A stretch of DNA of 36,077 nucleotides from IMG/VR virus record IMGVR_UViG_3300046512_000093, positions 1 through 36,077 of that record; one strand, written 5' to 3'. A program made the translations under genes and the position numbers. The notes beneath the pieces were generated by a model. The model made no database searches, had not been told where the DNA came from, and saw only the letters and a list, made by a program, of their open reading frames with translations. Below, piece by piece: positions 1 through 36,077 of this stretch. The stretch's first letter is position 1, and every line of letters starts with the position of its first letter. The stretch comes from a virus.

Positions 1-376
1 CCTTCGCTGCACAGGCCGAGCAGAGATCTGGCCCGGCCCAATGGCAGGGGACGCCGTCCGTCACGCAGGCGCGCTCGTCGATGCAGCCGCACTCTGTGCA
101 GACGGGCTTCTCGCGGCGCTCGACCTTCGTCACCGGATATTTGAGGATCGTGCCCTCTCCGGTTTCGACCGCGCGGGCGATGTTGTCCGTGGTCACCAGC
201 TGGTCGCCGACGTCGTGCGGCTCGAGCAGGTTGACGTGAAACTTGCCGTTGGCCCAGAAGCTGGCCTGAAACGGGCCGCAATCGATGACCTTGCCGACGC
301 CGTGACCATTGTCGGCCACATCCCACCAGGTGAAGTCCTGCCCCTGATCTTCGAATTCAAAGCGGATGATCTTCAT
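1..376 (-). CDS. Cys-rich phage protein, C-terminus cut by window edge
   Basis: The frame is open from an ATG at 376 to the edge of the window, giving at least 125 residues without a stop, so the C-terminus lies beyond base 1. The N-terminal part (MKIIRFEFEDQGQDFTWWDV) is acidic and aromatic. Residues from about 95 onward carry a dense Cys/His set, CTECGC, then a Cys in DERAC, then PCHW and LCSAC, which looks like a zinc-binding knuckle. I do not recognise a named family. The start overlaps the stop of the upstream gene by four bases (ATGA at 373-376), so the two are translationally coupled members of a leftward early operon. In this position, left of the repressor, such operons usually carry recombination or integration accessory genes, but nothing here shows that directly. 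Confidence 0.75.
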   Translation of the reverse strand, partial: MKIIRFEFEDQGQDFTWWDVADNGHGVGKVIDCGPFQASFWANGKFHVNLLEPHDVGDQLVTTDNIARAVETGEGTILKYPVTKVERREKPVCTECGCIDERACVTDGVPCHWAGPDLCSACAAK

Positions 377-687
377 GCCCCTGCCCTCGTGTTGTCGACG
401 ACGACGCGAGGACCGCCGGCGTGCACATAGGCAGCGCGAAGGAAGGCGCGGTCGGTTGCGATGTTGACGGCGGTTCGGGCGCCGACGACCTGGGCGGCCT
501 TGCGGTCGCCATAGGTGCGGATCCACATCTCGATCGCCGGGCGCGACCAGCGCTTGCGGCCGGGCAGCCGCGACGGCATGCCCTCGTCGCTGACGAGCTG
601 CTTGACCTTGCGCATGAAGGTCGGCCGCCCGAGACCGAGCGCCGCGGCAATCTCGCCGGCCTCGATCGTCGTTTCCTGTAGGCTCAT
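373..687 (-). CDS. Small helix-turn-helix DNA-binding protein
   Basis: This encodes 104 residues from the ATG at 687, which has GGAG eight bases upstream. A GTG five codons earlier is possible but has no comparable site. The N-terminal half reads as a helix-turn-helix: EAGEIAAALGLGRPTF followed by MRKVKQLVSDEGMPSRLPG and KRWSRPAIEMWIRTYG. This resembles the winged-helix layout of MerR, AlpA or excisionase-like proteins. The remainder (AAQVVGARTAVNIATDRAF) is unassigned. It is the first gene of a leftward operon whose upstream region holds palindromic operator-like sites, so repression by the CI-like protein is likely. Excisionase or a transcription regulator are the two best guesses. The sequence cannot decide between them. 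Confidence 0.8.
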   Translation of the reverse strand: MSLQETTIEAGEIAAALGLGRPTFMRKVKQLVSDEGMPSRLPGRKRWSRPAIEMWIRTYGDRKAAQVVGARTAVNIATDRAFLRAAYVHAGGPRVVVDNTRAGA

Positions 688-736
688 GTTTCGCGTCTCC
701 ACAGTTGCAAATCACTGCGAGAGCAAGCTGTCATCG

Positions 737-778
737 TTTCACGCGAAATTCAACTATAAATTCATGAATTCACGTGAA
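737..778 (-). promoter_or_regulatory. Candidate left early promoter with operator palindromes
   Basis: Three palindromic sites sit close together: TTTCACGCGAAA (737-748), ATTCATGAAT (760-769) and TTCACGTGAA (769-778). They share the form TTCAYGYGAA or TTCATGAA. On the minus strand a -10-like TATAGT (complement of 753-758) lies between them, about 65 bases upstream of the gene starting at 687. A repressor bound here would block the leftward operon. The related site between the repressor and Cro-like genes supports this. The binding protein is inferred. Confidence 0.5.
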
Positions 779-862
779 AGGATGAATTATCATCCGATGA
801 AGCGGTGAAGAAGATGTGGGTAAGTCAGGCGCTTTGGAATATTCGCATGTAGGGACAGCTCG

Positions 863-880
863 TTTTCACGCGAATTTTCA
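863..880. promoter_or_regulatory. Additional operator-like palindrome
   Basis: TTCACGCGAA (865-874), followed by TTTTCAAC, closely repeats the site at 737-755 (TTCACGCGAAATTCAAC). It lies in the 238-base gap 688-925, which otherwise contains no gene that I can support. It may be a distal operator for looping, or a second promoter element for the leftward operon. Confidence 0.4.
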
Positions 881-925
881 ACTGGGCCGCTCACAATAGG
901 GCGATCAGTTATCGCATGCGCTGCA

Positions 926-1207
926 TCAATAGATGATGAGGTCATAGAGCCGGTCGGCGCCAAGCATGATGGCTAAGAAGAGGATCGATGCCACAAGGGC
1001 GCCTATCCTCATGCCTGAGACGAACAGAAGATAGCGCTCGCCGCGCACCTGGCTATCGAAGGGATCTTCTCCCTGGCGCAAGATGCGCGGGCTACCGACC
1101 AGGTCTCGATTGACCCATTCCCACCAGGTGGCAACGTAAAGCGGAACGAAGCGAACAACGATCGCGCCGACTGCCAGTCCCGTGAAGATAGTGAAAAGTT
1201 CATACAA
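926..1207 (-). CDS. Small two-span inner-membrane protein
   Basis: This encodes 93 residues. Two hydrophobic stretches are visible, roughly residues 5-28 (LFTIFTGLAVGAIVVRFVPL) and 64-85 (SGMRIGALVASILFLAIML), joined by a polar loop with RGEDPF. The start is a TTG at 1207, with GAGGGCG upstream. It lies just downstream of the repressor gene on the same strand, separated by a 25-bp tandem repeat. Genes in this position (cotranscribed with the repressor in the lysogen) often act in superinfection exclusion or lysogenic conversion. No family was recognised and that role is only inferred from position. Confidence 0.6.
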   Translation of the reverse strand: MYELFTIFTGLAVGAIVVRFVPLYVATWWEWVNRDLVGSPRILRQGEDPFDSQVRGERYLLFVSGMRIGALVASILFLAIMLGADRLYDLIIY

Positions 1208-1222
1208 GTTGACGCCCTCTTC

Positions 1223-1322
1223 GGACGCCCATGAATTCAGTGCGTTTGGGCGCCCACCGGTTCAGTGCTTTTGGACGCCCATGAATTCAATGCGCGTGGA
1301 CGCCCAAGAATTCAGTGCGAAC
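1223..1322. repeat. Four tandem copies of a 25-bp repeat
   Basis: Units start at 1223, 1248, 1273 and 1298, each exactly 25 bases, with consensus GGACGCCCATGAATTCAGTG plus CGTTT. Each holds TTCAGTGCG or a one-base variant (1236, 1261, 1286, 1311). The array fills the space between the repressor stop and the membrane-protein start on the minus strand. It could be a multi-copy protein-binding site controlling the membrane gene. The core nonamer recurs elsewhere in the window. Confidence 0.85.
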
Positions 1323-1334
1323 CCGATTGTGGCG

Positions 1335-1955
1335 TCAAGCGGCACGTCGCTCTCGCAACGAGGCGATGACGACGCCACGGATGACAACCCGGTCATTGTC
1401 GACCAGGTGCGGCTTCATCAGCCGGCCGTCGAGCGTCGCCGAGATCAGAAAGGGATGTTCGTAGATCCGGAAGATGGTTTCGGCCTTGTCGCTGCGATCA
1501 TAGATCTGCGCGCAGACGACATCCCCCGGCTCGGGGCGGCCATTGAGATCGACCATTAGGATATCGCCGGGCATATAGCCGGCATTCTCAAGACTGCGTG
1601 ACCGCAGGATCCACGGGTCGACGCCGTTGCCAGGTCCGCGCAGGAATTTCACCGCGCCATCGATGACGGCAAGCGGTTCGGCCTCGTAAGGCGCGCTCTC
1701 GATTTCCGCTAGGCCTCTGGCTCGAACCGCCAGTTCGCTCTCATAGGCTGGGATCCCGGAGGCCCGCGCCACGCGATCGACGGTCTTGCTCGAGAGCTGC
1801 GCACTATTGGTGCTGTCATTCAGGAACTTGGAATAGGTCGACGGATCTCGCTCGGTTCTCCGGGCGAGTTCAGCCAAATCCCAACCCTTCGCTTCGAGGA
1901 TGAAATTGAGCCAGTGCAATTGTTGTCTTCGAACATTTTCCACAACGAGAAACAT
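1335..1955 (-). CDS. CI-like repressor: HTH plus S24/LexA-fold domain
   Basis: About 206 residues from the ATG at 1955. An in-frame ATG at 2003 would add 16 residues but would run through the operator palindrome, so the shorter form is preferred. The N-terminus carries a helix-turn-helix (WDLAELARRTERDPSTYSKF). The C-terminal half has the S24 peptidase layout: a serine in SRSLENAGYMPGDILMVD, then PEPGDVVCAQIYD, TIFRIYEHPFLISA and KPHLVDNDRVVIRGVV. The position where LexA and lambda CI have the catalytic lysine (TVKRL) reads TIFRI here, so the lysine appears to be replaced. It diverges from the Cro-like gene across an operator region, as lambdoid repressors do. It most likely maintains lysogeny by binding the TTCATGAA-type sites. 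RecA-stimulated self-cleavage may be lost. Confidence 0.85.
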   Translation of the reverse strand: MFLVVENVRRQQLHWLNFILEAKGWDLAELARRTERDPSTYSKFLNDSTNSAQLSSKTVDRVARASGIPAYESELAVRARGLAEIESAPYEAEPLAVIDGAVKFLRGPGNGVDPWILRSRSLENAGYMPGDILMVDLNGRPEPGDVVCAQIYDRSDKAETIFRIYEHPFLISATLDGRLMKPHLVDNDRVVIRGVVIASLRERRAA

Positions 1956-1994
1956 AAGGTGGAGCCGTTCAATAATGAATTTGAAGAAATTCCC

Positions 1995-2030
1995 TTGACG
2001 CATGAAAGCAAATCACTTCTTTCATGAATT
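1995..2030 (+). promoter_or_regulatory. Candidate PR promoter and operator between repressor and Cro-like gene
   Basis: A -35-like TTGACG lies at 1995-2000. Directly after it is an inverted repeat, CATGAAAG (2001-2008) and CTTTCATG (2019-2026), extended by TTCATGAA (2021-2028). The half-site matches the palindromes upstream of the left operon. No convincing -10 hexamer can be fixed by eye. The placement between the divergent repressor and Cro-like genes makes it the expected switch operator. Confidence 0.5.
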
Positions 2031-2049
2031 ATGTAACGAGGGTTTCGCA

Positions 2050-2256
2050 ATGCAGCTGACGTGGAAAACTGTGGATGAGTGGCGAGAAGAGCGCGGAATG
2101 GAAAAATCCGACCTCGCCAGGCGCAGCGGGATTCCCGAGCGCACGATCTATAGCGGCATCCGAAAGGAAAGCCGGCTCAACGCGGCGACGCGCGTCGTGA
2201 TCAGTAAGGTTTTTCCGGAGAAATTCGACGATGCGACCGGCGAGGTGCGGCAATGA
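2050..2256 (+). CDS. Cro-like helix-turn-helix regulator
   Basis: This encodes 68 residues from the ATG at 2050, preceded by GAGGG nine bases upstream. An ATG at 2002 is in frame but sits inside the operator palindrome, so it was not chosen. The core EERGMEKSDLARRSGIPERT followed by IYSGIRKESRLNAATRVVIS is a canonical XRE-type helix-turn-helix and makes up most of the protein. It is divergent to the CI-like repressor and is the first gene of the long rightward early operon, the position of lambda Cro. The stop overlaps the next start by four bases. It probably competes with the repressor for the same operators. Confidence 0.8.
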   Translation: MQLTWKTVDEWREERGMEKSDLARRSGIPERTIYSGIRKESRLNAATRVVISKVFPEKFDDATGEVRQ

Positions 2257-2564
2257 AAGCACCTGCCTCCACCGATGAACTGCGCCGGCTGATCGACGTC
2301 ATCGAGGTGCATCTGTGCATGGTGCCCGACTGGAAATATGAAGATCGCGACAGTTGGGAACGGCATGATGCCGGGCTCGGCAAGATGGTCGATCATCTGA
2401 TCGAGAAGGAACGCGCCAGGTTCGGCAAACTGCGCATGGACGATCGTTTCATGACGCTCGCCGGCATCCGGACCAGCTGCACCTCCAGCCTGCACGGGCT
2501 GTTCAGCAACTGGATCAACGCCGCCAGGCGCGAAATCGCCGTGCGGAAGGATGGTGCGGCATGA
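2253..2564 (+). CDS. Hypothetical early protein
   Basis: This encodes 103 residues, with ATG at 2253 overlapping the Cro-like stop (ATGA). The sequence looks helical and charged (DELRRLIDVIEVHLCMVPDW, then HDAGLGKMVDHLIEKERARF and SSLHGLFSNWINAARREIAV). I see no recognisable domain, signal peptide or membrane segment. Its codon use matches its neighbours and it overlaps the next gene by four bases, so it is a genuine operon member. Function unknown. Confidence 0.75.
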   Translation: MKAPASTDELRRLIDVIEVHLCMVPDWKYEDRDSWERHDAGLGKMVDHLIEKERARFGKLRMDDRFMTLAGIRTSCTSSLHGLFSNWINAARREIAVRKDGAA

Positions 2565-2914
2565 GCGCAGCAACCGCCGCCGGGGCGAGCCCTCAGTTCA
2601 GTGCGACGGGCCGGTCTGGGGCTAGCCCTCAGTTCAGTGTGCTGCAGATCTGCACGGCCTACAAAGCGCCGGCCGCGCCGACCCAGGCGGACAACACCCA
2701 ATTTCACGAGATGTTCCTGTCGAGCCTCAACGGCGAGGCGGAAAGCCGTGGCTGGAAGGGTTCGGCCGTGTGCCAGTACATCCGGATCGACGGCTATGTC
2801 TCGATCTCGATCGAGCCTGGCAGCGCGCCGGCGAACATGACCGATCTGCGGGCCTTCCGGGAACGGCAGCGCCAGGTGGAACGGGAGCAACCGGAACAGG
2901 GGAGATTGGTTTGA
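2561..2914 (+). CDS. Hypothetical early protein with a duplicated GASPQFS segment
   Basis: This encodes 117 residues, overlapping the upstream stop by four bases. Near the N-terminus a 12-residue unit starting GASPQFS occurs twice (residues about 8-26). It is encoded by two copies of a 36-base unit that also contains the dispersed TTCAGTG motif. The rest (DNTQFHEMFLSSLNGEAES, then GWKGSAVCQYIRIDGYVSIS) looks like a compact alpha/beta domain, followed by a charged tail. No family recognised. The duplicated stretch reads as an in-frame insertion of the repeat into a flexible N-terminus. Confidence 0.7.
   Translation: MSAATAAGASPQFSATGRSGASPQFSVLQICTAYKAPAAPTQADNTQFHEMFLSSLNGEAESRGWKGSAVCQYIRIDGYVSISIEPGSAPANMTDLRAFRERQRQVEREQPEQGRLV
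2582..2641 (+). repeat. Two copies of a 36-bp unit carrying TTCAGTG
   Basis: GGGGCGAGCCCTCAGTTCAG (from 2582) and GGGGCTAGCCCTCAGTTCAG (from 2618) are 36 bases apart and differ by one base over 22. The period is a multiple of three, so the host reading frame is kept. The TTCAGTG core is shared with the array at 1223-1322 and with two intergenic sites further right. Confidence 0.75.
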
Positions 2915-3885
2915 TGCGTGAAATCGTCATTCTCGACAGGGACGTGCGCCAGGGCGTTGATCCAGGGCCGGCGCCGATACTGCAGTGGTTGCCGATCGAG
3001 GCGCTGCGCGTCGACGACAGCTATCAGCGGGATCTGAAGCGGGAAAACTGGACCGCCATCCGCAAGATCGCGGCCACATTTCTATGGTCGCGCTTCTCGC
3101 CGGTCTTTGTCGCCCCGATCGAAGGCGGACTATACGCCATCATCGACGGTCAGCACCGCACCCATGCCGCCGCGCTCTGCGGCATTGCCAGCGTCCCCTG
3201 CCAGATTGTCCAGATGAGCCGCGAGGAACAGGCCGAGGCCTTTGCCGCCGTGAACGGCATGGCGACACGGGTCACACTCTGGAACCTCTATCGGGCCTCG
3301 CGCACCGCCGGCATCGAATGGGCCGTGCGTATTCAGGCGACGGCCGAGGCGGCCGGCTGCAACGTTGCCGAGAACAATGCCTCCACAAAGGCGAAGAAGC
3401 CCGGCGAAATTTATGCGATCGAAGGCTTTCGCCGCATCGTCGACAAGCGCTCGGCCTTCACCGTCGCAATCGCGCTGAAAGTGTTGCGTGGATGCAGAGG
3501 CTGGCGCGACGAGGCCGTCTATTGGGAGGCCGGCATCCTGTTTCCGGTCCTCGAGGCGCTTTGCGATCGTCCTGAGCTGCTGGAACGGGACGATTTCCAG
3601 GCGGCTTTCGAAAAATGGCCGTTGTGGAAACAGCTTGACGACATCACCGACAGCGTCAAGTCAGCCGTTCGATCGGGATCTCCCTTTGCGCCAAAGCGCG
3701 AGCAACTGCAGCGGCGCCTCGCCGCGTGGATGCTAAAATATTTCAGGTCGGATCCGGAGCTGACCACGCCTCCGGCGTCCGTTGCAGTGCCAGCCCAACG
3801 GCAGGTTCCTGCCGGCGTCGACAATCCCGAACTGCGACGACAGCACCTGGAGGCGCAAGAGCGCCGCCGGCGGCTCGGTTTCTGA
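2914..3885 (+). CDS. ParB/Srx-fold DNA-binding or nuclease-like protein
   Basis: This encodes 323 residues. The ATG at 2914 has GGGGAG eight bases upstream and overlaps the previous stop (TGATG). The N-terminal domain has the ParB-type signature: WLPIEALRVDDSYQRDL early on, and IIDGQHRTHAAALCGIASVP at about residues 75-94, which carries the DGQHR box. The remainder is helical and ends in a basic tail rich in Arg (HLEAQERRRRLGF). The ParB/Srx fold includes CTP-dependent partition proteins and phage nucleases or regulators. No parA neighbour or parS-like array is visible, so partition is not implied. A role in early DNA metabolism or regulation is likely. Confidence 0.85.
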   Translation: MREIVILDRDVRQGVDPGPAPILQWLPIEALRVDDSYQRDLKRENWTAIRKIAATFLWSRFSPVFVAPIEGGLYAIIDGQHRTHAAALCGIASVPCQIVQMSREEQAEAFAAVNGMATRVTLWNLYRASRTAGIEWAVRIQATAEAAGCNVAENNASTKAKKPGEIYAIEGFRRIVDKRSAFTVAIALKVLRGCRGWRDEAVYWEAGILFPVLEALCDRPELLERDDFQAAFEKWPLWKQLDDITDSVKSAVRSGSPFAPKREQLQRRLAAWMLKYFRSDPELTTPPASVAVPAQRQVPAGVDNPELRRQHLEAQERRRRLGF

Positions 3886-3947
3886 AGTTCCATTCCCCTA
3901 AATCCATGCCGATTTGTATTGCGTTCGGACACCTAACCCGGTGGCCC

Positions 3948-4463
3948 ATGCTGAATTTTACCGAGCTTGATCTGATGATGAAAGCTTCCGAGATTTCGGC
4001 CAACGCGGTCACGCGGATGGCTGGACTGCATCCGCGCTATATTTCGCGGCTTCGCTCGGGCGAAGTGCCGTTGACGTCCGTGATGGCGAACCGGATCCGG
4101 CTGGCGATCGCGCGGATCAAGCGGGGCGAAACCGCCATCGATGGTGCCCTGCCCTCTGCCTGCTATCGCTTCGCCATCGCCTATGTGGCGCGGGAAAAAG
4201 GCCGGACGCCGGATTTCGTGCTGTCGGCCGATCCCGGCAGGCGGGCGACGGCCGACAAGATCTGGATGGAGGCGTCGCAGCTGCGGCGCTGGGCGCTCTA
4301 CATCGCCAATGTCTACCTCAACATTCCCCAGGCCGAGCTGGCGCGGGCCGCCGGCATGAGCAAGGCGGCCGTCAGCTACGCCATGAACGACGTCGAAGAC
4401 GAGCGCGGGGATCCGGAGCTGGAAAAGCTACTGGCGGCCGTGGAAGGGGCGTTTTCGTCATGA
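3948..4463 (+). CDS. Regulator with N-terminal HTH and DnaA domain IV-like C-terminus
   Basis: About 171 residues from the ATG at 3948. An in-frame ATG at 3906 is possible, and neither has a strong ribosome site. Residues about 10-55 (MMKASEISANAVTRMAGLHP, YISRLRSGEVPL) form an XRE-like helix-turn-helix. The C-terminal part follows the plan of DnaA domain IV: CYRFAIAYVAREKGRTPDFV, then a helix LRRWALYIANVYLNIPQAEL, then ARAAGMSKAAVSYAMNDVED and a final helix DPELEKLLAAVEGAF. DnaA has GRDHTTV at the turn where this protein has MSKAAVSY. It lies just before the primase gene, so it may recognise a replication origin or regulate replication genes. Confidence 0.75.
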   Translation: MLNFTELDLMMKASEISANAVTRMAGLHPRYISRLRSGEVPLTSVMANRIRLAIARIKRGETAIDGALPSACYRFAIAYVAREKGRTPDFVLSADPGRRATADKIWMEASQLRRWALYIANVYLNIPQAELARAAGMSKAAVSYAMNDVEDERGDPELEKLLAAVEGAFSS

Positions 4464-4672
4464 GCATCCTCGATCAGGCCGACCAGAGACGGGCCGGATC
4501 CTCGGCGATGGCCGGCGCGATCGGCGAGCACCAGGCGCTGGCGGCGATCGTGCTCTGGAACTCCGGACATTTCGACACGGTGGATATCGGCAAGCTGCTC
4601 GATCTGAAAGAAGACGCGATCGTCCGCACGCTGCACGCGGCGCGGCATGTGATCGGGGGAAAGCGCCCATGA
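4460..4672 (+). CDS. Small helical protein, possible HTH
   Basis: This encodes 70 residues, overlapping both neighbours by four bases. The second half (HQALAAIVLWNSGHFDTVDI, GKLLDLKEDAIVRTLHAAR) reads as a short helix-turn-helix resembling a sigma-region-4 or resolvase-type motif. Small proteins of this kind are common in alphaproteobacterial phage replication modules. Its function is not known. Confidence 0.7.
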   Translation: MSILDQADQRRAGSSAMAGAIGEHQALAAIVLWNSGHFDTVDIGKLLDLKEDAIVRTLHAARHVIGGKRP

Positions 4673-5787
4673 GCCAGGTCCGCGATACCGACGATATCAA
4701 GCAGGGATTGAAGGATCGGATTGTTGATCTGTGTATTCGGCTGCTGCCGGATGGCGCCACGCATGGGCGGCTTTGGGTCGGGCACAATCCTGTTACCTGC
4801 GATCATCACAAGAGCCCGGAATTCAAGGTTGCGCTGACGCGCGATATCGGCGCCTGGAAGGACTGGCGGACCGGCGAAGTCGGCGATGTCATCGGACTGA
4901 TACAGTATTGCCGGCAGTGCAATTTCCGCGAAGCAATGGATTTCGCGCGGGATTTCCTCGGGATCCGGCAGATGAACCGGGAGGACTTCGCCCGCTTCCA
5001 GGAGCGCAGCCGCGAGGCCCGCGAAAAAGCGGCGCGCGATGCCGAGGCGAAGCGCCTGCAGAACATGCGGACCGGCGAAAAGTTGTTTCATCAAGGTTTG
5101 CTCGACGGCGCCGGCAGCGCTGCAGAGGCCAACGCGCGGGCCTATTTTGCCGCCAGGGCGATCCCGCTCGAGCGCATTCCCAATCGGGACCTCTCGACCT
5201 TTCGATTTTCTGCGGCAACGGAATACTGGCGCCGGGCGGAATACCGGCGCGATGGCGGCCGGATGATCAAGCTGAAGGACGGCCCGCTGTTTCCGGCGAT
5301 CCACGCGGCCATGCGGCAACCGACAGGACAGATCTCCGCCTGCCATTGCACCTTTCTGTCGCCCCTCGGCCCGCGAAAACTGCCCGTCGGCAACGATGAA
5401 AACGCCAAGCTCATGCGCGGCGAGGCAAAGGGCGCTGTGATCCGGATCAGCCATGGTCCGGAGGGATTGCCGCCCGAGCTGGCGGTCGAGCCGCATCCGC
5501 TGATCCTCGGCGAAGGCATCGAGACGACGACGTCCGTCGCTATCCCCGCACCCGAGGCGCGCGCCTGGGCCGCCGGCGCAATCTCCAACATCGGCAATGC
5601 GCCGATCTGGTTGCCCTGCATCTCTTCCGTGATCGTCCTGCAGGATCGCTTCAAATCCAAGACCACGGAAAAGCAGTTCTTCGACCAGCTCGAAAAACTG
5701 CGCGCCCACGGCAAGCCGGTCACCTCGATCGAAAGCCACGTGGGCAATGATTTCAACGATATGGCCCAGGAAGGGGATGAGGAATGA
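4669..5787 (+). CDS. Toprim-domain DNA primase
   Basis: This encodes 372 residues. The N-terminus resembles a degenerate CHC2-type primase zinc region (CDHHKSPEFKVALTRD, then WKDWRTGEVGDVIGLIQYC, with further Cys in RQCNFREA), followed by a charged linker. The middle holds a conserved phage primase segment (FPAIHAAMRQPTGQISACH). Residues about 275-290 (PLILGEGIETTTSVAI) carry the Toprim glutamate motif EGIET, and AWAAGAISNIGNAPIW follows. The terminal SHVGNDFNDMA supplies the late acidic D-x-N-D residues. It would make RNA primers, probably together with the P-loop helicase encoded at 8907. The start overlaps the upstream stop by four bases. Confidence 0.88.
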   Translation: MSQVRDTDDIKQGLKDRIVDLCIRLLPDGATHGRLWVGHNPVTCDHHKSPEFKVALTRDIGAWKDWRTGEVGDVIGLIQYCRQCNFREAMDFARDFLGIRQMNREDFARFQERSREAREKAARDAEAKRLQNMRTGEKLFHQGLLDGAGSAAEANARAYFAARAIPLERIPNRDLSTFRFSAATEYWRRAEYRRDGGRMIKLKDGPLFPAIHAAMRQPTGQISACHCTFLSPLGPRKLPVGNDENAKLMRGEAKGAVIRISHGPEGLPPELAVEPHPLILGEGIETTTSVAIPAPEARAWAAGAISNIGNAPIWLPCISSVIVLQDRFKSKTTEKQFFDQLEKLRAHGKPVTSIESHVGNDFNDMAQEGDEE

Positions 5788-6302
5788 CGGGACAGACCAA
5801 TTATAGCAAGGCGATCGACGACGTCGTGTCGGAACGGCTGCGCCAGATCGAAAGCGAAGGCTTCACGGCCGAGCATGACGACCAGCATCAGAATTGGGAG
5901 CTGGCCCGCGCCGGTGCCTGCTATGCGACCGTTGCCACCTACAAGGAAAAGACCCGCAAAGATGCCGCGAAACGCACTTTCGCGCCTGGCACCTGGCCGT
6001 GGGCGCTCGCCTGGTGGAAGCCCAGGGATCGCCGGCGCGACTTGGTGCGCGCTGCAGCCCTGATCATTGCCCAGATCGAAGTGATGGATCGGGCTGATCG
6101 GCTCGATAGAGAATGCCCGGTTTGTGCCGAACCGATGAACGCCGATGATCTTTGCGCGACCGATATCGAGCTGGGCATTTGCCATGCCGCGTGTCTCGAG
6201 GGCTCGCCGACGGTCAATCTCGATACTGGCGAGCCAATGGACGGGCCGATCGCGACCTATCGCTATGACGACGTCGTGAGCCCCAAGGGTTCCGGCCAAT
6301 GA
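5784..6302 (+). CDS. Conserved phage ERxRQ/HDD-family protein with C-terminal zinc knuckle
   Basis: This encodes 172 residues. The N-terminal 110 residues match a family often seen in phage early regions: VVSERLRQIESEGFTAEHDD, then HQNWELARAGACYATV, a WPWALAWWKP box and RRDLVRAAALIIAQIEVMDR. The acidic and His residues suggest a metal-dependent nucleotide-processing fold, but I cannot name an enzyme. The C-terminus adds a CPVCAEPM...DLCATDIELGICHAAC cluster that looks like a zinc knuckle. Four-base overlaps on both sides tie it to the replication operon. Confidence 0.8.
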   Translation: MTGQTNYSKAIDDVVSERLRQIESEGFTAEHDDQHQNWELARAGACYATVATYKEKTRKDAAKRTFAPGTWPWALAWWKPRDRRRDLVRAAALIIAQIEVMDRADRLDRECPVCAEPMNADDLCATDIELGICHAACLEGSPTVNLDTGEPMDGPIATYRYDDVVSPKGSGQ

Positions 6303-6562
6303 GCGAGATCGGACACAACAGCGACGTCGAGAACGTGGCGGCCGCCGAGCTGCGCCAGTTTATCGAGCGCGTCGAGCGGCTCAACGAAGAAGGCAAGGCC
6401 ATCAACCTCGATAAGGCCGATGTGTTTGGCGAGGCGAAAGGCCGCGGCTACGACACGACCGCGATGAAGCGGATTATCCGCGATCGCGCAAAGGATCCCA
6501 ACCAACGCCTTGAGGAAGAGAGCATTTACGAGACCTACAAGGCCGCGCTCGGGATGGACTGA
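6299..6562 (+). CDS. GapR-like DUF2312 nucleoid protein
   Basis: This encodes 87 residues that fit the whole DUF2312 family: AAAELRQFIERVERLNEEGK, then a linker with ADVFGEAKGRGYDTTAMKRI, and IRDRAKDPNQRLEEESIYET near the end. In Caulobacter, GapR clamps overtwisted AT-rich DNA ahead of replication forks and helps topoisomerases. The phage copy follows the primase gene and probably supports phage replication or modifies nucleoid structure. Length matches the cellular family. It is the last gene of the four-base-overlap series. The next gene has its own strong ribosome site. Confidence 0.88.
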   Translation: MSEIGHNSDVENVAAAELRQFIERVERLNEEGKAINLDKADVFGEAKGRGYDTTAMKRIIRDRAKDPNQRLEEESIYETYKAALGMD

Positions 6563-6588
6563 GAGCTAACCCACGAAAGGAGAATGGC

Positions 6589-7038
6589 ATGACGCAAGAC
6601 TACTATGGAACCAAACGCGTGACGGCCTGGCCGCAGAACAAAAATCCCACCCTGATCGCGTCCCCCGAAGGCTACGCTGTCATGTATGAGGGCGGCTATA
6701 CGTCCTGGTCGCCCAAAGACGTATTTGATGCGGCCTATCAGCCGATCACAGCGATGGGTTTCGGCCATGCGATCGCCGCGCTCAAGGAAGGCGGACGCGT
6801 TGCCCGCGCCGGCTGGAACGGCAAGGGCATGTTCATCTGGTTGCGAAGTGGCTCGATCGCATCCGGCACCCCGAAAGACGCCGGCGGGGTGAGCAGCCGC
6901 CACTTCGAAGAGAGCGACCACGGCACTGTTACCGAGATGCCTTGCATCTGCATGCTCGCGGCCGACGGCTCCATCGTGGTTGGCTGGCTCGCAAGCCAGA
7001 CCGACATGCTCGCCGAAGACTGGATGATCGTCGAATAA
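6589..7038 (+). CDS. tad2: Tad2-family (DUF2829) anti-Thoeris protein with extra N-terminal domain
   Basis: This encodes 149 residues with AGGAG upstream of the ATG. Residues about 55-149 match the DUF2829/Tad2 domain: MGFGHAIAALKEGGRVARAG, then WNGKGMFIWLRSGS, MPCICMLAADGSIVVGW and LASQTDMLAEDWMIVE, the last being the family hallmark. Characterised Tad2 proteins bind the cyclic ADP-ribose signal made by Thoeris ThsB and so block defence. The first 54 residues (TKRVTAWPQNKNPTLIAS, GYAVMYEGGYTSWSPKDVF) form a separate small domain seen in other phage proteins of this sort. Activity here is inferred from family membership. A terminator-like hairpin follows the stop. Confidence 0.88.
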   Translation: MTQDYYGTKRVTAWPQNKNPTLIASPEGYAVMYEGGYTSWSPKDVFDAAYQPITAMGFGHAIAALKEGGRVARAGWNGKGMFIWLRSGSIASGTPKDAGGVSSRHFEESDHGTVTEMPCICMLAADGSIVVGWLASQTDMLAEDWMIVE

Positions 7039-7055
7039 CCCGGCGATCGCGCATG

Positions 7056-7082
7056 CCTGCCGTGCGGCCGGCAGGAATTTTT
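7056..7082 (+). terminator. Intrinsic terminator-like hairpin after the Tad2-like gene
   Basis: CCTGCCG (7056-7062) pairs with CGGCAGG (7069-7075) around a six-base loop, followed by AATTTTTC. It would end or attenuate transcription before the next gene, whose ribosome site (GAGGAG) lies just downstream. Confidence 0.65.
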
Positions 7083-7103
7083 CATCAACGAGGAGTTTGA
7101 AAC

Positions 7104-8276
7104 ATGCCCCCGAAAGGTAAGAACGATGAAGAAGTGCAGGCAGGTGCTGGACCGGAAGCAGGCAGCACAGCGACGGAAATTGACGCTGGCGCGGCTGGCG
7201 ATGGTCGCCCAGGCCCGGACGGCCTGGCCGGCACAGATCCGGGCGGCGACGCCGGAGCAACGGACCCGGATGCACGGGACAATGGCGCAGTGGATGACCA
7301 GGGCGCGGCGCTGGCAGCTGCCCAGCCTGGCGGCGCTGGCGCTGACGATGGGAAGGCGGTGAGCGATGGAGCCACATCGGATAGCGGCGACGGCGGAGGA
7401 AATGCAGGAAGCCTTGAGGCAGATTGCAAAGCAGATGGAGCTCCCCTCGGATCTGATCCGCAGCAAAGCGGAAACGACGGCGATGGAAGTGCAGATGCGG
7501 CGGCTGCAGCAACAGGCGCAGCTGCATCCGACCCTACGGATAATAGCACTGAGCACACGACGATCGGAGCTGCAGGCTCTGCGACGGACGATCTTTCAGC
7601 AGCTATTGACAATGAGGGCAATGGCGCCGCCGCCGATGCTGATGGTGCCAAAGGGCTCGACCAGGCCGGAGGAATGGACGGTGTTGCCTCCGGAGGAGAC
7701 GCCGGAGGAGACGCCGGAGGAAACGAAGGCCCGCAACCTGCTGGCGGATCTGACGGTGGAGCTGCGGCGGGTGTTGGTGCAGCTGGCGGAGATCTCGCAG
7801 CTGACGGAGCCGGAAACGGCGCGGATGGTACAGCGGGAAATGAGCCTGTAGCGGCCGAAGGCAGGCCGATCGATTGGGCTGCCTTTGCCGGCATGCGGGT
7901 GCTGTGGAGCACCTATGATTGCGGGCTCGACATCGTCGAGAGCATGCGTGTCGGCGAAGCCGTGCCCTCGCCCAATCTCTTCCAGGAGAATGACCTGGTG
8001 CGCGAGCTGGTGCACTTCACGCGCCGGCTCGGCCGCAATGCCACGCCGGAGATCCTCGCGCAGCATCTGTTCCTGAAGAAATATTGGGACAGCAACATCA
8101 TCGAGCCGCCGGCGGCGATCGCGCTCAAGGCCTTCATCAACACCCTGCTCGACTTCGACGACTTCGTTGCCGCCGAGCGGAAGAAACTGTCGCCTGCAGA
8201 GACGATGGCGCAGAGGCCCGTGCCGATCGAGGACACCACGCTCGAGCTGACCGACGATCCGCTGGCGACCTGGTGA
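7104..8276 (+). CDS. Protein with long Gly/Ala/Asp-rich N-terminus and conserved-looking C-terminal domain
   Basis: This encodes 390 residues, with GAGGAG at good spacing before the ATG. Residues about 10-253 are an acidic low-complexity tract of Gly, Ala and Asp with a 12-bp tandem repeat in it. Residues about 254-390 are ordinary protein (RPIDWAAFAGMRVLWSTYDC, NLFQENDLVRELVHFTRRLG, EILAQHLFLKKYWDSN), with codon use like the neighbours. In the low-complexity part, codons start with G almost throughout and third positions are mixed, unlike other genes here. The neighbouring frame (7126-7851) is therefore also nearly open. The C-terminal domain is certainly coding. The N-terminal tract is probably disordered. 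Function unknown; it lies between two probable anti-signalling genes. Confidence 0.7.
   Translation: MPPKGKNDEEVQAGAGPEAGSTATEIDAGAAGDGRPGPDGLAGTDPGGDAGATDPDARDNGAVDDQGAALAAAQPGGAGADDGKAVSDGATSDSGDGGGNAGSLEADCKADGAPLGSDPQQSGNDGDGSADAAAAATGAAASDPTDNSTEHTTIGAAGSATDDLSAAIDNEGNGAAADADGAKGLDQAGGMDGVASGGDAGGDAGGNEGPQPAGGSDGGAAAGVGAAGGDLAADGAGNGADGTAGNEPVAAEGRPIDWAAFAGMRVLWSTYDCGLDIVESMRVGEAVPSPNLFQENDLVRELVHFTRRLGRNATPEILAQHLFLKKYWDSNIIEPPAAIALKAFINTLLDFDDFVAAERKKLSPAETMAQRPVPIEDTTLELTDDPLATW
7126..7851 (+). other. Overlapping alternative reading frames within the low-complexity gene
   Basis: In the frame shifted +1 relative to the gene at 7104, two ORFs follow each other: 7126-7362 (78 residues, MKKCRQVLDRKQ...) and 7366-7851 (161 residues, MEPHRIAATAEEMQEALRQI...), separated by one TGA. 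The second has GGTGAG before its ATG. Both look helical and would be basic or amphipathic. Their third positions are nearly all G, which follows mechanically from the GNN codons of the main frame, so they are most simply shadows. Expression of a second product cannot be excluded. Confidence 0.3.
7689..7724 (+). repeat. Three tandem copies of a 12-bp unit
   Basis: TCCGGAGGAGAC, GCCGGAGGAGAC and GCCGGAGGAAAC run head to tail. In the main frame they encode GGDA-type repeats, and in the +1 frame PEET repeats. They indicate slippage-type expansion of the low-complexity tract. Confidence 0.8.
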
Positions 8277-8354
8277 TCCATGACGATACCAGGTCTAAGT
8301 TACAATCTTGCGGCCATGAGAGCCTACATCCGCCGCCTTGAACAGGAGAAGAGC

Positions 8355-8594
8355 ATGCCCGATGAAAAGAGGATGATCGACAGCACGTCGGACGATCGCA
8401 CTGTCAACAACACGCTGCGGCAGGAATACCGCGTCCTTTCCGACAAGGAAAAGGAACTGATGGCGAGGATCAAATCCTGCGGCCAGGAACTGCTCGATAT
8501 CATCGCGGAATGCGGCGGCAGCCGCGAACTGTCGATCGCCAAGACCAAGACCGAAGAAGCGGTGATGTGGGCGGTGAAACATGTCACAGCTTGA
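8355..8594 (+). CDS. acb2: Acb2/Tad1-family cyclic-nucleotide sponge
   Basis: This encodes 79 residues from the ATG at 8355, which has AGGAG eight bases upstream. In-frame ATGs at 8280 and 8316 lack such a site. The sequence follows the Acb2/Tad1 hairpin family: NNTLRQEYRVLSDKEKELM, then ARIKSCGQELLDIIAECG and the hallmark SRELSIAKTKTEEAVMWAV near the C-terminus. Acb2 proteins sequester cyclic di- and trinucleotides made by CBASS enzymes, and Tad1 relatives bind Thoeris signals. Together with the Tad2-like gene it suggests an anti-signalling module. Which nucleotide it binds cannot be read from the sequence. It overlaps the next gene by 14 bases. Confidence 0.82.
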   Translation: MPDEKRMIDSTSDDRTVNNTLRQEYRVLSDKEKELMARIKSCGQELLDIIAECGGSRELSIAKTKTEEAVMWAVKHVTA

Positions 8595-8841
8595 CAGCCC
8601 AGAAATGAGCAAATCCGAAGTCATTGAAATGATGCGCCAGTGCCGAGAAGATATCGTGTGCCTTCGAGCAAAGATCGCCGAGCTGGGGCCCAAAGCTCAT
8701 GCCTATGACACCTTAACGCAGGTTCTCGGGTTGCTGCCTCGACAGTCGCAGGCCTACGGCGTGGACATCGTGTATTCACTCGAACGCCGTCTGAAGGCCC
8801 TCGGGGCGGTTCCTGGCGTCGTGGTGCAAGACCCAGAATAA
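8581..8841 (+). CDS. Hypothetical protein with N-terminal coiled coil
   Basis: This encodes 86 residues, starting inside the end of the Acb2/Tad1-like gene, so the two are probably coupled. The first half (MSKSEVIEMMRQCREDIVCL, RAKIAELGPKAHAYDTL) looks like a coiled coil. The second half (VDIVYSLERRLKALGAVPG) is a helix with a hydrophobic tail. No family recognised. A strong GC-rich hairpin follows the stop. Its position next to the sponge gene makes it an accessory candidate of the same module. Confidence 0.65.
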   Translation: MSQLDSPEMSKSEVIEMMRQCREDIVCLRAKIAELGPKAHAYDTLTQVLGLLPRQSQAYGVDIVYSLERRLKALGAVPGVVVQDPE

Positions 8842-8848
8842 TCCATAC

Positions 8849-8880
8849 CCGCCGCGCCTGAAGGGGATGGCGCGGCGGTT
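8849..8880 (+). terminator. Strong GC-rich hairpin
   Basis: CCGCCGCGCC (8849-8858) pairs perfectly with GGCGCGGCGG (8869-8878) around a ten-base loop. Only TT follows, so it may attenuate, protect the 3' end, or need Rho, rather than act as a classic terminator. Confidence 0.5.
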
Positions 8881-8906
8881 GCATTCTCCAGCATGACAGG
8901 GCGCTC

Positions 8907-10820
8907 GTGGCAAAAACACTAAAAATTCAGGCAGGCACCAAGGGAACGCGCGCACATTTTCTCGACGCGATGAGCGACCTTGAGGAGCAAAAAAGCCTCT
9001 TCGACCCGGATCCGAACCTGCTGCGCAACGGCATCAAGGCCGGCGCATGGGACGGATTTCCGCATGATCGCATGCCGCCGGAGTGCCCGATCACCGTGCT
9101 CGGCATGATGGGCGAGAACGTCTATGTGATTTCCGCCACCGGGATCCTGCATGAGGTCAGCCGCTGGGATCACCCGACGCTGGTCAAGCTGTTCACCCCG
9201 CATGTCAACTATCTGAAATGGGCTTTCCCGGCCTGGACGAAGGCGAAGATCGATCCGGAGACCGAACAGGTCATTCCGCCGAAGGTCGATCGCGTTGCCC
9301 GCGACAAGGCCGTCGAGGCGATCATCGCCGAAGCCGGCCGGCGCGGCATCTTCAATCCGAGGGACAATGTGCGCGGCCGTGGCGGCTGGAAGGCGCAGGA
9401 CAAGTTTATCTGGCACTCGGGCACCATGCTATGGAGCGTCGAGACGAAGACGGACGGCGAGAACAAGGCGACCGGCTGGACGCTGAAGGAAGCGCGGCCG
9501 GCCGAATATGACGGGATCTTCTACAAGCGCGACAGCGACACCATTCGCCCCTGGAAGACGCGCGTCGAGATGGCCGAGAGCCCGGCGCATGGGCTGCTGA
9601 AGGATCTGCGCACCTGGTCGTGGGAGCGGCCCTATCTCGACCCGCTGTTGCTGCTCGGCTGGATCGCCTCGGCCTTCATGGGCGGCGCGCTCGAGGTGCG
9701 GCCGATCGTGTTTACCACGGGCGGCGCCGGCGTCGGTAAATCGACGCTGCACAATTTCATCAAGGCGGTGCTGGGCCCGGCGCTCTATTCGACGGCGAAC
9801 ACCACGGCGGCCGGTATCTATCAGAATATCGGCCAGGACAGCCGGCCGGTCGCGGTCGACGAGCTTGAGCGCAAGGGCAACAGCTACAAGGAACAGGCGA
9901 TCATCGAGCTTGCCCGCCAGAGCTATTCCGGCGCGAAGCTTTATCGCGGCGGATCCAACCATGAGGGCATCGAATTCGAGCTGCGCTCGAGCTTCCTGTT
10001 TTCCGCCATTATCCATCCGCCGCTCGAGCACCAGGACAGGACCCGTATGGCGATCCTTAACCTGGACAAGCTGAAGCGCGACCACGGCCGCCAGCCGGTC
10101 ATCAAGGAAGAATACGGCCGGATGATCCTCCGGCAGATCATGGACGGCTATCACGACTTCTATTGGCATATCCTGCCGAAGTGGAAGAAATGGCTCTCGG
10201 ATCCACGCCTGCCCTTCGACGCGCGCGCGATCGACACCTATGGCACGCTGCTCGCCTGCGCCGAGCTGCTGGTCGGCGAGGCCGGCATGATCGAATGCGG
10301 ACTGCGCGCCGACGACATGCTCGAGGACGCGATCGACATCGATCACCTGGTTGACACCATGCTCGAGGCGACCAGCGGCGAGCTGGGGGACACGAAAGAG
10401 AAGTGGCAGGAAGTCCTCGAGCGCATCATGTTCACGACGATCGACCAGTGGAAGGGCGGCGAGAAGCACACCGTCGGTCATGTCATCGCCAGCCTCGAGG
10501 AGAGCTTCTTTCAGCTTCCGGAGGCGCGTGCGATGCTGGCGACGGTGGGCCTCGGCATCCGCGATCGCCACAGCCCCCAGCCCGGCTATTGCCTGGCGAT
10601 CCCCTTTTCATCCTCGAAGGTCGACAAGATCTTCGAGGGCACGGACTTCTATCGCGGCGGCTGGACCAACGCGCTGCGCCAGGCGCCGCCGGCGGTGGCG
10701 CTGCGCGGGCTGGAAAAGAAGCTGGTCGACGTGAAGATCAACCGCGTGACGCAGCGCTGCACGATCGTGGATCTGCAGGGCTATGATGCTATAGTGGATA
10801 CAGATGACGAGGCTACGTAG
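8907..10820 (+). CDS. Phage primase/helicase-type P-loop ATPase
   Basis: This encodes 637 residues from a GTG start with CAGGG upstream. The nearby ATG at 8893 is in another frame. Residues about 270-281 (TTGGAGVGKSTL) are a Walker A motif and about 313-320 (PVAVDELE) a Walker B-like segment. SFLFSAIIHPPLEHQDRTRM resembles the sensor and arginine-finger region of replicative helicases of the D5/SF3 or P4 alpha type. The N-terminal 250 residues hold no motif I can name but resemble the accessory domain of phage helicase-primases (WKTRVEMAESPAHGLLKDL). It probably unwinds the phage origin or forks, working with the Toprim primase at 4669. Confidence 0.82.
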   Translation: MAKTLKIQAGTKGTRAHFLDAMSDLEEQKSLFDPDPNLLRNGIKAGAWDGFPHDRMPPECPITVLGMMGENVYVISATGILHEVSRWDHPTLVKLFTPHVNYLKWAFPAWTKAKIDPETEQVIPPKVDRVARDKAVEAIIAEAGRRGIFNPRDNVRGRGGWKAQDKFIWHSGTMLWSVETKTDGENKATGWTLKEARPAEYDGIFYKRDSDTIRPWKTRVEMAESPAHGLLKDLRTWSWERPYLDPLLLLGWIASAFMGGALEVRPIVFTTGGAGVGKSTLHNFIKAVLGPALYSTANTTAAGIYQNIGQDSRPVAVDELERKGNSYKEQAIIELARQSYSGAKLYRGGSNHEGIEFELRSSFLFSAIIHPPLEHQDRTRMAILNLDKLKRDHGRQPVIKEEYGRMILRQIMDGYHDFYWHILPKWKKWLSDPRLPFDARAIDTYGTLLACAELLVGEAGMIECGLRADDMLEDAIDIDHLVDTMLEATSGELGDTKEKWQEVLERIMFTTIDQWKGGEKHTVGHVIASLEESFFQLPEARAMLATVGLGIRDRHSPQPGYCLAIPFSSSKVDKIFEGTDFYRGGWTNALRQAPPAVALRGLEKKLVDVKINRVTQRCTIVDLQGYDAIVDTDDEAT

Positions 10821-10840
10821 CTAAGCACCCAGGAGGCAAA

Positions 10841-11077
10841 ATGATCATCACATTGCATGGTGGCGCGCAGTTGCGGGATGATTACGAAATTTCCGTATAC
10901 ATCGAACCGTGGCTCGAGATCCCGTGGCGCCGGCTGCCGGATGCCACCATCGAGGTCGACGACGCCTATCAATTCGACGTAAGGGTGGCGATCGTGGATA
11001 TCCCGTCGCGGGTGCCAGAAGAGCGTAGGAAGGAATATCGCGGCTGCGCTCTAACCGGTGTCGCCTTCTACCTCTAG
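10841..11077 (+). CDS. Hypothetical small protein, last early gene
   Basis: This encodes 78 residues with a strong AGGAGG site before the ATG. The sequence is beta-rich and acidic (MIITLHGGAQLRDDYEISVY, DATIEVDDAYQFDVRVAIVD). No family was recognised. It is followed by a terminator, so it closes the early operon. Confidence 0.75.
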   Translation: MIITLHGGAQLRDDYEISVYIEPWLEIPWRRLPDATIEVDDAYQFDVRVAIVDIPSRVPEERRKEYRGCALTGVAFYL

Positions 11078-11103
11078 CTACATCGCTGCAGCAACAAACC
11101 AGA

Positions 11104-11130
11104 AGCTCGGCCGGTCCGGGCTTTTCTTTG
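11104..11130 (+). terminator. Intrinsic terminator of the early operon
   Basis: AGCTCGG (11104-11110) pairs with CCGGGCT (11116-11122, one G-T pair) around CCGGT, followed by TTTCTTTG. It lies 27 bases after the last early gene and separates early and late transcription. Confidence 0.75.
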
Positions 11131-11230
11131 TCCTAAATCCCCTCGCCCTGTCTCATCTGCGCCAAATCCCTCGCCCAAATCGCCGGCGCATTTAACTCTA
11201 TCCCCCGCCCCGGGAGGAAGAACATACGGA

Positions 11231-11330
11231 GCCCGCGCTCAGATGTAGCCAAGCGAGCGACGGTCGCCAGACGCTCCGCGCTTGGCTGCCGCCGATCGCC
11301 ACGAAAGTGCACGTCGTGAGAGGCGCGGGC
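11231..11330 (+). other. Potential three-way-junction structured element
   Basis: The gene-free stretch contains nested complementary arms. GCCCGCGC (11231-11238) pairs with GCGCGGGC (11323-11330). GCCAAGCGAGCG (11248-11259) pairs with CGCT (11272-11275) and CGCTTGGC (11279-11286), with a three-base bulge. CACGA (11300-11304) pairs with TCGTG (11314-11318). Together they form a closed three-way junction of 100 bases. It could be a small RNA, an origin or packaging structure, or chance in GC-rich DNA. Confidence 0.4.
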
Positions 11331-11400
11331 ACTTAACGCGGCGGGAGCCGTGACACGTTGATGGGTGCGGGGCGGCTTGCTGCCTCGGATCCAGCGACCC

Positions 11401-11634
11401 GGTTGACGGGTTGACCAGCGGTTGACCAGACGTCAACCGCGTTCTCTCAAGGAAATCATAGGCTTATGGCGACGGTTGACGGGTTGACCAACTATAGTAG
11501 CTTTCTACGCGCGAGCGCGGGCGCGTCACGTGAGAATAATATTCGTCAACCGGTCAACCCATAGGTATATGTTCCTGAAAAGATTAAGAGAATGCGGTTG
11601 ACTTTGCGGTTGACGGCGGTTGACCCGGTCAACC
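11401..11634. repeat. Array of twelve GGTTGAC / GTCAACC motifs
   Basis: GGTTGAC occurs on the plus strand at 11401, 11409, 11420, 11474, 11482, 11596, 11608 and 11618. Its complement GTCAACC occurs at 11432, 11545, 11553 and 11628. The copies form clusters of four, two, two and four, several forming inverted pairs (for example GGTTGACCCGGTCAACC at 11618-11634). The array fills the gene-free region just upstream of the terminase genes. It looks like an iteron-type origin or a terminase (pac/cos) recognition region. Nothing else in 11131-11659 looks like a gene. Confidence 0.8.
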
Positions 11635-11659
11635 GGAATAAAGAAAGCGGGAAATACGG

Positions 11660-12355
11660 ATGAGCGGCGACGAAGGCGAGAATTTGGGGCATCCAGTGGC
11701 ACACACGCCGGGCGAAATCGCTGAAAATTCAGAGCGCGCGGCCAAGATCGGCGCGACCAGGGCGACGACCGAGGCCGCCATGGCCGGCCTCGCCCAGGCG
11801 ATCGCTCCCGACGCCGAGCCCGAACAGCAATCGCTCTTGCTCGACGAGATCGACGACCAGCAATGCCTCTTCCGGGGACCGGTGAAACACGTCGCGTCAA
11901 CACTGGAAGCCGCCAACAGGGCGCGGGGGAGGCCGAAGGGCAGCCAGAACAAGGCCAGCCGGGAATTCGCGCAGACGCTGATGCGCATGGGCTTCAAGCA
12001 TCCCGGCCTCAACCTTGCCGCCCTGGCGAATGCGGATCCTGTCGGCCTGGCGCTCGAGCTGGCCTGTCTCCCGATCGTAGAGGGCGCAACAGCAGACGAG
12101 CACATGGCAGCGGCCATCGCGACGGGCGCACTCAAGCGCGACGACGTGATCACGCTGATGGACAAGGCGCATGGCATGATCAGCAAGGCGAACGTCGAGC
12201 TGTTGCCCTACTTCGAGAGCAAGAAGCCACAGCCGAAGGATGACGGCAGCGTTGAGCGTCCGCTCGGCGTGATGTACATCGGCCAGATGAACGTCGTGCA
12301 GGCCGACGACAAGCGAACGATCGACATCACCCGCTTCGATGCGCCGGATGAATGA
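11660..12355 (+). CDS. terS: Probable terminase small subunit
   Basis: This encodes 231 residues. The start is the ATG at 11660, shortly after the GGTTGAC array. The middle carries a basic ARGRPKGSQNKASREFAQTL segment resembling an AT-hook-like DNA-contact region, followed by helices (DPVGLALELACLPIVEGATA, then DDVITLMDKAHGMISKANV). Assignment as small terminase rests on its position immediately before the large terminase, its size and the DNA-contact segment. The sequence lacks a motif that settles it. It would bind packaging sites and guide the large subunit. Confidence 0.65.
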   Translation: MSGDEGENLGHPVAHTPGEIAENSERAAKIGATRATTEAAMAGLAQAIAPDAEPEQQSLLLDEIDDQQCLFRGPVKHVASTLEAANRARGRPKGSQNKASREFAQTLMRMGFKHPGLNLAALANADPVGLALELACLPIVEGATADEHMAAAIATGALKRDDVITLMDKAHGMISKANVELLPYFESKKPQPKDDGSVERPLGVMYIGQMNVVQADDKRTIDITRFDAPDE

Positions 12356-12715
12356 TTTCAATGACTTAAGCGTGCGACACTGGCGGGCGAATGTCGCACG
12401 CATCCTAACGCATTGATATTCCACAGCCTGCACCTGATCAGAAATCAGGCGCTGTTATACCCCCACCCCTCGCGCACGCGTGAGGGCGCAGCGCGGGCGC
12501 GGTATTCCCGAGGGGGTGGCCCCACTTTTTCCGGGCGCGCGGCAAAAATCCGGCTTTGGAAATTCCGCGCGGCCCTCCCCCCACGGGCCTTCCGGCTCAC
12601 ACACACCGGCCCTTTCGGCCGTGCCCGACTGAACCACTCAGCGCCGAACCTAAAGTTTGCCTTCTGGCGGAGGGCGCGGGCGCGCGGGCTCCGGGGTCAA
12701 AAAGGGTTTTGGGTT
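12356..12715. other. Gene-free, highly palindromic spacer between the terminase genes
   Basis: No convincing gene is present. Several hairpins are: CGTGCGACA (12371-12379) with TGTCGCACG (12392-12400); CCTGAT (12433-12438) with ATCAGG (12444-12449); CACCCCTC (12464-12471) with GAGGGGGTG (12510-12518); and GGGGTGGCCCC followed by ACTTTTT near 12513-12529. The large-subunit frame is open upstream of its ATG here, but the residues encoded (Arg/Pro/Gly-rich) look non-coding. A cos or pac site, or transcription processing signals, would fit. Confidence 0.4.
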
Positions 12716-14332
12716 ATGGGTATCGATGTAAAGCAATACCAGGCGCCGGGTCCGGTCGGTGCGAGGTTCATCGCATCGCGCGGCCCGATCGACATCATCA
12801 TGGGGCCGGCCGGCTCCGGAAAAACGGTCGCATCCTGTATCAAGGGACCGTTGACCTCGGCCGCCTACATGCCGATCTGCAAGGATGGCCGCGTGCGGGT
12901 CAAGCTCGTGTGCGTGCGTGACACCTATCGCGACTTCGCCCGAACGGCGCTCGCCAGTTGGCACGAAATGTTCCCGATCGGGCACCCCTGGCAACGGCCG
13001 GAAAAAGGGTATGAGGGTGGGCAAGACCGTCCGGTCAAGCATCATCTCATCTGGGAGGCCTGGCGCGGGCCGGAAAAGGTCATCGTCGAATTCTCGCTCG
13101 AGACCGGCGCGATCGGCGACAACAACGTGATGCAGTTCGTCAAGGGCTACGAGGTCTCGATGGCCTGGGGCAACGAAATCGATCTGCTGGATCCGTCCGT
13201 GCCCGGCGCGCTCTTCATGCGAACCGGCCGCTATCCGCCGGTCGCGCAGATCGCGGACAGTGAGCTGCAGCGCGTTTCGAAGGATGGTCGCGAGGCCATG
13301 CGGAAGATGGGGATCACCGTCGCCGCTGACGAACTCGTGCTGCCGCGCATGTTCTGGGGCGACATGAACCCGCCGGATATCGATCACCCAATCCTTAAGG
13401 AATGCGGCTACAACGACAAGGAAGCCAGGAACCCGGCTTATAATTTTTTCGAGCAGCCCGGCGGCCTCGATCCACTGGCGGAGAACCGCGTCGGGCGTCC
13501 GCGATCGGCTTATGAAATGGACCTGGTCGCGATGCCGGAACATATCTCGCGGCGCATGGTGCACGGCAAGGCCGGCTATGCGCAGGACGGCAAGCCGATT
13601 TATCCGGAGTTCAACGACAAGATCCACGTCGCCGACCAGGCGCTCGATCCGCTGCCGAATGTGCCGTTGTCGGTCGGCTTCGATGCCGGCGGTTCGCCCG
13701 CCGGCGTGATCGGGCAATTCCTGCCGAATGGGCAGTTGCGTTTGCTTGACGAGATCTGTGCCGAGCCGGGCACCGGCGTAGCCCGCTTCGCGATGATGAC
13801 CTATGAGCTGCTGATCGACCGCTACGCCGGCTTCGTCTTTCGGGAAGCCTTCGGCGATCCCTCGGCCTTCTACGGCGCGGATACCCAGAACGGTGAACTT
13901 GCCTTCATGCAAACGCTTGGCAAGGCGCTTTCCCTGAATATTTTTCCGACTGAGAGCAACGAGCCTGGTCTCCGGCAAGACGCGGTGCGCTGGTATTTGG
14001 CGGGTGTCATCGACCAGAGCACGCCGCGAATGATCATCAGCCCTCGGTGTAAGAAGATCATCGGCGGCTTCGCGGCTCACTACAAGCTGACGAAACAGGC
14101 GAGCATCGGCGGAACGGACAAGCTCGCCGCCGTCAAGAACGAATATTCGCATCCGCATGATGGCCTGCAATATCTCTGCCTCGGGCATCGAGGGGCGGCG
14201 GGCGTCATGGAGGACGCGGCAAAACTCGGTCGTCCGGACAACGTTATGACCATGCAACAGCTCCGCGACCAACGCGCAGCGCGCCACCAACAACCAGCCC
14301 GGCCGGGAGATTTCAACGTATGGGATGTCTGA
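12716..14332 (+). CDS. terL: Terminase large subunit
   Basis: This encodes 538 residues from the ATG at 12716. The open frame continues upstream but is not protein-like, and the ribosome site is weak. Walker A GPAGSGKT is at residues 30-37, and a Walker B-like hydrophobic stretch with acidic residues (YEVSMAWGNEIDLLDP) lies at about residues 145-160. The C-terminal nuclease half begins with LSVGFDAGGSPAGVIGQF and includes REAFGDPSAFYGAD and VKNEYSHPHDGLQYLCLG. This is the ATP-driven packaging motor and endonuclease. The type matches podovirus large terminases, consistent with the following genes. The next gene overlaps it by 13 bases. Confidence 0.93.
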   Translation: MGIDVKQYQAPGPVGARFIASRGPIDIIMGPAGSGKTVASCIKGPLTSAAYMPICKDGRVRVKLVCVRDTYRDFARTALASWHEMFPIGHPWQRPEKGYEGGQDRPVKHHLIWEAWRGPEKVIVEFSLETGAIGDNNVMQFVKGYEVSMAWGNEIDLLDPSVPGALFMRTGRYPPVAQIADSELQRVSKDGREAMRKMGITVAADELVLPRMFWGDMNPPDIDHPILKECGYNDKEARNPAYNFFEQPGGLDPLAENRVGRPRSAYEMDLVAMPEHISRRMVHGKAGYAQDGKPIYPEFNDKIHVADQALDPLPNVPLSVGFDAGGSPAGVIGQFLPNGQLRLLDEICAEPGTGVARFAMMTYELLIDRYAGFVFREAFGDPSAFYGADTQNGELAFMQTLGKALSLNIFPTESNEPGLRQDAVRWYLAGVIDQSTPRMIISPRCKKIIGGFAAHYKLTKQASIGGTDKLAAVKNEYSHPHDGLQYLCLGHRGAAGVMEDAAKLGRPDNVMTMQQLRDQRAARHQQPARPGDFNVWDV

Positions 14333-14811
14333 TCGTGCGCTCTCCGGCGGACTGGTCGGACTGCCTCGAAATGGCGGGCTCGCGCGCGTACACGCGTAAG
14401 GCCAACATCTACATGCGCTCGATCGGCGACAGCATGGCGATCGCCGAAGGAGATGATCTGCTCGCTCTCGCCTTCCTCTGCCGCGACGATCTCGGCCAGC
14501 TCGAGTTCGCGCTCGCCATCAAGCCGGAGGCCTCGCGACACATGCGCCGGCTCTGCCGCCTTGCCCACTTAACGCTTGGCCGCCTGGCCGAGACTGGCAC
14601 CGTCATCATCTGCCACGTGATGACGGGAAACGAGACCGGGGCGCGCATGGCGCGTCTTGTCGGCTTCGTCCCCTCGCAAGGCACCATGTGGATTTTCAAA
14701 GGGGCAGCGGACGATGCAAGCGATATCGGGATTGTTCGGCGGCAGCAGTTCGAACTCGGCGGCGACGAAAGCGGCGGCGAATTCGGCGCAGCTGCAGCAA
14801 GTGGCGAATGA
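14320..14811 (+). CDS. GNAT-like protein, T7 gp13-type internal virion protein
   Basis: This encodes 163 residues. The central part reads as a small acetyltransferase-like fold: DDLLALAFLCRDDLGQLEFA, IKPEASRHMRRLCRLAHLTL, TVIICHVMTGNETGARMARL and VGFVPSQGTMWIF. T7-like phages carry a gp13 protein of similar fold and place, needed for virion assembly. Overlap with the large terminase and with the next small gene (98 bases) indicates coupling. The last 35 residues lie in that overlap and look less conserved. Enzymatic activity is not implied, because the usual acetyl-CoA-binding RxxGxG/A loop is not clear here. Confidence 0.7.
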   Translation: MGCLIVRSPADWSDCLEMAGSRAYTRKANIYMRSIGDSMAIAEGDDLLALAFLCRDDLGQLEFALAIKPEASRHMRRLCRLAHLTLGRLAETGTVIICHVMTGNETGARMARLVGFVPSQGTMWIFKGAADDASDIGIVRRQQFELGGDESGGEFGAAAASGE

Positions 14812-14929
14812 TCGCCAGCTCGCCACCCTGCAACAGCAGGACAGCGCCGTCGCCTCGACACGCAAACAGCCGCGCGGCCGCCGGCTCTTCGAAGATGGTC
14901 CGGATAGTGCCTCGGCGGTGCTCGGCTGA
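14714..14929 (+). CDS. Small head-proximal protein
   Basis: This encodes 71 residues from the ATG at 14714, with AAAGGGG upstream. The sequence starts MQAISGLFGGSSSNSAATKA and ends with a basic RKQPRGRRLFEDGPDS stretch. Small Ser/Ala-rich proteins of this type commonly sit just before podovirus portal genes. It overlaps the preceding gene by 98 bases and the portal start by one base (TGATG). Function unknown. Confidence 0.65.
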   Translation: MQAISGLFGGSSSNSAATKAAANSAQLQQVANDRQLATLQQQDSAVASTRKQPRGRRLFEDGPDSASAVLG

Positions 14930-16536
14930 TGGCGGGTCCGGATCTCGCTCCCGTCAAGCGCCGGTCGGAACGCACCTGGACGCTTCGTTCCCCCTGGGAC
15001 AGCATCTATTGCGAGGCCTATGATTTCGCGATCCCGATGCGCCGACCCGGCGGCAACGGCAAGCGCAAGTCCAGCCCCGATCGCCTATTCGACATGACAG
15101 CGCCGATGTCGGCCATGTACTTCGCCGGCAACCTGCAGCGCGATCTTTTCCCCGCCGGCCAGCCGACCTTCGTGCTGGAAACCGGCCCGCTGGCCGCCAT
15201 GCTCATTGGCGAGGACGGCGTCAAACAGCTTAACCGTCAGCTCGACAATATCGCCCGCCTGATGCATCCGTTCTTCAATGCGGGCGATTGGGATACGGCG
15301 CTGCACGAGGCCTGCATCGATCTCGCCGTCGGCACGGCCGCCATCCTGCCGGTGAAGGGCACGCGCAACAATCCGGTGATGTTCTGCTGCATTCCGTTCG
15401 ATCAGCTGGCGATCGGCGTCGACGCCTATGGCCGCGTCAACTTCGTATCCTGGAAACAGACGCTCACTTACGAGCAGCTGATCGCCGCCTTCCCGAAAGG
15501 CGAATATCCGGAAGGTCTGAGCGACAAGGCGAAGAACAATCCGAGCACGGAAGTCGAGCTGATACAGGATTTCTGGGCCGACGCCGATCCCGATGGCGGC
15601 TGGCATTTTGGCGCCTATCTGCGGGAATGCAGCAACTTCATCGTTTACGAGCGCTATCGAACCCAGCCGATCGCCATCCCGCGCTATTACCGCGTTCCGG
15701 GCGAGGCTTATGGCCGTGGTGTAATCCTGACCGCGCTACCGTCGATCAAGACGGTCAATAAGGCCCAGGAGCTGACGCTCAAATCCGCTGCCATCTCCAT
15801 GCTCGGCATCTGGGGTTATCGCGCCGGTGGCACCTTCAATCCGAACACTGTGCGTATGGGTCCCGGTGAATTCTGGGCTATGCAATCGACTGGCGGCATG
15901 CTCGGGCCAGATGTCCAGCGGCTCGACGCGGCCTCCGGCAATCTGCAGGTCGCCCAGCTCGTCACGGAAGGCCTGCAGAACCAGATCAAACAGGCGATGT
16001 ATGACGAACGGCTCCCGGATTATAACGGCACACCGCGTTCCGCCTCGGAGATGGCGGGGCGCTTGCAGCAAAAGGCCAATATCCACATCGGCGCCTATGG
16101 CCGCCTGGTCAATGAAATCATGCCGGTGATCGTGCCGCGCGTCGCCGAGATCCTCTATGATTTCGGCATCCTGTCGGAGCAAGCCCGCATCGACGATCTG
16201 CTGGTGACGGTCAAGGTGCGCTCGCCGATGGCGGCCGCGCTGAATGCCGATCGGCTGGCGGCGATCGCTAATTATCACGACATGGTGGTTGCGTTCGCCG
16301 GGCAAGACAAGGTGGCGCTCTATCTCGACCAGGACAAGGTGATGGACCGCATCGCCGACGGCCTGCAGATCGACAAGGATCTCATTCCCGACGACGACGC
16401 GAAAGCAAAAGTCGTCGAGAATATGCAAGCGGCGCAGCAACAACAGATGGCTGCCATGTTCGCCCAGAGCGCGGCGGCCAAGGCGCCCGAGGTCATCGGT
16501 AACGCAATCACCAACTCCATGCCAAAGGCTGCCTGA
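14929..16536 (+). CDS. Portal (head-tail connector) protein, T7 gp8 type
   Basis: This encodes 535 residues. The N-terminus KRRSERTWTLRSPWDSIYCE and the segment SPDRLFDMTAPMSAMYFAGN, followed by LQRDLFPAGQPTFVLETG, are typical of the T7-type head-tail connector family, as are IKTVNKAQELTLKSAAISML and ENQIKQAMYDERL-like helices in the middle and a Gln/Ala-rich C-terminus. It forms the dodecameric portal through which DNA is packaged and which joins the tail tubular proteins. Length (535) matches T7 gp8 (536). It overlaps its neighbours by one base on each side. Confidence 0.92.
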   Translation: MAGPDLAPVKRRSERTWTLRSPWDSIYCEAYDFAIPMRRPGGNGKRKSSPDRLFDMTAPMSAMYFAGNLQRDLFPAGQPTFVLETGPLAAMLIGEDGVKQLNRQLDNIARLMHPFFNAGDWDTALHEACIDLAVGTAAILPVKGTRNNPVMFCCIPFDQLAIGVDAYGRVNFVSWKQTLTYEQLIAAFPKGEYPEGLSDKAKNNPSTEVELIQDFWADADPDGGWHFGAYLRECSNFIVYERYRTQPIAIPRYYRVPGEAYGRGVILTALPSIKTVNKAQELTLKSAAISMLGIWGYRAGGTFNPNTVRMGPGEFWAMQSTGGMLGPDVQRLDAASGNLQVAQLVTEGLQNQIKQAMYDERLPDYNGTPRSASEMAGRLQQKANIHIGAYGRLVNEIMPVIVPRVAEILYDFGILSEQARIDDLLVTVKVRSPMAAALNADRLAAIANYHDMVVAFAGQDKVALYLDQDKVMDRIADGLQIDKDLIPDDDAKAKVVENMQAAQQQQMAAMFAQSAAAKAPEVIGNAITNSMPKAA

Positions 16537-16916
16537 TGTCTGGTCCCTTCGTCGCGTCGCGCGTGGCGCAACCTCTCGATCTGCTCGAACAGGGCGCCGC
16601 CGGCGACGGCTGGGAGGGCCTCAATGCACTTTTCGCCCCCGTCCAGGATGTCGAGCTGCAGCCGTCCGACCAGGTCGCGATGCTGTTCTATGGCCTCTAC
16701 ATCTCGCAAGGCCGCGAGATGATCGAATGGCTGATGGACATCACCATCCGCCAGCCGCTGCGGGCAACGGGCCAGACGTTAGAACAAACGGCGCTGATGA
16801 CGGCCACCCGCCAGGGCATCAACGGCGTCGGCGAAGCCGTCCTGAAGGCGATCGCCAAGGGCAAGGAACTGGCGGAAGAGCCTAAACCCGCACCCCCGAA
16901 GGGAGATACCCCATGA
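16536..16916 (+). CDS. Hypothetical virion-assembly protein
   Basis: This encodes 126 residues between portal and scaffold, starting in a TGATG overlap. It is helical (LDLLEQGAAGDGWEGLNALF, DQVAMLFYGLYISQGREMIE) with a Pro/Lys-rich tail. No family recognised. Such genes between portal and scaffold are usual in podoviruses of alphaproteobacteria and probably act in head assembly. Confidence 0.75.
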   Translation: MSGPFVASRVAQPLDLLEQGAAGDGWEGLNALFAPVQDVELQPSDQVAMLFYGLYISQGREMIEWLMDITIRQPLRATGQTLEQTALMTATRQGINGVGEAVLKAIAKGKELAEEPKPAPPKGDTP

Positions 16917-17854
16917 AATTCTTTCTCGAAAATCTCTTGCGCAGTCCTGATGACGGCGGCGGCAGTGGCGGCGGTGACGGGGCCGCTGCCGCTGGCGCTG
17001 CAGCGTCGGGCGCGGCGGCCGCAGCGGCATCTCCTTCCGCAGCGGCAGCACCTGGCGCGGCGGAAGCCGCAGCCGGCGCAGCGGCGGCAGCCGGCGGTAA
17101 TCCAACGCCGGCTGTCGTCGATACCTACAAGCCGACCGGTCTGGCTGATCATCTGCTCGGCAAGAGCAACAACGAGACGATCGACAATCTCGCCAAGGCG
17201 TTGAACGGCTATCGCGAGCGTGATGCTGCAAACAATATCCCGGAAAAGGCCGAGGCCTATGCCGAGTTTGCGGATCTGCCGGAGACGATCAAATCGCATA
17301 TGGAAACGCTGAAGGGCGACAAGCTGTTCGAGCGGGTCTCGGCAAAGGCGCTCGAGATGAAAGTGCCACTGCCGGCATTCCAGGCGCTGACGACAGAAAT
17401 GATGTCGGCGGCGGCCGAGATCGGTCTCCTCGAGCCGCCGATCGACTTCGAGGCGGAAAAGGCGGCGTTGGTCCCTGCCACGGCTAAGCATCTGAGCGCG
17501 ACAGAGCAGACGGCGGCCCGCGAACGGCGGATGAGCGACAATTTTTCCTATATCGACGCCATGGTGGCGCGCGGCGCCGACAAGGGTGGTCTATCCAAGG
17601 AAGCGGCCGAGTTCGGCAAGGCCATGCTCGGCGACACGGCGCGCGGTCATGAGTTCATCGAATTCTTCCGCTCCATGGTCGCGGGCAGTGGAACCCAGCC
17701 GTTCAATGGTGGCGTCGCGGCGCCAAACGATGGTCGCGAGGCGCTCCGTCAGGAAATGGCAAAGCCGGAAAACACGGTCGGCAACGCGAAATTCAACCGC
17801 GCCTCCCACGACGCTCTGCAGCAAAAATATCAGGCTCTGCTCGGCAAGGGCTGA
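16913..17854 (+). CDS. Capsid assembly scaffold protein
   Basis: This encodes 313 residues. An Ala/Gly-rich N-terminal region (residues about 15-65) is followed by a soluble helical part (LADHLLGKSNNETIDNLAKA, LNGYRERDAANNIPEKAEAY, EFADLPETIKSHMETLKGDK) typical of podovirus scaffolds. It ends in a charged helix (NRASHDALQQKYQALLGKG), where scaffolds usually contact the coat protein. The position directly before the major capsid gene fits. It is overlapped by four bases by its upstream neighbour and followed by a hairpin. Confidence 0.88.
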   Translation: MKFFLENLLRSPDDGGGSGGGDGAAAAGAAASGAAAAAASPSAAAAPGAAEAAAGAAAAAGGNPTPAVVDTYKPTGLADHLLGKSNNETIDNLAKALNGYRERDAANNIPEKAEAYAEFADLPETIKSHMETLKGDKLFERVSAKALEMKVPLPAFQALTTEMMSAAAEIGLLEPPIDFEAEKAALVPATAKHLSATEQTAARERRMSDNFSYIDAMVARGADKGGLSKEAAEFGKAMLGDTARGHEFIEFFRSMVAGSGTQPFNGGVAAPNDGREALRQEMAKPENTVGNAKFNRASHDALQQKYQALLGKG

Positions 17855-17871
17855 GCCGCACTGAACGGCTC
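17853..17871 (+). other. Intergenic hairpin carrying the CGCACTGAA motif
   Basis: GAGCCG (17853-17858) pairs with CGGCTC (17866-17871), so most of CGCACTGAA (17857-17865, complement of TTCAGTGCG) lies in the loop. It begins inside the scaffold stop codon. It may be a processing or stabilising hairpin upstream of the major capsid message. The gap 17855-18014 holds no gene. Confidence 0.5.
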
Positions 17872-18014
17872 CCGCCCGATGGCAGGCTTTGCACTGCATA
17901 CCGGACGGGAGCGACCTGGACGAAGCGCTGGCTATCCTTCACCGGACCCGGCGCGGACGCCGGCTAATCGGCCCTCACGGTGATTTCGTCCATCACTCCT
18001 TTGAGGGCCACACC

Positions 18015-18965
18015 ATGGCAGTAGAAAATTGGTTCATAGAACTCATCCGCGACAAGACGCGCCTGCGTTATTCCCAGCAGGGCGGCTATCTCGATGACAC
18101 GATGACGCGCGGCGACGGCCACGCCGGTGAGATCAAATTCCCGGTCGCCGGCGGCACGATTCAGATGTACGAGCTGACTGGCGCCATTCAGGAAATCGAC
18201 GCGTCCAGCATCAACATGGACACCGTCAGCCTGTCCATCCGCGATTTCGAAGCTGCGTCCTATTTCCGCCAGCAGGATGTCCGGAAGATGGGACCGAGCC
18301 AGCAGGATGCTCTGGCGAAGCTCATGGCGCGGTCGGTTCGTGTCAAGCGCGATACGCTCAAGTTCGATGCATTGAATGCCTTTTCCGGTGCGACGTCGCC
18401 GCTGACCGATGCCCCGGTGACGGTGGAAACGATCGGCGACGGCTCGGCCGTAATTGACCTCGATACGGCCGTCTACATCGGCGACAGCATCGCCGGTTCT
18501 GGCGCTGAAGACGACATGTACTATCCGATCCCCTATGCCTGGTTCTCGCAGCTCATGATGTACAAGCAGTTTTCGAACTCGCAGTACCAGGGGCCTACGG
18601 ATCAATGGTGGGCTAGCAGCGCCAAGGTGCGTCTTAAGACCTTTCAGGGCGTCCACTTCATGGCGCTCCCGAATGCGATGTTCCGCTTTGGCACCGGTGC
18701 TTACGGCACTGGCACCGGCCAGAACCCCTTCGATCCTGCCGGCTACCTCGACACCTTCGCCTGGGCGAAGGACGCCGTTGGTTCGGAAATCGAATGGGAT
18801 CAGGAGAACATGACCATCGATCCCCAGCCGCAGCTGAAGGGAACGCCCAACCTCTGCAAGGTCCAGCTCTCCGGCAACTCGCTCGGTATCCTGCCGGAAG
18901 GCGTCAAGCGCATCCGCATGAAAGCCATCAACAAGGCCGCGCTCGCCACGGCCGGCGGTGGTTGA
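18015..18965 (+). CDS. Major capsid protein
   Basis: This encodes 316 residues from the ATG at 18015 (MAVENWFIELIRDKTRLRYS). An open frame extends upstream but is not protein-like and has no start with a ribosome site. The N-terminus QQGGYLDDTMTRGDGHAGEI and FEAASYFRQQDVRKMGPSQQ resemble the capsid proteins of podoviruses with HK97-fold coats. Position after the scaffold gene and the hairpins flanking it, which suit high expression, support the call. No protease is seen nearby, so assembly without maturation cleavage is likely, as in T7. Confidence 0.82.
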   Translation: MAVENWFIELIRDKTRLRYSQQGGYLDDTMTRGDGHAGEIKFPVAGGTIQMYELTGAIQEIDASSINMDTVSLSIRDFEAASYFRQQDVRKMGPSQQDALAKLMARSVRVKRDTLKFDALNAFSGATSPLTDAPVTVETIGDGSAVIDLDTAVYIGDSIAGSGAEDDMYYPIPYAWFSQLMMYKQFSNSQYQGPTDQWWASSAKVRLKTFQGVHFMALPNAMFRFGTGAYGTGTGQNPFDPAGYLDTFAWAKDAVGSEIEWDQENMTIDPQPQLKGTPNLCKVQLSGNSLGILPEGVKRIRMKAINKAALATAGGG

Positions 18966-18979
18966 CGTTTCGGGGTGAC

Positions 18980-19002
18980 GGTCGCGCCCAGGCGGCGCGA
19001 CC
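18980..19002 (+). terminator. Hairpin after the major capsid gene
   Basis: GGTCGCGCC (18980-18988) pairs with GGCGCGACC (18994-19002), nine perfect pairs around a five-base loop, 14 bases after the stop. There is no T run. A partial terminator or 3'-stabilising hairpin is likely, allowing the capsid message to accumulate. Confidence 0.5.
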
Positions 19003-19041
19003 GGTTTCCGTCTCCATCATTGAAATCGAAAGGGTCATATC

Positions 19042-19314
19042 ATGGCTGCCAACAAATACGCGCTCGTCACCGCTGGCCGTTCGGTCACGCTGTCGAACAC
19101 GCGCATCATCAAGTTCTTCAACTTTGTGACCGACGACACGCTCGCCCAGGTCACGACCGCCGGCTACTTCGACACTTGCGTCAAGGATCTGTCCGTCAAT
19201 TCGATCATCCACGCAGTGATCGATGCCGACGGAACGCCGGCCTACGCGGATCTCCGCATCGCCACCATCCCGGCCAATGGCACGCTTGTCACGGTCGTGA
19301 ACCTCAGCGCCTGA
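19042..19314 (+). CDS. Small structural protein, possible capsid decoration protein
   Basis: This encodes 90 residues with AAAGGG before the ATG. It is beta-rich and hydrophobic (NKYALVTAGRSVTLSNTRII, KFFNFVTDDTLAQVTTAGYF) and ends in TLVTVVNLSA. Its place, between two hairpins right after the capsid gene, suggests a highly expressed head protein such as a decoration protein. No family recognised. Confidence 0.7.
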   Translation: MAANKYALVTAGRSVTLSNTRIIKFFNFVTDDTLAQVTTAGYFDTCVKDLSVNSIIHAVIDADGTPAYADLRIATIPANGTLVTVVNLSA

Positions 19315-19330
19315 TCACCAGGCCGACTTC

Positions 19331-19360
19331 GCCGCGGCGGCATGATCGCCGCGGCTTTTT
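19331..19360 (+). terminator. Intrinsic terminator before the tail genes
   Basis: GCCGCGGCG (19331-19339) pairs perfectly with CGCCGCGGC (19347-19355), followed directly by TTTTT. It separates the highly expressed capsid genes from the tail genes, much as T7 has its main terminator after gene 10. Confidence 0.85.
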
Positions 19361-19378
19361 CCATTCGAGGGCGGCAGC

Positions 19379-20029
19379 ATGAGCATCGACAAGGCAACCA
19401 TCGTCAATTGGGCTCTGACCGATATCGGCGCCGGCCCGATGTTCTCGATCGACGACGACGGCGATCTCGCCATGCAGGTCGCGGCGACCTGGGATCGTGT
19501 CGTTGACGGCACGTTCGGCAAGCACGACTGGACCTTCTGCCGGATCACCGCGATCATGAACCGCGACGCCGCCACGCCGGAAAACGGCTGGAAATACGGC
19601 TATCAGCTTCCAAGCCCCCGCCTTTCCAATCCCCTCGCCTATCTGCCGGATCCGGCGCGCTGCCGCGACGTGATCCGTCATTTCACGCTGCAGCAAGGCA
19701 AGATGTACTGCAACGAGCCGTCCGCCTGGGCAGTCTATAAGACCTATGTCGACCCGGACTATTGGGATCCTGCTTTCCGCGCCGCCTTCGTCATCGCCCT
19801 TGCCGGCATGCTTGCCGTGCCGGTCTGGCAGGATGAGGACATGCGCGATCGACGCCTGGCGCAAGCCTTCGGAAGTCCGTCGCTGCAGGGAACCGGCGGC
19901 GAGATCGGCCGGCTGATGGCGCAGGACAAGGCCTCCGCGCCGATCGGCGAACATCCCCTCCTCGCCCATGATCCGCTTTCGGACGTGCGCCCGACCGGCG
20001 CTGGCGACGCCTGGTATGGGAGGTGGTAG
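19379..20029 (+). CDS. Tail tubular protein A, T7 gp11 type
   Basis: This encodes 216 residues with GAGGGCGG before the ATG. The N-terminus SIDKATIVNWALTDIGAGPM, followed by AATWDRVVDGTFGKHDWTFC, is the usual opening of gp11-type proteins, as is LPSPRLSNPLAYLPDP. A conserved helical middle (YWDPAFRAAFVIALAGMLAV) follows. It forms the ring between portal and tail nozzle. Length is close to T7 gp11 (196). It is immediately followed by the second tail tubular gene. Confidence 0.9.
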   Translation: MSIDKATIVNWALTDIGAGPMFSIDDDGDLAMQVAATWDRVVDGTFGKHDWTFCRITAIMNRDAATPENGWKYGYQLPSPRLSNPLAYLPDPARCRDVIRHFTLQQGKMYCNEPSAWAVYKTYVDPDYWDPAFRAAFVIALAGMLAVPVWQDEDMRDRRLAQAFGSPSLQGTGGEIGRLMAQDKASAPIGEHPLLAHDPLSDVRPTGAGDAWYGRW

Positions 20030-22141
20030 ATGGCTAAAGCCGCTGGACCGCTCAAAAGCTCGGCCAATGCCGGCCAGCTCTCCAAAGACCTGGCCGGCAA
20101 GGTCGGCATCAAGGAATATTACAACGGCGCCCTGCAGATGCTCGGCGTCGAGCCGATCCCGCAGGCCGGCTTCGATCTGCTGCCCGGTTCGGCCTATGTC
20201 GGATCCGTTCCCTCTGCCGCCGTCCGCAAGGCTGTGCTGAATGCCAATGCCAGCCTTTCCTATGTGCTGATCTTCACGGCCGGCAGCGTCGATATCTGGC
20301 GCAACGATCGCGTCAAGGTCGCGACGATCGCGCTCGCCTCGATCACCGCCGGCATGTTGCCGGACCTGAGCTTTTACGGCGAAGCCGATACGGTCGGCAT
20401 TTTCCACACGTCGCTCACCTATGGCATCCGCCTGCTGCGCGATGCCGCCAACGACGCGATCTGGACGGTCGGCAACTGGCCTTTCGAGGATATCCCCGAC
20501 GTCGATCTCGGCGGGGTCTATACGACGGTCGATGATTACTGGTCGCTCTACATAAAATGGGCTGATGCTGCGGCCGCGCTCGTCATGAACATAGAAATCG
20601 AGGGAAATCTCACCTCCGCCGTGCGCCTGGTCGATCACACCACGGGCGCCGTGATCGCGCCGAATTCCGCCGTCGATCTCGACTGGACCAATTTCGCCAC
20701 GCTGTTGCGTGCCGAGATCCGTGCCCTGCCCGGCATGAGCAGCGACGTCGATATCCAGTTCGACGATGCGCAGTCCGCCGACAATTATCGCGCCCTTAAC
20801 ATCGTCTTTTCCGGAAGCCTTTCGGGTTCGGAATACGCCGTCACCGCCAACGTCACCAACACCTCGGACGCCTCCGTTATCGCCGCGCATATCGAGATCG
20901 GCGACACGGTCGGCGAACCGCTGATTTCGGCGACGCGCGGCGGCTTTGCCGGGCTCGAGCTGTATCAGGATCGCGGCGTCTATTATGCGCCGAAGGCAAA
21001 GACGGCATCGCTCGCTTCCTCGGAAATCGGCGAATATTTCAATCTCAACATCAAGAGCACGGCCGATAACGGCGCCCGCCTCGATGCGCTGCGATCGCAG
21101 ACCTCGGAAACGATCCGCCATGTGCTCGACAACACCTATCTGGTGGTGATGACCGACAAGGCGGAATGGTTCGCCAGCAACCGCACCGTCAGCCGCAACG
21201 ATCCGCTGAATTTCGTCCGGGCCTCGGAAATCGGCTCGAAGGCCAATTGCAAGCCCGTCGTACTCGAGGGCGACGTCTATTTCATCTCTCCTGATGGCGG
21301 CAAGCTCTATTCGATCGCCTATGACGCGGTTTCGACGACCTATGTCCCTGATAGTAAGAACGATCTCGACAAGGATCTCGTCTCCAACATCAAGCGGATG
21401 GCGGTGCAGCGCAAAATCGGCACGACGACCTCGAGCCGGCTGTGGATGCTGCGCGAGGACGGCAGGCTGGTTTGCGTCGTCGTCAACAAGACGCAACAGA
21501 TCAATGCCGCTTGCGAATGGCCCGTGGTCGGCGGCGGCCTGGTCAAGGACATGGTTGTCGATGGGCTCGAACAGGTCTGGATCACCGTCGATCGCGGCGG
21601 CCAGATCTCGGAAGAGATCCTCGAGGAGCAAAGCGTCAACCTCTTCCGCCAGGCCTATGCGGTGACGACCGATCTCGCCGGCCGCGCTTCGGGCCTCGCC
21701 GCGTTGAACGGTAAGACGGTCTGGGCCGAGATCTCGGGCGATATCTACGGGCCGTTCACGGTCTCGAGCAATGCGATCGACACGGAAGTTCCCTCGGCTG
21801 CGGCAAAAATCGGCCTCTGGACGGCGCCGATCTTCGAAAGCATGCCGTTCATCCTGGTCAATCCGGACGATACCGTCGTGCGCCGGCCCGGCGCCGTCAA
21901 GTCGGCAAAGCTCTACATCATGGATGCGACCAGCCTCGCGATCGGCGCCAACGGCCGGGCGGCGAAGAACATCCCACTGAACCGCATGAGTGACGATCTT
22001 ACACTGCCGCCACAGGGCTATACGGGCCATGTCGTCGTGCTCGGTCTGATCGGGGCGACGATGGATCCCACGCTCACCATTACGCAAATCCGGCCGGGTC
22101 GGCTGCGGCTTCGCGATTACATTCCGGGGGTCAAGCTCTAA
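20030..22141 (+). CDS. Tail tubular protein B (nozzle), T7 gp12 type
   Basis: This encodes 703 residues, starting directly after the preceding TAG. It is beta-rich throughout and has the pattern of gp12-type nozzle proteins: GVEPIPQAGFDLLPGSAYVG near the N-terminus and VVMTDKAEWFASNRTVSRND in the middle. KMAVQRKIGTTTSSRLW-like and QISEEILEEQSVNLFRQAYA segments follow. With tail tubular protein A it makes the short non-contractile tail and contacts the tailspikes. Size is slightly below T7 gp12 (794). Confidence 0.88.
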   Translation: MAKAAGPLKSSANAGQLSKDLAGKVGIKEYYNGALQMLGVEPIPQAGFDLLPGSAYVGSVPSAAVRKAVLNANASLSYVLIFTAGSVDIWRNDRVKVATIALASITAGMLPDLSFYGEADTVGIFHTSLTYGIRLLRDAANDAIWTVGNWPFEDIPDVDLGGVYTTVDDYWSLYIKWADAAAALVMNIEIEGNLTSAVRLVDHTTGAVIAPNSAVDLDWTNFATLLRAEIRALPGMSSDVDIQFDDAQSADNYRALNIVFSGSLSGSEYAVTANVTNTSDASVIAAHIEIGDTVGEPLISATRGGFAGLELYQDRGVYYAPKAKTASLASSEIGEYFNLNIKSTADNGARLDALRSQTSETIRHVLDNTYLVVMTDKAEWFASNRTVSRNDPLNFVRASEIGSKANCKPVVLEGDVYFISPDGGKLYSIAYDAVSTTYVPDSKNDLDKDLVSNIKRMAVQRKIGTTTSSRLWMLREDGRLVCVVVNKTQQINAACEWPVVGGGLVKDMVVDGLEQVWITVDRGGQISEEILEEQSVNLFRQAYAVTTDLAGRASGLAALNGKTVWAEISGDIYGPFTVSSNAIDTEVPSAAAKIGLWTAPIFESMPFILVNPDDTVVRRPGAVKSAKLYIMDATSLAIGANGRAAKNIPLNRMSDDLTLPPQGYTGHVVVLGLIGATMDPTLTITQIRPGRLRLRDYIPGVKL

Positions 22142-22728
22142 TGCAGGCTTTGGTGGGACTGGGCGCTTCGCTTTTTGGTGGCACTGCTGCGACCGGCGCG
22201 GGAGCGGCGGCCGGTAGTGCATTCGCGGGCGCAACAGCCGCCGGCGCAGCTACCGCAACAGGCGCCGCTGCGGCTGGAGGGATCTCTCTTTCCAGCATCC
22301 TGCAGGGCGCCACAAGCATCCTCGGCATCACCAACGCGATATCTTCCGGCAATGCGCAAGCCCAGCAGCTCGAGCTGGCGGCGGCGGACAGCCAACGGCA
22401 GATCCCGACAACCATGCTGCAGGGCATTGCCCAGCGGACGGCCATCAAGAAGCAGCTCGGCGATGCGCTGGGGGCGCAAGACGTCGCCTATGCCGGCTCC
22501 GGAACCGATCTTTCCTTCGGCACGCCGGCGCAGGCGCGAAAGGATGCCTTCCGTGAGGCCGATAACGCCCTGACGACCCAAGGCGGCACGGAACAGTCGA
22601 CGATCGCCCGCCTCGACGAACGCACCAAAAACTATCTGCAGATGGCCGGCAAGGCCAAGCAGAGCGGCTATTTCGACGCCGCCACGATCGGCCTCAAGGG
22701 CCTGACTTCCTTCGCCAATCGGGGTTGA
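22141..22728 (+). CDS. Internal virion protein, T7 gp14-like position
   Basis: This encodes 195 residues, starting in a TAATG overlap with the nozzle gene. The first 60 residues are hydrophobic Gly/Ala-rich (ASLFGGTAATGAGAAAGSAF), then helices rich in Gln and Ala (AQQLELAAADSQRQIPTTML, IAQRTAIKKQLGDALGAQDV). This is the pattern of the small ejection protein gp14, which forms a pore in the outer membrane in T7. The exact partner roles are inferred from order. Confidence 0.75.
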   Translation: MQALVGLGASLFGGTAATGAGAAAGSAFAGATAAGAATATGAAAAGGISLSSILQGATSILGITNAISSGNAQAQQLELAAADSQRQIPTTMLQGIAQRTAIKKQLGDALGAQDVAYAGSGTDLSFGTPAQARKDAFREADNALTTQGGTEQSTIARLDERTKNYLQMAGKAKQSGYFDAATIGLKGLTSFANRG

Positions 22729-22730
22729 CA

Positions 22731-25661
22731 ATGGCTAACAGACGTGCAGATCCCGTTTCCTATCGCCCGTTCCAGGCCAATCCGATCCTCTCGGATGGCC
22801 TGTTGTCGGTGCAGCGCGACGATGGCGCGCTCGAGCGCAAGGTCGCGCAAGGCCTCGCCAATCTTGCCGACCAGTACGGCCAGCAAGCCGACCAGGAAGC
22901 AGCCCGCGCCGGCGCCAAACAGGGCGCGCTCGACGCCTACAATGCGGGACCTGGTGCTGCCACCGTCACCGGCGGAGAAGACGCCGGCACGACGGCCAGC
23001 GTCAACGGCCAGGCGGGGCATATCGCCGGCGCGCAAGGCGGCATTCGCGTCAGGATGCCGCCGGCGCAGATCCGCAGCATCATCACCGATGCGGCCGTGC
23101 GTCATGGCGTCGATCCGAATGCGTTGATCCAAACTGCCGGCGTCGAAAGCAACTTCAATCCTTCCGCCTTTAATAAAGGTTCCGGCGCCAGTGGCCTTTT
23201 CCAGTTCGTCAGCAGCACGGCGCGGCAATATGGATTGTCCGATCCCCAGCAAGCCGAGCAATCGGCAGACGCCGCCGCGCGATTGTGGAAAGACAATACA
23301 GCCACGCTCAAACGCGGCCTCGGTCGCGATCCGACCGGCGGTGAATTGTATCTGGCGCATCAGCAAGGCGCTGGTGGCGCGCTGAAGCTCCTGCAAAATC
23401 CCGACGCAAATGCCGCCACGCTGGTCGGCGAAAGCGCGGTCGCCTCGAACGGCGGCTCGATCGGGATGACTGCCCGCGACTTCGCCAAGATGTGGACGTC
23501 CCGCGTCACAGGCGGATCGCCTGGTTACGTGGATCCGCTGGTCGTCAACGTTGGTCCTGGCGGCGCGGCGCAAGCTCCTGATGCGACCGCAACCGGAGCG
23601 GCGGCCGCAACCGGGCCGGCCTATGCAACCATCCCCTCCGCCGCTTCCGTCGCGCCGATCTCGGTCACGGCGGTTCGCACGCCGGTGAAGGTCGAGCCCG
23701 GCCGCGCCGGCACGTTCCGGCCGCGCGAGGGCGATACGATCTATGATCGCGCCTATAACGTCGCCGGCACGAAAACCTACCTGCAGGAAGCCGACCTGAC
23801 GATGCTGCAGGACCAGGCGGCCGTCTACGACAAGTACAAGGATGATCCCGCCGAGCTGGAGCAGGCATTTACCCAGCTGAAGGCGCAGCACCTCCGCGAC
23901 AATATCTTTCCGGAGATCGCGCCGGACTATTCCGTCGCCTTCGACAAACAGGCACTGGGCTACGTCCAGCAGTCGAAAGAGCTGTTCGATACCCGCAAGC
24001 GCGCCCAGGACAAGGTCGATTTCCTCGATCGCGTCCAGACGCTCGAGGATCAGAAGAGCCAGCGGCTTGCCGGCATGCAGCCGAACGACAGCACGGCGGC
24101 AAGCAATCTTTCCGAGCTGCAACACGGCATCGACGATCATTATAATACCGCCGTCGCGCGCGGCGTCCTGTCGCCGCAAGAGGCGGACGCCTATAAGCGG
24201 AAAAGCCAGTCCGACATGGTGACCGGCTTCTATCTGCGCCAGGCGTCCGGCAAGTCGGCCGAAGACATCAAGGCGATGCGCGCCAATATGACGGCCGATT
24301 ATGCGGATGGCGGCATCGCCGGCGTCGGCGGCGACGATTGGGACCGGATCTCGACGGGCCTCGCCGCTGCGGAAGCGGCGCGGCGGACACAGGACGAAAA
24401 GGCCAATACCGACCTGACGGCGCGCGGCAACGATATCGCCGATCGCGTCGCGCGCGGCCTGCCGGTCGATCCGGCCTCGTTGGCGCGTTTCCAGCTCGAC
24501 GCCAGCACGGCCCCGAAAGGCAAGGATATCGTCGGCTCGACCTTCGCTCGGATCCGTGTCTCGGAAGCGATCCGCACGCAACCCGTCGGCGAGGTGGAGA
24601 GAAACGTGCGCCAGCTGCTCGGCGCCGCCGGCACGCCCGACGATTACGACTTTGCCCAGAAGACGATCGACCAGCAAAAGAAGGATCTGCAGACGGATCC
24701 GCTCGGGGTCGCCGAGCGCTTCGGCGTGTTGCCGCCCTCTCCCGGCCTGCCGCTCGACGGCGATATCGACGCCGGCGCCGTCTCGGGCGCCTTTGCCGAG
24801 CGCATCAATGCCGCCCGCGCCGCCGCTACGCATTTTGGCGTGCCGCCGAAATATTTCCGCGCCGGCGAGGCAAGCCAGATCGAGGCGGCCGTCAAGTCGG
24901 ATCCGCAGAAAGGCCTTGTGATCGCGGCCGGCCTGGTCAATGCCGGCGGCAAGGATGCCGAGAAGATCCTTGCCGAGCTCGGCGACGACGCGCCGGCCGT
25001 CAGCCAGTCCGGCGGCATCATCGTCGCCGGCGGCGATCCGAAAGCCGCACTCGATCTGATCGCCGGCTACGGCAAAACGCCAGATGGAAAAACCTATCAG
25101 GACATGCCGAACACGAAACGCATCCCGATCGCCCAGGACGTGACGGGCGCGGCATTGGCCTTCACTCCCGAAGAACAGGTACGGCTTGACGCTAGCGCTG
25201 CCGCGATCGCGCGCAAGCGCCTCTACGACGCCGGCATCGATCCGAAGTCCGATGCGGCAAAACCGATCTATCAGCGCGCCTACAATGAAGCTGCCGGCGC
25301 GACCTTCGTCAACAACGTCCAGTTCGGCGGCTTTGGCGACTATGATCCGGGCACCTGGTGGCGTAGCCGCAAGGTCGCCGTGCCGACGTCGATCCGTGCC
25401 GATCGCTTCCAGGACGTCGTGCAATCCCTGACGGATGCCGACGTCGGTGCTGTGGTCGCCAAGAACGGCCGCGCCTGGACGGCTGCGGATTTCAAGAGCG
25501 CCATGCCGGTCGCCGTCAAGGGCGGCTACACCTTCGCGCGCGGCGACCCCTCGGGATCCTCGCCGATGTTCATCGCCGACGACAAGGGCAATCCCGTCGT
25601 GCTCGACATCGCCGGCATGCGCGACAAGCTCGACGCACGCAACCCGGGGGCGTTCCGATGA
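22731..25661 (+). CDS. Internal virion protein with lytic transglycosylase domain
   Basis: This encodes 976 residues from the ATG at 22731. An upstream TTG at 22725 is in frame but less likely. Residues about 115-215 are a soluble lytic transglycosylase domain: HGVDPNALIQTAGVESNFNP with the catalytic glutamate at residue 139, GASGLFQFVSSTARQYGL and GELYLAHQQGAGGALKLLQ. The remainder is long and helical. It corresponds to the transglycosylase part of T7 gp16 and would cut peptidoglycan during DNA ejection. It overlaps the following 50-residue gene by four bases. Confidence 0.88.
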   Translation: MANRRADPVSYRPFQANPILSDGLLSVQRDDGALERKVAQGLANLADQYGQQADQEAARAGAKQGALDAYNAGPGAATVTGGEDAGTTASVNGQAGHIAGAQGGIRVRMPPAQIRSIITDAAVRHGVDPNALIQTAGVESNFNPSAFNKGSGASGLFQFVSSTARQYGLSDPQQAEQSADAAARLWKDNTATLKRGLGRDPTGGELYLAHQQGAGGALKLLQNPDANAATLVGESAVASNGGSIGMTARDFAKMWTSRVTGGSPGYVDPLVVNVGPGGAAQAPDATATGAAAATGPAYATIPSAASVAPISVTAVRTPVKVEPGRAGTFRPREGDTIYDRAYNVAGTKTYLQEADLTMLQDQAAVYDKYKDDPAELEQAFTQLKAQHLRDNIFPEIAPDYSVAFDKQALGYVQQSKELFDTRKRAQDKVDFLDRVQTLEDQKSQRLAGMQPNDSTAASNLSELQHGIDDHYNTAVARGVLSPQEADAYKRKSQSDMVTGFYLRQASGKSAEDIKAMRANMTADYADGGIAGVGGDDWDRISTGLAAAEAARRTQDEKANTDLTARGNDIADRVARGLPVDPASLARFQLDASTAPKGKDIVGSTFARIRVSEAIRTQPVGEVERNVRQLLGAAGTPDDYDFAQKTIDQQKKDLQTDPLGVAERFGVLPPSPGLPLDGDIDAGAVSGAFAERINAARAAATHFGVPPKYFRAGEASQIEAAVKSDPQKGLVIAAGLVNAGGKDAEKILAELGDDAPAVSQSGGIIVAGGDPKAALDLIAGYGKTPDGKTYQDMPNTKRIPIAQDVTGAALAFTPEEQVRLDASAAAIARKRLYDAGIDPKSDAAKPIYQRAYNEAAGATFVNNVQFGGFGDYDPGTWWRSRKVAVPTSIRADRFQDVVQSLTDADVGAVVAKNGRAWTAADFKSAMPVAVKGGYTFARGDPSGSSPMFIADDKGNPVVLDIAGMRDKLDARNPGAFR

Positions 25662-25810
25662 CGTACATCTATCGTTGGAACCGGCAGGGGCGCAAAGGCC
25701 AGCTCTGCACGGTCGAAGTCAGGGGCACCATGAATTCATGCCTGGTCCGCTTCGCCGACGGCTACGCGATGGTAACCAGCCGAAACGCGCTCGCAAAGGT
25801 GAAATCGTGA
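25658..25810 (+). CDS. Fifty-residue protein within the ejection cassette
   Basis: This encodes 50 residues (MTYIYRWNRQGRKGQLCTVE... ending NALAKVKS) and fits exactly between two large genes with four-base overlaps at each end (ATGA at 25658, GTGA at 25807). It reads as a small beta-rich domain, with VRFADGYAMVTSRNAL suggesting a short SH3-like or KTN-type strand set. Codon use matches its neighbours. The two coupled overlaps are strong evidence that it is translated. No family recognised. Confidence 0.75.
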   Translation: MTYIYRWNRQGRKGQLCTVEVRGTMNSCLVRFADGYAMVTSRNALAKVKS

Positions 25811-27735
25811 ACCTTCCCGATCCGTCGCAGCTTCCGGACAGCACATCCGATGGACCCGAAACATGGCGGGAGGCCTTCGGCAAGCTCGCGACGACGACAT
25901 CGACGGCGCAGCAGATGATCGAGAACACGACCTCCGATCGGTCGATGCTCGAGGATATCTACAACAAGCGCATCGCCAAGATCGCCGACCTCACGGGCCA
26001 GACGCTGGAAAACCCGATCCGCAGCGAGATCGGCGTCCCGGGCTTCCTTCAGCCGCCGTTTCGCCAGGCCTACGCCCAGAACGAGGACGCCTTCAACAAG
26101 CGCGTGCAGACGCTCTCCGACCAGCATCCGGAGCTGCAACCGCAATTCCAGTCGCTGGTCGGCGGCGTCGATGACGAAATGAACCGTCAGCGGCGGGAGG
26201 CAGAGCAAGCCTCTGGCGTGGCCGCGACCAGTCCGGACCTCGATCCGATCAGCCGCTTCACGGCGCAGATGGCCGGCGGGCTTGCCGGCGCTGCGCGCGA
26301 CCCGTTTCAATGGCAGATGGCGATCGCCGGCGGTGGCGGATCCGGAGGGGGCACCGTTGGCGCCCGTATCGGCAAGACCATGCTCTCCGAATTCCTGCTG
26401 AACAGCGGCCAGGAGACGGTGTTGCAGATCGCCAGTCAGCCGCGCAAGAAGGCGGCCGGGCTTGAAAATGGCTTGGGCGATGCGCTGGCGAATATCGGTG
26501 TTGCCGGCACATTCGGCGCGCTGTTCGGCGGCACGCTCGAGGCCGGCCATGCTCTTGCCGGTCTCTATCGCATGGGCGACGACGGCGCGGCGATCGCAAC
26601 GCGCGTCATCGAGGGCAATCCGCAGCCGGGCGATGTCGAGACCGTGGCAAAGGCCATCGGCGTCAAGCTGCAGCCCGAACAGCTCGATCAGCTGAACCGC
26701 TCCTTCGAAGACCGCGTGCTCGACGAACACATGATCTCCCCGGACGCGCCTCCGGAGCAACAGCGCGTTTTCGAGGCGGCGCTGCGCTATGCCGAGGATC
26801 CCGACAATCATCCGCCTCCGGACGTCGTCGCCCGCGCGATCGCCGACGAACAGGCCGGACAACCTGGATTTGCTCCGGCGCGTACACTGACGGCTGATGA
26901 CTATGAGCGGATCTATGGCGGAGATCCCGACGCGATCGACGATCTGCAGGGTGTCATGCAGTCCGAAAGCCTCGACGATGCCGCCCGCATGATCGACGAC
27001 CAGACGCGGTCGCCCTCGGCCGAAACAGTCGCGCCGGCGCTAGCGGCCGACACGGCGCCGGACGTCGTTGCCGAAAGCGCGCCGCCGGCGCCGAGCACCA
27101 TCATCGAGGACAAAGGCGATACGGTGCTGCTGAAGAGTGCTTCCGGCGACGCGCATATTTCCGTCAAGCGCGAAGACGGCAATCTGACAATCGGCATGAC
27201 CTCCGTTTCGAAAGCCTCGCGCGGCCAGGGCAAGGCGCGTCAGCTCTATGAGGATGCCGTGCGCCTGGCCGACGAAGAGGGTGGTGCTCTGCGCTCCGAT
27301 ATCGTCGTCTCGAACGATGCGACGCGCGTCTATGACAGCCTCGCCCGTCGCGGTTATGATGTCCGGCGCAATCCGGATGCCGTGAAAACCGAGCGCGGCT
27401 GGATCGCTCCCGATCGGCCGGGCGAGAAATGGGTTTACGAGGTGCGCCCGCGTCCGGATCCTGCCGCTACTGTCGATCCGATCGCCGGGCAGACGATACG
27501 GCCACGCGCCGTGGCCGAGCCGAGCGATGCCGAGGCGATGCGCCTGGCCGAGGAACAGGCCGGTGCGCTGGCCGAGCCCGCGATCGACGCCAACGGCAAT
27601 CCGCAAACCCTGTTCGATTACATTCCGATCACGGATCGCGACGGCAATGTCCGTCTCGTCTCCACCAGCGAAGCGCTCGAGATCGCCGATCAGAGCAACA
27701 TTCTCGCCGATCTATTGGAGGTTTGCCAAGTATGA
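25807..27735 (+). CDS. Internal virion protein with C-terminal GNAT-like domain
   Basis: This encodes 642 residues from a GTG at 25807 that overlaps the previous stop and has AAAGG upstream. An open frame further upstream lies inside the preceding genes and is a shadow. The first 400 residues are helical and Gly-rich (RFTAQMAGGLAGAARDPFQW, then AIAGGGGSGGGTVGARIGKT), as in podovirus ejection proteins. Residues about 437-540 form a GNAT-like domain: ISVKREDGNLTIGMTSVS, then ASRGQGKARQLYEDAVRLAD with an RGQGKA acetyl-CoA loop, and VSNDATRVYDSLARRGYDV. The acetyltransferase part may be structural or may modify host proteins after ejection. Confidence 0.8.
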   Translation: MNLPDPSQLPDSTSDGPETWREAFGKLATTTSTAQQMIENTTSDRSMLEDIYNKRIAKIADLTGQTLENPIRSEIGVPGFLQPPFRQAYAQNEDAFNKRVQTLSDQHPELQPQFQSLVGGVDDEMNRQRREAEQASGVAATSPDLDPISRFTAQMAGGLAGAARDPFQWQMAIAGGGGSGGGTVGARIGKTMLSEFLLNSGQETVLQIASQPRKKAAGLENGLGDALANIGVAGTFGALFGGTLEAGHALAGLYRMGDDGAAIATRVIEGNPQPGDVETVAKAIGVKLQPEQLDQLNRSFEDRVLDEHMISPDAPPEQQRVFEAALRYAEDPDNHPPPDVVARAIADEQAGQPGFAPARTLTADDYERIYGGDPDAIDDLQGVMQSESLDDAARMIDDQTRSPSAETVAPALAADTAPDVVAESAPPAPSTIIEDKGDTVLLKSASGDAHISVKREDGNLTIGMTSVSKASRGQGKARQLYEDAVRLADEEGGALRSDIVVSNDATRVYDSLARRGYDVRRNPDAVKTERGWIAPDRPGEKWVYEVRPRPDPAATVDPIAGQTIRPRAVAEPSDAEAMRLAEEQAGALAEPAIDANGNPQTLFDYIPITDRDGNVRLVSTSEALEIADQSNILADLLEVCQV

Positions 27736-30323
27736 GCCTGAGAAATTGCCTGCGCCAGGCTGTCGAACAAGGCGTGATCAACAGCCGCGATGCCGAGGAG
27801 CTGCAGCGCTATTACGAGACCCGCCAGCGTCAGAAGAACCCCGGCATGACGGACGCCCAGGCGCGCGTTGCGGCGCGAGACGAAGTCGTCGCCTCGCTGC
27901 GCGAAGATGCGCGGGAAGCGCGCCGGCGGGCGCTGCTGTCGGAAGCGCGGCGGAAAGAGAATGCCGCCTTCGTCGAGAACTACCGCAACCTCAAGGGCAA
28001 GCCCGACAAGCTCGATGCGGTGCTCTCGCTGATGATCCACAACGGCTACAAGGGCACGCAATCCATGGCGGGCAAGGCGAATGCCATCATCGCCATGGCG
28101 CAGCGGGATCTCGCCGAGGCCATGCATCATTTCCGCCGCTCGAGGATCTCCGGCCGGCATATCAACAAGGTCGATCTGCCGGACCTGATCAAGGCCATGC
28201 ATGGGGAGCCCTCCGGCAATGGCACGGCGAAAGCGATGGCAAAGGCCGTGCGCCGCGTCTTCGAGGATCTGCGCCAGCGCTTCAATGCTGCCGGCGGCAA
28301 TATCCCGAAGCGCGAGGACCATGGCCTGCCGCATAGTCACGATCGCTCGAAGATCCGCGACCTCGGCAATATCGGTCGCGGCCGGTTGGGCGGCAAGCGC
28401 TTCGACATGAACCTTGCCCGCGAACGCTGGAAAGCCTTCGTCTCGCCCCTCCTCGATGCCGAGCAGATGACCAATCCGCGCACCGGCCAGGTGATCGGCG
28501 CCGACAATCTCGACAGCAGCCTCGATTACGTTTTCGACAGCATCATGTCCGACGGCTGGGCGCATCGCCGGCCGGAGGCGCGCAAGTTCGGCACGGGCAA
28601 CGTCGCCAGCCGCTACCAGGACAGCCGCTTCCTGATCTTCCGCGATGCCAAGAGCTGGCTCGGCTATAACGAAAAGTTCGGCCAGTCGGATCCGATCTCG
28701 GCGATCTTCAACCATGTGAACGGCATGAGCCGCGATATCGCCGCCATGGAACGTTTCGGCCCCAATCCGGATGCGGCGATCGAATGGCTGAAACAGGCCG
28801 TCCAGGTCGATATCGGCAAGCGCCAGTCCGGCGCGATGAATATCGAGGGCATGAAGCTGCCCGGTCTCGATGCCGGCAAATGGACGGAGTATCGCATCAA
28901 TAGCCTCTGGCGGGCGCTGCGTGGCCGTGAGACCGTTCTCTCGGCGCCGGCGCAATATGCCGGCGACATCCGCAACGTCGCCACAGCGGCCGCTCTGGGC
29001 TCCACCAGCATCCTTGCGGCGGCAACGGATCCTTTTGTCTCGCAAGCGGCCCGCCGCCTGGCCGGCCTGCCGATCACCTTCACCATGCACAAGATCCTCG
29101 GCGACCTGGTGCGGTTCGCCGCCGACAAGGTCGACGATGCCGGCATGGCGCGCAAGGCGGTGCTCTGGGATGACTATCTGCACACGATGAACGAACAGGC
29201 GCGCTTCGTCGACCAGATGTTCGGCCATGAATGGAGCCGCTACCTCGTCGATCGGGCGCTGACCGTCAATGCCCTGAAGCCGCTGACCGAAGCGCGCAAG
29301 CGCGTCGAGGCCGGCGCCTGGCACGATACGCTCGGCGGCTTTGCCAAGAGCAATACCGACTGGATCGACATGCCGCCGCTCCTGAAAAAGACCATGGAAG
29401 GTTTCGGCTTCACGGATGCCGACTGGCACAAGATGCGCCCGGCCGTCGACGAAGCCGGCTTCCTCGATCCCGGCAGTGTCTACGACAAGACCGGCGATCG
29501 CAATCTGGCGGAGCGCTATGCCGAGATGATCGCCCAATGGTCGGAACGCTCGGTTCCATCAGGAGATCCGCGCATCAAGAGCGTCGTCTCCGGCATCGTG
29601 CCGCGCGGCACGGTCGCCGGCGAGATCATCGATTTCGCCACGCAGTTCATGAGCTTCGGCATGTCCTACACCGCCCGCCAGCTCGAGGCGCACTACGTTT
29701 ATTCGATGATGGCGAAATCCAGCTCCGGCCGCGTTGCTCGAGGCGGCTACTATTTCGCCGCCATGGCCGTGCCCTTGACGATCGGCGCCGCCTTTTATTC
29801 GCAAGTCCTGAATGTGCTCAACGGCAAGGATCCGGAGGATATGCGCTCGGTTCCCTTCTGGCTCAAGGCCTTCGTCAAGGGCGGCGGCGGCGGCCTGTTC
29901 GCCGACTTCGTCGACAAGGCCGAAAACCGCTACGGCCAGAGTTTTGCTCAAACGCTCGGCGGCATCGGTGGCGCCTTCATCGGCGACACGGCCGATCTGA
30001 CCTTGCGAACCATCCAGGAAGTCATTGGTGACACCACGCGGGCGATTGTTGGCGGCGAGGCGCCCAAGGGCCAGGACGCGCCGAACCCCGGCCGAGCCGC
30101 GGCGAAATATGTCGGCCGCTATACGCCGATCCTCTCCTCGCATCCGTTCACCCGTGCCTGGTATCGCCGCCTCTTCATCGACAATCTGCAATGGGCGACG
30201 GATCCGGACGCCGACAAGAGTTTTAAGGCGCAGGCCGCAAAGAGCGCCTGGTGGTGGAAACCGGGCGAGCTGACGCCGACCAGGGCGCCGGATCTCTCGA
30301 CGGCGCTGGGCGGCCAGCGCTAG
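27732..30323 (+). CDS. Large internal virion (DNA ejection) protein
   Basis: This encodes 863 residues from the ATG at 27732 (four-base overlap with the upstream stop, GGAGG eleven bases before). It begins with charged coiled-coil helices (RQAVEQGVINSRDAEELQRY, then AREARRRALLSEARRKENAA). A mostly helical body follows, with a hydrophobic stretch at about residues 672-695 (GGYYFAAMAVPLTIGAAFYS) that may be a transmembrane hairpin. Another segment, FATQFMSFGMSYTARQLEAH, precedes it. The layout matches the largest ejection proteins (gp16 or gp15 class) of T7-like phages. Enzymatic motifs are not evident. Confidence 0.8.
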   Translation: MSLRNCLRQAVEQGVINSRDAEELQRYYETRQRQKNPGMTDAQARVAARDEVVASLREDAREARRRALLSEARRKENAAFVENYRNLKGKPDKLDAVLSLMIHNGYKGTQSMAGKANAIIAMAQRDLAEAMHHFRRSRISGRHINKVDLPDLIKAMHGEPSGNGTAKAMAKAVRRVFEDLRQRFNAAGGNIPKREDHGLPHSHDRSKIRDLGNIGRGRLGGKRFDMNLARERWKAFVSPLLDAEQMTNPRTGQVIGADNLDSSLDYVFDSIMSDGWAHRRPEARKFGTGNVASRYQDSRFLIFRDAKSWLGYNEKFGQSDPISAIFNHVNGMSRDIAAMERFGPNPDAAIEWLKQAVQVDIGKRQSGAMNIEGMKLPGLDAGKWTEYRINSLWRALRGRETVLSAPAQYAGDIRNVATAAALGSTSILAAATDPFVSQAARRLAGLPITFTMHKILGDLVRFAADKVDDAGMARKAVLWDDYLHTMNEQARFVDQMFGHEWSRYLVDRALTVNALKPLTEARKRVEAGAWHDTLGGFAKSNTDWIDMPPLLKKTMEGFGFTDADWHKMRPAVDEAGFLDPGSVYDKTGDRNLAERYAEMIAQWSERSVPSGDPRIKSVVSGIVPRGTVAGEIIDFATQFMSFGMSYTARQLEAHYVYSMMAKSSSGRVARGGYYFAAMAVPLTIGAAFYSQVLNVLNGKDPEDMRSVPFWLKAFVKGGGGGLFADFVDKAENRYGQSFAQTLGGIGGAFIGDTADLTLRTIQEVIGDTTRAIVGGEAPKGQDAPNPGRAAAKYVGRYTPILSSHPFTRAWYRRLFIDNLQWATDPDADKSFKAQAAKSAWWWKPGELTPTRAPDLSTALGGQR

Positions 30324-30344
30324 CGCACTGAACGGATGGTGCGC
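30323..30344 (+). other. Intergenic hairpin with CGCACTGAA motif
   Basis: GCGCAC (30323-30328) pairs with GTGCGC (30339-30344). CGCACTGAA (30324-30332) is the complement of TTCAGTGCG. It starts inside the TAG stop of the ejection gene, just as the hairpin after the scaffold gene does, and precedes the tailspike gene. No T run. Confidence 0.45.
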
Positions 30345-30379
30345 GCCCCTACCCTCATGGAAACATCAGGGGCAGCGTC

Positions 30380-33010
30380 ATGACGGTTTCGCCATTTCCC
30401 ATTCCGAAGCAACTCCGGCAATCCGACATCTTCGTCGGCAATGGCGGCGCTGTCTATTCCGGCTTCAACTTCAAGATCTTCGACATCGGCGATGTCGAGG
30501 TCTGGACTAAGGCCGGCGATGACGATGCCTTCGAGCTGCGGACGGCTGTCGTCGCCAAGGTCAACGGCCTGCCCTTCGATGATTTCACCGTCACCTTTTC
30601 GGTGGCGCAACCGGTGACGACACAGATCCTCGTGCGCTCCGCCCGCCTGGACGAGCGCTCCGCCGGCGTCATCAACGGCACGCGCCTTGATCCCAACGCG
30701 ACGGAAAAAGAATTCTCAAAGATCTCGACGGAGATGCAGGAATTGCGGCGCGACGTCGATCGCGCGGTCCACACGGATTTCGGTGCGCCCAGTTTCCTCC
30801 CGATCCCCTTTCCGGATCCGAACAAGCCGATCGTCTGGCGCCAAGATGGGCGCGGCTTCGAAAACGGAGCGGAGACCTACAACGGGCTGCGCGGCCGCGT
30901 CGACCAGGAGGTGCGCGATCGTATTGCCGGCGATCTCGCCCTTGCCGGCCTGATCGGCCAGGCCGGGCCGATCGAGGTGCCATGGTTCGATACCGACGTT
31001 GCGGTGATGCTCGCCAACATCAAGCCCACCATCGGCACGATCATGACCGGCGGCTGTCAGTTGCCGGGTGATGGCGGACACAAGATCCTGCGGCGGGCCG
31101 ACAGCGAGCCCGCTCACTCCGCCAAACTTAAATCTTTGAACGGTATCTGGTTCGAGCTGACCGGCACGGTCATTCGCGCCGAACAGTTTGCCGCTTTCAA
31201 TGATGGCGTCGACCGCACGACCGCCGCGCAGGCCGCGCTCGATTACCTCAAATATCGCGGCGGCGGCCGTCTCGAATTCCTGCGTGCCGGTCCTTCCTAC
31301 CTGATCACCAGCCTGCTTGGATCGGACAACATCGAGATCCATGTCGGCCAGGGCGTCACGGTCCAGCATAATCCCCTTGCTACCGCCTCCATGATCAAGG
31401 CCACCGGTTCGAAGGGCGTTCAATCTGCCATCACGGCCACGGTCGCTGCGCTCGATACAAGCGTTCCTGTGGCAGACGCCTCGGGCTTCGCGGCTGGCGA
31501 TTGGGTGATCCTGAAGGATACGACTGACTATTCCACAGATAGCGCGGCGATCGGCTACAAGTCCGGCGAGAGCCTGGTCATCAAGAGTATCTCGGGCAAC
31601 ACGCTGAATTTTGACCGCAAGATCTTCGGTTCATGGCAGTCTGATTTCACCTACACTGTCGCCAGGGGCGGCAATGTCCAGAAGGTCATTCCGGTTCGGA
31701 ATTTTAGAGTGACCGGCCCCGGCACGCTGGTTGGCTTCCAGACGCAGAATATCAGCCTTGTCGAAATGGCCTACACGGACGGTGCCAGATTCCTCGAGCC
31801 GAACTACAACACCTTTGCCGGAGCTGGCGTTCTCTATCGCACCTGCCGCAATATCGAGCACAAACCGGGAAATGTTGCAGATGGTCGCAACGATACGGTC
31901 AACGGCTTCCCCGGTTACGGTGTTGCTCTATGGGGCGCTTGCGATGTCGGCCGGGTCTATGGCGGTTACTATACCCGCACGCGTCACGCCTTCACGACCA
32001 TGGGTTCGCTGGACGGTGGCCCGTCGCGTATCTATGTGACAGGCAACATCGTCTTCGAAAACGATTTCACCGGACTGGATACCCACGAGGGCACCCACGA
32101 AATCACCATCGATGACAACAAGGTCTACGGCGGCAACGCTGCGACCGGTGCAGGCGGCATCAACTCGCGCTCGCCTACCACTCGGATCATCGACAATGAG
32201 GTCGTCGGAGTGCCGGGGAACGGTATCAGCGCCGTCGGCATGGCTTTGCGCTCGTTGCGTATCGAGGGCAACACTGTAGAGGATTGCGACGGTAGTGGTA
32301 TCGCGGTCTCGTCCACCGTTCGCGGTCTCTACATCTTCGACAACGTCGTGAAAAACTCCGGTTTGCATGGCATTTCCTGCCTTGGGGTCAGCTACGACAC
32401 CGGCATCTCCCGCGTGAATGTCGCGGGCAATAAGGTTTTTGGTTGGGGCAGACTGCTCGCCTCGCGCTCAGGTATTCAGATCGTCACCACGACCGCTTCG
32501 GCAGGCTATATCGACAACAACATTGTTGACGCCACCAACGGGACTGAAGGCCGTGGCATCTACATTTCAGCGGCCGCTCTCACCGGCAGTGTATCCAACA
32601 ACAAGTTGCGCGGCACATATACCATCGCTCCTCTGCCAATCCCGATCTCGATGCTTGGCGATGGCAATGAGTGGGACGGTGCGCCGAACTTTCAACGCGT
32701 TACGATACCGATTGACGGCTTCTATTTTCTGCCTGGCGTCACGACCGGCTTTCAACAGATCACTATCGGAACCACCGGCAGCGGCGGGAACCAGCCAAAT
32801 GGCATCTTTGCGGCACGCGTCAGCGCTACTCCTGGCATTATTGCAGTGTCGACCTTTAGCGCAAATGTCATTTTGACAACCGGTACTCTCAATGGAAGCA
32901 CCGGAACCACGGGGAACTTCACGATATCGGCTGGCACAACTGGCGTGTACTTCGAGAACCGTACCACTGCGGCCATCACGGTCACAATCCAGACGAAGAA
33001 CAGGCTTTGA
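30380..33010 (+). CDS. Tailspike with T7-type N-terminal anchor and beta-helix body
   Basis: This encodes 876 residues. Residues about 1-140 match the T7 tail fibre N-terminal domain (PIPKQLRQSDIFVGNGGAVY, SGFNFKIFDIGDVEVWTKAG), which docks onto the tail. A short coiled coil (FSKISTEMQELRRDVDRAV) follows. From about residue 280 the protein has the repeating pattern of a right-handed parallel beta-helix (RIYVTGNIVFENDFTGLDTH, IRIEGNTVEDCDGSGI-like turns, NVVKNSGLHGISCLGV), typical of enzymatic tailspikes that cut surface polysaccharide. The C-terminal 100 residues are Thr/Gly-rich strands. Base use becomes less GC-biased after about 31400, suggesting exchange of the receptor-binding part. Confidence 0.87.
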   Translation: MTVSPFPIPKQLRQSDIFVGNGGAVYSGFNFKIFDIGDVEVWTKAGDDDAFELRTAVVAKVNGLPFDDFTVTFSVAQPVTTQILVRSARLDERSAGVINGTRLDPNATEKEFSKISTEMQELRRDVDRAVHTDFGAPSFLPIPFPDPNKPIVWRQDGRGFENGAETYNGLRGRVDQEVRDRIAGDLALAGLIGQAGPIEVPWFDTDVAVMLANIKPTIGTIMTGGCQLPGDGGHKILRRADSEPAHSAKLKSLNGIWFELTGTVIRAEQFAAFNDGVDRTTAAQAALDYLKYRGGGRLEFLRAGPSYLITSLLGSDNIEIHVGQGVTVQHNPLATASMIKATGSKGVQSAITATVAALDTSVPVADASGFAAGDWVILKDTTDYSTDSAAIGYKSGESLVIKSISGNTLNFDRKIFGSWQSDFTYTVARGGNVQKVIPVRNFRVTGPGTLVGFQTQNISLVEMAYTDGARFLEPNYNTFAGAGVLYRTCRNIEHKPGNVADGRNDTVNGFPGYGVALWGACDVGRVYGGYYTRTRHAFTTMGSLDGGPSRIYVTGNIVFENDFTGLDTHEGTHEITIDDNKVYGGNAATGAGGINSRSPTTRIIDNEVVGVPGNGISAVGMALRSLRIEGNTVEDCDGSGIAVSSTVRGLYIFDNVVKNSGLHGISCLGVSYDTGISRVNVAGNKVFGWGRLLASRSGIQIVTTTASAGYIDNNIVDATNGTEGRGIYISAAALTGSVSNNKLRGTYTIAPLPIPISMLGDGNEWDGAPNFQRVTIPIDGFYFLPGVTTGFQQITIGTTGSGGNQPNGIFAARVSATPGIIAVSTFSANVILTTGTLNGSTGTTGNFTISAGTTGVYFENRTTAAITVTIQTKNRL

Positions 33011-33027
33011 GGTTATAGGAGATTTCC

Positions 33028-33516
33028 ATGGTCGAGATGTTTTCACAGAGATTAGATCCTACCAGGCGCCCGCGCTTCGGCCGTGTATATGCTGCCGGGA
33101 CAAATGTCGGGCTCCAATTCAACAATGCAACTATCGTCTTGGATGGCTACCGGTTTACCAATTGCGAATTCAATAATTGCATCATGGAATATAGCGGCGG
33201 CCAGCCGCCTGAATTGATCGGCTGTACGTTCAATGCTTGCGAGTTTGATTTTGCAGGCGCGGCGGGCAACACGCTGGCCTTCATGGGCGGCATGTACAAA
33301 GGGATGGGTGTTGGCGGAAAACAGCTAATCGAGAGAACTTTTGCCAATATCACGGCAGATGCCTGCGGATCATCCCCCTCGTTATCGGCTCAAAAGCCAC
33401 CGAAAACGAGACGCTCGAAAGACTATATCGCTGCGCTGTGCGCAGGCGTCATCATTGGTGGCCTCGGCGCTGCCGCGCTTGTTGTGGGGCTTCAGGTCCT
33501 CACGCTCGTCAAATGA
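33028..33516 (+). CDS. Pentapeptide-like repeat protein with C-terminal membrane anchor
   Basis: This encodes 162 residues with AGGAG before the ATG. Residues about 35-85 follow an F-x-x-C ladder (GYRFTNCEFNNCIMEYSGGQ, LIGCTFNACEFDFAGAAGN), like a short beta-helix related to pentapeptide repeats. A polar linker leads to a transmembrane helix at about residues 134-158 (YIAALCAGVIIGGLGAAALV). It lies between tailspike and endolysin and has lower GC than its neighbours, so it may be an accessory (moron-type) gene. A role in membrane exclusion or lysis is only a guess from position. Confidence 0.7.
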   Translation: MVEMFSQRLDPTRRPRFGRVYAAGTNVGLQFNNATIVLDGYRFTNCEFNNCIMEYSGGQPPELIGCTFNACEFDFAGAAGNTLAFMGGMYKGMGVGGKQLIERTFANITADACGSSPSLSAQKPPKTRRSKDYIAALCAGVIIGGLGAAALVVGLQVLTLVK

Positions 33517-33588
33517 ACGTTCGATTGCAGGGCGCGTGAGCATATCCCCCGTCGTCCGCATTTGACCACACCCGCGCAAGCCTAAACT

Positions 33589-33612
33589 CGGCTCCGATCA
33601 TCACCGGAGCCG
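33589..33612 (+). promoter_or_regulatory. Hairpin masking the endolysin ribosome binding site
   Basis: CGGCTCCG (33589-33596) pairs perfectly with CGGAGCCG (33605-33612) around ATCATCAC. The right arm contains the only good Shine-Dalgarno sequence (GGAG, 33606-33609), six bases before the ATG at 33616. When folded, the site is hidden, which would lower endolysin translation until the RNA is opened. The gap 33517-33588 holds nothing else that I can identify. Confidence 0.6.
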
Positions 33613-33615
33613 CTC

Positions 33616-34692
33616 ATGTTCGATCCATCCACCATTTCCGCGATCGCCACGATCGCCGCTTCCCGCCAGATCCCGGCCGCAGCACTCTGCGCCGTGGTGG
33701 ATACCGAAAGCGCCGGCGTCGTCTCGATCAGGATCCAGGGCGTCGACATGCCGTTGATCCGGATCGAGGGGCATTATTTCGACAAGCTCGTGCCGGCGGC
33801 AAAGCAGGCGGCGGCGCGCAAGGCCGGCCTCGCCTCTCCCGTTGTCGGCGGCGTCAAAAATCCGAAGTCGCAGGAGGACCGCTACCGCATGTTTTCGGCG
33901 ATGTGCGACATCGATCGGGACGCGGCGATCTCGTCCTGCAGCTGGGGCGTCGGCCAGGTCATGGGCGTGCACTGGAAAGTGCTGGGGTTCGCCTCGGCGG
34001 AAATCTTCCGCATGATAGTCTGTTCCGGTCTCAGCCATCAGGTTGAGATCATGGTGCGCTTCATCGAGCGCAATGGATTGCTCGACGAAATCGAACGGCA
34101 GGACTGGGCCGGCTTCGCGCGCGGCTATAACGGGCCGAGCTACAAGGCCAATGCCTACGATACCAAGATGGCGAAAGCCTTCCTGGCCTATGGCGGCGCT
34201 GTGGCGCCCTCGCCGGCCTCCGGTATGCTGCGCATGGGATCCTCCGGCGCCGACGTCCGCGAGCTGCAGACGCTGCTTGTTCGTGCCGGCTACACGATCA
34301 AGGTCGACGGCGATTATGGCCCGTCCACCCGCGACAGCATCAAGGCGTTTCAGCAGGTCAAGGGCCTGACGGTCGACGGCGTTGCCGGACCTGAGACGCA
34401 AGCCGCCCTGAAGGCCTACCAGGTGACGCCGGCGGAGCGGCCGGGGGCAATGTCCTTCAGCGCCGTGCCCGCCGTCCAGAACGCCGCCAAGGGCATGGCG
34501 CCGGTGGCGCTGCTGGCGACCATGCGCGGCCAGATCTCGGATGCCGCCGCGCAATTCACCGGAACCGGCTTCCAGGCCGCCGACGTTGCCTCACAGCTGC
34601 TGTTGGGGGCTGCCGCCATCATCGGCGTCGGCTTGACCGGTTACGCGCTCTACGGCTGGTGGAAATCGACCAGGACAGTGGAGCAAGGCTGA
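33616..34692 (+). CDS. Endolysin: N-acetylmuramidase, PG-binding domain and C-terminal membrane helix
   Basis: This encodes 358 residues. Residues 1-195 match the DUF3380 muramidase family (ALCAVVDTESAGVVSIRI with Glu31 as the likely catalytic acid, then SSCSWGVGQVMGVHWKVLGF and WAGFARGYNGPSYKANAYD). Residues about 205-265 are a PG_binding_1 domain (GSSGADVRELQTLLVRAGYT, KVDGDYGPSTRDSIKAFQ). A hydrophobic helix at about 325-350 (QLLLGAAAIIGVGLTGYALY) is unusual for this family and would anchor the enzyme in the inner membrane. There is no N-terminal signal peptide. Its ribosome site lies in a hairpin. It overlaps the spanin gene by one base. Confidence 0.9.
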   Translation: MFDPSTISAIATIAASRQIPAAALCAVVDTESAGVVSIRIQGVDMPLIRIEGHYFDKLVPAAKQAAARKAGLASPVVGGVKNPKSQEDRYRMFSAMCDIDRDAAISSCSWGVGQVMGVHWKVLGFASAEIFRMIVCSGLSHQVEIMVRFIERNGLLDEIERQDWAGFARGYNGPSYKANAYDTKMAKAFLAYGGAVAPSPASGMLRMGSSGADVRELQTLLVRAGYTIKVDGDYGPSTRDSIKAFQQVKGLTVDGVAGPETQAALKAYQVTPAERPGAMSFSAVPAVQNAAKGMAPVALLATMRGQISDAAAQFTGTGFQAADVASQLLLGAAAIIGVGLTGYALYGWWKSTRTVEQG

Positions 34693-34949
34693 TGGGCGCG
34701 CTGATCTGGCTCTTCCTCAAGAAAAACTGGCTCCCGATCGTCATCGTCCTCGCCATCATGACGGCGATCGGCGGCGTCTACCTCAAGGGCGTTGCTGTCG
34801 GCAAGGCCGAGGGTCAGGCCGAGCAGACGCAAGCCATCTTCAACCAGCTCAAGGAAAGGAACATCACCGATGAAAAGGTTCAGAGCATGCCTGATCCTGA
34901 GCTGTGCCGGGCTATTAACGGCGTGTGGAGCGACGGCGGGTGCCACTGA
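34692..34949 (+). CDS. Inner-membrane spanin candidate (Rz-like)
   Basis: This encodes 85 residues from the ATG at 34692, in a TGATG overlap with the endolysin stop. An N-terminal transmembrane helix (ALIWLFLKKNWLPIVIVLAI) is followed by a periplasmic helix (VGKAEGQAEQTQAIFNQLKE) and a short tail with two Cys (LCRAINGVWSDGGCH). A lipoprotein gene starts inside its 3' end in another frame, which is the classic Rz/Rz1 arrangement. It is short compared with lambda Rz (153). The pair would fuse inner and outer membranes at the end of lysis. Confidence 0.78.
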   Translation: MGALIWLFLKKNWLPIVIVLAIMTAIGGVYLKGVAVGKAEGQAEQTQAIFNQLKERNITDEKVQSMPDPELCRAINGVWSDGGCH

Positions 34950-35082
34950 CGGCGCCGGCTATGCCGCGCTGCATCCGAGCGCCGCGACCCGCGAATTCAT
35001 CTTCGCCCATGATCGCCCGTTCGTCCACGACGTCGCCGCGCACAATATCCAGTGCGGCAAGGATCCAATGTGCCGGAAGTGA
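34870..35082 (+). CDS. Outer-membrane spanin candidate (Rz1-like lipoprotein)
   Basis: This encodes 70 residues from the ATG at 34870, with AAGGAAAGG upstream. The N-terminus MKRFRACLILSCAGLLTACG is a lipoprotein signal with an LTAC lipobox, so the mature protein starts at the Cys. The gene begins inside the Rz-like gene and overlaps it by 80 bases in a different frame. The mature part lacks the Pro-rich stretch of lambda Rz1 and ends in CGKDPMCRK, whose two Cys could form disulfides with its partner. Function follows from arrangement and lipobox. Confidence 0.78.
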   Translation: MKRFRACLILSCAGLLTACGATAGATDGAGYAALHPSAATREFIFAHDRPFVHDVAAHNIQCGKDPMCRK

Positions 35083-35119
35083 AAGGCGTGCCGTGACTGA
35101 CCTAACCGGAGATGACACC

Positions 35120-35521
35120 ATGCAGATGCCGGAGCGCGCGAAAAGAATGGGGGCTAACATCAATACCGTCGTCGGTATTCTCTCGATCGTGTCGTCGGTC
35201 GGGATGGGCGTCTGGGTCACGGCGAACAAGAGCCGCGACATCGAGGACCTGCAAAACTGGCGCAAGGACTTCATCGTCCAGACCGAGGCGACGGCCGCGC
35301 GTGTCGATCAGCGATTGAAGACGGTCGAGGAAAAGCAGGGCTCGTCGGATGGCGACATCAAGACCCTCGGCTTCCGCATGTCGGCCAGCGAGCAATCCGT
35401 CGGATCCGTGCTCGCCTCGATCAAGGATCTGACGTCATCGGTCAACGAGCTGAACGGCGACGTGAAGGTTGTTCGCGAGATCCTGCAGCGCCAGGACCGC
35501 CAGGGCGCTAACTTGCGCTAG
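35120..35521 (+). CDS. Single-span membrane protein with coiled coil, holin candidate
   Basis: This encodes 133 residues from the ATG at 35120, preceded by GGAG. A GTG at 35093 is a possible alternative start. One transmembrane helix at about residues 13-33 (INTVVGILSIVSSVGMGVWV) follows a basic N-terminus. The rest is a long coiled coil (SRDIEDLQNWRKDFIVQTEA, then TAARVDQRLKTVEEKQGSSD). It is the last gene of the lysis cassette and no other holin is seen, so a holin or signal-arrest-release partner is likely. Coiled coils of this length are uncommon among small holins. Confidence 0.65.
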   Translation: MQMPERAKRMGANINTVVGILSIVSSVGMGVWVTANKSRDIEDLQNWRKDFIVQTEATAARVDQRLKTVEEKQGSSDGDIKTLGFRMSASEQSVGSVLASIKDLTSSVNELNGDVKVVREILQRQDRQGANLR

Positions 35522-35705
35522 CCTCGAGCGCGGCGATGCGTTCGTGAAGATGCTTGTTCTCGATGTTCAATAAGTCGCGCACCGCTTCGACGATCAGCGC
35601 TGTTTCGTGTGTCGGCGAGATCGCATATCTGCGCGCTTCCGATATGGCTTCCTCAATTTCGATCATGGTCAGGCGACGGCCTGGCTCACCCACTACGTTC
35701 AGCAT
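35508..35705 (-). CDS. Small convergent protein
   Basis: This encodes 65 residues (MLNVVGEPGRRLTMIEIEEA..., SPTHETALIVEAVRDLLNIE). GGGAG lies about 12 bases before the ATG at 35705. An ATG at codon 14 is an alternative. It is helical and charged, with a C-terminal coiled coil. It runs towards the late operon and overlaps the holin candidate by 14 bases, and is the only minus-strand gene in the right half. It may be a lysogenic accessory gene next to the attachment site. No family recognised. Confidence 0.5.
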   Translation of the reverse strand: MLNVVGEPGRRLTMIEIEEAISEARRYAISPTHETALIVEAVRDLLNIENKHLHERIAALEASAS

Positions 35706-35816
35706 GGCAATGTTCTGCTCCCACAGGCCGCTAATGTATCTACAACCGATGGGTGATCATTGGAAAGCAAAATCTATAGCGATGGATGAAAAACCATGCG
35801 GGGCCAAATGCTGGCC

Positions 35817-35884
35817 GTGCGACTATTGTGCGACTTCCGTGCGACTTGGTCGCAAAAATCAAAGGTCGCAAAATTGGTCGCAAA
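35817..35884. repeat. Phased GTGCGAC and GGTCGCAAA repeats, candidate integrase arm sites
   Basis: GTGCGAC occurs at 35817, 35828 and 35839, exactly 11 bases apart (GTGCGACT followed by three variable bases). GGTCGCAAA then occurs at 35848, 35864 and 35876. The two sets share the core GTCGCA in opposite orientation. They lie about 43 bases from a tRNA-derived core, the usual place of arm-type sites for tyrosine integrases. Confidence 0.65.
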
Positions 35885-35926
35885 TTTGAGGCTGTTGCGG
35901 AAATCGCAGTGATCTAAGGATCATAG

Positions 35927-35978
35927 TGGTGCCCCCGCCAAGGTTCGAACTCGGGACCCCCTGATTACAAATCAGTGC
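35927..35978 (-). other. Attachment-site core: 3' half of tRNA-Thr(TGT)
   Basis: Read on the minus strand, 35978 to 35927 gives an anticodon loop TTTGTAA (anticodon TGT), a variable loop, a T arm CCGAG-TTCGAAC-CTTGG, an acceptor strand CGGGGGC, the discriminator A and CCA. The sequence past 35978 does not contain the 5' half (no D arm, no matching GCCCCCG), so this is not a working tRNA gene. Temperate phages that integrate in tRNA genes carry such a 3' segment as attP or attL/attR core. Confidence 0.8.
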
Positions 35979-36077
35979 GATGAACAATGTTTTCAGATAC
36001 TTAGAAATGTGACTTTGATGCTGTAAGTGGTCCATTTGACGGCTTTTGCATCCTTGATCCTGCGGGGATACGACCCT

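Follow-up and report, generated by a model that had tools for sequence, protein, structure and literature searches.

Do two predicted nucleotide sponges of different families, encoded 1.24 kb apart in one phage genome, form a fixed anti-defence module together with the genes beside them, or do they occupy a site whose contents change from phage to phage? The question is raised by a stretch of viral DNA of 36,077 nucleotides (the window) from a Rhizobium-type phage. The original prediction for this DNA placed a Tad2-family and an Acb2/Tad1-family protein in the early operon, with one gene between them and a coupled small gene behind, and proposed the two unassigned genes (7104 and 8581, named like the others by their first position) as possible new anti-defence proteins. 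All genes of the segment discussed here lie on the plus strand. Its conserved left border is a gene for a GapR-like DNA-binding protein (6299-6562; PF10073, 7.5e-27) and its conserved right border a gene for a phage primase/helicase-type replication protein (8907-10820; phrog_35358 DNA primase, 9e-32). We conclude that the segment is probably an anti-signalling hot spot in the replication operon, with two cargo sites around gene 7104, and that its Tad2 and Acb2 sponges are predicted to counter Thoeris and CBASS.

Results

Two sponge-family proteins in one segment

The first gene of the segment, at 6589-7038, encodes a product of 149 residues, of which residues 56-148 (about 6754-7032 in the DNA) match the full length of the Tad2-like family PF11195 with an E value of 8.3e-25 and a score of 87.6 bits, against a curated cut-off of 25; phrog_872 covers the protein from end to end. 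Solved Tad2 structures match it with E values from 1e-21 to 7e-13, among them SptTad2 (1e-21), HgmTad2 (1e-20) and Gp34.65, the Tad2 of SPO1 (1.6e-13). The predicted sponge thus shares with the family, which includes AcrIIA7, the complete domain and the GWNGKGM and GWLASQTDMLAEDW loops, and the conservation of GWNGK and SQTDMLAEDW was compared at the level of whole loops. It differs from the family by its N-terminal 55 residues, a separate phage module present in most close relatives. Tad2 (Thoeris anti-defence 2) forms tetramers whose ligands are the ADP-ribose signals of Thoeris, and some members bind cyclic dinucleotides as well.

The second sponge gene belongs to a reading frame open from 8280 to 8594, which matches PF24729, Acb2_Tad1_hairpin, at 2.2e-18 and 66.6 bits (cut-off 27). 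Because an AGGAG Shine-Dalgarno sequence precedes the ATG at 8355, and because relatives of the product begin near residue 26 of the longer frame, translation most likely starts at 8355 rather than at 8280, which would give a protein of 79 residues (8355-8594). A profile built from 18 relatives matches the solved Acb2 of a Pseudomonas phage (p26), Vs.4 of T4 and Tad1 with E values of 0.001-0.07. The protein therefore shares with Acb2 (anti-CBASS 2; p26 of PaMx33-type phages, T4 Vs.4) the hairpin, a length of about 79 residues and the pocket tyrosine and lysine, but it is distant in sequence from the characterised members (profile E 0.001), and its C-terminal motif, AKTKTEEAVMWAVKH, is nearer to the T4 Vs.4/Tad1 type. 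Acb2 is a hexamer that binds the cyclic di- and trinucleotides of CBASS. Residues Y25 and K40 of the 79-residue product, the tyrosine and lysine of the cyclic-dinucleotide pocket, are invariant in all 18 relatives and align with Y11 and K26 of p26 Acb2, which we take to line that pocket. The change Y8A disrupts binding by T4 Acb2 (PMC12657218), and Y8 of T4 corresponds to Y11 of the PaMx33 protein.

Profile searches had been named beforehand as the check on both assignments, and they bear them out: both proteins lie where they were predicted, both score above the family cut-offs and both match far beyond chance. The small gene behind acb2 is coupled as described, with 14 nt shared between the end of acb2 and the start of 8581.

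Family membership leaves some room for other readings of these two proteins. An AcrIIA7-named chain (9kzr, E 2e-18) and 8kbi, deposited as a type II CRISPR-Cas inhibitor, are among the closest solved relatives of 6589, as would be expected if the protein were an anti-CRISPR of the AcrIIA7 type and not a nucleotide sponge. However, the nucleotide-binding members SptTad2 and SPO1 Tad2 belong to that same family, the two conserved loops are common to 6589 and the Tad2 family, and other nucleotide sponges fill the slot in relatives of this phage, so that we regard an anti-CRISPR role as improbable. We give similarly little credence to the idea that either protein, or both, is a relic without function that has lost ligand binding. 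The sponge function of both is predicted from sequence, and the Tad1 gene found in the same slot of one relative (L157) is broken across frames, but both reading frames of this phage are intact, have good ribosome sites and retain the family motifs, and the pocket residues of Acb2 are kept.

A probable anti-signalling hot spot among rhizobial phages

Using the helicase to search both viral contigs and bacterial genomes, we collected relatives, of which 22, this window included, have the layout GapR, 7104-type gene, slot and helicase. They form a lineage of rhizobial phages and prophages in which the GapR-like gene lies upstream of the slot in 22 of 22 and the helicase gene is the right border in all. 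A sponge of the Acb2, Tad1, Tad2 or Acb4 family is present in the slot or in neighbouring cargo in 16 of the 22, although the relatives share ancestry and the slot counts are not independent trials. Acb2 occurs alone in L144, L149, L152 and L056, Tad2 alone in L138, L145, L146 and L059, and the two together in this window and L148 only (2/22). Tad1, absent from this window, takes the same slot in L150 and L157; the L150 protein matches solved Tad1 and the related gp184 at 1e-16 to 1e-20. Acb4 (PF13876, SPO1 gp1.3), likewise absent from this window, is found there in L140, where PF13876 matches at 8e-32, and in L143, L151 and L155, where it was detected with a profile built from the L140 gene. 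We had considered PF13876 as a candidate for a new anti-defence association and rejected it, the family being already published as the Acb4 sponges, with 1,331 members and binding of 3'3'-cGAMP by all eight proteins tested (PMC11722364).

When the whole records of 16 relatives were scanned with PF24729 and PF11195, 12 matches were obtained, and all 12 fell between GapR and the helicase. The pairing of the two sponges is rare by another count as well: a Tad2 gene lies within 5 kb of just one of 55 Acb2 loci, namely on the contig of L148. Because the two-sponge pair is so infrequent (2/22), the segment is, as far as its gene content tells, an anti-signalling hot spot rather than a fixed two-sponge module. 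The proposal of an anti-defence island thus holds for a hot spot in the early, replication segment and fails for a fixed pair of sponges. Nor is the slot exclusive to sponges, since six of the 22 relatives (L137, L139, L142, L147, L153 and L154) carry none that we recognise. Acb4 was found near 18 of 80 Tad2 loci and near none of 89 Acb2 and 8581 loci, a comparison that is confounded by phage clade.

Exchange of cargo on either side of a core gene

The nearest relative found was L151, a prophage of Rhizobium sp. ICMP 5592 whose helicase is 94% identical in amino acid sequence. By blastn, DNA homology between the two phages is near-continuous across the segment except for two gene-sized blocks. 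In the first, at about 6583-7023 (site A), L151 has an unrelated gene for 89 residues in place of tad2. In the second, at about 8254-8841 (site B), a single PF13876 gene of the Acb4 family takes the place of acb2 and 8581. Homology to L137 and L147 breaks at borders that differ from these by no more than about 20 nt at site A and are similar at site B. Exchange thus takes place at gene borders, and these alignments define two exchangeable sites, one on each side of 7104.

The unassigned genes do not follow the sponges

Gene 7104 (7104-8276) encodes in its main frame 390 residues, with a Gly/Ala/Asp-rich N-terminal half and a conserved helical C-terminal domain, recognised by alignment and modelled with AlphaFold2 (pLDDT 76); a fold search with this domain gave no significant match in the PDB. 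Because it is present in all 22 relatives, whether or not they carry a sponge, 7104 is a core gene. Gene 8581 (8581-8841) encodes a helical protein of 86 residues from a family common in alphaproteobacterial phages. The core of this family in an alignment of 33 members is EIxxLRxxIxxLxPKAdAYD, and AlphaFold2 models the 8581 product as a long helix and a short one (pLDDT 73), again with no significant PDB match in the fold search. Single-sequence searches with the 7104 C-domain and with 8581 returned no relatives, and those described here came only by way of the helicase and the alignments.

Among 34 viral loci with an 8581 homologue, the only clear sponge neighbour is a Tad1 (L214), with two weak matches besides, and in L157 the homologue adjoins Tad1; in all, few of about 39 cases lie near a sponge. 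Conversely, 8581 homologues are absent from all 55 Acb2 and all 80 Tad2 loci. The family is therefore mostly not linked to sponges, even though 8581 lies in the same replaced block as acb2 in the comparison with L151. The suggestion that 7104 and 8581 might be new anti-defence genes by association came with a check on the co-occurrence of their homologues with anti-defence genes, and this check went against both: neither distribution follows that of the sponges, and neither gene is a good anti-defence candidate.

The same observations bear on whether tad2, 7104, acb2 and 8581 are inherited together as a single anti-defence module and function jointly. The four genes follow one another in the same orientation, acb2 and 8581 overlap, and these last two are replaced as one block in L151. 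Set against this, the cargo changes among relatives independently of gene 7104, found in every one of them, Tad2 and Acb2 occur together in only two of 22, and 8581 homologues are rarely found near sponges. A joint module is thus very unlikely, and we favour a core gene flanked by exchangeable cargo.

Putative nested genes within 7104

The description of one gene between the sponges was right as to 7104 but incomplete, as 7104-8276 contains two nested open reading frames with a coding signature in the +1 frame. The first, orfA (7126-7362), would encode a basic protein of 78 residues beginning MKKCRQ, and the second, orfB (7366-7851), one of 161 residues; in this phage they meet at the junction TGA-GCG-ATG. 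Codons 8-245 of the main frame are rich in Gly, Ala and Asp, and 71% begin with G. Since G-starting codons themselves open the +1 frame, openness alone is no evidence of coding, and codon shuffles open this frame equally far (P 0.70). Our first reading was indeed that these frames were mere artefacts of a GNN-rich sequence. We dropped it on account of substitution patterns and a conserved junction, and it is for these reasons, not for their openness, that the nested genes are retained.

In the substitution test, synonymous changes in the +1 frame were compared with base-matched resampling, with sequence pairs split at +1 stops; a first pairwise version guided by the main-frame protein alignment had given mixed signs, which this splitting resolved. 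The better-aligned pairs have a +1-frame synonymous excess with z from 2.4 to 4.0. It is 3.6 for orfA and 2.6 for orfB between the window and L151, 2.5 and 2.6 between L137 and L147, 3.3 for the first frame between L143 and L145, and, for the second, 2.4 between L144 and L145 and 4.0 between L146 and L143. Within this stretch the main frame has no synonymous excess, whereas past the orfB stop it is the main frame that carries the signal (z about 3 to 8). Neither signal is seen in pairs with dissimilar second frames, and more distant pairs in the clade of the window give a weak one.

A stop-NNN-ATG junction is present in 20 of the 22 relatives, against about 2.6 expected from codon shuffles. 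It is usually TGAGCGATG, but TAG and TAA also occur, so that all three stop codons are in use. Ribosome-binding-like sequences precede both nested ATGs, that of orfA being the SD-like AAAGG. Relatives of orfA were found in 14 genomes; orfB has a C-terminus conserved in four genomes and otherwise varies between relatives. Family searches with orfA and orfB gave no match, and the one scan made for a stand-alone orfB found none. Nor does the main frame simply arise as a by-product of the +1 genes, because Gly, Ala, Asp, Glu, Ser and Thr make up 0.79 of its residues, compared with 0.55 (sd 0.03) in simulations that keep the +1 proteins with normal codons, although 10% of these draws had zero main-frame stops.

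We consider it likely, from these substitution and junction patterns, that 7104 contains nested genes. A wider reading, in which the Gly/Ala/Asp-rich half of 7104 is truly dual-coding with a lineage-wide orfA/orfB pair and orfB, whose place is taken by dissimilar versions in different relatives, is in addition an exchangeable anti-host or anti-defence factor amid the sponges, is doubtful as a whole. Overprinted viral genes with a disordered partner have been described (PMC8227390), and the arrangement seen here resembles them in that one frame is apparently disordered and loosely constrained while the other is constrained in sequence. It differs in having two consecutive nested frames, of 78 and 161 codons, in an early gene of a double-stranded DNA phage, the second of them variable.

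Discussion

From what is known of the two families we infer early expression, oligomerisation, ligands and protection as follows. Tad2 and Acb2 would both be made early, from the replication operon. Tad2 would bind gcADPR-type signals of Thoeris, and Acb2 the cyclic oligonucleotides of CBASS, before the effectors respond, and a phage with both sponges would be covered against both systems. Members of the two families sequester their signals and do not destroy them (PMC12043709). Because 21 of 100 genomes sampled from the genus that hosts the closest prophage have a CBASS nucleotidyltransferase domain (SMODS, CD-NTase) scoring above the cut-off, as has the ICMP 5592 genome itself, the host of L151, it is plausible that the hosts of these phages offer CBASS as a target for a sponge.

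The swapping of cargo among Acb2, Tad1, Tad2, Acb4 or none would be consistent with selection by whichever signalling defences the host currently carries. Possession of a sponge may also have its price: Panoptes senses nucleotide sequestration (PMC12657218), and sponges would be expected to be costly where hosts carry it. Like other anti-defence islands of phages, the segment groups several counter-defence genes at a variable site; what sets it apart is a location within the replication operon, an arrangement around a core gene and the alternation of different sponge families.

If the nested pair is true, dual coding in a tailed phage would here be unusually long and extend over a whole lineage, and standard gene calls would miss two genes in every phage of the lineage. 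If our reading of the hot spot is right, the evasion of nucleotide-signalling immunity by these phages would be readable from one short slot, where four sponge families rotate through two sites, probably tracking the CBASS, Thoeris and Panoptes-like guards of their hosts. The occupants of that slot in the sponge-negative phages L137, L142, L147 and L154 would then be a small set of candidates for counter-defence proteins.

Discussion

Among the 80 Tad2 loci, 18 carry an Acb4-family gene (PF13876 type) no more than 5 kb from Tad2, including loci L068, L077, L080, L083, L084, L086, L132 and L133 as well as others, and at such loci the Acb4 gene frequently adjoins Tad2 directly. No Acb4-family gene was found within 5 kb at any of 89 loci with Acb2 or 8581, the small gene that follows acb2 in the window. 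This proximity may reflect a recurring sponge pair or else a clade effect. The window Tad2 itself begins with a 55-aa N-terminal module (6589-6750; motif SWSPKxVFxxAYQP) that partially matches phrog_9467, and because the C-terminal part of phrog_9467 in turn matches an Acb4-family protein, the module may be common to different sponges.

A 63-aa gene that adjoins Tad2 in one relative (L059:5574-5765; product starting FFEYAHLPPHLQAVS) matches phrog_1761. Its product matches the Acb2/Tad1 hairpin weakly (E 0.15) and is a possible distant hairpin sponge.

Within core ORF 7104-8276 of the window, constraint specific to the +1 frame spans two nested ORFs on the plus strand (7126-7362 and 7366-7851), and the stop-NNN-ATG junction between them is kept in 20 of 22 relatives. 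In one prophage, from Rhizobium leguminosarum, the slot holds a Tad1 (L157:5497-5939) with an 8581 homologue upstream; this Tad1 is split over two reading frames and so may be inactive. Small genes occupy the exchange sites of four sponge-negative relatives (L137:6653-6937, L142:6666-6938, L147:5433-5702 and L154:5623-5907, the last similar to DUF2158), and these are candidates for other counter-defence functions.
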